From Siphonodentalium dalli (taxonomy: Eukaryota; Mollusca; Scaphopoda; Gadilida; Siphonodentaliidae), in NCBI GenBank assembly GCA_032622095.1, contig CP136065.1, positions 248,991,474 through 249,055,473 of the forward strand: DNA of 64,000 nucleotides, read 5' to 3'. The position numbers and the translations under genes were made by a program. Below, in pieces: positions 1 through 64,000 of this stretch (the stretch's first letter is position 1; each line of letters begins with the position of its first letter). The notes under the pieces were generated by a model that had not been told where the DNA came from, made no database searches, and saw only the letters and a program-made list of their open reading frames with translations.

Positions 1-330
1 TTTATCAGCCCTATGTTCAGCTCACGTTCGAATATGGGTATGCTCCGCCCATTTTTGCGAGAGTTGTGGCCCTTTTTCGACTTGTTTCACTTAGAAAATT
101 TCTCACTTTTTCGGTTTCCGGATGATATCTCAAGTTTGGATCCTTCAATTGCAAATGCCGTTTTTATATGAATCAGTCATATCAAGATACAGGTCAAGTT
201 CGAATTTGAGTTTGATCCGATGATTTTTCTCAGAGTTATGGGCTTTTCGACTTAGAAAATTAAATTTTTCTTGTAATTTTCTTCATTTTGTGCCAATTTG
301 AGGTTATATTTTGACTTTAAGAGTTTTTTT
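1..330. repeat. Degenerate dispersed repeat
   Basis: The phrases 'cgaatatgggtatg', 'gagttatgggc' and 'gatacaggtcaagttcgaatt' recur in looser form at 18270-18620, 20086-20330 and 42925-43230 (motifs like 'ggcataactc' and 'ttcgaacttgatctgtattt'). It looks like an old, high-copy interspersed repeat. No gene is visible in this stretch. Confidence 0.55.
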
Positions 331-2180
331 AAGATTTGGTTATTTGTATGCATGTCAGTAATGAGACAATGCACAAGTGTCTTATCCATATAGTATACTT
401 CTACAAAGCCTCCGCTCCAAATGAAGCCACCGGTTCGGGGGACACTGTGGCCGAGCGGCCTTTTATTTTAGATGATTTTCATATGATCTCCTTTTATCGT
501 TTCAGATTATACCAGTCTCCAGAACTTACTCATGTTTTGACGCAGACTTAATGTTATGTACAATAATTCTACTCTAATGTTCCAAATAGACCTGCTTTAT
601 TTTCATTGAAAATTCCATGTGTTTCTTATTTGGGTCTGCACATTTAAACTTGGGAAAGGTTTGTTAATAAGATTCGTGAGGAGGTGTTTCTTATATTTCC
701 GTTGGTGCCTGCTGTATACGTTTTGACATCAGCTGTAAAAAATCACACACCATTTGCATGTTAGTATTAGTAAATCAGCACACGATTTTGTTTCTAACTC
801 CATCTGAGATGTCATGTTTGTTTATGTTTTGACAACTGTGCAGAAGAGGGTCACCGGAACAGACTTAATAATAACCATCTCCCCAGACTAGATAGGATGC
901 GCCCTTGTGGAAACATCTCTGTATGTTTATGTACATTCCGGGAAATTTCTCTATCCCATAATTACTTGTAGGTATGTATTAAATGTGTGCAGTTCAGTGC
1001 TAGCTCCCTAGTACCAGAAACAAATGTAAATTTAAACCCTTGGCAATATTTCAAACCATGTAAAATACTCTCAATCTATGGAAAATCAACTAATTATACA
1101 TGCACCTACACTTGGTCCTGACATATATTTCAATGAACTACATGATTATTTGGGTCTACACATTTATTAAATTTTATCAGGATTTCCACCCTTTACATTT
1201 ATTTGGGACTGCTCCATTAATAAATTTTGTCAGGATTTCCAGCCTGCACATTAATTTGGGACTGCACCTTTATTTGGAACATTAGAGTAATGTATGTGAA
1301 ATTTTGATATATTGTTGATTTTCATGTGAGAATTAAAACAAACTGTTGTTTTTGTCAGATTACTTTCTTTGATATTTTCTCTCAAACAGGGCTTGTGGGT
1401 AACTTTGACAGGCATCCCCCCCAGAAATTTGTGACAATACAGTCAATCAATATGGTCATTGTCTGATGCAAGGCGAAAAATAAGTGGCCGGTCATGGTCA
1501 TTGTCTGATGAAAAATAGCTTATGTCCAGTGCACTTCTGTATCTGTCGGACATTTTGTCCGATGCAAATTTTTAAACAATCTATCTGTTTGGGTATGTAC
1601 AAGGAGCCACTACTGGCCAAATAGGACATTGAAGGTGAAATTTTTTTCAGTACTGCAAGTTATATATAGATCCATTCTGAACCCACTCTTTGCTGAAAAT
1701 AATGTGTATTTACCACTTTGGACATGAAATGGATAATCTAAATTAAATTATACTTTTATTGGTGCGATAATTTAATTCTGGTTCGGGTTTTTGTTTTTTT
1801 TTCCATATGACGGAAGCTAGATAGAACATCTGTTTTGCAATTCGTGTAAATGAAATGTGGAAAAGAATTCTCGATGCACGTTATTGTTTTATTTTATTCA
1901 TTGAATTATTAAACATAGTTGTATTGATATGATATTTGACCTTGAATTGTCCTGTGATAACATAAATAATACAGGACCATCAACTGTTGGTCATTTGTAA
2001 ATAAATCGGAGACAGTAAGCCATATGTCCTATTATTCTGAAAATTTGACAGGCATCATTTTGAAATAGACAGCACCATCCATTTGGTGCCTGTCATTTTG
2101 ACAGTCATAAAAAATTTATTTTGAGCCTCGATGATGACTGATTCAGCCATAATGTTAGACCAAGTATTCTCGGTCCACAA
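331..2180. other. No gene; degenerate repeat 1130-1280
   Basis: No convincing coding sequence was found. A short degenerate repeat built on 'ttatttgggtctgcac' and 'tttggaac' occurs at about 635-650 and 1130-1280 and recurs at 23690-24110. Confidence 0.5.
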
Positions 2181-2475
2181 CAGCTTGGGATATCGGTTTA
2201 GATGATGCTGTGACAGCTTGGTATATCGGTTGGGTTAGTGCTGTGACAGCTTGGGATATCGGTTGGGTTGGTGCTGTGACAGCTTGGTATATCGGTTGGG
2301 TTAGTGCTGTGACAGCTTGGGATATCGGTTGGGTTAGTGCTGTGACAGCTTGGGATATCGGTTGGGTTGATGCTGTGACAGCTTGGGATATCGGTTGGGT
2401 TGGTGCTGTGACAGCTTGGGATATCAGTTGGGTTGGTGCTGTGACAGCTTGGGATATCGGTTGGGCAGATGCTAT
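2181..2475. repeat. 33-bp minisatellite, about 9 copies
   Basis: Units read cagcttgggatatcggttgg followed by gttagtgctgtga. Because 33 is a multiple of three, both strands stay open: VTAWDIGWVSA on plus and NPTDIPSCHST on minus. These readings follow from the repeat and are not evidence of a gene. Confidence 0.95.
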
Positions 2476-2483
2476 TTTGGACA

Positions 2484-3658
2484 GAGTCCCGTCTCGTTAC
2501 TCTTCTATAACAGACTTTCATTAACTGGTTCAGTGCTGAAAGCCCATATTTGGACCCTATGTAAGAGTGCTGGAAGCCCAGATATGGGCTTTGGCAATGA
2601 CACTGTCTTGTTTAGTCAACTCTTGTTTAGTTTAATCATTTAAATAGCGTTTGTCAGGTAATATTTCAAAAATATTGTTACATATATAATTAAATTGGGA
2701 CATTGTGAAGTTTGAATGGATGCCGACCAATAAAATTGTCATAAAAGGTACTTATATTGCGAAAAGTTTGAGAAAAATTACAAATGTTTTGCCCTAAGGG
2801 CGGCCGACAACCAAGCTCATAACCATAACCTAATCAGACATCCAGGCTCATATCGATAACCTACTTTGACAAACAAGACAACCAGGCTCATAACCATAGC
2901 CTAATGAGACATCCAGGCTCATAACCATTGCCTAATGAGACATCCAGACTCATAATCATTGCCCAATGAGACATCCAGACCCATAACCATAGTCTAATGA
3001 GACATCAAGGCTCATAACCATAGCCTAATGGCTAGTGGGACATCCAGGCCCATAGCCATAGCATAGTGAGACATCCAGGCTCATAACATAATCACAAATG
3101 TATATATATGGGGGTCAAATTTGAGAAAAGAGTGCAAATTATCAACTGCGAGCATAAAATTCAATAATTTTCTGTTTTTTGAAATATATATACGCATTTT
3201 ATGACGTGTATGTAGGATATTTAGCAGCGAACCAGTTAAAGAGACATACTATATTTACACGCGTAACCCAGGCATTTCATGTGAATCCCTGAATGTGATT
3301 AATCATCTGACATGTCCGCAATTAATCTGTCTTCAAAATGGTAAATTTACCGTGATAGCAAAAGTTAAAGTAATGATATTATCGTTTGATATATTGTTTA
3401 CATACATTTTCTGATAGCACCGCAAATAAAAATTCTCAGGGGAAAACAAGGCTCTGTTTACTTATAAATCTCATTGCTTTGACATTCAATGGACCTCTGA
3501 TATACGCATGTTTGATATCATGATTGGGAAAGGCTGTCCTCTATGTTCATATATGCAAAGCGTCCATTCGACCAAATATGAAGACATACAAGCAAGATAA
3601 CTCCCGCCCATGATTCTGGGCATAAAGTCTGTTATAGAAGAGTAATGGGATGGGACTC
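2484..3658. mobile_element. Possible 1.2-kb inverted-repeat element
   Basis: A 38-bp imperfect inverted repeat (2484-2521 and 3621-3658, core tactcttctataacagact) brackets this stretch, including a second minisatellite. No target duplication was recognised, so class and true ends are unknown. Confidence 0.5.
2806..3090. repeat. 31-bp minisatellite, about 8-9 copies
   Basis: Degenerate units of 31 bp, consensus gagacatccaggctcataac then catagcctaat. The units vary too much and have no unique spacers, so this is not a CRISPR. Confidence 0.9.
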
Positions 3659-4350
3659 AGTTGTAGATATAAAGCTGTATTCAGGGTTCCAAGCTAATTT
3701 TTCTGTGGCAGACTCCAGCGATATGAGGACGATCGTAGTGTGAGTTCCGTCATGGCCGTGATCCGTCCTGGTGTTGAAGAATGATTAGGCAACCGTTCAG
3801 ATTGATTATAGTTTAATTTAAAACTGATGTAGGTATAGAGTAGAAAATTGGAGACGATGTTAGTCCCGTGTAGGACAAAGGCACAGCAAACGTGTGGACT
3901 CCTGTTAGATGGTAAGTCGAAGTGAAGTATCAAATTCGGCGCGTGGCTTTTATCCAAATCACCGAATTTGGTGTTCTCATAAATCACAGGGGTAATTAAG
4001 ATGTAATCGCATAAGTTACTAGCGACACGGGACAGTAACATGACTGTTATCAAATTAATAATCATAATTAGTATTGTAATATCGTGATGATCCGTCAGGA
4101 GACAGACCTCATTAGAGTCTACTGCAGGTGTGCTTATGGTTTGTAATTAGGACCCAAGTTGTTTGGGTACCATAATGAACAAATCACCGCAATAGATACA
4201 GAGATAAAGAATTTGGACAATGTCCCGTGTTCAGGCTGGGTTGAACAATGAAGTTAACGAATTTAGAAAGGTCTTAAAGGAACACATTGTTATTATCAAC
4301 AAAAGATTTAAGGGGCAGATACCGTATGGATAACGGCATTCTGTTACAGT

Positions 4351-4678
4351 CTTCAGGGTTCCAAGCTAATTTTGATGACACCTATTTTACTTTATATTTA
4401 GATTCTAATCTGTTCTAACAAAATAACTTGTTTGGAACAAGAAGTGCTACAAGAAAGATTTCAATTTTCTATGTGTTTATTTCATATATGTTTGCTGTTT
4501 TAGAGGGACACCAAAAATAAAACATTTTCAATAACAAAATGGTATTCTTCAGTATTTATAGGTCTAGCTTATATGTCATAGTTGGTTTTCAACTAAAGCA
4601 GAAAATGAGAAAAGGAAGCTAAAGTAGATTTTATATGTTGTTGTAACTGGAGGTCTGGAACCATGAATGCACCTTTAA
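4351..4678. mobile_element. MITE with 'ttcagggttcca' ends
   Basis: The left end cttcagggttccaagc and right end ggaaccatgaatgcaccttt TAA are inverted repeats. The interior 'tattttactttatatttaga' matches the reverse complement of the copy at 61368-61765. A solo left-end fragment sits at 3680-3715. Confidence 0.65.
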
Positions 4679-4727
4679 GTGTGTTGGTCATTATCCTAAT
4701 TATTTCAATTCAATTTCAATAAGTTTT

Positions 4728-5260
4728 TAGCTCACCTGAGACGAAGTCTCCGGTGGAGCTATAGTCATCACTCCTCGTCCGTCTGTCCGTCCGTCCGTCC
4801 GTCAAACTTTTTTAAAGCATCTTCTCCTCTGAAACCATCATACCGAATTGGTTCATATTTGGTGTGGATGTTCCCTAGGTGACTCTCATTCAGATTTGTT
4901 CAAATGAGGTCACCAAGTCAAATAGTTTTGATGTCAGGACCATAACTATTTTTCCACATAGTAATTCTTAAAACGACTTCTTTTCTGAAGTTGTCGGGCC
5001 GAATGGGTTCATATTTGGTATGAGGGTACCTTGGGTGACTGTGGTTCAGATTTGTTCAAATGAGGTCACTGGGTCAAATGTGGGTGGGGCTATGGACATA
5101 AATCTGAATTTTTTAATTTTTTTCAATTTAACTTATTTCTCAATTTAACCAAAAAAAATTATATATATATATATTTTATTTTTAATAAATAATTTTTATT
5201 TATTAAATAAAATATTTTATTTTTAAATAAAATAAAAAAAAACTCATTAAAATTTTGAAG
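4728..5260. repeat. Interspersed repeat 'agctcacctgag', AT-rich tail
   Basis: It starts ttttagctcacctgagacga, passes a (cgtc)n stretch, and has 'aaatgaggtcaccaagtcaa' blocks and an AT-rich end. A second copy in reverse orientation lies at 32131-32611, and decayed copies at 6830-6889 and 7490-7950. This sort of repeat is frequent in bivalve genomes. Confidence 0.75.
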
Positions 5261-5639
5261 AACCTATGACTACATCTTTGGGAGGGGAGGGGAGGTACCT
5301 CTAGTCACTCCACTATATTTGGTTGAAATCAGGGGTTTGGGAGAAATCAGGAACAGACAGATGTACAGAAATGTTCAGTAAATTGCTTTAATCATATGTA
5401 TTCTCTACTACACCAAGCCACCCATGTGCTCTGATGGACCCATGTTTATACAACTGGCAGATGGGTAGATAACATCTGCTGTGCTTTCCATCCCCAGAGA
5501 GTAATTCATGTCATTTGTAATTTAAATGAGATTAATGGTGTTATCAATGAAGCACCCTTGTTGTTTACATTATCACTCAGTGGTCATTAAAATCAGATTA
5601 TTTTCATTTTCTCCAAGTTTGAATTAAGAGAGTCTGGCA

Positions 5640-6830
5640 TTAGCAGAATGAGGTTCCCAGAGGGTGATTTATGTTGCTCCACACAGCAGGCTAGCATAAC
5701 CAAATACACCCTCTGAGAACCTTATTCTGCTTAGGCCTCATCTTCTGGAAAGTATCTAGAGTCTCAAGATCTCATTCTGCTTAGGCCTCATCTTCTGTGA
5801 AGTATCTATAGTATCAAATTTACTTTGTTGTTAGTTAAATTTCCCTTCTAGGAAGTTTATATATCCCCTAATTTGCAGAAGATAAAATTCATGATTGAGG
5901 TGCTCAATGGGTGAACATCACCAACTTCAACTGGGGAACTTCAATCTTATTCTAGGTCTTCCATAGCAGTTGAGGGCCTTATCAGAATGAGGTCCCCAGA
6001 GGGTGAATTTAGTGATACTAGCCCGCTGTGCAGGATAGCGTCACTAAATTCACCCTCTGGGGACCTCATTCTGCAAATAACAGACAGACTATTTCAAGGC
6101 TTGATTGTATAATACATTGTGTTGCTTGAAGCCAGACAATTACAATGTAGGAACAGACATGCTTTTAGTGATGCTATCCCACACAGCGGGCTAGCATCAC
6201 CAAATTCACCATCTGGAGACCTCATTCTGCTTAGGCCTCATCTTCTGGGAAGTATCTATAGTATCAAATTTACATTGTTGTTAGTTAAATTTCCCTTCTA
6301 GGAAGTTTCTATATCCCCTAATTTGCAGAAGATAAAATTCATAATTGAGGGGCCCAATGGGTGAACATCACCAACTTCAACTGGGGAAATTCAATTTTAT
6401 TCTAGATCTTCCATAGCAGTTGAGGGCCTTATCAGAATGAGGTTCCCAGAGGGTGAATTTAGCGTCACTAAATTCACCCTCTGTGGACCTCATTCTGCAA
6501 ATGACAGACACACTATCACACTATTTCAAGGCTTGATTGTATAATACATTGTGTTGCTTGAGGCCAGGCATGCACAATGTAGAAACAGACACGCTTTTTG
6601 TGATGCTATCCCGCACAGCAGGCTAGCATCACCAAATTCACCCTCTGGAGACCTCATTCTGCTTAGGCCTCATCTTCTGGGAAGTATCTATAGTATCAAA
6701 TTTACATTGTTGTTAGTTAAATTTCCCTTCTAGGAAGTTTCTATATCCCCTAATTTGCAGAAGATAAAATTCATAAATGAGGTGCCCAATGGGTGAATAT
6801 CACCAACTTCAACTGGGGAAGTTAATTCTT
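5640..6830. mobile_element. Tandem/nested hAT-like palindromic MITEs
   Basis: Hairpins formed by gcagaatgaggtccccagag and its complement recur near 5645-5730, 5983-6075, 6433-6500 and 6595-6665. They are separated by a conserved interior ('cttctgggaagtatctatag', 'gggtgaacatcaccaacttc'). The segment from about 6105 repeats at about 6535, a duplication of about 430 bp. Right termini read cactatttcaaggcttg. Confidence 0.85.
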
Positions 6831-6889
6831 GTCCTTATCAGATTTGTGAAAATGGGATCACAAAGTCAAATAAGGGCAGAGCAAGAGAC

Positions 6890-7489
6890 TTAAAGGGGTA
6901 CTGTACGCCATTTTCAATAAATTCCCGGTGATAACAACGATCTATTATCGATACTATATAGAAATATAAGTAATTTGAGTCGAAGATGTATTCTGTAAAC
7001 GCTCAGGTTAATAGGCTATCTTAAAATTTAATAATTTAAAAGTTAATAATTTAATATAAATTGATTTTATGGCTCCAGCCATAAAATGGCGTCTCTTAAA
7101 ATTCGAATTTCCGTGTACAAAACGTAATCAAATTATAATTGAGGGATACCGGATTAGGAAAACAATTGCACACACGATCGTTTGAAACATTATGCTTATA
7201 CGGGGAGAAAACCCAAGCCACTCATTGACTAGTGACGGTACACTAACTTAAATGAGTATATGGGACTACTAAGCATATAATATAATGTTTATTTGATTCA
7301 TTTGGTTGAAAACTTTACAAAAATTACTCGACAACGACAATTTGTATTTTTGCATTCCGGTAAATTTGCCATCCGTAACAATACTTCGTACTCAACAGAC
7401 TTTCAAAAAATAGAAAAGTTGTTACCTTATTCTCCGACTCGGGGATTATAGAAACCAACAACAACATCTTGGGTACAGTACCCCTTTAA
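6890..7489. mobile_element. TTAA-flanked MITE nested in older repeat
   Basis: The element is bounded by TTAA on both sides, with inverted ends TTAAAGGGGTACTGTAC. Flanks join as gac-TTAA-ctatttc, matching the uninterrupted repeat at 4900-4980. TTAA duplication is characteristic of piggyBac-type transposition. The copy at 63811-64000 differs by about one base over 186 bp, so activity was recent. Confidence 0.9.
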
Positions 7490-8671
7490 CTATTTCACTA
7501 CATAGTAATTCTTAAAATATGTTTGCAAGAACTAGTTGGCTTATATAGAATGGAATGTTCTTCCTTGACTGCAATTCAGATTTTTTTTAATGGGGTCACC
7601 TGGTCAAATAGGGGCCAAGCGAAGGACAGTTTCCCTCTTAATATGATTCCTTCACAAGGACCATCAGGTCTATTTTACTGATATTTATGATATGTATGAA
7701 GGGTTCTTTGGTGTCTGGGATTCAAATTTATTCAGATGGGGTCACCAGGTTAAATAGGGTGGGACCAGGGACATAACTATATGTCTCTATAGTAATTCTT
7801 AAAATGTCTTCTCAAGAGAGTTTGGACTATTTAGCTTTAATACATATAGTATGGAGGAATCAGGAGGATCCTTTAGTGACTGAGATTCAGATTTGTTAAA
7901 ATGAGGTCAACCTGTCAAGAAATGGCAGGCTATGGGGAGTTAACACTTTTGTGTCCAATAAAATCATCGAAATACCAAATTCATTAAAACATCTACCTTG
8001 GAACCACCTGACTGATTGGTCTGACATACATGTATTGTGTTTTGGGTCCATGGATAATTGGGCTTCAAACATGTTTAAATGGTTTTAGAAAAAGGCGCTT
8101 GTGAGATTGGAAATTTCCAACAATTGAGAAAGTTTGAGGTGTCGGTTGTGAAATTCGAACCTAAGACTTGGGAGTCTGGAGCCCGGTCGGGAGGGGACTT
8201 GTTGAGCTGGAGGAGGGGGGTGATCAGTAGTGTACAGTTGGCAATTTCAAGGTGGATTTTCACCAAGCTACATACTTGAAGTCTCTCTAGCCACATATCC
8301 TGTTTAAATCTACTTCTTTTAAAGTGATTATGAAAAGAGCTGACTGTTTTGGTCTCCAGAGTCCCAGTCTTATCAGTCTTTGCAGTCTGGTGAGCGACCC
8401 CACAGTCATTGACTGTCTTGTTATTTGATATTATCGAATAATAACATTTTATATACAACAGGACCCCACAAAAGCTGGGCTTATGAGGGCAGGACCCTTA
8501 TACAAATATATTACATTAATATTATATTGACCTTGACCGAAGGAAAGTACAAATTTAACATTAAATATGTGAAAAAAACTAAATTTAAATGGAATAAATA
8601 TAGATTTACTAAAAATAAAATTATAAATCTTTTGAGCATTTTTTTTAGAATTCTTTGTGTATATTCAGATC
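7490..8671. other. Old repeat remnant; no gene
   Basis: 7490-7950 continues the repeat split by the TTAA MITE. 7950-8671 has an open frame on the minus strand (8458-8075, 127 codons) with no recognisable domain; it lies downstream of PRCP and I do not call it a gene. Confidence 0.5.
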
Positions 8672-8805
8672 ATTTCCCATAATCCTTTAACCAGTTTTAT
8701 AATCTTCACTTCCTGTTTGTGAGCAGCTATGACATCGATTTCCCATAATCCTTTAACCACTGTTTTATAATCTTCACTTCCTGCTTGCGAGCAGCTATCA
8801 CATCG
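8672..8805. repeat. 66-bp tandem duplication at PRCP 3' end
   Basis: The 66 bp from 8672 (atttcccataatcctttaac...) repeats from 8738 with a two-base insertion and a few substitutions. The right copy is coding; the left copy supplies the final three codons and stop in a different frame. Confidence 0.9.
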
Positions 8806-8934
8806 CTTGTGTCTTTAGGATTCGATCCTCTCATATCCAGATGATGGGCGCCATCTTTGATGCCAATGGCAACAAGTGTAGGTGACAGAGATTCCAAGAC
8901 TCCACCTCCTGACCAGGGATCTAGATAACCATTG
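8727..8934 (-). CDS. PRCP: PRCP exon 9, catalytic Asp and His, stop
   Basis: This exon carries 208 nt of coding sequence. It completes the split serine codon, then [12 protein letters not shown] (Asp440), [13 protein letters not shown] (His465), and ends [12 protein letters not shown] with TAG at 8729-8727. The last codons run into a tandem duplication: about 66 bp of the coding end is repeated just downstream (8672-8737) in another frame, and the terminal SMS plus stop come from that second copy. No clear poly(A) signal was found downstream. Confidence 0.95.
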
Positions 8935-11900
8935 CTGAAATTACAATACATCACAATTAAAGGGACCCAAGGCACTCAGTGGGTAAATGTGCAAATTAAA
9001 AATATAAACATCTGTAAAAACATCGCCACTAAAAAACAAGCCTGCAAATAGGGTGTCTGTCATTTGCAGAATGAGGTCCCCAGATAGCATCACTAAATTC
9101 ACCCTCTGGGGACCTCATTCTGCTTAGGCCTCATCTTCTAGGAAGTATTTATGGTATCAAATTAACATTGTTTTTAGTTACGTTTTCCCATCTTGGAAGT
9201 TTCTATATCCCCTAATTTGCAGAAGATAAAATCCATAATCGAGGCGCCCAATGGGTGAACATCACCAACTTCAACTGGGGAACTTCAATCTGATCCTAGG
9301 TCTACCTAAGCAGAATGAGGTCCCCAGAGGGTGAATTTAGTGATGCTAGCCCGCTATTTGCCGCCTTGACTAAAAAGAACATGGAGAAAGAGATAAACTT
9401 TGTTCTTATATTCATTACTGATAGTTCTCCAGTGAAAAAATGTTCATATCATTGGAGTTGGGCATCAAGTTCGTTCCAATATTAGCAGAATATTATATAG
9501 ATAATGAATGGCTTGGAGTTGACTGCCAAAATAGTGGTCGGAGGAATAGTCCACGAGCTGCAGGTGAGTGTAATATATCTCCTGGAGGACCACTATTTTG
9601 GCATAGTTAATGATAAGACACGCATTATTTATCATATTATATTGAACATTGGTGCCAATTCTCACACAATTTCTGTGTCTGATTTTGTAACATTTTAATT
9701 TATCGTGAATTTTGGAAATCGGTCTCAGATTTTACAATTTATGGCAATCTTTTGATGATGGCAGGGGAGCATAACTATGTTAGTTAGTTACATCTAACAG
9801 CATCTCTTCATGATTCATGCATTTAATTTTTAAATACATCATTAGCAAAGACATTTTGGCAAAATTATAGAAGTTAACTTGCTTAACGTCGATTAAATCA
9901 GAAAAGGAAGTTATAAATAATGTACACTGGCATTACAAAATTAGGACTGTCCGCTTGCCAACTAAACGAACAAACTATTAAATACATTGGATAGCTATGC
10001 AACAAGTATCGTACAAGGTATAGTTTAAGATTGGCCGTATCTTCAGGCGGCAACCAGATTTCGCGAAATGAGTTTGTTACTATAAATAGAAAAAGAATAG
10101 TAGGCATGTAGGAATCCTACTGGGGGTACTATCGTAAAATACGACAGCAGTGTGCAGCCAATTAGAATGTGAGAAAGTCACATGAGATATAACATGTATG
10201 TACATTATACCCAGACCTGTTTACTTTCAAAATTGGAAATAGGGAGATTTGTCCTCAGAAATAGGGAGATTTAGTGAAAAATTGGGAGATTTTTTTTCAA
10301 TGTCAGTATCATGGAAAAAACTATTTCATTTAAATGTCATACAGACTGTTTGTTGCATTTGGTTTGCATCTGCCACAATTAACGGCCTTGACATCGACTA
10401 CCGAGTGTCTTAATTCCTAAAATCACTGAATCATTGGGAATAAAATTACGATTTTCCGGTTATGGATCACGTTTTATTTCGAACAAGGCAATACAACGAT
10501 TAAATCTATATTTGCACACTATAAAATGGTGCTCTCAGATAATTTTGTCGACAAATATATTCAGTAACATCAGGTTACATCAGTGAATTTAAAGAGAGTA
10601 CGCATTGACAGAATTGTTTGAGGTCCGTTCGATTCGCGTTCTGTTATTGCGTATATAAGACACGGAATACCACAAAGACGGAAACGGAACTAAAACAAAC
10701 AAAAAGTTTAAATCGGCATTATAATAATTTGAGTCGGCGGTTTTAAAGCAGTCTGTCGGGACGAGCAGAAACCAACACTTAATTAATTGTGGCCAAAAAG
10801 GAAGGCTTCTTGTATGATGTGTTATAATCATTGAAGACCGCATTTACTTACTCAACGCTGTTAAACAAAAGAGAGTCAACGTTGTGTCAACATTTTGACT
10901 CGCAGGCGATATATTCCTAATTGATTTGTAACACTATAGCATGCATGGCTTATCGTTTGATACAGCTGTAGGCTAATTTTTGGTTTCATCTTTTAAATCG
11001 GGAGATTTTGTTTCCCGATCGGGAGCACAGGAGAAATGACACAAAATCGGGAGACTCCCGCCGAAATCAGGAAAGTAAACAGGTCGGATTATACCTGAAA
11101 ATGATATTGGATGCAAATTTGATGTTCTTTCCACCATAATGCTGCTCTATCCAATAAGGCCGGGGTCTGGTTTTCCAGGTCTTGTAGCAGTTATCGCTGA
11201 AAGCTTTGAAGTTCCATGTTGATGGCTCAAACATATCATGAATGGCGTCATTACAAAATGGCATTACCATTTCTGTGCAAGCCTAAGATGGGAGAAACAA
11301 AGTATAAATCTAGTCGTTATTAAAGCTTATGTTTTTTTGTGTGTGATAATGATGGTATGTAATCATTTTATACATGTAACAACAAATAAAGATGTTAATG
11401 AATCAGTTTATTGACATAATAGTAATTTACAACAAGGTGTGAGATGAAATTTGAAATTGATAGACGGCGACAGAATGATTTCGCTATTTTGCCATTTCGT
11501 AGTACTACGGTACTTGTACAAACCAAAAATCTAAGAACCTCAAATGTGGTGATGGGGTGATTTCGGCTTTATGCATATTCGGTTAATTGCATGAGAACGG
11601 CCATGCACCGACGCTATGCAATAAAGCGAAATTGACTGTATGATTAAATGATATATTTAGTGGTAATCTCATATATATTTTGAAGACCTCTGTTTGTCTG
11701 TCTATATGTCTGTCTGTCTGTATGTCATTTATACAAATCTACGATTCTCGACCGATCGGGACGAAACTTGGTACGTGTGTGTAGTTTGACCAGGCGGTCG
11801 ACGTTGTCGTATTGGCGAGCCCGTGTGGCGCATGCGCAGACGAGATCTCGGAAACGGGTGGAGCTATCGACTTGAAATTTGGTATGTGAATGTATCTTGC

Positions 11901-14900
11901 CCCGGATACGAATTTTATCGGGTCGCCGAGCCCGTGCGATGCCAGCTTCGCGCATGCGCAGACCAGATCTCGGAAACGGGTGGAGCTATCGACTTGAAAT
12001 TTGGTATGTGAATGTATCTTGCCCCGGATACGAATTTTATCGGGTCGCCGAGCCCGTGCGACACCAGCTTCGCGCATGCGCAGACGAGATCTTGGAAACG
12101 GGTGGAGCTATCGACTTGAAATTTGGTATGTGAATGTATCTTGCCCCGGATACGAATTTTATCGGGTCGGCGAGCCCGTGCGATGCCAGCTTCGCGCATA
12201 CCAGATCTCGGAAACGGGCGGAGCTATCGACTTGAAATTTGGTTTTTGAATAGCCCGGACAACGTCGGGCTCATCGGCTAGTCTAATATATATTTTGAAG
12301 ACCTCTGTTTGTCTGTATGTCTGTCATTTATACAAATCTACGATTCTCGACCGATCGGGACGAAACTTGGTACGTGTGTGTAGTTTGACCAGGCGGTGGA
12401 CGTTGTCGTATTGGCGAGCCTGTGCGGCGCCCGCTTCGCGCATGCGCAGACGAGATCTCGGAACGGGTGGAGCTATCGACTTGAAATTTGGTATGTGAAT
12501 GTATCTTCCCCCGGATACGAATTATATCGGGTCGGCGAGCCCGTGCGACGCCAGCTTCGCGCATGCGCAGACCAGATCTCAGAAACGGGTGGAGCTATCG
12601 ACTTGAAATTTGCTATGTGAATGTATCTTGCCCCGGATACGAATTTTATCGGGTCGCCGAGCCCGTGCGACGCCAGCTTCGCGCATGCGCAGACCAGATC
12701 TCGGAAACGGGTGGAGCTATCGACTTGAAATTTGGTATGTAAATGTATCTTGCCCCGGATACGAATTTTATCGGGTCGCCGAGCCCGTGCGACGCCAGCT
12801 TCGCGCATGCGCAGACCAGATCTCGGAAACGGGTGGAGCTATCGACTTGAAATTTGGTATGTGAATATATCTTGCCCCGGATACAAATTTTATCGGGTCG
12901 CCGAGCCCGTGTGACGCCAGCTTCGCGCATGCGCAGACCAGATCTCGGAAACGGGTAGAGCTATCGACTTGAAATTTGGTTTTTGAATAGCCCGGACAAC
13001 GTCGGGCTGGGTAGAGCTATCGACTTGAAATTTGGTTTTTGAATAGCCCGGACAACGTCGGGCTCAACGGCTAGTCTATTATATATTTTGGAAGATCTGT
13101 GTGTGTGTGTGTGTGTGTGTCTGTAATCGATGGACTCGAAAACGTCGATTTCGATGAAACTTGGTATGTGGGGGTATTTTCGGCCGGGGAGTGACATAGG
13201 CCTATTAATTTGCCCGTGCGACGTGACCTTGAATTCGGTTCATTTCAAGGTCAAACGCCCGAATATCACGGGATTTCAATGAAAATTAGTGTCTAGGGAT
13301 ACTTTCATATGGGGAGTCTCATAAGCCTATTCATTTGCCCGTGCGACGAGACCTTGACCTTGAAATCTGGTCAATTCAAGGTCAAATTGCGAATTTTGAT
13401 GGGATTTCGACGAAATTTGATATGTGGGGTTACTTTTGTCCACTGAGTGTTTTGGACGGGTCGAGTCGTGACCCCGACCTGACCTTGACCTTCAAAATGA
13501 TCAATTCGAGGTCAAATCGGGTCAAACCAGATGGATTTAGACGGGTACTTTTGTCGGGTACTTTTGTCCGGGCAGTGTTTTGGACGGGTCAAATCGTGAC
13601 CCCACCTGACCTTGACCTTCAAAATGGACAATTCAAGGTCAAATCGCGCAATTCGCCGAAAAGCAGAGGGGAAACAGCCCGGACGAAATCGGGTCAACCT
13701 GCTAGTTAAATATAAATCTAGTCGTTATTAAAGCTTATATGATTAAACACATCTATACTATATATTTTGAGACTTCGTATATATATATGTATGTACTTCA
13801 TAGAATCGAAAACGGTTCGCTCGATTGAGTTCAAACTTCCCATCTAAATGTAAAAATCCACGGGAATCGTCGCCGCGGCGTTTTGGAGAAGTTCAGAGCA
13901 CGCGTTCTCCACTATCAAAATCACCGCAAAGGCACGGCGGGGGTTAATCGCGTTGATAGTTAAAGAGCGTTCCTATCGCATTGTAGTTGATAAAGAGCGT
14001 ATATATGCCTAATGTCATTCTTACGTCTGGGTCTCGGCGTGTGCGTGTAAGACTGTATGCAGACATGAGCGTGTTGTGTGACGACATTCCCAACACCTAG
14101 CAGGGACAAATATCTATTAGCCAACATCAAGGCGAGTTTTGCGACGTATTAATTCAAATGCTTTCGATCAAACAATATTATCTGTCGCACTCATATTTCG
14201 TCATCTGTACGAATCCACTGCAATCGACCTATTTTTAGAACGCAGCACATGTCGCGTTGCCGTTGGTGATGGGGTCCACGGCGGGATTAATTTAAATATG
14301 TCATGTTGGTAACAATATCTAGCCGAGAATTCCTGACATACAGACGAATGCGACCAGCAAATTTCAAAATTGGTCACTTGACCTCCCCATGAATATCTTC
14401 TGGGAAATGCCAGGGAACGTGTGCCCATTATCGGGCCATTGTGTGTGTCGCGGTCGCGCAATTTTAACACTTTCGAGGTAAATACACGTGGTTGTGAATT
14501 ACGTCACGCCACGTGGGTCCAGGCGGAAGTTAACCTGACCCTTCCAATGCCGCGTACGTTAGTGATACCGGAGTTATAGCGTGCGCGTTATGTTTTTTGA
14601 CTGACCGCATTGCCCGATCCGCCGAATGTGAGCATGTTATCAACTGTTACGGCAGTCCGTGGCCCACGGCAGTCAATTGCCGTGTCGAATATTGAAGCCT
14701 ACTGATCAATTCAAGGTCAAATCGGGTAAAACTCGCTGATTTCGACGAAATTGTACACCTATGTGCAGCATACGTGTCTCGGAAGCTGTTGCAATTGCTT
14801 TTTCGAACAAAGCCATGAGACGAAAAATTAAAAAGGCACAATTAACTCATTGAAAAACAAAACAATTTAATTAAAAAAACTTAAAACTTAAAAATTGTCA

Positions 14901-17900
14901 TGTTTCTGACGATTGCCGCCAGTGGCGGGCTAACCTGCTAGTAATATATATTTTAAGTGGTGATTAAATAATTAAAAAATCACTGCATTGATATATGGGG
15001 ATGTTTAAATCTGATTTGATGGTCCCCTTATAATCAGATTCCAACAATGACAACATTTTCAGATAACAGAATCGATTAATTGCCCAAAAATAATGCTAAC
15101 CATTGTCAACAATAGTATAAAATGCCCGAAACTGTTATATATCAACATGTTATTCAATGAAATTTGACCTTATTATCAACACAAAGCCTCTTGATTTTAG
15201 AGTTAAACATCTACATCCGCAATTTGGTCTGAGACCATCGGCTCGTCGACTTTTTACTGGGCCACTAATAATTGTCGATGGTGAAAAATAATAGATTTCA
15301 AAAATCGATATCCAATAACTCTGAGCTTTGATAGGTGGGTTCCTTGACTCGAATCAAATATTTTTTACCCCCGAATCCAAATAAATAGTAATTGAGGGGC
15401 GCTTAATCGGATTATGCATTTAAATAATTGTCTGAAATCTCCCGTGTGCAATTGAACAATTGTAATGGTTCTGTCCCATAACTTAATAATTAAACTCTTT
15501 ACGTTCAGTCTGGCATATAGTTTAAAAATCCTGAGTTATAATCACCTGGTAGTCCCAACCTAAGTCATCCAATGATGATGAGGCTTGTTGAGAAGTGTTC
15601 AGGCACTTCTCTGTTCCAGTGTAATTAAAGTATATTTCAACAGAGTTTTGTAATGCCACCAGTAGTGTCTTTCCATCCATTTCGTTCTTTGATATGGGTT
15701 CACATACAGCCTGTGAAAATATAAATATGATACTTGAGACTTTCACCTGACATAAAAAGAATGGGCCGAGATAATGCTCTGCGTATACCAGTTTTTCACT
15801 TGAATGAAATATCGAATCGATTACCCATTCAGAAATTAGAAAATTACATTGAATATTTCAGATCTTGGAGCCTGTAATGTATGAAACATATAGGCCTTTA
15901 GCACCTCCCGTTGCTATACTATAAGACTATAAATAAACCATTTCAGCTGCATGAGTGAATGATCTCAGGATATTATTTCATCAAATATGTTAAACATATT
16001 GCAAATATGAGCCATCGCTAGGGACTGGCAAAACACAGCCATGGTAATTCCAACTGCTAGAGTTACTTAGTTCATAGCTATACATACCTTCACAGGCCAC
16101 CCGGGTAAAGGCATGAGAAAGGATGCAGGGTATGGGTAGTTAGCCATTGCTAAATCACCCCATATTGCTGAAAGCCATGCTTTGAAATCAGTCACACCTG
16201 ATGTGCTTGTGATCGGCTTGCATAATTTATAGCTTTCAGATATGAATTTCTTCCCTGAGTCTGAAAAGAGTAAAGAATAACAAAGAATTGGGACTCCAGG
16301 TGGAGAGTAAGAAAAAAAGAAACATACAAATCAGATTTCAAGGGATCAGTTTTATCTAACACTAATGCTGAAGGGTTCACTCTCGCCAAAAAAGTGCTGA
16401 AGGGTACACATGGTTTGAAAATGTGCTGAAGGGTACACAGGGTTTGTGATCGGCACTAACCCAGTTACTTAAACTGTGTTTCTGATAGTCTGGCACCAAT
16501 TAGCTTTCAGTTTATTTTAATGTTCATTGGAACGTAAACAATTATTCTCTAACAGAAATCATGGCAGATACGAAAACTAAACGTCATTTAGAACGAGATT
16601 TCAAAACCTGAGTACCCTTCAGCACTTTTTTTGGTGAGAGTGACCCCTTCAGTAATACTAATGGCTACAAAACCATATCACAGGGATGTGGGCTACAAAA
16701 CCATATCACAGGGATGTGGGCTACAAAACCATATCACAGGGATGAGGCCCCCCACCCCCCTGGAATACGGAATACCACTTATCATTTATTGTGACAAAAA
16801 TCGCATTTATATTATTATTATGATCATTTTTTGGAAGGTCGGCGTACGAATACCGGTATTTTTGGAATACCGAATACCTCCTAACAGAGGGGCCGGAATA
16901 CGGCGTACCTCAGAACAGGGCATGGAATACGGCATACGAAAAGGGGGGGTGGGGGCCTCAGGGATGTGGGCTACAAAACCATATCACAGGGATGTGGGCT
17001 ACAAAACCATATCACAGGGATGTGGGCTACAAAACCATATCACAGGGATGTGGGCTACAAAACCATATCACAGGGATGTGGGCTTTAGTGCAGTCAGATG
17101 TCAGGGTCACAATTACTTTTGTTTTTTTTTTGTGCAGAGATAGTTTCATTATGAAACCATACGGTAATGCCCTAAATAATCAACTCCTTAACCATAGCAG
17201 AATTATGGGTAATTTTTCCAGAAATATGGTTTGTTGCCATTCATTCACCGAGAGCTTTCCGATGAATTGCAACAAACCATATTTCCGACTAAATCCTGAA
17301 AAATTACCCATAATTATTCTGTGGTTAAGGAGTCGATTATTTAGGGCATTACTGTACTAATGTATAAATGTAAAATAAAAACCACCATCCTCAGTGTTTA
17401 AAGCTGCCTGATGATCTGTGTGGCTCCAAGTGAGCCACCAGGACTCCCACCACAATAGAGTGTATGATTTTTGACTGAGTTATGCCCATTTTTTTTTATT
17501 TAGAAATCACTGTTTTCAGGTTGTGTGTGGTAACTTTTGCTATATTAATCAGAAGTTCTTGATATTTGGTACATGGTTCATATTTGAGAAGATGCAGGCT
17601 AAGCTTATATTTGGTTATGGTTCAATGATCATTGATGGAGTTTCACATTTGAGACGATGCAAGCCAAGTAAAATTTTAATCGCCCCCGTCGCCCACGGGC
17701 CACACGTATGGAATGCGCCAGACAAGTACACATGTACTATCAGGTTAAATAAATCACTGAAAGAATCTTGTAAGCATCCTGTCCTGGTTGATATACTTTA
17801 ATATATATACAGTAATGCCCTCAGTAATCGACCCCTTAACCACAGCAGAATTATGGGTAACTTTTCAGGATTTAGTCTGAAATATGGCTTGTTGCCATTC

Positions 17901-20900
17901 ATCGGAAAGCTCTCCCTGAGAGCTTTCCGATGAATGGCAACAAACCATATTTCCGACTAAATCCTGAAAAGTTACCTATAATTCTGCTGTGGTTAAGGGG
18001 TCGATTACTTAGGACATTACTGTATAATGTCACAATGTATTAAAACAGAGATAAAGTGAAAATGTTTGATTGTTGTGATATTATTGAACTGTCAATATAC
18101 CGTTAAGAAAATGATGTGGGTAGTGTAAGATGGTGCTGGTTTTAATACCAGTTGTTGACGATCAACCAAATATAATTACAGGACTATTTTCATGTGCTTA
18201 ATCCACATACTAAAATTGAAAGCTGCCAGATTATCATAACTTCAGTTTAACATCATCCGGACAACAAAATAATCAGCAAATTATAAAAATGGGCATAACT
18301 ATGCCAGAAATGGACGGACCGAACCCTACTTCGAACTTGACCTGTATTTTCATGTGATTAATCCATATACTAAATTTGAAAGCTATCGGATATTCATAAC
18401 TTGAGTTATCATCTGGCTAACAAAATAATCAGCAAATTCTAAGTCGAATAGGGGCATAACTATGATAGAAATGGTCAGATCGGATCCAAATTCAAACTTG
18501 ATAGGTTCTTTCTCATATGAAGGCCACATACACAGTGTTAACAAATTCTGTCAAATACTGTTCACGGTATCATCCGGACAACAAATGTTTGAGACGGACG
18601 GATGCACACTGCTCATTTCTATAAAAAAAAATTCAGGGGACACTATATACAGTACAAAATTCAGGTGTGTAATTCCCAAAGTTCATTCTATCCCATCAAA
18701 ACAATTATTTATTTTGGCTATCCAAGAAAACTCCTCATACCCACCTGATTGGCTGACAGAATCTAAACACCTCATACCCACCTGATTGGCTGACAGAATC
18801 TATTGCTTTCCAAGACTTCCTGATATTTGTGACACACGTACTGGAGCTCAAATTGAAGGCTCGGGTAATGATTGATGAAAAGGACTCGCATGGAGTCAGT
18901 CCTGTGAATTCCCAGATAGGAGCTGAGGCTGCCAGGGATCTAGAGAAGAGAATAGTAATCATCAAGACTGGAAATATATAGTGTGTGACAGATACATGTA
19001 GGAGCTGAGGCTGTTAGAGAAGAGAATAGTAATCTGTTAGAGAAGAGAATAGTAACCTGTTAGAGAAGAGAATAGTAATCATCAAGACTGGAAATATATA
19101 GTGTGTGACAGATAGGAGCTGAGGCTGCCACGGATCTGTTACAGAAGAGAATAGTAATCATCAAGACTGGAAATAGTGTGTGTCTGACATTTGCAGAATG
19201 AGGTCCCGAGAGGGTGAATTTAGTGATGCTGTCCCGCACAGTGGGCTAGCATAACCAAATTCATACTCTAGGGACCTCATTCTGCTTAGGCCGCATCTGC
19301 TATGGGAGACATAGACTCAGATAAAAGTTCCCAAATGGTGAATATTGTGATGTACACCCATTGGGAACCTTGATTATGCAATGTGTCGTCTGCCAATTTG
19401 GGGATATAGAGAAACTGAAAAAGAAATAGAATCTATGTGAAGAGTTTCTATAGACATTTGAAAATAAAGAAACTTTCCATAGAAGATAATGGCTAAGCAG
19501 AATGAGGTCCCCAGAGGGTGAATTTAGTGATGCTAGCCCACTATGCGGGATAGCGTCACTAAATCCACCCTCTGGAGACCTCATTCTGCAAATGATAGGC
19601 ACACTAAACTTAGACCATCAGTGGGACATAATATTGTAATCACAGGTATGAAAATCTGGGATTAATAGATAAAACATACATTGTGATGCTGAATTTGACT
19701 TTCATATCTACATAGTACGATTCCTTGGAAAAAACTTAACAAAATTACAAGGTGTTGTCGGATTGAGACTAGGCGATTACAAATGTGTGATCTTATAACT
19801 TCTCAGAGAAATATAACAATAGTAAGAATTAACTCACCCTATGACCACATTAGGGTATTTCATTCTGAACCATGCAGATAACATGCCACCATATGATCCA
19901 CCGAAAGCTACCACAGGTGAATGTGTTGCACCAGGAAGTGTAGACTTTAGATGTTGGATTAACAGGGCGTAATCTGCCAGTGCTTGTTCAGATGTAAAGT
20001 ACGTCATCTTCGCGGGATCCTGGAAAATATAGAATTCAACAAGAGCATCAATATGGCGTGGCAAAATACGTGGTAATTCTAACAAAGGGCCATAACTCTG
20101 GTGAAAATTGGCAGACGGAACTCAAATTCGATCTTGACCTGTATTTTGTGCTAGTAAACTCACATACCACATTTCATTCTATTCAATTCAGACTTTCCAA
20201 AGTTATCATTCGAAAATGAAAATTTAGTGCAAATTGCAACAAAAAGGGCCATAACTCTGGTGAAAATTGGCGGGCGCACCCGAATTCAAACATGACCTGT
20301 ATGTTCTCCCTGATATTAGTTGGATTCTAGTGAGTGTATCCAGGTAACTGAGTTATGAGTAGAAAACCACTCTCAGTCTATTATAACACTCATTATCTAT
20401 ACGGTTAACCCTTTACCCAACAGAAGGGCCCTGTGCCAATGCATTCTCTTATATATGCGAGTCGACCATAGGTCGCCTCACATATATAAGAGAATGCATT
20501 GGCTTAACACATTAAAAATTATAAAATTGTTAAAGAATGTAAGAAAAAATGGTAAAAAGTGTTAAAAAAAAGGCCAATGCATTCTCTTATATAAGAGAGG
20601 CGACCTATGGTTGACTCGCATATATAAGAGAATGCATTGGCACAGGGCATAACTGTAACTATCACAATGTGGTCAAGGAGCCGGTTCCAATGATATCCAT
20701 ATTTGTATGGTTCTATTGAGACAGACCGAAGATATTTTAGGCTGTTGAAGCTTTATTTGGCCGTTTTGTTGGGTAAAGGGTTAAGAACCACTAACCTTGT
20801 AAACTTCTGGACCATACGGCGAAGACTTCCCATAGTATCTGTGCTCAGCAAAAACTATCAAAGCTCCAAACTCAGGAGCAATGTCCCAAATGAATCCCTG

Positions 20901-23900
20901 TAGAATACAAGCCTTGAAATAGTGTGTCTGTCATTTGCAGAATGAGGTCCCCAGAGGGTGAATTTAGTGATGCTACCCCCGCATAGCGGGCTATCATCAC
21001 CAAATTCACCCTCTGGGGACCTCATTCTGCTTACACCTCAGCAGAATGAGGTTCCCAGAGGGTGAATTTGGTGATGCTAGCCCGCCATGCGGGATAGCAT
21101 CACTAATTCACCCTCTGGGGACCTCATTCTGCAAATGACAGACACACTATTTCAAGGCTTGGTAGAATATATTGAACATGTTAGCCCTTCTGATTCTTAA
21201 ATGGAGTTTCACATTCAGTCATAAAGTATATTAGAATAATAAGATTCAGTTTTGGTATGTTTAAAAATCAGACGGCAGGCAGGGAAACACCCTGTGGATT
21301 CCAATTCATTCATGTGTATGGATGGTTACATAATCAGCTCTCAGTTCAATGTGAAAGGCATTCTATGTAAGCTCATTATAATACCTTCTATTTAAGTCTG
21401 CGTTTAGTGTGCCTGTCATTTGCAGAATGAGGTCCCAAGAGGGTGAATTTAGTGATGCTATCCCGCATAGTGGGCTAGCATCACTAAATTCACCCTCTGC
21501 GGACCTTATTCTGCTTAGGCTTCATCTTTTCTGAAAAAGATTCTTTATTATCAAATTTCTATAGAAACTTTATCCCCAAATTGGCAGATGACACATTGCA
21601 TAATCGAGGTTCCCAATGGGTCACAATCACAATATTCACCATTTGTGAACTTCAATCTGAGTCTATGTCTCCCATAGCTGATGAGGCCATGCAGAGGATG
21701 AATTTGGTGATGCTAGCCCACTGTGCCTCATCTTCTGGGAAGTATTTCTAGTCTCAAATTAAAACAATTTTCAGTTACTTTTCTCTTCTGTTCAGTTTCT
21801 ATATCCCCTAATTTGCAGAAGATAAAACGTATGATCGAGGTGACTAATGGGTGAACATCACCAACTTCATCTGGGGAACTTCAATCTGATCCCAGGTCTC
21901 CCCATAGAAGTTGAGGCCTAGCAGAATGAGGTTACCAGAGGGTGAATTTAGTGATGCTAGCCCACTGTGCGGGATAGCGTCACTAAATTCACCCTCTGGG
22001 GACCTCATTCTTCAAATGAGAGACACACTATAATCAGGCTTGGATTTTAGTCCACATTTATATTTTCACATTCCAAGTGAATCATAGCATGATGCTGCAC
22101 ATATATGAATTAGTTCATATAAGGATTAACTGTCATGTGGACTGTTTTTATGGAGATGTAACGGTGAGGTAAGTGGACATAACTTGTGTAAAAACCGAAG
22201 GGTTTTACATACAAGTTATGACCACTTACCTCACCGTTACATCTCCATAAAAATAGTCCACATGACAGTTAATCCTTATATTTATATACATTTAGCGAAA
22301 AAGCCACTTTTGTAAATTTATTTAAATCGAAAAGTGTATCGTGACAAGATCAGCCCAAAATACCCGATAACACCCTTGGCAAAAGTTAATAGGAACAATT
22401 TCTCTTCATATTGAAACCCGATGATGTATTAAGTCAGTCCTGCGCGAGTCCAAATGTGCCCAAAACATTACGCGTTCGTCTTTCCAAACCTAATGACGTA
22501 TCGATGGTGTTATTAGCTTGGTGTTATGAGGCGTTGCGCATTCACCGAGAAATAACTGCAACTAGCCACGTGGGCGCCGACCAATCAGAATGCTGGATTT
22601 AGTGATGACAACACTTAGTGTGTAAATATATTTCGATATTGCTTTCAACAATATTAATTTCATGAATACAAATTAATAACCATATTAGGGTGTATAAAAG
22701 AAAATTAGGTGAGGATGATCCTCCAGGGAGGTATTCAATCACTTGAATATCCTAAAAATGGTCCTAATATCATATTAGGGTGTAGATATGATGCAAACAT
22801 AATTTTAGGATAGATATAGCTTATGTTATCTCCTCAGAAAAGAACAAAATATCTCTGTATACAATAAAGTGGATAATTTGTTTCTGTACCGTGTTGTTGC
22901 AAAACCAGGTAATATCTCCTTCGTTCCCAGTGTAGAAGAAGATAGGTTTGCTGGACTTGGTCCAGTACTGATCTGCTATCAAGTACCTCTGTCTGAATGT
23001 GTCATTGTTGAAAAATCCAAAGTGGTCAACCTGAAATAACAGTAGTTAGTTAGGCTCAATTGGTCATTGTTGCATGGTTTCGAGCAAATAGACACCCAGG
23101 ATCTCGCATACATGCAAAAAGACACACAGGGTGTCCCAAATGTGCAAAAAGACACCCAGGATCTCAAAGTCTCACCAAAAAACAGGAATTTAGATTAGTC
23201 GTTTGCTATTTATTAATGCGGAACTGCGCTGCCATACAGTCAGACTCAAAGTGGACAGTATAATATGCCCATTTAAATTCCGTTGATATTTCACTCCGAT
23301 CACAAACAAAGAATTATTATAATAATATTAATAAGGCCAAAAAAAAAAATGCTATGTTTCCGTACATCGACCGACCCTAAAAATAACCTGCCGACCCTAA
23401 TCTTTTTATTGATATTTTGAGAAAAAGTCAAAAAATTCTATAAAATATTTTTATTTTTTTTTACCACTAATGCTCATAAATATTGATGATCATTAGTGTG
23501 AAAAACACATGGTTTCTAACATATGCTTGTGAAAAGTGACCATGAAGTGACAGTTGTCTCAAAAGCCCCAGGTGTGTGATGGGTTGTGGATTGATGGGCA
23601 TGAATTTTGCAATTTTAATTTCATGAGAGTGGATCTCATGCCTGCTTTACCTGCATGCCTTGTTTGGGACTTATGGAACATACTCATGGGTTCCAAATAA
23701 ACATGCACGCATTTATTATTTTCTTGGAAAAATTTCCCCCCTGCACAGTGCTTATTTGAGTCTGCAAGTTTATTAATTTTGATGCTATGAAAATTGAAAT
23801 CATCACAAACTCAAGATTTCTATATGATTCTGATACCAAATTGATGAGCTTATAATTTTATGCATGTACATATTCAAATATATGGCATACATGTGAACAT

Positions 23901-26900
23901 TTAAATATTGAATAAAACACTACATGACACATACTATGTTGATTCATATGCTTGACCTACTAGTACATGTACTATAATTTTTTTAACTATAGTTGATGTT
24001 TTGCTCAGAGTTTCCACTGTGCTATTATTTGGGTCTGCACTGTTATTAACTTTCAATGGAATTTTTCCCCTGCACTATTATTTGGGCCTGCACTTTTATT
24101 TGGAGCCCGAGAGTACCGGTAGGAGCACTATCAACAGACATGGTGTGTGTATAGATATATATACATGTATAGAGGTTATCACCACATACATGTATGTTAG
24201 GGGTAAAGCTACTGTTTCCAAAAACCAGGCATGCTAGGTTGGGTGTACTGGCTACCTCCAGACAATGGGATGTAGTCGTCACAATATAAGAACTGTATAA
24301 TGGTGGTATTATGGGTAAAATTCTTATAAACGTTAGTGACATCAATTTCGTTCCAAGTTTATAGTCAAATGTATGAAAATGTGGTATGTGAATAATAAAT
24401 AACATACCTACATGTAAGCATGAAGTAAGCTTGATCTTTCATCAATCTTAATGTCTATTTCCACTGTGTTTATCAAGTAATACTTTCCCCACAACACAAG
24501 TTGGCATTTTATGTCACTTCGGTCGAAGTAATTCAATATTTCAGCAGCTGGATAACAAATATCAAAATAAAATTAAAAAAAAAAATTTCCCTACCTACCT
24601 ACCCTAATTTTTTCACTCTGTTATTGGAAAAATACAATTATTTTTTTTGGCCTAAATAGCAGACGACTAATCTAAATTCCCGTAGTTTGGTGAGCCTTTG
24701 AGATCATGGGTGTCTTTTTGCATGTTTGGGACACCCTGGTTGTCTTTTTGCACATTTGAGAGATCCTGGGTGTCTTTTTGCTCGAAACCATGCGACAATG
24801 ACCAATTCAGCGTTTGTTAGTTAGTTAGTTAATTGAGGTCCACTTTCAACAGCTATGATAAGAGGAGACCTAAAGGCTAAATTCAGGCTAAGATATTCAT
24901 TTATGTCTCCTCCCACTTTTAGAATAAGTACTCCCAATTCAGGCAGTGACTAATGTTGTATGTACTCTGTTGTCTATAGAAACCAAGAAAATGCAGTCAA
25001 CGCACCTGAGAGAACAGATTCGATATAATTTGAATCAGGGCAGTCGATTTTGAATCAAATCGAATCAGACAAACAACTATTCCGAATCAAATCAAATCAA
25101 TGTTAATAATTTCAGCCTAAATCCCACCCATCACTATTATTAGGCACATGAGAGTATGGGAGACTCACATATATTAGAGAATATATCGGTGGACGTTTTC
25201 ACATTTGTTAGCCAATTATGCTTTAATAACCGTAAATGATTTACGCTTAAGCATAATGCTTAAGTGTAATTCATTTACGCTTAAACCAGGGTTTCCGCTA
25301 AGGTTTGGGGGATTGGAACTATAGCTGCTGGGGAAAATCTCAGTCCATCATCAGACTGCAAATATCTAATAGCTTTTTTGTAAAGTTTGAAGGGTTAATG
25401 TAAGGATCTTGTCATTTGGCATCTAAACATTGTTATTGTATAGATACCTGAAACTTTGCGACAAAAACATTGTTATTATTAGGAAAATGTGTGCGTGAAT
25501 ATACGGACATTCTTTTATTCATGTGCCCCCTAATAAATTAATAATCATCATTTCATTGAGTGTACTGGGTCCGTGAAGATTCGGCGGAGGGAAGATTCGG
25601 CAGGGAAGATTCGGCTGGTTTTATCGGCCGAATTTTCCTAGGTTTATACCAATATATTGGGACAGGAGATTTTATGTTTTAAGTTTTATGAATAATGTGG
25701 ACATATTTTTTAATAATATATTACATGAATAAATTAAATTAAATGAAGCTATTACTTTTATGATGTTTTGTTTGAGATAATTTTAGAACTGGTAAGTTTA
25801 TTTGTTTTGTTTCATGAGTGAATATTTTACAAGAATAAATTACTTTTATTATTACTTTTGTTATTACTTTTATGATGTTTTGTCATTAGTTTGTTTGACA
25901 TATTTTAGGTTTATGATAAGGTAAGTTTAATATATTGAAGTTATTACTTACAAATTACGTGGTAAATCCAAATATCACGTTCGAACACCATAAGGAATTA
26001 TGATTAATGAAGATTCAATGAGAAAACGAATAAAAAATTTGACAGTTGTTCACACTCTGTTCACGTTGGCACCAAGTGTTTACATAACAGTCGGTAGAAT
26101 ATACAGAGTCGTCTTTCTGATGCTGATATGATCTCAGTGAGAACTATTCGATGTTTGTTTAGATAAGTTTGCTTAGTGCATTTCAGTTGGGACAGTTCAG
26201 TTGTTTGTTTTACCGCATCAGATCTAACGACTTTTAGACTATATAGTTGAATGAAATTGACTTCACCATATCACATCTTCATCATGCCTTCGTCCCACAT
26301 AAGCCGTAATCCCCAAGCCGTAATCCCTCCACTAATTAGTTAGATCAAACGACTGGCCGAATTTTCACCGCCGAATCTTCCCTCCGCCGAAAAATACATG
26401 GCCGAAACTTCCCTCCGCCGAATCTTCCCGTTCCCAGTGTACTGTACATACTAGTAGATGTATAGACTTCCTTGATGATACAGTGTTTTTACAGCAAAAT
26501 GTGACATAAACACAATTATGTGTCCTCTTACAGGAGTGTTGTTACAAATAATTATGTGATTAGATGTAATCAGATATGTTTGTGACTAAGTCTAATGTAG
26601 GCCTATGGGAGAGGGGGAGATAGAGGGGTAACAGTGGGAGCTCTGTGCCAAAAAAAAAGCACTTAGCGGTTAAATTCCGTACATGGCCTGATTTGCCTGA
26701 CCTGACAGACAATGTTAATTTTAGTCTTTTGACTGTTGTAGAGTGAGAGTGTGTGTTGTTGACAATGACCAGATGACAACCAGCTGATTACCTGTTGTTC
26801 AAAAAAACTTAGTCTTGTATTCATATTTGCGTGAATTTTCTGTATTTTCTAACTCGCCATCATGTTGTCGCCTCATTAGTCGTCTTTCTAGCTTAGGAAG

Positions 26901-26987
26901 GTGGCACTCTACTTCGTGTGGGAGAGCAATAAACAGATATATAACTAAACCAACTAATAAGCGATCAAATAATATACAATTCTCCAT
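8727..26987 (-). CDS. PRCP: Lysosomal Pro-X carboxypeptidase, 9 exons
   Basis: Joining nine GT-AG exons (26792-26987, 22890-23030, 20796-20897, 19838-20019, 18782-18939, 16088-16260, 15546-15710, 11095-11282, 8727-8934) gives about 503 residues once a one-base frameshift in exon 1 is allowed for; human PRCP has 496. Family S28 serine carboxypeptidases remove the residue after a C-terminal proline, in lysosomes or after secretion. Visible: signal peptide (hydrophobic [13 protein letters not shown], residues 11-22), YTGNEGDI and WFCNNTGF near 100-115, nucleophile Ser188 in GGSYGG, Asp440 in LDPWSGG, His465 in GAHHLD. The Ser-Asp spacing (252) and Asp-His spacing (25) fit the human triad. N-X-S/T sites occur in CNNT, NLSS, NYTG and LNTS. 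Intron phases are 0,0,0,2,1,0,0,2. The family call is very firm; whether this copy is functional is open because of exon 1. Confidence 0.95.
9037..9352. mobile_element. hAT-like palindromic MITE, truncated
   Basis: The left end caagcctgcaaatagggtgt leads into the gaggtccccag hairpin and conserved interior; the right end stops inside the second hairpin. It lies in PRCP intron 8. Confidence 0.8.
9472..9655. repeat. Foldback hairpin of about 180 bp
   Basis: A perfect 15-bp inverted repeat (gccaaaatagtggtc / gaccactattttggc) is flanked by an imperfect outer stem ('cagaatattatatagataat' against 'atttatcatattatattgaa'). It lies in PRCP intron 8. It could be a foldback MITE; a structured RNA is less likely. 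Confidence 0.6.
9656..10203. other. Intron sequence, nothing recognised
   Basis: This is PRCP intron 8 sequence with no repeat or coding feature that I recognise. Confidence 0.5.
10212..11087. mobile_element. hAT-like element at PRCP exon 8 donor
   Basis: Inverted ends CAGACCTGTTTACTTTC / GGAAAGTAAACAGGTCGG are flanked by the exact 8-bp direct repeat ATTATACC (10204-10211 and 11088-11095). An 8-bp duplication and CAG-type ends point to the hAT superfamily. The interior has repeated 'gggagattt' phrases and no transposase, so it is non-autonomous. The right-hand duplication is the PRCP exon 8 splice donor. Confidence 0.9.
11095..11282 (-). CDS. PRCP: PRCP exon 8, transposon at its donor
   Basis: This exon is 188 nt, phase 0 to 2. 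It encodes [20 protein letters not shown] through [19 protein letters not shown]. The acceptor is catcttag. The donor G|gtataat coincides with the 8-bp target duplication of the hAT-like element at 10212-11087, so the intron runs straight into the transposon after seven bases. Confidence 0.95.
11303..11330. repeat. 28-bp direct repeat with 13711-13738
   Basis: The segment tataaatctagtcgttatta followed by aagcttat is found identically at 13711-13738, about 2.4 kb away in the same intron. The two copies flank most of the Helitron-like chain. Confidence 0.85.
11667..12281 (+). mobile_element. Helitron-like element A1 with 122-bp repeats
   Basis: It begins TCTCATATATATTTTGAAGA and ends with a hairpin (AGCCCGG...CGGGCT), about ten bases, then CTAG, as expected of Helitron/Helentron ends. 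The interior is a 122-bp tandem repeat containing gcgcatgcgcaga and ggtggagctatcgacttgaa. It resembles pearl/HINE-type non-autonomous elements of bivalves. Confidence 0.8.
12282..13074 (+). mobile_element. Helitron-like element A2, head-to-tail with A1
   Basis: It starts TCTAATATATATTTTGAAGA immediately after the CTAG of A1, with no host base between. It carries more copies of the 122-bp repeat, ends with the same hairpin (the last segment duplicated) and CTAG at 13071-13074. Confidence 0.8.
13075..13705 (+). mobile_element. Helitron-like element A3, different interior
   Basis: It starts TCTATTATATATTTTGGAAG directly after A2 and has a (tg)n run at about 13099. The interior repeats 'gaccttgaccttgaaat' and 'caaggtcaaat'. 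It ends with hairpin CCCGGAcgaaatCGGGT, then CTGCTAG. Open frames here arise from the repeats. Confidence 0.78.
13752..14941 (+). mobile_element. Helitron-like element A4, no minisatellite
   Basis: It begins TCTATACTATATATTTTGAG and ends with hairpin GCCGCCAGTGGCGGGC, then taacctgCTAG. It is 1.19 kb with no tandem repeat and no Rep/helicase reading frame. It is separated from A3 by 46 bp that include the 28-bp repeat. Confidence 0.7.
14942..15545. other. PRCP intron 7, nothing recognised
   Basis: AT-rich intron sequence between the Helitron-like chain and exon 7, with no repeat or coding signal that I recognise. Confidence 0.5.
15546..15710 (-). CDS. PRCP: PRCP exon 7
   Basis: This exon is 165 nt, phase 0 to 0, 55 codons. 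It runs from [20 protein letters not shown] to [11 protein letters not shown] and includes the glycosylation-type sites NYTG and LNTS. The acceptor is attttcacag and the donor is CAG|gtgatt. Confidence 0.95.
16088..16260 (-). CDS. PRCP: PRCP exon 6
   Basis: This exon is 173 nt, phase 1 to 0. It encodes [20 protein letters not shown], then [20 protein letters not shown] and [11 protein letters not shown], matching the family's 'LAMVDYPY...LPAWPIK' region. The acceptor is ctcttttcag and the donor is AAG|gtatgt. Confidence 0.95.
16358..16668. mobile_element. MITE with 50-bp inverted ends, PRCP intron 5
   Basis: The left arm (ctgaagggttcactctcgcc, aaaaaagtgctgaagggtac) and right arm (gtacccttcagcactttttt, tggtgagagtgaccccttca) are inverted repeats of about 50 bp around a 200-bp interior. 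No clean target duplication was found. Confidence 0.75.
16663..17085. repeat. 28-bp minisatellite split by a MITE
   Basis: Units read ctacaaaaccatatcacagg then gatgtggg: three copies at 16663-16744 and between four and five at 16959-17085. The gap between them is a 214-bp inserted element. Confidence 0.92.
16745..16958. mobile_element. hAT-like MITE inside minisatellite
   Basis: The element has ends AGGCCCCCCAC / GTGGGGGCCT and inner 'ggaatacgg' inverted arms. It is flanked by 8-bp direct repeats CAGGGATG (16737-16744 and 16959-16966). Neighbouring intact units of the 28-bp array show the pre-insertion site. 8 bp suggests hAT. Confidence 0.88.
17162..17354. mobile_element. TA-type foldback MITE, copy 1
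   Basis: A near-complete palindrome with ends cggtaatgccct / agggcattactg, flanked by TA dinucleotides, as in Tc1/mariner-type MITEs. Arms include ggaaatatggtttgttgcca. It is a sister of 17810-18022. Confidence 0.85.
17810..18022. mobile_element. TA-type foldback MITE, copy 2
   Basis: A 213-bp palindrome with ends CAGTAATGCCCT and AGGACATTACTG, flanked by TA. The loop is around ctccctgagagc. A half copy lies at 63551-63690. Confidence 0.88.
18270..18620. repeat. Degenerate dispersed repeat, PRCP intron 5
   Basis: Two internal cycles of 'catgtgattaatccatatac', 'ggcataactatg' and 'tcatccggacaacaaa', related to 1-330 and 42925-43230. Confidence 0.6.
18734..18802. repeat. 37-bp duplication of PRCP exon 5 donor
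   Basis: ctcatacccacctgattggc tgacagaatct occurs at 18734 and again at 18771. On the minus strand each carries CAG|gtgggtatgag, so two equal-strength donors lie 37 bp apart. Confidence 0.92.
18782..18939 (-). CDS. PRCP: PRCP exon 5, duplicated splice-site regions
   Basis: This exon is 158 nt, phase 2 to 1, encoding [11 protein letters not shown] through [13 protein letters not shown]. The acceptor is ttctctag and the donor is CAG|gtgggt. The donor region is tandemly duplicated 37 bp downstream (decoy donor at 18745/18744). The acceptor region is repeated in a local array at 18913-19176. Using the decoy donor would shift the frame by one and reach a TGA early in exon 6, so the proximal donor is chosen. 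Confidence 0.93.
18913..19176. repeat. Repeat array at PRCP exon 5 acceptor
   Basis: About 76-bp units start gataggagctgaggctgcc and contain agaagagaatagtaatcatc; there are three main units plus extra 'ctgttagagaagagaatagt' subunits. The copy at about 19110-19135 carries a pseudo-acceptor, ttacag followed by ATCCGTGGCAGCC, nearly the true exon 5 start. Confidence 0.88.
19172..19607. mobile_element. hAT-like palindromic MITE, near full length
   Basis: Runs from aatagtgtgtgtctgacatt with the first hairpin, through the conserved interior (inverted relative to the 5.6-kb copies), to the second hairpin and aatgataggcacacta. It lies in PRCP intron 4. Confidence 0.85.
19838..20019 (-). CDS. PRCP: PRCP exon 4, catalytic serine
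   Basis: This exon is 182 nt, phase 0 to 2. It starts [20 protein letters not shown] and holds the nucleophile elbow GGSYGGM (Ser188) followed by [14 protein letters not shown]. The acceptor is tattttccag and the donor is gtgagtt. Confidence 0.97.
20405..20784. mobile_element. TTAA MITE with two long hairpins, copy 1
   Basis: Ends TTAACCCTTTACCCAACA and its inverse, with TTAA at both edges. The interior holds two palindromes of about 66 bp built on gccaatgcattctcttatat and gcgagtcgacc. It ends 11 bp from the edge of PRCP exon 3. Confidence 0.92.
20796..20897 (-). CDS. PRCP: PRCP exon 3
   Basis: This exon is 102 nt, phase 0 to 0, 34 codons, starting [10 protein letters not shown] and containing [11 protein letters not shown], a family hallmark. 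The donor is AAG|gttagt and the acceptor is ctacag. A hAT-like MITE target duplication ends one base before the acceptor AG, and a TTAA-type MITE ends at 20784, 11 bp beyond the exon edge. The exon is thus enclosed by two transposons. Confidence 0.95.
20908..21161. mobile_element. hAT-like palindromic MITE at exon 3 acceptor
   Basis: Perfect-looking ends CAAGCCTTGAAATAGTGTGT and inverse, with two gaggtccccag hairpins back to back and almost no interior. The 8-bp direct repeat GTAGAATA lies at 20900-20907 and 21162-21169. This copy defines the family's termini and target-site size. Confidence 0.93.
21402..22042. mobile_element. hAT-like palindromic MITE, long variant
   Basis: It runs from tagtgtgcctgtcatttgca through two hairpins and a longer interior with internal repeats, ending agacacactataatcaggcttg. 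It lies in PRCP intron 2. Confidence 0.82.
22118..22630 (+). mobile_element. Element with terminal 150-bp palindrome, copy 1
   Basis: A palindrome (aaggattaactgtcatgtgg and complement, 22118-22278) is followed by about 350 bp of unique sequence. A near-identical inverted copy lies at 49310-49822. Both keep a 63-codon reading frame (22411-22602 here), [15 protein letters not shown]... ending DQSECWI, with only two amino-acid differences. Confidence 0.8.
22890..23030 (-). CDS. PRCP: PRCP exon 2
   Basis: This exon is 141 nt, phase 0 at both ends, 47 codons. It begins [10 protein letters not shown] and ends WFCNNT, containing YTGNEGDI, one of the best conserved stretches of S28 peptidases. The acceptor is ttatttcag and the donor is ACG|gtacag. 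An inverted-repeat element begins about 20 bp upstream of the acceptor. Confidence 0.95.
23052..24820. mobile_element. Large foldback in PRCP intron 1
   Basis: Arms of about 165 bp (23052-23214 and 24658-24820) are inverted repeats containing agacacccaggatctc and gcaaaaagacac phrases. They start about 20 bp upstream of the exon 2 acceptor. The space between is largely a PIF/Harbinger-like element. Confidence 0.8.
23335..24652. mobile_element. PIF/Harbinger-like element, 1.3 kb
   Basis: Ends GGCCAAAAAAAA and inverse, flanked by the 3-bp direct repeat TAA (23332-23334 and 24653-24655). A TWA 3-bp duplication and GGCC ends suit PIF/Harbinger. Subterminal 'gaccctaa' / 'taccctaa' repeats are present; no transposase is visible. 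It lies inside the foldback above. Confidence 0.75.
24821..25566. repeat. Intron sequence with a small hairpin
   Basis: Mostly unremarkable PRCP intron 1 sequence. An inverted repeat at 25228-25278 ('aaatgatttacgcttaagca' against 'tgcttaagtgtaattcattt') can form a stem of about 20 bp. Confidence 0.6.
25567..26435. mobile_element. hAT-like element, PRCP intron 1
   Basis: Inverted ends GGGTCCGTGAAGATTCGGCG and CTTCCCTCCGCCGAATCTTC-CCGTTCCC, with subterminal gaagattcggc repeats. 8-bp direct repeats AGTGTACT are at 25559-25566 and 26436-26443. No coding capacity was found. Confidence 0.88.
26792..26987 (-). CDS. PRCP: PRCP exon 1: start, signal peptide, frameshift
   Basis: Start ATG is at 26987-26985. 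The exon encodes [20 protein letters not shown], then a cleavable-looking signal end near HEVEC, and a linker ending [11 protein letters not shown] directly before the donor CAG|gtaatc. Exon 2 continues with VDHFGF, matching the family. The run of seven A on the plus strand (26801-26807) makes the frame read KFF then TGA; the duplicate copy near 32.8 kb has six and reads FFEQQ. The exon is therefore 196 nt where 195 would keep frame. This is a true frameshift or a homopolymer assembly error. An in-frame ATG at 27065 exists, but the duplicate does not preserve that extension, so the signal-peptide start is preferred. Confidence 0.88.
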
Positions 26988-27081
26988 TTTTAATAAAACT
27001 ATTGTCATGTGATTTATCACGTGCTCAATCTGGAAGATACTTTTTCGTGAATGGGAACTGGACAATAAAACGTGTTGTTAT

Positions 27082-29861
27082 CTTCTTCTTCTAGCTATCG
27101 ATCCGTCCGTTTAGGACAACCTCGTGTTGCGAGTAAAGTCCGCACTTAACTGTGGTCTATACATATGTACAGCCTAAAATAATACTTAGATAAAACAAAG
27201 ATTTGGTGGAGACGTGCAGATTCAGCATTCGCAGATGTATTAATTTATGAAAGTTACTTTTTTGCAGACAGTGTTCTGTATCGCGCACAATGAAGATAGT
27301 AACAGGGGTCAGATGAATGATGATGCAGGTCCTCAATAGTGTGGATATCAGCAGTCTCTATGCCAGGTAGTGATGAAGGATCTGTCAGGAATTGTACTTT
27401 TATTTCATCCGTACACAGTTTGAATTCTGAAGTGAATATAATCTGATAACATTCAGCTACTAGAGGGAGTGTCCGATCTCTGACAGGTTGTAAATATGTA
27501 CAGTGCACTGAGTGCAGTAGAAAGTGTTGTATGGTTTCAGATTCCTCATTACATAGCAAGCATATATCAGAAGTTGAATTTTTATTGTATCGCTGTTGGC
27601 GTATACCAAGTGAGTATGTATTTGTCACGAGTCGAAGTTTGGTTGATAGTTTGAAAACAGGATCGATGTTGCTCACTGCGGGTCTTCAGAAGCTGGTTGA
27701 CTATCCCAGGATTATACGAATATGAATTAAGACGTGCTAAAGTACTGTAGAAAGCAGCTTCAGCGACAATCCGATCTTTCCAGTACAATTTAACTGCTTT
27801 CTTCACTAGATGTTTCCATTCCTCTTTGCTGTGTGGTGATGTTAGTTCCTCATAGATGCACAATAAATCATATTTTAGAAATAGCTTTCTGACCTCTGAG
27901 AACCAACTATTGCTGTTGACATCTTTAAGTAAAAGTTGACGATGGGCGAGCGTTTTTTTCAATGGCAGAATCAGGTTGTCTACAAACATTGTTGAATAAA
28001 ACAAGTACTTTTTTGTCGATTTGTCCCTGAATAGGTAAAAGTCCCGATAAAATAAATACAGCCGGGTCTGCAACTGCATTTGATAGTGATAAAATCTGTT
28101 TGATGAATTTCTTTTGGAAGGACTCCAATAATTTCACATGCTTCGGAGATGGAATTAAAACTTCACATCCATAAGTTAAAACAGGAGCTACATAAATATT
28201 AAATAGATGTATACATGTTTGATGATCCAGGCCATTCTCACCATGGAATCCAAGAGGCATAAGAACATAAGCAGTCCGACGAGCCTTTTTGATATTGTTG
28301 TTTATTGTTTCCAGGATAGTTTTATTGATAGATGTTGCCCGAATAATTCCTAAATGTGAGGAGGAGTCAACATTGGGCATATTTATGTTGTCAATGGTGA
28401 AGGATTCAACTGGATGCTTCTTCTTTCCACATTGGGATACTTTGATAATGACACTCTTCTTAGGTTGGAGCAAATACCGGTGTTCTCTGCTATACTGGTA
28501 TGCCACATTAATGAGAGTTTGTAGATCAGTGACGTTTGAGCTCACAAGGGCAATATCATCAGCGCAGGCAGTTGCCGATACATTTGTATTTCCAATCGTA
28601 ATCCCAAGGTGTTGATCTGATAAACGTTGTAGGAGATCATTAATATAAAGTTTGTAAAGATCGGCACTCAAAATTCCTACTTGTCGCACTCCTTGTAATA
28701 TTTGGAAACTTGCAGATTTCTTGGATGCCCATTTGACGACAGAAGAACAGTCAGAATGAAGATCATCAATACTAGACCATGTGTTGTAGTCAGTTGATGT
28801 GATAAAAGTTTTCCGAAGAAGAATTTCTTTACAAACAACGTCAAAAGCTGACTTGGCATCGAGTAAGGCAATATATACATCTGTTTTGTTGTCATATTGC
28901 TCCCTGATTGCTTCCTCTAACAAGAGTGCACTATTTAAAGGAGAAGCATTTGCCGTGAAACCTCTTTGTAAAGGTGATTGTTCAGGTAGAGTGTATTTCC
29001 TTAGCTCGTCACGAATGATAACTTCAATAATTTTAAGTAGAACAGGTAGAACAGTTATTCGGATCCTCTGTAATTTCCAGAATTATTTTTTTCACCTTTG
29101 TTCTTGTAGATAGGGTTGAGAAGACCAGTTTTCAATGGAGTCGGAATAGTGTTATGCTGAAGTATCACGTTGATTAATTCAGTTAATATGAACATAAAAT
29201 TGTCACTAGCATATCGAAAGTGTTCTGCAGAAAGTCCAAAAATATCCTCGGCTTTCCCCTTTATTTAGCGTTGAAATTGAATGCTTCACTTTCTGAACAT
29301 CAACCACTAATGCTGTCTTCTCAGTCCTAGAAGCTTTGATTGCAGCATAGTCATCAAGTGCTTGATGGTAAAAAGAGAAGTCATATGAGGTATTGTCACT
29401 TGGAGATGCAAGTTTACTGAAGTGTTCATGCCATCCATCAATTACATCATCGTTGCTGTACTTGGTGTCATTCACATATAAATCACTAATAAAGGTGTTA
29501 CCATTACATTTTTGTCGTTTGATCAACCTGTAGAAAAGGTCCTTATCTGCTTCTCTAGACTGCATGATGGAACTCTTTAGGTTCATATTCTTCTGTAATA
29601 CAGCTTTGCGCACAAGCAACCTATATTCCTTCCGAGAATCTTTTCTGTTGATACACAACTCATTTGTTGGGTCACTTGGTTTACCAGCTGTTATCCAATC
29701 TGAGTGTGCCTTCCGGTTCTTATGCAGTGCGCTGGCGATAAATTGGTTCCAAACATCTAGTTTAGGTTTATTTTTGTTAAGTCTTCTTTTCGGAGTACAT
29801 TCACCAGCAGAGCTTGTGAGGATATTAAATAATGAATTGATGGATATCATCACATCAGTCT
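27082..29861 (-). mobile_element. Truncated non-LTR retrotransposon (LINE)
   Basis: A degenerate reverse-transcriptase ORF runs on the minus strand in at least four frames. The pre-RT linker (29853-29260) reads RKEYRLLVRKAVL. The RT segment (about 29060-27950) includes YIALLDAKSAFDVV, GVRQVGILSADLYKLYINDL, ACADDIALVSS and LQPKKSVI. The C-terminal cysteine segment (about 27560) reads CLLCNEESETIQHFLL. No endonuclease domain is present, so it is 5'-truncated. Its 3' end on the minus strand finishes in an agaagaagaag tail. The boundaries are set by comparison with the LINE-free duplicate at 32605-33115. Confidence 0.88.
28000..29060 (-). pseudogene. LINE reverse transcriptase, decayed
   Basis: This is the RT core of the LINE. 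The polymerase box reads CADD where YADD is expected, and the upstream motif reads GVRQVG where GVRQGG is usual. Frameshifts occur near 29255, 29053 and 27945. The element cannot make a full protein as assembled. Confidence 0.85.
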
Positions 29862-31069
29862 TCCGGTGAAGACATTACTGTGCCGGAACAATGTATTAAC
29901 TGACAGCACAGTGGTATTTCTGGCTGTTAATTAATTAATTGACCTAGTGAAAGAGCTGCAGTGGTATTCACTTGACGGTCTATTTCAGTGGGTTTATAGA
30001 ACTTAGAAGTGCTACATTCTGGTCTCTAGACAATCATGTTAACTTGTTTAAAGATACATATAATCTGATTCGATGGTCCCCGTATCATCCAGTTACAACA
30101 AGACCGGAATTTCTCACACCATTATAATTAGTATTAGTATCTGTCCTTGGGCCCATCTACATAAACGACCTCCCATCCTCGCTATCGGGCAATTTTTTTA
30201 TCAAAATGTGTAATTACTAAACCGGAAATATTTACTCTATAGACTATTATATTACTCCGACGATACCGGTACACTTCTGTTACACGAACTATAGTGACAT
30301 TTGAACTTCCCATGATTCTCTTGGATTTCCCATAATTCTAATATCGGGTATAAAACACTTTTCGCGCCGAAAATATTCACTCGATTTCGAATTTTTTCGA
30401 CATGGCACTTCGATTAAGTTTTCCCCCACCCACCCTATTCCCCCTTGTTTTCTAATTCAGATCAGTTTTAGATGATTGTTCACGGTAATTCGCTTACCGC
30501 TAGAATAATGGTTATTTCTTGAGATTTTGTCTCTGTTCTGATTACATAATATTAATAATATGTGTTATATATTTATGTGGGCAGAAGTTGGAGAATTCAT
30601 AATAATTTCATGTGTAAAAGGTAGAGTGCAAGCATGAGGAGGAGAGAAAAGTGAGAGTAAGGTTTCATTATTGTTCACATGTTTAATGTATGTTTGTTGG
30701 GAGATCAGATCTCAATAAATAATATTATGGCCATTCCGTCTTTGTCATAATTTCCATATGGAGTGGTTCTAATTAATAGTGAAGGGCATAGTAATTAAGT
30801 CACTATCGCCTCTTTGTAGATGACACTATAGCTGAAATGGTCATTGTCACCACCTTTCGTTTAGTTGGGTACCCAGCTTTTTTAAACTTTCAGTTGGGTA
30901 CCCAGCTTTATGTAGCAGTACAATTGAGTACCCAGCTTTATGAAATCTCACACAAAGCTTGATTTAATTAGTGATTGCCCTCAGTTGATTTGCGAAATGA
31001 ACCTGGTAATTTTGTCAAATTCTTGTTTAATATGAATAATGATGTCTATTCGTCACGCAGTCTATGTAA
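29862..31069. other. Ancestral PRCP upstream DNA and spacer
   Basis: 29862-29884 and 30107-30150 match the LINE-free duplicate near 33040-33115, so this was PRCP-proximal DNA before the LINE arrived. The phrase 'agttgggtacccagcttt' is repeated three times at 30860-30945. No gene was found. Confidence 0.6.
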
Positions 31070-31169
31070 NNNNNNNNNNNNNNNNNNNNNNNNNNNNNNN
31101 NNNNNNNNNNNNNNNNNNNNNNNNNNNNNNNNNNNNNNNNNNNNNNNNNNNNNNNNNNNNNNNNNNNNN
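31070..31169. other. Assembly gap, 100 N
   Basis: There are exactly 100 unknown bases, a conventional scaffold gap of unsized length. It separates the LINE-bearing and LINE-free copies of the PRCP exon-1 region. Confidence 0.99.
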
Positions 31170-31213
31170 TTTAATTAATTTTTTTTTATTTAAATAAAAA
31201 ATATTTTATTTAA

Positions 31214-32129
31214 GGCCAAAAAAAGGAGTTATTTTTATTTTTATTTTTTTTATGGGGATAATGCCCATAAGTTAGCATGGTTATTATGCCTTCCCAGGTT
31301 AAGAAAATGTAAGGAAAACATTGTTTTGATATAAACTAATGTATTCCACTATAAAAATTGGCCAATTATCACATTGTACTACCCGTAGTCCCGTACATCA
31401 ATGCTGGAATAAAGAATTACATAAATATATGACATTGTACTCTCCGTACATCATATAGGGATTTACCAGAATGATTTGTACAATTAATATTTCAATTTAC
31501 TGTTGTTGATATATTTGATATATGTATGTACCTTTTTATAGTATATATCTATTTATATCTATCTATATACTTTAATATTTATCCATCTAAACTATAGTAA
31601 CTATACATGCTAGCCATAAAAACTTCAAATACTATTATATTAAACCAGCATACACATCGCCAATACGCACCATATTACTTTCCTGTTTGCATTCCCGATA
31701 TTGGAAATCTCAGAATTGTTTACGAAAAGTGGGTTATCTACCTTGCCGAAATATTTTAACATTACATTCCGCCATTCCGGTGCGTTTTGCGTCCGTAATT
31801 TCGTACACAAGAGGTGATTGTTTAGCAACGTCCAATTTATACCAACCAACCATTTGACTTAATAAACTTGGGGTTTGGGCAGCTTGTGGTGACAATATAC
31901 CTGATAGTTATCGTTGCATAGTGTCTGATTTTGAATACCAACACATACACCATTGTATTTCTATCATATTTGATGTTTGAAACATAACTAATTTCCAGTT
32001 TTTCTAGTTTCCAATTTTCGTGTTATCATTTGACAGCATTGGTCGAAAATCGTAATAAAATGTTCAACGCGGGCCTTTTTTCCAGACGCGGCTATGCCCG
32101 AGAATCAAAAAACTTTTTTTTTTTGGCCA
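31214..32129. mobile_element. PIF/Harbinger-like element, 0.9 kb
   Basis: GGCCAAAAAAA at the left and its inverse at the right; the right subterminal 'gcccgagaatcaaaaaac' matches the ends of the 52970-58288 element. Target duplication is unclear here. A 69-codon minus-strand frame at 31849-31640 has no recognised domain. Confidence 0.65.
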
Positions 32130-32130
32130 A

Positions 32131-32611
32131 ATAATTTTTTTTATTTATTAAAAATAAAATATATATATATATATATTTTTGGTTAAATTGAGCAATAAGT
32201 TTAATCTAAAAAAAAAAAAATCTTCAGATTTATGTCCATAGCCCCACCCATATTTGACCCAGTGACCTCATTTTGAACAAATCTGAACCACAGTCACCCA
32301 AGGTACCCTCAAACCATATATGAACCCATTCGGCCCTACAACTTCAGAAAAGAAGTCGTTTTAAAGAATTACTATGTGGAAAAATAGTTATGGTCCTGAC
32401 ATCAAAACTATTTGACTTGGTGACCTCATTTGAACAAATCTGAATAAGAGTCACCTAGGGAACATCCAGACCAAATATATAACCCAATCGGTCTGATTGT
32501 TTCAGAGGAGAAGATGTTTAAAGAATTGTTGACGGACGGATGGACGGACGGGACGACGGACGAGGAGTGATGACTATAGCTCCACCGGAGACTTTGTCTC
32601 AAGTGAGCTAA
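32131..32611. repeat. Reverse copy of 'agctcacctgag' repeat
   Basis: Reverse complement of the 4728-5260 family, from the AT-rich end through 'tgacctcattttgaacaaat' to gctccaccggagactttgtc. It abuts the duplicated PRCP exon-1 segment. Confidence 0.8.
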
Positions 32612-33115
32612 AAAGCACATAGCAGGCAAATTCCGTACATGACCTGATTTGCCTGACCTGACAGACATTGTCAATTTGAGTCTTTGGACTGTGGAGAGTG
32701 AGAGTGAGTGTTGTTGACAATAACAATGACATTGAGTCGATTGACAACCAGCTGATTACCTGTTGTTCAAAAAACTTAGTCTTGTATTCATAGTTTCGTG
32801 ATTTTTCTGTATTTTCTAACCCGCAATCATGTTGTCGTCTCATTAGTTGTCTTTCTAGGTTTAGGAAGGTGGCACTCTATTCGTGTGGAATAACCAGATA
32901 CATAACTAAACCAACTAATAAGCGATCAAATAATATACAATTCTCCATTTTTAATAAAACTATTGTCATGTGATTTATCACATGCTCAATCTGGAAGAAA
33001 CTTTTCGTGAATGGGAACTGGACAATAAAACTTGTTGTTATCCGGTGAAGACGTCATTGTGCCGGTGTTAACACCGGAATTTCACACCATTAGAATTAGT
33101 ATTACCAATAAATAC
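32605..33115. repeat. Duplicate of PRCP exon 1 and upstream DNA
   Basis: This segment matches 26640-27081 and then resumes at 29862, with roughly 90 percent identity by eye. Copy B (here) has no LINE. In copy A, 27082-29861 is inserted between 'gttgttat' and 'tccggtgaagac', which are contiguous in copy B. A second length difference of about 220 bp follows at 29885-30107. The two copies lie on either side of the 100-N gap, so haplotype duplication during assembly is a live alternative. Confidence 0.85.
32760..32948 (-). pseudogene. Duplicated, broken copy of PRCP exon 1
   Basis: This is a clear duplicate of PRCP exon 1 (same [15 protein letters not shown] start, same end [11 protein letters not shown] and donor CAG|gtaatc), 189 nt against 195. 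Compared with the other copy it lacks six bases (the Ala-Leu codons of the signal peptide), has a one-base deletion that creates an in-frame TAG right after PHE, and a later one-base insertion that restores frame. A downstream in-frame ATG at 32843 could start MRRQHDCGLENTEKS through the intact donor, giving a form without a signal peptide; that is speculation. Confidence 0.85.
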
Positions 33116-33125
33116 TCATACCAAT

Positions 33126-33674
33126 CAGGGGGGGGGGGGGTTGAAAAAATTTCTTCCGGCACGTATGCCGGGGGTGGGTGGGTGGTCAAAGCCACTAACA
33201 AGCAATTTTTTCCGCAACTAAAAAAAAAAATTCCTGCTTGTTTTATAGTGTTTTGGCAATGAGTTGGGCTTCAAAACCACATTGAATCAGTTTGAATGAG
33301 AGAAATAATGTAATTCTAACTGGTAAACTGACTGCAGGCAGTTATCGTATTGTATTTTTGTTGCAAATTTTGAAATCCAAGATGGCCGCTGGCAGCCATG
33401 TTTTTTTGGCCGAATGACCTCAAAATTACTCATTCCTATTTATATGTCCATGTTAACATCCATGATAAATAGTATGCACATAATTCATATACAGCTGTTT
33501 ACAGTGAATTTCCCCCCGCAAATCTCTGTTTTAGTGTTAAAAGGGGGGGTGGGTGTCAAAAAAATGGTCGGAAAAAACTGCCGAAAACGGAAAAAAAAAT
33601 TGGCGGTGGGGGTGGGTGGGTCGAAAAAATGATCGAAAGGGAAAAAATGCCATACGTGCCGGAAAAAATTTCCG

Positions 33675-33717
<43 letters not shown>

Positions 33718-33721
33718 ACTG
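33126..33721. mobile_element. Element ended by G13 and C42 runs
   Basis: The left end is CA then 13 G then ttgaaaaaatttcttccgg; the right end is the inverse, with 42 C then ACTG. Inner arms cggcacgtatgcc / ccatacgtgccgg pair exactly. The direct repeat TACCAAT (extending to CA) flanks it at 33119-33125 and 33722-33728. Subterminal 'gggggtgggtgggt' repeats occur. CAG-type ends and a 7-9-bp duplication suggest hAT. Confidence 0.75.
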
Positions 33722-33782
33722 TACCAATCATGATATCCTTTTTGTCGAACGATTTTTCTTGGTAGTTTGGACCGACGAGCTA

Positions 33783-34399
33783 TGGGCAGCCAAATTAACA
33801 TATACTCAAATAAATTGCAGATATCTCTAAATCGATTTGGAGAGCTCTTCAATTCATACCCTAATTATATTTAGGACACCAAGCATTTGAAGATATATCT
33901 AAATATTTGGAGATATCTCTAATTCATTTGGAGATATCTCTAATTCATTTGGAGATATCTCCAAATATTTGGAGATATCTCAAATTGATTTGGAGATATC
34001 TCCAATTATTGGAGATATCTCCAATATTTGAAGATTCTCTTCAAATCATTTAGAGATATCCACAAATGCATTTACGGAGAAGTATATTCGATTTATCCAC
34101 TTATCCATAAATAATAAATTTAGAGATATCTCCAATTCATTTAGAGATATCTCCAATGTATTTAGAGATATCTCTAAATGATTTGGAGATATCCCCAATT
34201 GCTCTTCTTTATTGCGGATAAGTACTTATTTGAGGAGAAGTGCAAATCATTTAGAGATATCTCTAATTCATTTGGAGATATCTCCAAATAATTAGAGATA
34301 TCTTCAATTCATTTGGAGATATCTCCAATTATTTGGAGATATCTCCAAATATTTAGAGATATCTCCAAATATTTGAGTATATGTTAATTTGGCTGCCCA
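33783..34399. mobile_element. TA-type element filled with GATATC palindromes
   Basis: Inverted ends TGGGCAGCCAAATTAACATA (about 30 bp) are flanked by TA. The interior is an array of roughly 20-22-bp units, each centred on ggagatatctcc or agagatatctct, interrupted by two 'attgcggataagt' stretches. Confidence 0.88.
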
Positions 34400-34626
34400 T
34401 AATGAGCTACTGTGTTGACAACTTCCGTGTATGGCGATTCAGAGTTCAAATTTGAATTACCATTTCGTAAATAAGTATATGCATGTATCCGCACGTCAAC
34501 TATAACACCATACAGTATTCTTGTTGATGGCGAAACTTTTCATCGAAATTCGAGCGGTCATGTCGGATGTTTCATATAGGACCTTGCATCTTTGGAGCCC
34601 CAGCCACACAACACCCGCATATTATT

Positions 34627-34699
34627 TGAGGAGAAGTGCAAATCATTTAGAGATATCTCTAATGAGAGAGAGAGAGGAGAGAGAGAGAGAGAGGGAGAG

Positions 34700-34764
<65 letters not shown>
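34627..34764. repeat. (GA)n microsatellite with satellite fragment
   Basis: 34663-34764 is a (GA)n run with occasional ggag interruptions. The 40 bp before it (gaggagaagtgcaaatcatt...) copy 34230-34268 of the GATATC array, so a fragment was duplicated next to the microsatellite. Confidence 0.9.
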
Positions 34765-34767
<3 letters not shown>

Positions 34768-35135
34768 CCTAGACCTCTCAAGCAGAGAAGTCATCGGCTT
34801 TCTATATTTACAACGCGACCGCACTACACTTTCATAAAAAAAAACTTAATGAGCTACGCGGAGTCCGTGCATCTTGGATCATATTTGCTTGTTTGGGTTG
34901 ATTCGCGAAGGTATCATATAGAGCTATATGTACAGCTGCATATGGGCGCATTTACAATACCACACACCAGCTTGTTCTAGGCCGGAATCGTCCATTCTAT
35001 CTGGAAAATCACATAGTGGACCCTATATATTTAATCGGCAGATATCTTGAATAATGATCGAAGTGTCGGAATGGAATATTACTCGATAGCTCTTGTGAGC
35101 CATTATTTAACCCTCTCGCACAAGGGATCGAGTTA

Positions 35136-35230
35136 CGGAAGTTGTTTAAACAATTTAGCTATATATATTTAACCTGTATAACTTGTTTAAATCGGACAGT
35201 TAACTTTGGTGTTTAAACAAGTTATATATA
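35136..35230. repeat. Palindromic 'aacttgtttaaacaagtt' cluster, left
   Basis: Several half and whole copies of aacttgttt/aaacaagtt occur here and again at 37210-37430 on the other side of the second Helitron-like chain. Confidence 0.6.
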
Positions 35231-35531
35231 TCTCATATATATTTTGAAGACCTCTGTTTGTATGTTTGTATGTATGTTTGTCTGTCTGTCATTTATACAA
35301 ATCTACGATTCTCGACCGATCGGGACGAAACTTGGTACGTGTGTGTAGTTTGACCAGGCGGTCGTCCTTGTCGTATTGGCGAGCCCCTGCGACGCCCGTT
35401 GCAGCGCATGCGCAGAGCCCGTGCGACGCCAGCTTCGCGCATGCGCAGACCAGATCTCGGAAACGGGGTGGAGCTATCGACATGAAATTTGGTATTTCAA
35501 TAGCCCGGACAACGTCGGGCTCATCGGCTAG
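35231..35531 (+). mobile_element. Helitron-like element B1
   Basis: Starts TCTCATATATATTTTGAAGA, contains about one 122-bp unit, and ends with the AGCCCGG hairpin, tcatcgg and CTAG at 35528-35531. Same family as A1/A2. Confidence 0.8.
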
Positions 35532-35939
35532 TATATATATATTTTGAAGACCTCTGTCTATGTGTCTGTTTGTCTGTCTGTCATTTATACAAATCTACGA
35601 TTCTCGACCGATCGGGACGAAACTTGGTACGTGTGTGTAGTTTGACCAGGCGTCGTCCTTGTTGGCGAGCCCGTGCGGACGCCCGTGCAGCGCATGCGCA
35701 GACGAGATATCGGAAACGGGTGGAGCTATCGACTTGAAATTTGGTATGTGAATGTATCTTGCCCCGGATACGAAATTTTATCGGTCGCCGAGCCCGTGCG
35801 ACGCCAGCTTCGCGCATGCGCAGAGCCCGTGCGACGCCAGCTTCGCGCATGCGCAGACCAGATCTCGAAAACGGGTGGAGCTATCGACTTGAAATTTGGT
35901 ATTTCAATAGCCCGGACAACGTCCGGGCTCATCGGCTAG
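35532..35939 (+). mobile_element. Helitron-like element B2, head-to-tail
   Basis: Follows the CTAG of B1 directly. Ends with a perfect 9-bp stem AGCCCGGAC/GTCCGGGCT and CTAG. A short duplicated 'gagcccgtgcgacgccagct' segment is present. Confidence 0.8.
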
Positions 35940-36379
35940 TATATATATATATTTGAAGACCTCTGTCTATGTGTCTGTTTGTCTGTCTGTCATTTATACA
36001 AATCTACGATTCTAGACCGATCGGGACGAAACTTGGTACGTGTGTGTAGTTTGACCAGGCGGTCGTCCTTGTCGTATTGGCGAGCCCGTGCGACGCCCGT
36101 GCAGCGCATGCGCAAACGAGATCTCGGAAACGGGTGGAGCTATCGACTTGAAATTTGCTACGTGAATGTATCTTGCCCCGGATACCAATTTTATCGGGAT
36201 AGCCCGGATAACGTCGGGCTGGGTAGAGCTATATGCCCCGGATACGATTTTTATCGGGTCGCCGAGCCCGTGCGACGCAAGCTTCGCGCATGCGCAGACC
36301 CGATCTCGGAAACGGGTGGAGCTATCGACTTGAAATTTGGTTTTTGAATAGCCCGGACAACGTCGGGCTCATCGGCTAG
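35940..36379 (+). mobile_element. Helitron-like element B3, head-to-tail
   Basis: Follows B2 directly. It contains an internal partial hairpin end at about 36200 (gcccggataacgtcgggc), suggesting an internal truncated copy, and ends with hairpin and CTAG at 36376-36379. Confidence 0.78.
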
Positions 36380-37199
36380 TATATATATATTTTGGGAAAT
36401 CTGTCTGTCTGTGTGTGTGTGTGTGTGTGTTCGCGATGGACTCGAAAACGGCCAATCCGATTTCGATGAAACTTGGTATGTGGGGTACGTTCGGCCGGGT
36501 ACTGGCATGGGCCTATTAATTTGCCCGTGCGACGTGACCTTGACCTTGAAATCGGGTCATTTCAAGGTCAAACGCCCGAGTATCACGGGATTTCGATGAA
36601 AATTAGTGTCTATGGATACTTTCGTATGGGGAGTGTCGTAAGCCTGTTCGTTTGCCCGTGCGACGTGACCTTGACCTTGAAATCGGGTCAATTCAAGGTC
36701 AAATCGCGAATTTTGATGGGATTTCGACGAAATTTGATACGTGGGTTTACTTTTGTCCACTGAGTGTTTTGGACGGGTCGAGTCGTTACCCCGACCTGAC
36801 CTTCAAAATGATCAATTCGAGGTCAAATCGGGTAAAACCGGATGGATTTCGACGGGTACTTTTGTCGGGCCCTTTTGTCCGGGCAGTGTTTTGGACGGGT
36901 CAAATCGTTACCCCACCTGACCTTGACCTTCAAAATGTACAATTCAAGGTCAAATCGCGCAATTCGCCGAAAAGCAGAGGGGGAAACAGCCCGGACCAAT
37001 TCAAGGTAAAATCGGGTAAAACCGGATGTATTTCGACGGGTACTTTTGTCGGGTACTTTTGTCCGGGCAGTGTTTTGGACGGGTCAAATCGTGACCCCAC
37101 CTGACCTTGACCTTCAAAATGGACAATTCAAGATCAAATCGCGCAATTCGCCGAAAAGCAGAGGGGAAACAGCCGGACGAAGTCGGGTCCACCTGCTAT
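36380..37199 (+). mobile_element. Helitron-like element B4 (A3 type)
   Basis: Starts tatatatatattttgggaaa after the CTAG of B3 and carries the (tg)n run and 'gaccttgaccttgaaat' interior of A3. It has an internal duplication with a partial end at about 36990 and finishes at cctgcta, where CTAG has decayed to CTAT. The order of types is the same as in the first chain. Confidence 0.75.
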
Positions 37200-38330
37200 A
37201 TATATATATATAGCTAACTTTATTAAACAAGTTACTAACTTGTTTAACCCTTAATTTCATTGACGAATAGTTATCTCTTTAGAAATGTTCAGTTCAAGTT
37301 CTATATTAACAAGTTAGCAAACTATAACTATAACTTGTAAAACAAGTTAACTAAGTTGTTAACAATCGGGTATAAGTTGTTTAAACAAGTTATTTCTTTA
37401 TAATTAAGATACTGACTTGTTTGGACAGGACTTTGTTTCTAATAGAAGTGAAGGTGGCGGCTCTACGCTGTCGTGTATCTATCTCGATTGTGTCTATTTT
37501 TTTCGTTGGTTTGTTTGTCCGCTTATAGGCGACCAAACGACTGGACTATCGGAGCTGTAAATTTGTACATAGGAGTAATTTGACCCGGGAAGCATTATTA
37601 GATAGGTCCCATTCACATCAGATGTATTAAAGGGGCACTAATAATTATTTTATATATCATTTTGCTATAGCCGACAAACGGTTGGATCCTCGGAGCTGAT
37701 TTTTTTTTTACATATGGGTAATTTTAACCTGTGAATCTTATTAGATAGGCCCCGTTGACCTCAGATGTCTTGAAATGGCACTACTAATTGATGTAACAAA
37801 ATAATTAACTATATATCCAAAATGGTTGCAATCTGGTCGGTGAAAATTGAAACACGGGGAATAAATTGAACCGTATGTGATGAGATATTTTTCAAGTAGG
37901 GGAGGTAGGGGGTGACCATGCACTTTAAGACTAAACATACACAGAATGATGTCCAGTGGGTACCTTCGTGTCGGGGGGGGGGGACTTGGGCATTGTGGCT
38001 GCAATTGATTTCAAGACCCTCTCTGATTTTATGCGTAATTTACTTAAGTTGTCCTCCAATACCTTATCACCAGAGGAAAATACATGCCAAATCCGTTCAA
38101 GTCTAAAACGAAATTTACTGAGTAGGCCTCAATTATATACGGTAATTAAATATATACATGTAGTCGGAAAAAATGGGACCTACCATATACTATATTCAAA
38201 TAAATTTCATCATAATTGATTCGAGAATGCATCAATGATTATCTGCCCGATACTGTTTAGTAATCAATCTGATTTGAAAAGAAAATCAAATATCTAGAGC
38301 AAAAATCATTTGAGCTCAGCTGTGTTCTTT
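37200..38330. other. Spacer upstream of SPCS3
   Basis: 37210-37430 holds the right-hand cluster of aacttgtttaaacaagtt repeats. 37500-37800 has two diverged cycles of 'ctcggagctg...ttattagatagg'. No gene was found. Confidence 0.5.
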
Positions 38331-38395
38331 TCCGTGATTTGTCATAAAATTTATCCGTTCCCAAGTTACCGGACAACGTTTTAATAAACCGAAAC

Positions 38396-38404
38396 ACCGG
38401 AAGT
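38396..38404 (+). promoter_or_regulatory. ETS-type motif upstream of SPCS3
   Basis: ACCGGAAGT lies 96 bp before the SPCS3 start codon. CCGGAAGT is the core ETS/GABP site often found in TATA-less housekeeping promoters, which suits this gene. There is no obvious TATA box near it. Function is inferred from position and motif only. Confidence 0.4.
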
Positions 38405-38499
38405 AAACGTGCCATATTTCTATCACACGTATTTTACACAAAGTTTTATGAAAAAAAAAAAAAAGATAGCGCAAAAGCATATACAATAAACACAAAACA

Positions 38500-38642
38500 A
38501 TGAATACGTTTTTATCGCGAGCGAATACTATATTCGCATTTACTCTCAGTGTCATGGCCGGTCTCACATTTAGTTGTTTTCTGACTACGGTTTTCAACGA
38601 TAACCAAACAGATGTCAGCATAAAAATTGGTCGAGCAGCAGT
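38500..38642 (+). CDS. SPCS3: SPCS3 exon 1, start and membrane anchor
   Basis: This exon is 143 nt from ATG, encoding [20 protein letters not shown] and the rest of the signal-anchor helix, ending IGRAA plus two bases. The donor GT|gtaagt is near consensus. The MNTxLSRANxxFAFxLSVMA start is diagnostic for the family. Confidence 0.97.
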
Positions 38643-41600
38643 GTAAGTCTATCTATCCATCTATAGGTTTCTCCTAACCTTCATCATGTTGAAGTTGTAA
38701 AGGAGGCGCATGATTGTGTAACTATACAAATTTTGTGCAATATTTTTGGATTTTATTTAAAAACATGATAAAAACTCAGATTTGGTACAGGTTGGTTAAG
38801 CCTAAAGCCAAGGCCAGTAAGGGAGTTTGAAGTGGTCGCTATAGAGAGCAGATTTGTATTTGTCCAGGTCTGTGAGGGTAGCAATAGCAGGGTCAAGATA
38901 GACACTACGCCGCCCTAATGATCAGCTCAAACTGCCCATTAGGGCGGCTGACGGCCTGCCATTCCCTGTGTAGAGCTATCTATTTCACAACATTTTTTAT
39001 CTAAACAATGAATGCTAGCCTTATTACCTCACCATATATTTTCAGTCGGTACTCCCCCGCCACAAGTTGACGCCAAAAGTTCCCTGTGTCGGTGTATCAA
39101 AACCTTTAATCGGACATTTCTAAACTGTCTAATGTCTAAATGGACTAATATAGGCCAAACCGGACGTAGTAAATTACCCAGTAGTTCTTCCGAGCACGTG
39201 GCCTTGTGTAAAATGTCAACAAGAACGTGAATATGGACGACTTATCGAGGTCACCAACATTAGACAGTTTAGAAATGTCCGATTAAAGGATTTAGATACA
39301 CAGACACAGGGAACTTTTGGCGTCAACTTGTGGCGGGGGAGTACCGACTGAAAATATATGGTGAGATAATAAGGCCAGCATTCATTGTTTAGTTGAAAAA
39401 TGTTGTGAAATAGATACCTCAACGCAGGGTATGGGGGGCCATGCGGCACTAGAAATGAAGAAATACATTTCTAGTGCCATCAGGTCTAGGTCAAGAGAAT
39501 TCCATGCAAGGATAGTACGAGGGTAGAATGAGGTGCGGATGTATTTGGGTCCAGTGAAGAACAGTACAAATTTATGACCTGTGGATGTTGTGAGGGGGGC
39601 AGTGTCTCGTATATTAACAGCCATGTCAACAACCATGTCTACTAGTATGACATATTGCGACAGTTGGTAATTTGCGGTAATTAGTAAGATCTCACCTCTT
39701 GTTTATGCAGATGCCATTCTTGAAAAAACAAACTTAGCGGTTTTAAAGCAACTGTGTTGTCAATGTGATAAGTATTAACACTCGTTGTGAACACCTCTCA
39801 TAAGATGATCTTATGCTGCATTCCATAACATGAATAATATTGTTAGCGTGATTAGTATTCCCACTCGTTGTAAGCACATCTCATAAGATCTTTCGCTGCA
39901 TTCCAAAACATGAATAATTATCCCCTATACATAAAATACTGTTTAAATATGTTGCTGTTTTCCACATTTCCAACATTGTACAGGACATGGTGCGAAACGA
40001 CCAAACAATTTGCTACATGGTACGAAACGACAAAAAAATATCGTACGAAATGACCAGATGGTACGAAACGTCCTGGTACGAAACAACCATGGTACGAAAC
40101 TTCCTGTACCCATCTGGCATATGTTAGAATACAGCTACAATCAGACAATAGCTGTATTCAGCTAACCTAGCTGAATTCAGCTAAATATTTTACTCTCAAA
40201 CCCAACAAAACGGCTATCGATAATTAACTAGAAACACTAATTTGCGCATCTAATTCTAAACTAGGTTACACCATTCTCCAATCTAATTCTAAACTAGGTT
40301 ACGCCATTCTCCAATCACTTTAAAAAAATTAAAACTGTCACTCATTTGTGACAAAGTGTTGTGTTTTGTCGATATGGCGATGTCGATTATGTGTGAAAAC
40401 TCAATACGGCGATCAATGTCGGTCATAATGGTTTATTAACTCCCTTATGCATTGTGGAATACCTTGAAATTTTGAATTTTATCAGTGTGTATTTCAGTTT
40501 TCTGTGAATTATTATCAGTGTGTATTTCTATTTTTTAGGAAGAATGTTCCAGATTATAGTGCTGGCCGAGAGAAGAATGATCTCGGATTCATAACTTTCA
40601 ATCTTCAGTCTGGTATCCTTTTCAAGAGTAATGATGAGCTTAAACGGACATGGCTCAATCAAGCTTCCAAATTATGTCAATGTAATTTTGAGTGAAGTAT
40701 AAGATAGGTTGATAAACACATAAACTATTGACATACTGGCTTACTATGCTCTGAAAAATACTTTTCGATATGGCTGTCACCCGTGCCTCTTGTTCCATCC
40801 TTACGCAAATTGTTCATAAGGATTTGATATGAATAACCCAGCCATATTATATATTTGCCTATTTTGATCCCATTGTCAGAGCGCTAATTTCTGGATTGTT
40901 TTATTTAATAATTGTTAATAAAATTCATTCAGTCATACATCATCTCAGAGGTTTCTTTCCACAGTTTCATTCATTTTCAGATTATGCTTTTTCGCAATTC
41001 CAACCTATTCTCTGTGAATAAATTGTCAATTTGGACCCAGGTGTTAATTAATAACCATTCATCGCACCTGGCATCAATGTTATTTTTCATCGCTACATTG
41101 TTAATTATTTGTCTTAATGTTAATGTCAACAAGTGAATTCGAATGTTTATATTATGTAATTGCAATTTGTTACGTCTCGCTGCACATCTGCACTTTGTAT
41201 AAAAGATCATTCTAATTTTTGTTACCTCACTGCAGACTGAGGTTCCCAGAGGGTGAATTTGGTTACTCTAACCCGTCCTGTGGGATAGCTTCACTAAATT
41301 CACTCTCTGGGGACCTCATTATGCAAATGAGAGTCAACTCTTCAAGGCTTACATGTACATGATTGAAATACTTCCATTTTATTTCTTGAGTCCCCCAGAA
41401 CTACTTAATTTTGGAAATGTGTGATTGTCCCTTAACAGTATGACAGATCTGACTGGTGTATTCAACTGGAATGTTAAGCAGCTGTTTCTTTATATGACTG
41501 CAGAGTATGAAACACCAGATCATGTGAGTAATCAGGCTTTTATTTAGATCATGCCATGAATGTCTTTTCAAGCTATAAAACCTGGGAAATTTTGGATGTT

Positions 41601-44600
41601 GACCCTTTCTGACAGGGAACTTAATAACATTGAACAAACAAGGCAGGGAATATATTCTTTGTTAACCCTTTACCCAACAAAACGGCCAAAACCGGCCAAA
41701 TAAAGCTTCAACAGCCTAAAATATCTTCGGTCTGTCTCAATAGAACCATACAAATATGGATATCATTGGAACCGGCTCCTTGACCACATTGTGATAGTTA
41801 CAGTTATGCCCTGTGCCAATGCATTCTCTTATATATGCGAGTCGACCATACGTCGCCTCGCATATATAAGAGAATGCATTGGCCTAACACTTTTTACCAT
41901 TTTTTCTTACATTCTTTAACAATTTTATAATTTTTAATGTGTTAAGCCAATGCATTCTCTTATATAAATGCGAGTCGACCTATGGTTGACTCGCATATAT
42001 AAGAGAATGCATTGGCACAGGGCCGTTCTGTTGGGTAAAGGGTTAATCCACTTCACAGTAGGGGGTAATCCCAGCTCGACATTGCTTACTTTTTTTGCGA
42101 CTTTTGTGATCCGATATCGCAATAAAGATTGAATTAATTACCTGGGAGAAATTCCACGATTGTAAAAATTGCCCGCTTATTAGTTCTTAGAGGTTAACCG
42201 AGGTCACAACTCTGTGTTTAAGTGGGTATGAACTTGGTAAGCAACTCCTCCGACAAGCAACTCCTCTCACAATCAGTAACTCCTCCCACAGTCAACTCCT
42301 CCCACAGTCTGTGTCCTATCCTCCCATAGATTTGAAACTCTATTTTTACCAACAACAAGATTTCACTGCTCGGAAATTGCAAATAATTATTTGTTTTGCT
42401 TTGGTTCAAATTTTGTGGGACCAGTTAAGAAAATAGTCTACACTAATATTTACTTGTCAGTAAAACAGCAATTCTGGTTACATTAGCTGACAAACCCAAG
42501 TGTATGCTTATCAATATAAAAAAATAACATATATTCTCAAAAGATAGTATAGGTACTTGTTAGGTAGGCAGTAAGATTTTTGTACTGAAAAATAGAGAAA
42601 TATAAGCTTAAAAAAATTAATGAATATTTACAGTCTGATCATGGTTTTTGCTGTTTCTTGCTGATCTCTGCTATATCTGAGAATATTTCCATCACAGACG
42701 ATGACCTTTATTTGTGGTTCTGTTATGTTTACTGAACACTATTGTACTCTTTTTCAGAAATTGAATCAAGTTGTTGTTTGGGACAAAATTATACAGAGAG
42801 GAGAGCAATCTTACTTAGATTTCAAAAATGCAAACACAAAATATTATTTCTGGGATTATGGAAATGGTTTGAAGTGAGTATTATTATAACATTATGTGGT
42901 ATTTTTGATCTGGAAACGGTATATCAGGTAAAATCGAGGTCGAAAAAGGGGCATAACTCACTCATAATAATGCGGGCAAACCCATATTCGAACTTGATCT
43001 GTATTTTTGGGTGGTAAACTAATATACCAAATTTGGTTCAGTTCACTTGATTCAATCTAAAGTTATCATCCGGAAACCTCAAATCAGGTAAAATCTAAGT
43101 CGAAAAAGGGGCATAACTCAGTCAAAATCATGCGGACGAAACCCATATTCGAACTTTGATCTGTATTTTGGTGTTATCATCCGGAAACCAAAAGCAGACG
43201 GATGGACGGACGGACGGACAACCCATTTACATAAAAAGACCGTTTTTTCAAACTGGCATATAAAAAGTCATGAGTGTCAAACATTCAAAAACATATTTAT
43301 TGCGAAATATTTTTAATACTGTTTGTATTAGTTGTTGAAAATCGACTATAATCAAAATGGTTATTCTCCTCGTTTTAGAAACACCAGCGCAGGCATTATT
43401 ATATTTAAAAAAAATATAAATGTTCTTGAATGGTTCATACCCACACTGTTTTTTTCTCAAATTGCCTGGCTTAGTCAAACACCGCGAAAATGACAACTTT
43501 AGAAAAAAACAACGGTACTTTTTTGTAACGGCATCAGTTTGCCTTACCCGCATCATATCAATTCAGCAGGACCACCAGCATCATAGAATATTAGCTGGAC
43601 CACTTGACCAGGGTGGTAAGATATCATAATCACACCACGATATAGGGCCTAAGTTAATCTTATTTGATGGGGAATACGCATCTATGAAGTTATTTTATAG
43701 GACTAAAAAGACACAGATATATCCTAGCTTAAGCATATGTTTTAGCTGTGGTTCGTTAATTACGATAGTGTATGGTCATATTAGTGATGATGCCAATTTC
43801 ATTCTGTCATTTTACCAAATAATAGTTATTTTTGGGGATTTTTTCCTACACTATTATTTGGCACCTCACCTCAGTGTGGATATGGTTTGATGACTGGAAG
43901 TTTTTTCGGACTATTATTCGGCACCTCACCTCAGTGTGGATGTGGTTTGATGACTGGAAGTTTTTTTCGGACTATTATTCGGCACCTCACCTCAGTGTGG
44001 ATATGGTTTGATGACTGGAAGTTTTTTTCGGACTATTATTCGGCACCTCATCTCAGTGTGGATATGGTTTCATGACACTATTATTCGGCACCTCACCTCA
44101 GTGTGGATATGGTTTCATGACTGGAAGTTTTTTCGGACTATTATTCGGCACCTCACCTCAGTGTGGATATGGTTTCATGACTGGTTTTATTTACCATTTA
44201 ATACAGTGAAAAGTTGACTACTATGTGAGGTTTAGAAAATATTTAAAGATACGGGCGGCGTTGGCGGTGGGTATGCTGTTCACCTCCGTCAAAAACCACC
44301 ATAAACAGAAAGAATAGTAAAATATAGAAAGACTTTGTTCTTATACCAATCAGAAATATGGCATAAACAGTATGTTATTGTCAATTTGTTTTCCTTTGTT
44401 ATGTAAACAAAAGAAAAAACGTTGCATTACCTGGCTTTTGTTTAGATTCAGATATGGTAAACATAAAGATCGTTATTTGTTATTGTTTTCCTGATATGGA
44501 AATAATAAAGAGCGTTTATATCATTTGTGTGTGATTAACCAATAGAATTGCGTTGTGTTATGTAAACAGAAGCACAACTTCTGTAACATGAGCATGCTCT

Positions 44601-45728
44601 TGTTTACGCACACCATCGTACGTCTTGATGACAATATACTATTTATGTGCTGATTATGTTTGGCATATGAACAAAACCATATATATTTTAATATTCCTTC
44701 TGTTGATGGCGATTTGAACAAATATGAATATTTCTGCAACGAACGCTGCCCGTGCCTTTAAACTGAAATTTGAAAAAAATGTGAGGAAATTAGTTACCTT
44801 CCAACTAGTGCATGTACCTACCATACCAAAACAAGGCTCCATAGCAGTCGCAGAAGCACAGTTGATTTTAACTAGGAGGCTAAGTATCAGCATATTCACC
44901 TGTGAGATCTAGATATTCGTATCGCAAACCTTTTATCGGGATATGCAACGTATCATGACCAGACCGATATCTCCCATTCGTAATAATGTAACACTAATTT
45001 CTGCCTCATTGAAAAATTGATTTCGGAAAAAAATAACACTTTAAATATGAGGAAATTGCATATTCTTTAAGCAACAGCAACTGTTTTGTTTATTGAAAGG
45101 AAAGGTAATTCATATCATGAGTTTCAAATCATTTTGAACCATTTGCTGACTATAAGTGATCTCATGGTTGATATTTCAACTCTGTTTCCTTATTTAGAAT
45201 GTACATCCAGGATAGTGTTAGAATTAATTGAAAGCATTGCAAGGAATTATTTCATTGGATAAAATAAATAAAATTATTCAAAGGTGTCATCAGACTGTAC
45301 CTATCGAAATATGTCGGAATTGATTCAGACAAGGCCCTTAACATGTTGAGTGCTTGCTCCCATTCAATAAATTCAAAAAGTAGGAGATAAACTCGTAGTC
45401 GACAGTCAATGTGTTAACTTCAAAAGGCTAGTTTGGTTTCATAATCAATCGATTTACATGTACTAGTATATTTACCACCTGGAGTGACACCATGACCAAA
45501 CAGTCTGAGTAAGTTATATATAAACAACACGCGGCCAAGACGGTTTTTCTTTTTCTGATATCATCTGCAAAATTTTCACTATTTTAATCTATTTTCAGGG
45601 GCAACAAAAATGTAAGCTTGACGTTGTCATGGAATGTTATACCCAATGCTGGAACACTACCAAAGGTCAAAGGGTCAGGCTCACATCGATTTGAGTTCCC
45701 ATCAGAATACTCAACAACAAGATTTTAA
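38500..45728 (+). CDS. SPCS3: Signal peptidase complex subunit 3, 5 exons
   Basis: Joining 38500-38642, 40539-40612, 41447-41523, 42758-42873 and 45599-45728 gives 540 nt, that is 179 residues plus TAA; human SPCS3 has 180. The protein (SPC22/23) is a single-pass, ER-lumen-facing subunit of the signal peptidase complex that removes signal peptides from secretory proteins. It starts [20 protein letters not shown] with a membrane anchor at about residues 11-32, followed by [48 protein letters not shown] and [15 protein letters not shown], all at the expected spacing. All introns are GT-AG, phases 2,1,0,2. It looks intact and is transcribed away from PRCP. Confidence 0.97.
38976..39416. mobile_element. 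Foldback with 160-bp arms, SPCS3 intron 1
   Basis: Arms 38976-39135 and 39257-39416 are inverted copies (tatttcacaacattttt, cggtactcccccgccacaag, gacatttctaaactgtctaa) around a 121-bp loop. It interrupts a LINE ORF fragment. Confidence 0.88.
39430..39636 (-). pseudogene. LINE ORF 3'-end fragment
   Basis: A minus-strand reading contains [14 protein letters not shown], the typical end motif of non-LTR retrotransposon polyproteins (xFFPRTIxxWNxLP). It lies in SPCS3 intron 1 and is cut by the inverted repeat at 38976-39416. Sequence at 38800-38960 may be the remaining tail of the same ORF. Confidence 0.6.
39771..40320. repeat. Short local duplications, SPCS3 intron 1
   Basis: A segment of about 75 bp (agtattaacactcgttgtga...aacatgaataat) is duplicated at 39771-39920. 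'ggtacgaaac' is repeated six times at 39984-40112. A 36-bp segment (ctaattctaaactaggttac...) is duplicated at about 40241-40315. Confidence 0.75.
40539..40612 (+). CDS. SPCS3: SPCS3 exon 2
   Basis: This exon is 74 nt, encoding [20 protein letters not shown] and NLQS. The acceptor is ttttttag and the donor is TCTG|gtatcc. It carries the conserved DLGFITF strand. Confidence 0.96.
41231..41351. mobile_element. hAT-like palindromic MITE, solo hairpin
   Basis: A single gaggttcccag hairpin plus the right terminus ttcaaggctt; the rest is missing. It lies in SPCS3 intron 2, about 95 bp before exon 3. Confidence 0.78.
41447..41523 (+). CDS. SPCS3: SPCS3 exon 3
   Basis: This exon is 77 nt, encoding [20 protein letters not shown] and ETPDH. 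The acceptor is tgacag and the donor is CAT|gtgagt. The start is chosen by reading phase; another AG ten bases upstream does not fit the frame. Confidence 0.95.
41662..42046. mobile_element. TTAA MITE with two long hairpins, copy 2
   Basis: Same TTAACCCTTTACCCAACA ends and two gccaatgcattctctta hairpins as 20405-20784, in reverse orientation, flanked by TTAA. It lies in SPCS3 intron 3. Confidence 0.92.
42758..42873 (+). CDS. SPCS3: SPCS3 exon 4
   Basis: This exon is 116 nt, encoding [20 protein letters not shown] and onward to [10 protein letters not shown]. The acceptor is ctttttcag and the donor is AA|gtgagt. Confidence 0.96.
42925..43230. repeat. Degenerate dispersed repeat, SPCS3 intron 4
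   Basis: Two cycles of 'gaaaaaggggcataactca', 'cccatattcgaact' and 'tatcatccggaaacc', ending in a short (acgg)n run; related to 1-330. Confidence 0.65.
43849..44183. repeat. 60-bp minisatellite, SPCS3 intron 4
   Basis: Units of about 60 bp read ggcacctcacctcagtgtgg, atatggtttgatgactggaa, gttttttcggactattattc; five to six copies, one internally deleted. Confidence 0.92.
45599..45728 (+). CDS. SPCS3: SPCS3 exon 5, stop
   Basis: This exon is 130 nt including TAA at 45726-45728. It encodes [20 protein letters not shown] then [20 protein letters not shown] and RF. The acceptor is tattttcag. Confidence 0.96.
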
Positions 45729-45823
45729 TTTACAAATTTCTAGGTCATTGTCATTTGTCGTGTGCATATTATCATTCCATTCATCATCCTAGTCCGTGGC
45801 TTTTCTTAGTGAATACATTCTTG

Positions 45824-45844
45824 AATAAACATATTTACAATAAA
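45824..45844 (+). terminator. SPCS3: SPCS3 polyadenylation signals
   Basis: Two AATAAA hexamers occur at 45824-45829 and 45839-45844, about 100 bp after the stop codon, the first such signals downstream. The usual cleavage distance (10-30 nt) from the second would fall at or inside the hAT-like element that starts at 45853. Confidence 0.65.
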
Positions 45845-45852
45845 CATAAGGC

Positions 45853-46735
45853 CAGGGACCAGCCTAGACCAGATTTTCAGGGCGAAATGACTTCGCCCTA
45901 CTATAAAAATAAGGCGAAGTGGCCGTTCTATAGGGCGAAGTGAGTCTACAAAATTTAAATTGATCAGTACTACGACAGGAGTCGCTATAGAACGAAAATA
46001 GGAGAGATGAAATATGTCAATTAAACTTATGAAACAATGGTTGAAATATGGAGTCATTATGTTCACTTCATGACCCTAATAACTATTAATAATACCCAAA
46101 CATAATTGTGAGAGGATAGCAGCATTTTATATCGTAATTGTGGGAGAATGACAGGATTTTATTTCATATTTTTCGGGTTGTTAAAAATGCCAACAATATT
46201 TATCAAACAGAAACGAAACGAAATCATGAACACTTTTACTGCGCTCTGTTAGTAATCCCGTTTGAAATTTTAATATGCTTCACAAATGAATTTGTTTTAA
46301 AATTTCTTTAACCAAACTCCATAGAGGGAGTGATGAATTGACACATTGTGAGAGTTGTGAGTTGTAATCTTCATTGTAAGGTGTGGTAATCACAGTAATC
46401 TAAAAATAACAACAACCAGATTAACACTTGAGGCCCGACGATGTTTTCACAGCTGCCAGTAATCAGACTCTGTTGTCAACATGCTTCCAGATTGGAGCAT
46501 TACAGGTGTTAATTGTTTTATAACACCATGATACACCCTGTAAGTGGAGTATTGTGTGCAATCACAGTTGACAGTTGTAAATTATCATAAATTATTTGGG
46601 GCATTTTGCCGAATTTCGTCAGTCAACTTTGGAATTTTTAGGGCGACTTGAACTTCGCCCGACTGCAAAAATAAGGCGAAGCGGACGGCGCTAGGGCGAA
46701 GAAGTCGCCCACGTCGCCCTCTCGGCTGGTCCCTG
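45853..46735. mobile_element. hAT-like element at SPCS3 3' end
   Basis: Ends CAGGGACCAGCC / GGCTGGTCCCTG are perfect 12-bp inverted repeats, flanked by the 8-bp direct repeat CATAAGGC (45845-45852 and 46736-46743). Subterminal 'agggcgaag' / 'ttcgccct' repeats are present and no transposase is visible. It sits 8 bp after the second SPCS3 AATAAA. Confidence 0.92.
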
Positions 46736-47038
46736 CATAAGGCACACGAAAAGGAGCGGACGGTTATCTTCTGATTTATCACTGCCAAGAGAGATAACTC
46801 CAGAAAACTAACGGAAGTGATTCTGTGTCACGTGTGAAGTGAGAGTATTGAAGTAACATTTTTTAAACATGAACTTGCTAATAGTCTCACATTGAGAAAT
46901 CTCAATGCCATTTCAAGTTTAAACTAATCAAGATGCTTAAGATTTCAAAAGTTGGGCTCCATCAAATCTATACAAATATTCTATCCACAAACTTTCAGTT
47001 TCAATTAACCCGATTTTCACTGAGAAAAGCATTGGTTT

Positions 47039-47640
47039 TTAGCTCAAGTCAAGTTTGAGCTATTGCCATGGGTTGGCGTCAGTCTGTCAGGCCATGTGTG
47101 CATCAACAATTTCCTTTGGCACACCCTATAGACCACATCCCTCATCCGAACATCACCAAACTTCATATGAATCTTCGGGGTAACCTCTATATGGGAGCCA
47201 TCAATTATTAAAAAAATTTGCTGGAATACATGGCCGCCAGCAGCTCTTTTTGATTTTCTGGAATACATGGCCGCCAGCAGCTATCTTTGATTTCAAATTC
47301 TATTCGATTGGCACTCCATGCAGCTGACGTTTATCAGAGAAATTTATTGAAAATTTACAGGCATGGTTAGGATCACCTCTAGATGGGAGCATTCGAATAT
47401 GAATGATTTTCGATAAAAAAACATGGATGCCGGTAGCTTGGATTTTATTCTTTGCATTGACTGAATACTTCGGCATGCCCTACAACCAACCTTATTCATC
47501 CAATTGATCCCAAACTTCATATGGCTCTTCAAGATGACCTCTGGGATTATTTAAACTTTCCATATTCCTTATCGCTCCATTCATTGTAATGTATTACATT
47601 TATCCCCTTTACAAGTTGAGCTACATTGACACTTTGATTT
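47039..47640 (+). mobile_element. Short copy of the 'gagctattgccatgg' element
   Basis: Head agctcaagtcaagtttgagc-tattgccatgg and tail ctccattcattgtaatgtat ... gagctacattgacactttga match the ends of the 53018-57744 element. Only a few diverged internal repeats lie between. Confidence 0.75.
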
Positions 47641-47663
47641 CATAAGAGATGTTGAATGTTTTT

Positions 47664-47835
47664 GATTGTTGATGAATGTGTCTTGTGAGAATGTGTCTAT
47701 TGGTTTATGGGTTCTGTGTTGTTCAGCCTCACACATGATTTGATATATTGATTGTTGATGAATGTGTCTTGTGAGAATGTGTCTATTGGTTTATGGGTTC
47801 TGTGTTGTACAGCCTCACACATGATTTGATATATT
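47664..47835. repeat. 86-bp tandem duplication
   Basis: gattgttgatgaatgtgtct ... acacatgatttgatatatt is repeated twice almost identically, directly before the TTAA MITE at 47859. Confidence 0.9.
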
Positions 47836-47858
47836 GATTGTGACAGTGCTCCTTTATT

Positions 47859-48255
47859 TTAACCCTTTACCCAACAGAACGGCCCTGTGCCAATGCATTC
47901 TCTTATATATGCGAGTCGACCATAGGTCGCCTCGCATATATAAGAGAATGCATTGGCTTAACACATTAAAAATTATAAAATTGTTAAAGATTGTAAGAAA
48001 AAATGGTAAAAATTGTTAAATATTTTTTTTTAGGCCAATGCATTCTCTTATATATGCGAGGCGACCTATGGTCGACTCGCATATATAAGAGAATGCATTG
48101 GCACAGGGTATAACTGTAACTATCACAATGTGGTCAAGGAGCCGGTTCCAATGATATCCATATTTGTATGGTTCTATTGAGACAGACCGAAGATATTTTA
48201 GGCTGTTGAAGCTTTATTTGGCCGGTTTTGGCCGGTTTGTTGGGTAAAGGGTTAA
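47859..48255. mobile_element. TTAA MITE with two long hairpins, copy 3
   Basis: TTAACCCTTTACCCAACA ends, TTAA flanks and two gccaatgcattctcttata palindromes, as in the other copies. Confidence 0.92.
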
Positions 48256-48323
48256 CTGATGTCAACTGATGTCTATTAACAAAACTTATTGTTTTAACGA
48301 TAGTGTGTCTCTTCCAAACAAGT

Positions 48324-48591
48324 TTAACCCTTTCATGACGGGAGCTGTGCATTGTTTTATACATGCGAGTCTCCCATAGGGAGCCTCACATATATACGGG
48401 AATGTGCTGGCTTACATGTCAAGGTAAATATGAGAGAAATGCACTGGCTTCACAGTCAAGGTAAATATTGTTAGGCCAATGTATTCCCTTATACATGCGA
48501 GGCTCCCAATGGGAGACTCGCATATATAAGAGAATGCATTGACACAGGGATTTCGCAAAATTTCAGGAAGCTACAGTCATGGAAGTGTTAA
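48324..48591. mobile_element. Diverged TTAA MITE subfamily
   Basis: TTAACCCTTTCATGACGGGA at left and an inverse end at right (gtcatggaagtgTTAA). Hairpins are based on gcgagtctcccatagggagc rather than the gtcgacc core. A truncated relative is at 60699-60898. Confidence 0.75.
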
Positions 48592-49309
48592 TATTGTTTC
48601 CAAGGTATAAAATAATAAATATGAATCGAAGATACCTGTCCGGAAATGCTTCTATCAATTAATATTGGCTTTATTTCAATTTTGTTCTGGTATAATAAAT
48701 TTAACCTGTCAAAACAGTTTTATATACAATTTTTAGAACAGAAATGTTCAGCACATAGCAAGGGGGAGAACTCTATCTTGTTAGCACTCTCCATCAAGGC
48801 AAAATGACATTTCGATTCAGATTATTTTCTCAGCCACATCATGAATAAACGACTGTAATATGCCTTTGTGGACAAATAATATCAATGTTGTGAGATTATT
48901 CAAGGGTTGCAAGGAATGTCACTCGACTGAGGGTAGGTTCCTAAAACCACTGGTATGCATGCAGGCGATGATATGTCCTGAATACATATTGTGGAGTATG
49001 ATACAAGATCTCTACTGTAGTGTCAACTAAAATATAGAAGTAATTGGTAGCCTGACGGCGGAAAGTTTTTAAAGGTCCCAATCACAAATAGGCTGTGTAT
49101 ACCAATTTGAGAACAGTGGTGGGGTGTACTGCAAAAGGTCCAAAATGTAACTATATTAAAATCACAGCAGAAACACCGTCATCACAGTTAACAAATGGGA
49201 GAACATAATCGTAACCTGATGTTGGGCTATTACAAATTTAGAAAGTAATTTGGATAGCTAGCAAAGGGCCAAGAGAAATTTATAGCCAAAGGGTTCAATT
49301 TAGAATATT

Positions 49310-49822
49310 TACACACTAAGTGTTGTCATCACTAAATCCAGCATTCTGATTGGTCGGCGCCCACGTGGCTAGTTGCAGTTATTTCTCGGTGAATGCGCAA
49401 CGCCTCATGACACCAAGCTAATAACACCATCGATACGTCATTAGGTTTGGAAAGACGAACGCGTAATGTTTTGGGCGCATTTGGACTCGCGCAGGATTGA
49501 CTTAATACATCATCGGGTTTCAATATGAAGAGAAATTGTTCCTATTAACTTTTGGCAAGGGTGCTATTGGGTATTTTGGGCTGATCTTGTCACGATACAC
49601 TTTTCGATTTAAATATATTTACAAAAGTGGCTTTCTCGCTAAATGTATATAAATATAAGGATTAACTGTCATGTGGACTATTTTTATGGAGATGTAACGG
49701 TGAGGTAAGTGGACATAACTTGTATGTAAAACCCTTCGGGTTTTACACAAGTTATATCCACTTACCTCACCGTTACATCTCCATAAAAACAGTCCACACG
49801 ACAGTTAATCCTTATTTTAATA
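49310..49822 (-). mobile_element. Element with terminal 150-bp palindrome, copy 2
   Basis: Inverted, near-identical copy of 22118-22630. The palindrome is at 49665-49815 and the 63-codon frame on the minus strand at 49523-49332. Confidence 0.8.
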
Positions 49823-50275
49823 GTATACATGTGTGTTGTAACAGCAGAATAAAGAAATGTGTGCTTAAGTAGTGTGAAAGATGTGTCTTGTGTTAAAATT
49901 GAAATTTTCATCGACGTTATCATCAGTTACATATCTCGGTGACGAGTCCTCTAAGCGAGGAACCGCTGTTTTTCAAGACATATATAACTACCAAATCTTC
50001 AGCTATTTATTAATAATCTTGTATACAGAATAAGGAAGCTCATGGCATTATAAATGTATGTAGATATTAATTTAGGTTTTATTGTGGTTTAATTATTCAC
50101 TCTTAAAGACATATTATGGACTTGTTCGGGTGCATGAAACTAATAAGATTCGGGACTCAACTATTGGCGATAAACAAACACAAATTATTTCGCCAACGAT
50201 AGTCAATATGTTTAATTAATATATCAGAATGACTGTGTGTTGTCAATTTGAAAGTTATATGTTTGATATCGTATC

Positions 50276-50640
50276 TAAAACCTTTAGGACATATAAAACC
50301 TTTTGGACATATAAAACCTTTTGGACATATAAAACCTTTTGGACATATAAAACCTATTGGACATATAAAACCTTATGGACATATAAAACCTATTGGACAT
50401 ATAAAACCTTTTGGACATATAAAACCTTTTGGACATATAAAACTGAAATTTCACCAGGTTTATGAATATAAAACCTATTGGACATATAAAACCTTTTGGA
50501 CATATAAAACCTTTTGGACATATAAAACCTATTGGACATATAAAACCTTTAGGACATATAAAACCTTTTGGACATATAAAACCTTTTGGACATATAAAAC
50601 CTTTTGGACATATAAAACTGAAATTTCACCAGGTTTATGA
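50276..50640. repeat. 18-bp satellite in higher-order duplication
   Basis: Units acatataaaaccttttgg (18 bp) form two blocks (50276-50445 and 50466-50625), each ending in aactgaaatttcaccaggtt-tatgaatat. Frames read HIKPFG or TYKTFW simply because 18 is divisible by three. Confidence 0.95.
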
Positions 50641-50684
50641 ATATGTCTGTGATGAGTTTATTTTTAGTACTCTATTTAACTTTA

Positions 50685-51082
50685 TTAACCCTTTACCCAA
50701 CAGAACGGCCCTGTGCCAATGCATTCTCTTATATATGCGAGTTGACCATAGGTCGCCTCGTATATATAAGAGAATGCATTGGCTTAACACATTCAAAATG
50801 ATAAAATTGTCAAAGAATGTAGAAAAATTGTTAAAAAATGTAAGAATTTTTTTTTTTTAGGCCAATGCATTCTCTTATATATGCGAGGCGACCTATGGTC
50901 GACTCGCATATATAAGAGAATGCATTGACACAGGGGATAACTGTAACCATCACAATGTGGTCAATGAACCGGTTCCAATGATATCCATATTTGTATGGTG
51001 TTATTGAGACAGACCGAAGATATTTTAGGCTGTTGAAGCTTTATTTGGGCGTTTGTGGCCGTTTTGTTGGGTAAAGGGTTAA
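50685..51082. mobile_element. TTAA MITE with two long hairpins, copy 4
   Basis: Same ends, TTAA flanks and double-hairpin structure; it starts about 45 bp after the 18-bp satellite. Confidence 0.92.
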
Positions 51083-51735
51083 ATTTCGTTTTTTTCCTGA
51101 TGGAAGGCAAGATGTTCCTTCTAATTATCTGTTGTCTTGTGCCTTTCTGTGTTGGTAATTTTGAGGTGGTGCGACAATTCATTGATGTATACTTCACTAT
51201 CTTTCACTGTGTCATCACAAATGAGAAATATCGCTGATGCCATGTTTAAAATTATTTTCAATTGAACATTCTTGATTGAATAAATGAGTATTTGTAAAAC
51301 TGTAGTTTATATTTCTCTTCTAGTTTAATATCCATGCTGTCTGAATAGCCCATTTTTCTGATACATTCAACTCAGTCTGAATGAATCGAGGCTATTGAAC
51401 TAGCTACGCAGTCGATAGTCTGAAACAAACAGCAGGGTATGCCATTACTTTCAAGAAGCAAATGTCAGAGTCAGCCAATCACAATATTTCATGGTAAATT
51501 GATGGAAGTCAATCAGAAAATTGTCGGAATTCCCTTCAATTGCGATTCCAGTTAACTCTGCAACATAGCTAAGAATAGCGTAATAAATTTTCTGTCACAT
51601 GGCTAATTTCACAGTGTTTACAAATGTAGAGATTAAGATAACTGACCAATATTACTAAAAGTCACAAATGGTTGTTGTCGCATATAAAGTTTTTCTCAGT
51701 GGATTCCGGTGGTCCAGAGCAGCGTTCTGCAGAAT

Positions 51736-51858
51736 CAAGCCTTGAAATAGTGTGTCTGTCATTTGCAGAATGGGGTTCCCAGAGGGTGAATTTAGTGATG
51801 CTACACCGCATAGCGGGCTAGCATCACCAAATTCACCCTCTGGGAACCTCATTCTGCT
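51736..51858. mobile_element. hAT-like palindromic MITE, left half
   Basis: Left terminus caagccttgaaatagtgtgt and one hairpin; the rest is missing. Confidence 0.82.
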
Positions 51859-52059
51859 GACTAACAGATAATCTTGGGGGAATTTGAGAACTTTGGGTTA
51901 AATAAAGATGGTCAGAATGGCCATCTTTGCCACAAAGAGATGGTTTCTACTGGAAACGAAGCTGAATATCATTGCAGAAGCACAATGATTATGTTCCTAT
52001 AGGACCTCTTTGTATTATTTCAACAGAGTTTGTGATGGTGGTATTTCGGTGCACTCTCT

Positions 52060-52966
52060 CGTCAGTTACATGTAATTTGCTTAACTGCTGAAAGGGATTT
52101 TGAACAGGTGTGCATGTAGGCCAAATTGTGTTCCCTTCCTGTATTTCGTTATACCCCGTCGATTACAAGTTATTTGCATAACCTACACCCAACTAATTTC
52201 GTTATAATGGAGTTAAACTGCGTTCTGGAGAATCTGCAGAACTGTTCCCAATGGACTGCCAAATTGGAATTTTAACTCCTGCTCTGGGGTCATCAAATCG
52301 TGTTCCCTCCTTTTACTGGGATATAACCCATGGATTACATGTCATTTGTTCAAACCTACGACCAGCTATCTTCATTATACATGTAATACATTAGGGCGAA
52401 TCTGCTGAATTGCAGCCGATGAACTGCTAAATTGGATTTTTAACCACTGAACTGAGCTGGAAGTCGGGCGACTGATCGAATGATGGTCCATCCCTGTCTT
52501 TGGATATGCCTTGTTGATTGCAGGTCATTTGCATAAGCCACGCAGGACTATCTTCATTAGAATTGAGTAAAACTGGGTGGAGTTTGATCAAATGGTGTTC
52601 CCTCTCTATATTGATATATACCCCATCGATAACAAGTCACCTGTACAACCTACGGCGACGATCGTCATTATAATTGTGTTAAAAAGAATCTACTGAACTG
52701 CACCAAATGCACTGCTGAACGGGATTTTTAACTGCTGGACAGACCTGGCGATTGGTTAAATGGATTCTGCTCCCTGTATTTGGTTGTATCCCATCGATTA
52801 CAAGTCATTTGCAGCTAACCTGATATCTTTGTCATAATGAAGTTAAACTGTTGGAGAGAATCTGCTGAACTGTAGCCGTTAAGACTGCTGAACGGAATTT
52901 TGAACTGCTAAACTAGGGTGGAGGTCCGTCAAATGGTCTTACCTCACTGTATTTAGGTATACACCA
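52060..52966. repeat. Old degenerate satellite, left part
   Basis: Loose repeats with the phrases 'attttgaactgctgaac', 'gtgttccctccctgtatt', 'atcgattacaagtcatttgc' and 'cttcattataattgagttaa', period roughly 150-190 bp. It continues at 58292-58510 after the inserted element. Confidence 0.7.
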
Positions 52967-53017
52967 TTAGGCCAAAAAAAATAAATTTGGTTCTCGGGGG
53001 GCCCCGCCACATTTTTA

Positions 53018-56000
53018 GCTCAACTTTACTTTGTAAAGTTTGAGCTATTGCCATGGCTTGGTATCCGTCGTGTGTGTGCGTGATTCGTCAACAATTTCCT
53101 TTAGCACGGGCTACAGTTCGTACCTTTGATCCGATTATTATGAAATTTGTCATGGATGTTGACATTGATGTGTAGATGGGAACGAGTCATTTTGGGGTCA
53201 TTTGTAAAAAAAACATGGCCGCCAGTGGCCATCATGGATTTCAAAATTCAATCCATTAGCACGGGCTACAGGCCGTACTGTTTGTCTTATTGTCATGAAA
53301 TTTGTCATGGATGTTAATATTGACATGTAGATGGGAACGAGTAATTTTGGGGTCATTCGGCCAAAAAACATGGCCACCGGCAGCCATCTTAGATTTTACT
53401 CTTTGCATGACTAAATCCTTTGACACGGGCTACAGGTTGTACATTTGGTCTGATCATCATGAAATTTGTCATCGCTGTTGAAATTGGAATGTAGATGGGA
53501 ACGAGTCATTTTGGGGTCATACGGACAAAAAACATGGCCGTCAGTGGCCATCTTTGATTTCAAAATTTAATCCATTAGCACGGGCCACAGGTCGTACTGT
53601 TTGTCTGATCATCATGAAATTTGTCATGGATGTTAACATTGACATGTAGATGGGAACGGGTAATTTTGGGGTCATTCCGCCAAAAAACATGGCCGCCAGC
53701 AGCCATCATGGATTTTACTCTTTGTATGACTAAATTCTTTAGCTTGGGCTACAGGTCGTACCTTTAGTCTGATCATCATTAAATTTGTCATGGATGTTAA
53801 CAATGACATGTAGATGGGAACGAGTCATTTTGGGGTCATTCGGTCGAAAAACATGGCCGCCAGCAGCCATCTTGGATTTTACTCTTTGTATGACTAAATC
53901 CTTTAGCACAAGCTACAGGTCGTACCTTTAGTCTGATCATCATGAAATTTGTCAAGAATGTTAATAATGACATGTAGATGGGAACGAGTCATTTTGGGGT
54001 CATTCGGCCAAAAAACATAGCCGCCAGCAGCCATCTTGGATTTTACTCTTTGTATGACTAAATTCTTTAGCACGGGCTGCAGGTCCTACTTTTAGTCTGA
54101 TCATCATAAAATTTGTCATGGATATTAACAATGACATGTAGATGGGAACGAGTAATTTTGGGGTCATTCGGCCAAAAAACATGGTCGCCAGCAGCCATCT
54201 TGGATTTTACTCTTTGTATGACTAAATCCTTTAGCACGGGCTACAGGTCCTACTTTTAGTCTGATCATCATAAAATTTGTCAAGAATGTTAATGAAAGTG
54301 TCAATGACACTGTAGCTCAACTTGGAAAGGGAATAATTTAATATATTACAGTCAATGGAGCGATTAGGAATGTGGAAAGTTGAATGTCTAATACTAGTTT
54401 ATAGACATGAAGAGAAAAGTAAAATCCAAGATGGCTGCTGGCGGCCATGTTTTCAGCCGAATGACCCCAAAATGAGTCGTTCCCAACTACATGTCATCGT
54501 TAACATCAATGACAAATTTTATGACGATCAGACTAAAGGTACGACCTGTGGCCCGTGCTAATGGATTAAATTTTGAAATCCAAGATGGCCACTGGCGGCC
54601 ATATTTTTTGTCCGAATGACCCCGAAATCAGACTAAAGGTACGACCTGTAGCCCGTGGTAAAGGATTTAGTCATACAAAGAGTAAAATCCAAGTTGGCTG
54701 CTGGCGGCCATGTTTTTTGGCCAAATGACCCCAAAATGACTCGTTCCCATCTACATGTCATTATTAACATTCATGACAAATTTTATGATGATCAGACTAA
54801 AGGTACAACCTGTAGCCCGTGCTAAAGGATTTAGTCATACAAAGAGTAAAATCCAAGATGGCTGCTGGCGGCCATGTTTTTGGCCAAATGACACCCAAAA
54901 TTACTCGTTCCCATCTACATGTCAATATTAACATCCATGACAAATTTCATGATGATCAGACGAACAGTACGACCTGTGGCCCGTGCTAATGGATTAAATT
55001 TTGAAATCCAAGATGGCTGCTAGCGGCCATGTTTTTTGTCCGAATGACCCCAAAATGACTCGTTCCCATTTACATTCCAATTTCAACAGCCATGAAATTT
55101 TTTATGATGATCAGACTAAAGGTACGACCTGTAGCCCGTGCTAAAGGATTTAGTCATACAAAGAGTAAAATCCAAGATGGCTGCTGGCGGCCATGTTTTT
55201 TGGCCGAATGACCCCAAAATGACTCGTTCCCATCTACATGTCATTATTAACATTCATGACAAATTTTATGATGATCAGACTAAAGATACAACCTGTAGCC
55301 CGTGCTAAAGGATTTAGTCATACAAAGAGTGAAATCCAAGATGGCTGCTGGCGGCCATGTTTTTCGGCCAAATGACCCCAAAAGTACTCGTTCCCATCTA
55401 CATGTCAATATTAACATCCATGACAAATTTCATGATGATCAGACGAACAGTACTAACTGTGGCCCGTGCTAATGGATTAAATTTTTAAATGCAAGATGGC
55501 TGCTGGCGGCCATGTTTTTTGTCCGAATGACCCCAAAATGACTCGTTCCCATCTACATTCCAATTTCAACAGCCATGACAAATTTTATGATGATCAGACT
55601 AAATGTACAACCTGTAGCCTGTGCTAAAGGATTTAGTCATACAAAGAGTAAAATCCAAGATGGCTGCTGGCGACCATGTTTTTTGGCCGAATGAGCCCAA
55701 AATTACTCGTTCCCATCTACATGTCAATATTATCATCCATGACAAATTTCATGATGATCAGACAAACAGTACGACCTGTGACCCGTGCTAATGGATTAAA
55801 TTTTGAAATCCAAGATGGCCGCTGGCGGCCATGTTTTTTGTCCGAATGACCCCAAAATGACTCGTTCCCATCTACATTCCAATATCAACAGCCATGACAA
55901 ATTTTATGATGATCAGACTAAAGGTACGACCTGTAGCCCGTGCTAAAGGATTTAGTCATACAAAGAGTAAAATCCAAGATGGCTGCTGGCGGCCATGTTT

Positions 56001-57744
56001 TTTGGCCGAATGACCCCAAAATGACTCGTTCCCATCTACATGTGATTATTAACATTATTGACAAATTTTATGATGATCAGACTAAAAGTAGGACCTGTAG
56101 CCCGTGCTAAAGGATTTAGTCATGCAAAGAGTAAAATCCAAGACGGCTGCTGGCGGCCATGTTTTTTGGCCGAATGACCCCAAAATGACTCGTTCCAATC
56201 TACATGTCATTGTTAACATCCATGACAAATTTTATGATGATCAGACTAAAGGTACGACCTGTAGCCCGTGCTAAAGAATTTAGTCATACAAAGAGTAAAA
56301 TCCAAGATGGCTGCTGGCGGCCATGTTTTTGGGCCGAATGACCCCAAAATAACTCGTTCCCATCTACATGTCAATATTAACATCCATGACAAATTTCATG
56401 ATGATCAGACGAACAGTGCGACCTGTGGCCCGTGCTAATGGATTGAATTTTGAAAACAAAGATGGCCACTGGCGGCCATGTTTTTTGTCCGAATGACCCC
56501 AAAATGACTCGTTCCCATCTACATTCCAATTTCAACAGCCATGACAAATTTCATGATTATCAGACTAAAGGTATGACCTGTAGCCCGTGCTAAAGGATTT
56601 AGTCATACAAAGAGTAAAATCCAAGATGGCTGCTGGCGGCCATGTTTTTTGCCCGAATAACCCAAAAATGACTCATTCCCATCTACATGTCATTGTTAAC
56701 ATCCATGACAAATTTTATGATGATCTGACTAAAGGTACGACCTGTAGCCCGTGCTAAAGGATTTAGTCATGCAAAGAGTAAAATCGAAGATGGCTGCTGG
56801 CGGCCATGTTTTTTGGCCGAATGACCCCAAAATTACTCGTTCCCATCTACATGTCAATATTAACATCCATGACAAATTTCATGACGATCAGACGAACAGT
56901 ACGGCCTGTAGCCCGTGCTAATGGATTGAATTTTGAAATCTAAGATGGCCGCTGGCGGCCATGTTTTTTTTCCGAATGACCCCAAAATGAATCATTCCGG
57001 TACAAATGTTGATGTCAACAGCTATGACAAATTTCATAATGATCCAATCAAAGGTACGACCTGTAGCCTCTATTGTTGACGCCTTACGTACACACGCACA
57101 CACGGACGACGGACGACAAAGCCATGGCAATAGCTCAAACTTTACAAAGTAAAGTTGAGCTAATAATGACATGTAGATGGGAACGAGTCATTTTGGGGTC
57201 ATTCGGCCAAAAAACATGGCCGCCAGCAGCCATCTTGGATTTTACTCTTTGTATGACTAAATCCTTTAGCACGGGCTACAGGTCGTACCTTTAGTCTGAT
57301 CATCATAAAATTTGTCATGGCTGTTGAAATTGGAATGTAGATGGGAACGAGTCATTTTGGGGTCATTCGGACAAAAAACATGGCAGCCAGCGGCCATTTT
57401 GGATTTCAAAATTTAATCCATTAGCACGGGCCACAGGTCGTACTGTTCGTCTGATCATCATGAATGACTAAATTCTTTAGCATGGGCTACAGGTCGTACC
57501 TTTAGTCAGATCGTCATAAAATTTGTCATGGATGTTAACAATGACATGTAGATGGGAACGACTCATTTTGGGGTCATTCGGCCAAAAACATGGCCGCCAG
57601 CAGCCATCTTGGATTTTACTTTTCTCTTCATGTCTATAAACTAGTATTAGACATTCAAATTTCCACATTCCTAATTGCTCCATTGACTGTAATACATTAA
57701 ATTATTCCCTTTCCAAGTTGAGCTACAGTGTCATTGACACTTTC
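53018..57744 (+). mobile_element. Tandem-repeat element, outer copy
   Basis: Head GCTCAACTTTACTTTGTAAA then gagctattgccatgg. Internal units of 155-165 bp follow (agatgggaacgagtcatttt, aacatggccgccag, tttagcacgggctacaggtc). Tail ends gtgtcattgacactttc. The outer copy's own units are at 53018-54293 and 57161-57744; it is split by an inverted copy of itself. 'attttt' flanks both ends. No protein-coding capacity was found. Confidence 0.85.
54294..57160 (-). mobile_element. Inner copy inserted in its own kind
   Basis: A complete reverse-orientation copy of the element, from gaaagtgtcaatgacactg (tail) to aaagttgagc (head), with about 17 units. TAAT is duplicated at 54290-54293 and 57161-57164. Removing the insert restores 'gttaataatgacatgtagat', the normal unit seen at about 53960. 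Confidence 0.9.
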
Positions 57745-58250
57745 ATTTTTTGATTTTATCAACATGTCCATAGCAGATATGTGTTGAATATTAGTGTGCA
57801 TTGAGCTCTAACATGTAATGTGTTAAAAAGTGACTTGCAGGCTTACAACATGAAGTAGATGACTACAATTAAGAAAATGATTAGCTGATCCTCATGCTCT
57901 TCTTACAATTAGTCATTGTGAACAACTTACACTAATTGTAACTTTATACAATTGAAAGGCACAGGACTAAATTCAGGATCACATATTAGAATGGGGAGGT
58001 ATCAGTTTTTAGACAACAATAACAGTAGTTAATGTCAGGGGCATAATATATTGTTAGGTAATGCCAGTCATACACTGGTAGTACAATGTCATTTTTATAT
58101 AAGACTAAATGAGTTTATATGCATAACAGTTCCCTCTACCTTTCTGGTTATTACTAGACAGAGGAAGGTATCTTTGTCCATGCTTACTATGCGCAGAAAA
58201 AAATTAAAAATAAAAATAAAATCCTCTCTCCCTCATTGATTTGAAGAAAA
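57745..58250. other. Interior of the 5.3-kb element, no gene
   Basis: Unremarkable AT-rich sequence between the tandem-repeat element and the right GGCC end, with no transposase frame. Confidence 0.5.
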
Positions 58251-58291
58251 AAATTGCCCGAGAACCAAAACCCTTTTTTTTTTTGGCCTTA

Positions 58292-59531
58292 ATTACAAGT
58301 CAATTGCCCAACATATAACCTAATATCTTCGTTATGATTGAGTTAAATTGTTTCGGGAAATCTGCTGAGCTGCAGCCATGAACTGCTTAACAGGATTTTG
58401 AATTGCTGAACAGGCATGGCGGTTGTCATGGTGTTCCCTCCCTGTATTGGGGATATAGATTACCTGTCATTTACACAACCTACAACCGACTCTTCATTAC
58501 AAATGAGTTAAACTAAGTTCTCAAAATATCCTGATCGGCATTTTATAGTATGGGTAATCCAAACAAAACTTGAAAACAATTGGGTATCTAAAGTGATCAT
58601 GTTGGAAACAATCTCACGGTAGGAATCGCATGGTGTACCACTCATACAAAATGGCCAAGGCTGGTGCAAATGCACAAATAACATAATATATGAGGAACTG
58701 ACACAAAACATAGCATTTTGACTGTTACGAGCATATGCTAGTTTATTTGTTCGGAAAGTGGTTTTATATAATATTCTGACCAGTTGGAGATGCGTGGAAT
58801 ACACCAGTCCATACATCTTGGAGAATCATTGGACTGACAACTTTGGTCAGAATGTTAGAGCAAATAAATGTAAATATGGACACAAATGTAACCGAAAAAT
58901 AGTATAGCACCTGCTCGTAGCTGAAAAAATTCTATGTAATATGTCATATCCTTTTTTATTACCTTTTTCCTCATTTCTAATCGCGCTTTCGATCGCCTCG
59001 ACCATTTTGAATGCGTGGCACTCAACTCAAAACTGTGTGATTCCCCACCGTGATTCTGGGAAACACAAACGGACACCAGTCTGGTGGTGCCCTTGTTGGG
59101 GAGGGGGAGAACACAATAGATTGAAAAGAATGCTAGGCTCCCTTGTTAGGGGGGGACACAATAGAGCGAAGAGAGGTTTAAGCATTCAAGAATGTTTATA
59201 ACAATCTCTGTGTAATAGTATTACATAATGAGTGACATGAAATCTCTCCAGTGGCACTCCGGCAGAGACATAACAAAATGATCAATATGGCTCATAAACA
59301 AATAAATAGATACACGATCCTCATATATAGGGGCCCATTCAATTCATCAAAACTAACGCATGATTCGGTAGTGGCACTCGGTTAGAAGTCAACCAATGGA
59401 TGCTTCCACAGCTTGTCTTAATGGGTGGGGTATAGCGGTTGCTAGGAGATGGTCATCTGCTAAAATACATTAATTGATTTTACATCCTGGCTCATGGATT
59501 ACACACACAAACACTTATGCTGTTCTCATAT
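58292..59531. other. Satellite remnant and spacer, no gene
   Basis: 58292-58510 continues the old satellite. 59090-59160 has two loose 'cccttgtt(g/a)ggg...gaacacaatag' repeats. Open frames here are short and unrecognised. Confidence 0.5.
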
Positions 59532-59648
59532 TTAACCCTTTAGTGCCAAGTCCATCAATGTATCACATTATTATAATCAATAAATTTGAAAAATGATCAA
59601 GGAAATATGGGTTGATACAAAAATCAGACTTGGCATTGAAAGGGTTAA
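59532..59648. mobile_element. Very small TTAA MITE, 117 bp
   Basis: TTAACCCTTTAGTGCCAAGT at left and acttggcattgaaagggTTAA's inverse arm at right, with TTAA at both edges. The ends resemble those of the larger TTAA family for the first 10 bp. Confidence 0.8.
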
Positions 59649-59819
59649 TTAAATATTAACCAGTGTCACACAAAATGAAAGACACTCTTTATAGTCTTCA
59701 TCGATTCCAAACATCAGTGCACAAATCACAAGTTCAGTACATTATTATTTGACAACAAAAACATTGTTTGAAAATAGCTGATTTAACGCTGAATGTGTGC
59801 ATGGTTATCCAAATTCACA

Positions 59820-60335
59820 TGAATCGTGATTGACTGTACTAAGCTATCAAGTGGTGTATTTCACATAAATTGTTATTGACTGTTCTAAGCTATCCAGCGG
59901 TGTAACACTTGTTTTGCTATTGACTGTTCTAAGCTATCCAGCGGTGTAACACTTGTTTTGCTATTGACTGTTCTAAGCTATCCAGCGGTGTAACACTTGT
60001 TTTGCTATTGACTGTTCTAAGCTATCCAGCGGTGTAACACTTGTTTTGCTATTGACTGTTCTAAGCTATCCAGCGGTGTAACACTTGTTTTGTGATTGAC
60101 TGTTCTAAGCTATCCAGCGGTGTAACACTTGTTTTGTGATTGACTGTTCTAAGCTATCCAGCGGTGTAACACTTGTTTTGCTATTGACTGTTCTAAGCTA
60201 TCAAGGGTGCATTTCACATGAATCGTGATAGACTGTTCTAAGCTATCAAGGGTGCATTTCACATGAATCGTGATAGACTGTTCTAAGCTATCAAGGGTGC
60301 ATTTCACATGAATCGTGATAGACTGTTCTAACTGT
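59820..60335. repeat. 44/45-bp minisatellite, two unit types
   Basis: Type 1 (44 bp): attgactgttctaagctatc, cagcggtgtaacacttgttt, tgct; seven or so copies. Type 2 (45 bp): atagactgttctaagctatc, aagggtgcatttcacatgaa, tcgtg; three copies from about 60195. The types share their first half. Confidence 0.93.
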
Positions 60336-60698
60336 TGTGCCACAAAAGAATGTGCGTGATACAGATGAAGTGACCGGGCCCAAGATACAACACAATAACT
60401 TAAACATGTCATGTCTTATCTCTCTGTATCGGGTGGGTCAGAGTGACATATCAATGAATATAGCAATGTTTATCAATGTGTGTGAGCAGCATATGGAATA
60501 AGATCTCGTATAGGTGCATTTATCAAAATCCTATAATCTGTATGAATGCTGCAAATTTGACTAAAGCAATGGAAACAAAAAGGTCATGACTAAGTTCACC
60601 AATCTACTTATGAATGGATTCTCCCATTCAGTTATAAAGGTATTCATTGGAGTGGTCCATTTTCTGTATATCCTGGGATGCTCCGATAACAGGCAGGT

Positions 60699-60975
60699 TT
60701 AAACCTTTGATGACTGGGAGCTGCGCTGGTGCAGCTTTAAAGATCATGTGCCAGTGCATTCTCTTATATGCGAGGCTCCCTATGGGAGACTCGCATATAT
60801 AAAAGAATGAACTGGCTTACAAGGTCAAGGTAAATATTGTTAGGCCAATGTATTCTCTTATATAAATGCGAGGCTCCATATGAAAGACTCGTATTAGGGT
60901 CCTGCGAATATTCGATATTCGATTCGAAAGTCAAATTCGATTCGAATTCGATTCGAAATTGCCAACTCGAAATTT
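60699..60975. repeat. Truncated TTAA MITE and attcgattcg run
   Basis: 60699-60898 is a truncated member of the gcgaggctccc hairpin subfamily. 60905-60975 is a simple-type repeat of attcgattcgaa. Confidence 0.65.
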
Positions 60976-61367
60976 CGAATATACACTTATGGAAAAGTAG
61001 GTGGTTTACGGGCAGGTACACATGTCGATCTTAGCCATTTAATTACAGAAAATGGTGTATATATGCACCTTATAATTATCATTGTACATCACGATTATAT
61101 ATATTAAATATAAGTATAGACAGCAATTGGCCACTAGAGGACAACTAAATACGTCTGATTTCTATCTTTGAACACGGTAGCCAAAAGCTTGGAGATCGCA
61201 GATGGACCGACGACGCGCCTGAATTATAATAGCTATGAGACTGATCAACAGCGGTACCAATGGACACTTGTTTTGTCCAGCGGGGTACATCACTCTCTCT
61301 GCCCCATGAAATCTGGCGCCTGTACGACAGAAACATTCTCTATATACTTGTACAACCTTTAACAGTG

Positions 61368-61765
61368 TTAAAGATGCATTCAGGGTTCCAGACAACAACA
61401 ACATTAGAAATCTGATCTAACATAATTTTCCGCTTTGTTCTGTTGAAAAGAATGAATCACAAACAACAAATAACAAAGAAAATCATACCGTTATTGACGA
61501 TTAACAAAATAATTTTAGGTGTCCATCTAAAAAATTGAAATTATATGAAATAAATCCATAGAGAATTCAATATCGAATAAAATATCTTCTTCCCTGCAGC
61601 AAATATTGTTACAAACATAAATTTTAAGTAACTTTTAAATTTTAAATGTAAATTTGAAGTAAATTTTTTTAAACATAAATGATAAGTATTTTATATGCTA
61701 GAATCTAAATAAAGAGTAAAATAGACATCGTAAAAATTGTCCTGGAACCCTGAATACACCTTTAA
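61368..61765. mobile_element. TTAA MITE with 'attcagggttcc' ends
   Basis: TTAAAGATGCATTCAGGGTT at left and CTGGAACCCTGAATACACCT then TTAA at right. A relative in opposite orientation lies at 4351-4678. Confidence 0.82.
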
Positions 61766-61928
61766 CATTAAATATTTACATAGCATGTGCGTTTTATACT
61801 AAATGCTGTTCGCCAATTGGTCAATTGACAATTGCGTCAAAAAAAATTCATACCTCAAATAAAACACTGTATACCCTAACTATATCACAAGACCAAAACA
61901 CAGAAACATACTGCTAATTGACTGGTAG

Positions 61929-62190
61929 CAATCATTTTAATATTGGGCTAACTTATGATGCTGGGTGGGATTATATTAGAAATCAGTTAATATTGGGCTA
62001 ACTTATGATGCTGGGTGGGATTATATTAGAATTCAGTTAATAGTGGGCTAACTTGTTATGCTGCATGGAATATATGGTATCTTAGAAATCAAGATAATAT
62101 TGTGCTAACTTATGATGCTGGGTGGGATTATCTTAGAATTCAGTTAATATTGGGCTGACTTGTGATGCCTGGTGGGATAATCTTGATATG
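61929..62190. repeat. 50-bp minisatellite, about 5 copies
   Basis: Units read tattgggctaacttatgatg, ctgggtgggattatattaga, aatcagttaa, with some diverged copies. Confidence 0.92.
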
Positions 62191-62285
62191 CAGAAGATTC
62201 CTCCATCCACAACAAGGGTTAAATGGTGAAGGGGACAAAATTAACATCCATTTAAGATATTTTCACACAACTTCCAATTAAGAGA

Positions 62286-62540
62286 GCATTTAGTGGCCGA
62301 ACAACGCACATGCGTGTAGGTGTGTAAATATATTCGGGTTGTGCAACGCAAATGCGTGTAAATATATTCGGGTTGCACAACGCACATGCGTGCAGGAGTG
62401 TAAATATATTCGGGTTGCACAACGCACATGCGTGCAGGAGTGTAAATATCTTCGGGTTGCACAATGCACAAATGCGTGCAGGAGTGTAAATATATTCGGG
62501 TTGCACAATGCACATGCGTGCAGGAGTGTAAATATTTGTG
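62286..62540. repeat. 42-bp minisatellite, about 6 copies
   Basis: Units read gtgtaaatatattcgggttg, cacaacgcacatgcgtgcag, ga. The first two units are shortened. Open frames on both strands follow from the repeat. Confidence 0.93.
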
Positions 62541-62596
62541 AAGATACCAATGTTTCCGATTGACTTTTTTTAATGAGTATTTAGTAAAGAAAGGAA

Positions 62597-62728
62597 AGCA
62601 TGTTCAAGTTTCCTTCGACGAAAACCAGCCAGTGAAATCGGCTTGGATAATGCTTCAACATAAAACAGCATTGTTCCAACCTATTTCACTAGCTGGTTCA
62701 CATCGAAGGAAACTTGGACAATGTTCCT
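62597..62728. mobile_element. Small foldback, about 130 bp
   Basis: Arms 'gttcaagtttccttcgacga...cagccagtgaaat' and 'atttcactagctggtt...cgaaggaaacttggac' are inverted repeats of about 40 bp with a 40-bp loop. Confidence 0.78.
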
Positions 62729-63150
62729 AGCATGAGTATGAAAATAAAATCTGCTTTGATTCCTCTTGACTATAATCTATTTGATCATAATTCCTATATA
62801 ATAGCCTATATATTAGTTCCCCCCACCCACCCATGGAGGCATCATCTCAGTCTATCAATGGGAATTCAAACGAAATGCTTTAACAGCATAGAGAAATGCA
62901 AGAATGCTAAAACTAAAAAAATATAGCTTGGCAAAGTTGATACTTACAGCCATATTAAATATATAATGTAGTTTATCAAATGTGAAAAATGTAAATAACA
63001 ACGTTGTCAGTAACTGGCTATATAGTTATGCTGAGGATCGCTACTTCAAACTTGAGATAGTGTATTATATCAGAAAATGGTTACAATTCAATGCATTACA
63101 GAAAGGAAACAGTTAAAATCTGTACGGTAACATCGGGTCTCAAATATGGT
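62729..63150. other. Spacer, nothing recognised
   Basis: No repeat or coding feature was recognised between the small foldback and the MITE at 63151. Confidence 0.5.
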
Positions 63151-63519
63151 GCTGGACATTTGCAGAATGAGTTCCCCAGAGGGCGAATTTAGTGATGATA
63201 TCCCTCCGTGCGGGCTGGCATAACCAAATTCACCCTCTGGGATCAGATTGAAGTTCCCCAGTTGAAGTTGGTGATGTTCACCCATTAGACACCTCGATTA
63301 TGCATTTTATCTTCTGCAAATTAGGGGATATAGAAACTGAACAGAAAGGAAAAAGTAACTGAAAACAATATTAATTTGAGACTATAGATACTTCCCAGAA
63401 GACGAGGCCTAAGCAGAATGAGGGTGAATTTGGTGATGCTAGCTGTGCGGGGTAGCATCACTAAATTCACCCTCTGGGGACCTCATTCTGCAAATGTCAG
63501 ACACACTATTTCCAGGCTT
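63151..63519. mobile_element. hAT-like palindromic MITE, near full length
   Basis: First hairpin at about 63165-63240, conserved interior in the orientation opposite to the 5.6-kb copies, second hairpin at 63412-63495, right terminus acacactatttccaggctt. Confidence 0.85.
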
Positions 63520-63548
63520 TACTACCACTTCGTGTGTTTACTACATGT

Positions 63549-63690
63549 ACAGTAATGCTCTAAGTAATCGACTACGTAACCACAGCAGAATTATGGGTAA
63601 CTTTTCAGGATTTAGTCGGAAATATGGCTTGTTGGCATTCATTGGAAAGCACTCCCCCGAGAGCTTTCTGATGAATGGCAACAATTTCCC
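63549..63690. mobile_element. TA-type foldback MITE, half copy
   Basis: Left arm TA-CAGTAATGCTCT through ggatttagtcggaaatatgg to the loop and the start of the right arm, then lost. Same family as 17162 and 17810. Confidence 0.8.
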
Positions 63691-63810
63691 CCCTCTCCCA
63701 ATCAAATCTCATTCTTTCGCTGCCTACTCAAAATATTATATTCGTCTTATTATTCAGTAATTTTTGTAACCAGCAGTGAGTTTTGATTAAAAATCAAATT
63801 TTGTTTATAT

Positions 63811-64000
63811 TTAAAGGGGTACTGTACGCCATTTTCAATAAATTCCCGGTGATAACAACGATCTATTATCGATACTATATAGAAATATAAGTAATTTGAG
63901 TCGAAGATGTATTCTGTAAACGCTCAGGTTAATAGGCTATCTTAAAATTTAATAATTTAAAAGTTATTAATTTAATATAAATTGATTTTATGGCTCCAGC
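63811..64000. mobile_element. TTAA MITE, left part, runs off window
   Basis: TTAA then aggggtactgtacgccattt; matches 6890-7079 with about one difference in 186 bp and continues past the end of the window. Confidence 0.9.

Follow-up and report, generated by a model that had tools for sequence, protein, structure and literature searches.

The 64-kb window (the whole stretch of DNA analysed here) carries a PRCP-type (S28) carboxypeptidase gene on its minus strand, and coding exon 3 of this gene lies between two different MITEs, MITE 1 on the acceptor side and MITE 2 on the donor side (Table 1). When joined and translated, exons 2, 3 and 4 align, without gaps at the two junctions, to 3n2z, the human lysosomal Pro-X carboxypeptidase (E 1.1e-61), and the translation of these three exons also matches Pfam S28 (E 2.2e-43). 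On the same three exons, the closest solved relative is PRCP (3n2z, 210 bits, vs 155 bits for DPP2). The reading frame is continuous across the junctions (CNNT / GFIW...VYK / DPAK), and the placement of exon 3 in the first-pass annotation is thereby borne out. Exon 3 retains its frame and both splice dinucleotides, and its donor matches the consensus at 7 of 9 positions, a number that none of the six donors compared exceeds. At exon 4, the S28 match contained one TGA; this match overruns the donor, and the TGA (GGG TGA) is read as intronic.

A search of the same genome for S28 genes gave 11 matches from 14 candidates. Besides the window gene, these represent a paralogue on C1 that consists of a single exon and, on C4, a multi-exon gene that is more distantly related. 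Since none of these 11 matches is a recent copy of the PRCP locus, there is no empty allele for comparison.

Table 1. Features at and around PRCP exon 3 (positions in the window).
Feature	Position	Strand	Remarks
PRCP exon 2	22890..23030	-	141 nt
PRCP coding exon 3	20796..20897	-	102 nt; phase 0 at both ends; 34 conserved residues; placed by homology
PRCP exon 4	19838..20019	-	182 nt
Acceptor AG of intron 2	20898..20899	-	
Donor GTTAGT of intron 3	20790..20795	-	
MITE 1	20908..21161		254 bp; palindromic, 57-bp perfect terminal arms; 20900-21169 with both duplication copies
8-bp target duplication GTAGAATA, left copy	20900..20907		touches AG; TATTCTAC in transcript sense
8-bp target duplication GTAGAATA, right copy	21162..21169		
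MITE 2	20405..20784		380 bp including TTAA at both ends; inner 76-nt inverted repeats
CTAAC, proposed original branch point (A at 21181)	21180..21184	-	from joined empty site and motif score
AG of in-frame AAG, MITE 1 terminus	20913..20914	-	15 nt upstream of exon 3; use would add ACILQ; stop-free
Second in-frame AG inside MITE 1	20928..20929	-	30 nt upstream of exon 3; stop-free
Inverted pair around exons 3 and 4	19474..19615 and 21396..21537 (intron 2)		142 nt, 89% complementary

MITE 2 ends 11 intron bases from exon 3. Its terminal arms (26 nt) are 92% complementary, and its family occupies at least 40 scored places among 1443 first-look candidates. In the 28 copies examined (from the best 40 of the 1443 candidates, window copy included), TTAA is found on both sides of 27 and TCAA/TTAA in the remaining one; the combination of a TTAA duplication with termini beginning CCC, as expected for piggyBac, is seen in the same 27 of 28. 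The element is short, with terminal inverted repeats and many dispersed copies flanked by target duplications, as is typical of a MITE, and it lacks transposase coding capacity (longest stop-free run on either strand, 77 codons). The window copy differs from the family consensus by 1.35%.

MITE 1 likewise is short, with terminal inverted repeats and dispersed copies that share sharp ends and duplications, and its longest stop-free run on either strand (55 codons) leaves no room for transposase coding. In the 2.23-Gb genome the family has at least 40 scored places among 5165 first-look candidates, and the window copy lies 1.18% from the family consensus. Among 32 copies examined (from the best 40 of the 5165 candidates, window copy included), the 8-bp flanks are identical in 22, differ by one base in 6 and by two in 2, and do not match in the last 2. 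The elements, their target duplications and their dispersed copies thus confirm that two different MITEs enclose the exon. The left copy of GTAGAATA had been placed one base away from the acceptor AG; in fact no base separates the two, and the duplication abuts 20898-20899 directly. Just past MITE 1, the stretch of intron at 21170-21393 belongs to neither element.

The description of MITE 1 as hAT-like is based on its 8-bp target duplication, which is found in hAT elements but is not specific to them. The hAT target consensus is nTnnnnAn or nnnTAnnn, and neither form was recovered from the 28 MITE 1 copies with at most one mismatch, both strands counted: the strongest preferences are for T at position 3 and A at position 6 (34/56 each), with T at position 2 in 20/56. 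Among 30 loci with a hAT dimerisation domain (out of 150 scored matches, from 1916 candidates), a 15-mer resembling the MITE 1 terminus occurs within 1.5-kb flanks of three, one of which has a whole MITE-like terminus pair nearby. Judged by distance, in none of the 30 does a MITE 1 terminus lie where the transposase's own end would be expected, and flanks of 1.5 kb may miss such ends.

Introners in Amoebophrya (PMC7789003) resemble MITE 1 in having inverted repeats and a direct duplication near a splice site; as described there, however, introners are whole introns bounded at the repeats, whereas MITE 1 is embedded in an intron of some 2 kb and does not include that intron's AG. An introner origin was rejected because the acceptor AG and the donor of exon 3 both lie outside MITE 1 and MITE 2.

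In the joined empty site (the inferred pre-insertion sequence), CTAAC stands 21 nt from the acceptor AG; MITE 1 now sits between the two, and the distance along the linear RNA is 283 nt. Branch-point motifs were scored with hand-set weights at the acceptors of exon 3 and of exons 2, 4 and 8 (exons 5, 6 and 7 are not placed exactly and were left out, as was exon 9, which is placed). On this scale GGCTAAC, on the far side of MITE 1, scores 7.8; by chance, about 16% of 28-nt zones, or about 1 in 6, would contain a motif at least this good. The best branch-like 7-mer in the MITE terminus scores 5.8. These two scores, and a predicted hairpin that brings CTAAC and the AG back together, do not support the claim that the MITE terminus (ctatttcaaggcttg) has to provide the branch point. 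Between CTAAC and the AG in use there are 18 other AGs, all inside MITE 1. With 16 of them, including the first after CTAAC, translation would meet a stop before exon 3 is complete. Scanning of unstructured RNA from CTAAC to the nearest AG downstream would thus give no full-length protein.

With its flanks, MITE 1 RNA has a predicted folding energy of -245.9 kcal/mol; 100 shuffles average -95.4 (sd 5.95), and none of them was as stable. It is predicted to form a single hairpin closing at its own ends, with a stem of more than 100 bp. For MITE 1 alone, a path through two local hairpins (-202.9 kcal/mol, vs -236.8 for the full hairpin) keeps a 28-bp terminal stem. Pairing probabilities were computed in five contexts of 331-1601 nt. 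In all five the closing pair has a probability of 0.83-0.87, the next pair 0.98 and each of the 13 pairs after that 0.99-1.0. The A of the proposed branch point comes out as unpaired (0.98-1.0), and position 21184, the C at the 5' end of CTAAC, as paired (unpaired 0.02-0.19). Both bases are paired in 16 of the 18 AGs in each of two contexts. The acceptor AG is predicted to be mostly free in the 331-nt context (unpaired 0.79 at 20898 and 0.95 at 20899) and mostly paired in the four longer ones (0.02-0.21 and 0.03-0.61, respectively). For the donor three contexts were compared, and in the longer two it is mostly paired. Strong hairpins beside both splice sites, as the annotation had proposed, are thus predicted by RNA folding.

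We favour, with a probability of about 0.42, the as yet unproven reading that MITE 1 folds out of the path and leaves the old splice signals, CTAAC and the AG, usable. Two independent MITE insertions would have entered the introns flanking a conserved PRCP exon. MITE 2 would have landed past the donor recognition site, leaving the donor untouched, and MITE 1 in the 3' splice-site region, between the putative branch-point motif and the AG. Because insertion of MITE 1 duplicated the 8 bases beside the AG, the sequence touching the AG was unchanged, and because the element is a near-perfect palindrome, its RNA would form a hairpin closing at its two ends. Such a hairpin would pair most of the AGs within MITE 1, leave unpaired the branch A together with three of the four remaining CTAAC bases, and restore the path from branch A to AG, running outside the hairpin, to about 29 nt plus the base of the stem, so that splicing could proceed with the old signals. 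Reportedly, about 90% of human branch points lie 19-37 nt from the AG (PMC7969005); both the 21 nt of the empty site and the 29 nt of the folded form fall inside this range. The favoured reading supposes that branching took place at CTAAC before the insertion and still does, that the hairpin also forms in vivo and that the spliceosome passes across the base of the stem.

Several points tell against it: the chance rate of the motif, the pairing of 21184, the pairing of acceptor and donor in the longer contexts, and two more general considerations. Long duplexes may be edited, cut or bound by proteins. In addition, there are reports of some hairpins that block splicing when they lie between branch point and AG (Liu and others 1997, RNA, cited in PMC1431707), and yeast stems were called from a minimum of 6 bp, far below that of MITE 1.

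Alternatively, and in line with the general idea of the annotation, a new branch point may have been supplied by MITE 1 itself, the likeliest motif being AAATGAC, with the AAG 15 nt upstream of exon 3 competing as acceptor and some transcripts gaining five codons (ACILQ). AAATGAC lies inside MITE 1, 33 nt from the AG and outside the terminus named earlier, and with a score of 7.0 it is the top motif 12-60 nt upstream in the present linear intron; the AAG is in frame and brings no stop. By chance alone, however, 66% of such zones would hold a motif scoring 6.8 or more, and AAATGAC is buried in the predicted 57-bp perfect arm. The short AG-free zone that this arrangement implies is not rare, since 8,657 human exons have zones of 12-19 nt, and 15.1% of these show acceptor isoforms vs 9.6% overall (PMC1431707). 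The same source describes bypass of an AG as possible within 12-15 nt downstream of the branch point. The AAG stands 18 nt downstream of AAATGAC, past this range, and should therefore be preferred, yet the aligned relatives have no insertion at the exon 2/3 junction. We regard a branch point within MITE 1 as rather unlikely.

The favoured loop-out of MITE 1 has partial precedents. In introns with a stem between branch point and AG, among them the adenovirus E1A intron with its distant branch acceptors, the stem is held to shorten the path, as proposed here; in the accounts consulted the stem is native to the intron, whereas the present one is a 254-nt transposon insertion whose effect is predicted only. 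MIR is a SINE and not a palindrome. In OGDH reporters a transposon likewise lies between branch point and AG, and MIR placed on either side of the distant branch points is reported to have consistently impaired the exon pattern (PMC7969005), whereas MITE 1 would be able to fold itself away. The reporter result agrees with a further reading, which we consider unlikely, that the insertions weaken exon 3 and cause its skipping (in frame, with the loss of 34 residues) or partial retention of intron 2 in this allele, being mildly harmful or segregating. The closeness of both copies to their family consensus means that the insertions need not be old, and the predicted pairing of AG and donor in longer contexts points the same way; the intact frame and splice dinucleotides, the donor strength and the alignment of the recovered exons as coding sequence argue against it.

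Other known systems are comparable in part. Plant MITEs, hAT-like in carrot and also in mulberry (PMC12595863), are likewise found in genes near splice sites; those described there create or alter splice variants, whereas here the exon is a conserved coding one and the proposed effect near-neutral. Zebrafish introns spliced without U2AF2 by way of repeat hairpins (PMC9198270) also suggest compensation of splice signals by RNA structure, but the repeats described lie at opposite ends and bridge the intron, while the MITE 1 hairpin is local to the 3' end. A word search of titles and abstract openings in the open-access literature found no report of a MITE between branch point and AG; one may exist in print.

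Insertions between branch point and AG are usually harmful, and it is only tentatively, as somewhat unlikely, that we propose that a near-perfect palindromic transposon is tolerated there through self-folding of its RNA out of the splicing path. If so, palindromic MITEs would be a class of transposon almost invisible to the 3' splice site, with a shape that would go some way to explaining their proximity to exons. If MITE 1 does loop out, exon 3 is a natural test, in an animal gene, of RNA structure bridging branch point and AG over about 250 nt, and foldback transposons should be commoner than non-palindromic ones between branch point and AG genome-wide. If it does not, the locus is an ordinary transposon-crowded gene in which only minimal splice signals have been kept. 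The position of the branch point and use of the +15 nt acceptor distinguish these readings.

Inverted copies of the MITE 1 family around exons 3 and 4 could also favour back-splicing into a circular RNA, a very improbable outcome in our view. The arm pairs are 19474-19615/21396-21537 and 19289-19409/21568-21688, and in mammals a link has been reported between circular RNAs and both reverse-complementary repeats and young transposons (PMC8516420). Copies of the MITE 1 family are themselves foldbacks, however, so each would be expected to fold on itself in competition with pairing over 1.8 kb.

The flanking of exon 3 on both sides is plausibly coincidental. The window holds 18 foldback stretches (overlaps merged, with 20908-22041 counted as one), against 1 in five 10-kb stretches elsewhere. 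At 18 per 64 kb, an element end would fall 12 nt or less from any given splice site with p ~0.0034 and on both sides of an exon with p ~1.1e-5. For an assumed 200,000 internal exons, foldbacks alone would then give about 2 double-flanked exons per genome; with the foldback density of the five stretches outside the window, the figure falls to about 0.01. Transposons of all other kinds would raise the expectation.

The window lies on contig C5 of a nine-contig, 2.23-Gb genome and carries a gene for a PRCP-type serine carboxypeptidase on its minus strand. With the single-exon paralogue on contig C1 as query, matches were obtained at exons 2, 3 and 4 of this gene and at several further places (see table). 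The joined exon 2-3-4 protein aligns with human lysosomal Pro-X carboxypeptidase (3n2z) with an E value of 1.1e-61 and is gap-free at both junctions. Exon 3 and its boundaries therefore agree with the first-pass annotation, on the basis of homology and splice dinucleotides rather than transcripts.

Exon 3 is enclosed by two different MITEs, as annotated, and the description of the exon and both elements is secure. MITE 1 has GTAGAATA on each side as an 8-bp duplication. The left copy starts at 20900 with zero bases between it and the acceptor AG, so that it abuts the AG instead of lying one base away. This is the one small correction to an anatomy that was otherwise confirmed; the interpretation attached to it is supported in part. 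On the donor side, MITE 2 does end 11 intron bases past the exon, leaving six donor bases (GTTAGT) and five more.

Features of the PRCP gene and its enclosing elements (window positions).
Feature	Position	Placement	Description	Basis
PRCP exon 3	20796-20897		phase 0 translation, 34 residues	
Exon 3 acceptor AG	20898-20899			
MITE 1	20908-21161	upstream of exon 3 in transcript	254-bp palindrome, perfect 57-bp terminal arms	
MITE 2	20405-20784	downstream of exon 3 in transcript	380-bp TTAA element, 76-nt inner inverted repeat	
Candidate original branch point	21180-21184		CTAAC, A at 21181	branch-point scoring
Exon 2 acceptor motif		15 nt	AACTAAC	branch-point scoring
Exon 4 acceptor motif		28 nt	TATTGAT	branch-point scoring
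Exon 8 acceptor motif		34 nt	TAATAAC	branch-point scoring
Further PRCP matches	18.7-18.9 kb; 16.1-16.3 kb; 11.1-11.3 kb; 8.75-8.94 kb			C1 paralogue query
Another putative PRCP exon	near 15.6 kb			judged by eye

Genome searches scored the best 40 of 5165 first-look candidates for MITE 1 and the best 40 of 1443 for MITE 2. Many MITE 1 alignments span exactly query positions 9 to 262, that is, between the element ends. Among the 32 MITE 1 copies examined of 40 listed, the 8-bp flanks are identical in 22, differ by one mismatch in six and by two in two, and are unmatched in two. TTAA borders MITE 2 on both sides in 27 of the 28 copies examined (of 40 listed), and by this duplication and its CCC ends the element is piggyBac-like. 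The window copies of MITE 1 and MITE 2 lie 1.18% and 1.35% in substitution distance from the consensus of sampled copies (other copies, 0-2.75% and 0-1.35%, respectively), the window MITE 2 tying as most diverged among 28 sampled, in a sample biased to window-like copies and with no clock behind the percentages.

Joining the flanks of MITE 1 with one duplication copy kept gives the inferred empty site ...GGGCTAACATGTTCAATATATTCTAC-AG-GGATTC, whose best branch-like 7-mer is GGCTAAC, with its A 21 nt before the AG. MITE 1 separates this motif from the AG. Along the linear transcript as it now stands, the same A lies 283 nt before the AG, and the element contains every one of the 18 intervening AGs. 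The scoring weights are our own, and 16% of 28-nt zones reach at least the score of GGCTAAC by chance, so the motif is suggestive of the original branch point but not proof of it. Motifs at the three other acceptors scored (exons 2, 4 and 8) are similar to that of exon 3. The first-pass annotation had drawn the branch point from a MITE 1 terminus, which by this scoring holds only a poor motif; AAATGAC, the top motif in the last 60 nt of the present intron (at 33 nt), scores better.

We favour, with a probability of roughly 0.4, a mechanism in which MITE 1 RNA would fold as a hairpin and be looped out, leaving the old CTAAC branch point and the AG usable. The transcript strand of 20880-21210 has a predicted fold of -245.9 kcal/mol, compared with -95.4 (sd 5.95) for shuffles, none of 100 being as stable. 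The predicted stem starts exactly at the element ends, and its closing pairs persist in the predictions for five contexts of up to 1601 nt. The proposed branch A is predicted to be unpaired (0.98-1.0) and the 5' C of CTAAC paired; among the 18 intervening AGs, 16 are predicted to pair at both bases. If the two inner hairpins were to form first, while the RNA is being transcribed, MITE 1 would still be closed by its 28-bp terminal stem. In the folded state, A and AG would be 21 nt plus the 8 duplicated bases apart. Against looping out, the AG is predicted to be mostly paired in all but the shortest of the five contexts, and the exon 3 donor in all but the shortest of its three, although such long-range predictions are unreliable. 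For the 426-nt stretch with MITE 2 a strong fold is likewise predicted, at -188.7 kcal/mol (z -17.6), and the two folds are consistent with the suggestion of strong hairpins by both exon 3 splice sites.

If scanning proceeded from CTAAC along unfolded RNA, use of any of 16 intervening AGs, among them the first of the 18, would introduce a stop codon ahead of the exon 3 end; the two exceptions, 30 and 15 nt upstream of the exon, are in frame and free of stops. With AAATGAC as branch point, the AAG at 15 nt should be preferred and ACILQ added, whereas under looping out that AAG would be hidden in the stem and the CAG favoured.

A 1989 study of adenovirus E1A reportedly found that a hairpin permits distant branch acceptors, and a 1997 study is said to have found that hairpins block step 2. 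In other papers, MIR insertions downstream of the distant branch points of an OGDH reporter repressed splicing from a new branch point in all constructs but one (PMC7969005), a hairpin beside a 5' splice site changes splicing of its intron, as a tailed-mirtron study shows (PMC10853799), and plant MITEs have been linked to splice variants (PMC12595863). By analogy with these hairpin and transposon cases, the favoured mechanism would be of a known kind, with a transposon as the hairpin.

Foldback stretches number 18 in the 64-kb window versus one in 50 kb (five arbitrary 10-kb stretches). At the window density, and for an assumed total of 200,000 internal exons, foldbacks alone should enclose roughly two exons per genome this closely. 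The general picture is of a transposon-crowded gene with minimal splice signals retained, and the one unusual point is that MITE 1 separates the AG from a likely branch point. Elsewhere in the gene, a long element at 23054-24811, whose inverted arms of 159 nt are 89% complementary, stops about 23-29 nt short of exon 2, just outside the CTAACTAAC motif of that exon's acceptor. Exons 3 and 4 are flanked by further, more diverged MITE 1 family stretches in inverted orientation, at 19178-19615 (intron 4) and 21394-22049 (intron 2), and other near-perfect foldbacks occur in introns at 22117-22281 (78-nt arms, 94%) and 17806-18026 (109-nt arms, 95% complementary).

In intron 4 (18913-19193), the exon 5 start and its acceptor region recur in about three tandem repeats, with a 22-nt unit at 18917, 18999 and 19113 giving decoy acceptor-exon pieces. 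Upstream of the identified coding exons, minus-strand open frames at 27257-29874, of up to 385 codons and reverse transcriptase-like by eye, probably belong to a LINE. The paralogue used as query (C1:97018739-97020019) is a single-exon S28 peptidase gene with a 486-codon open frame covering profile positions 1-432 of 434, possibly an old retrocopy. Another S28 gene, at C4:155.96-155.99 Mb, yields three matches with internal stops (three TAA, one TAA and one TGA), which would reflect either read-through of introns or damage to the gene.
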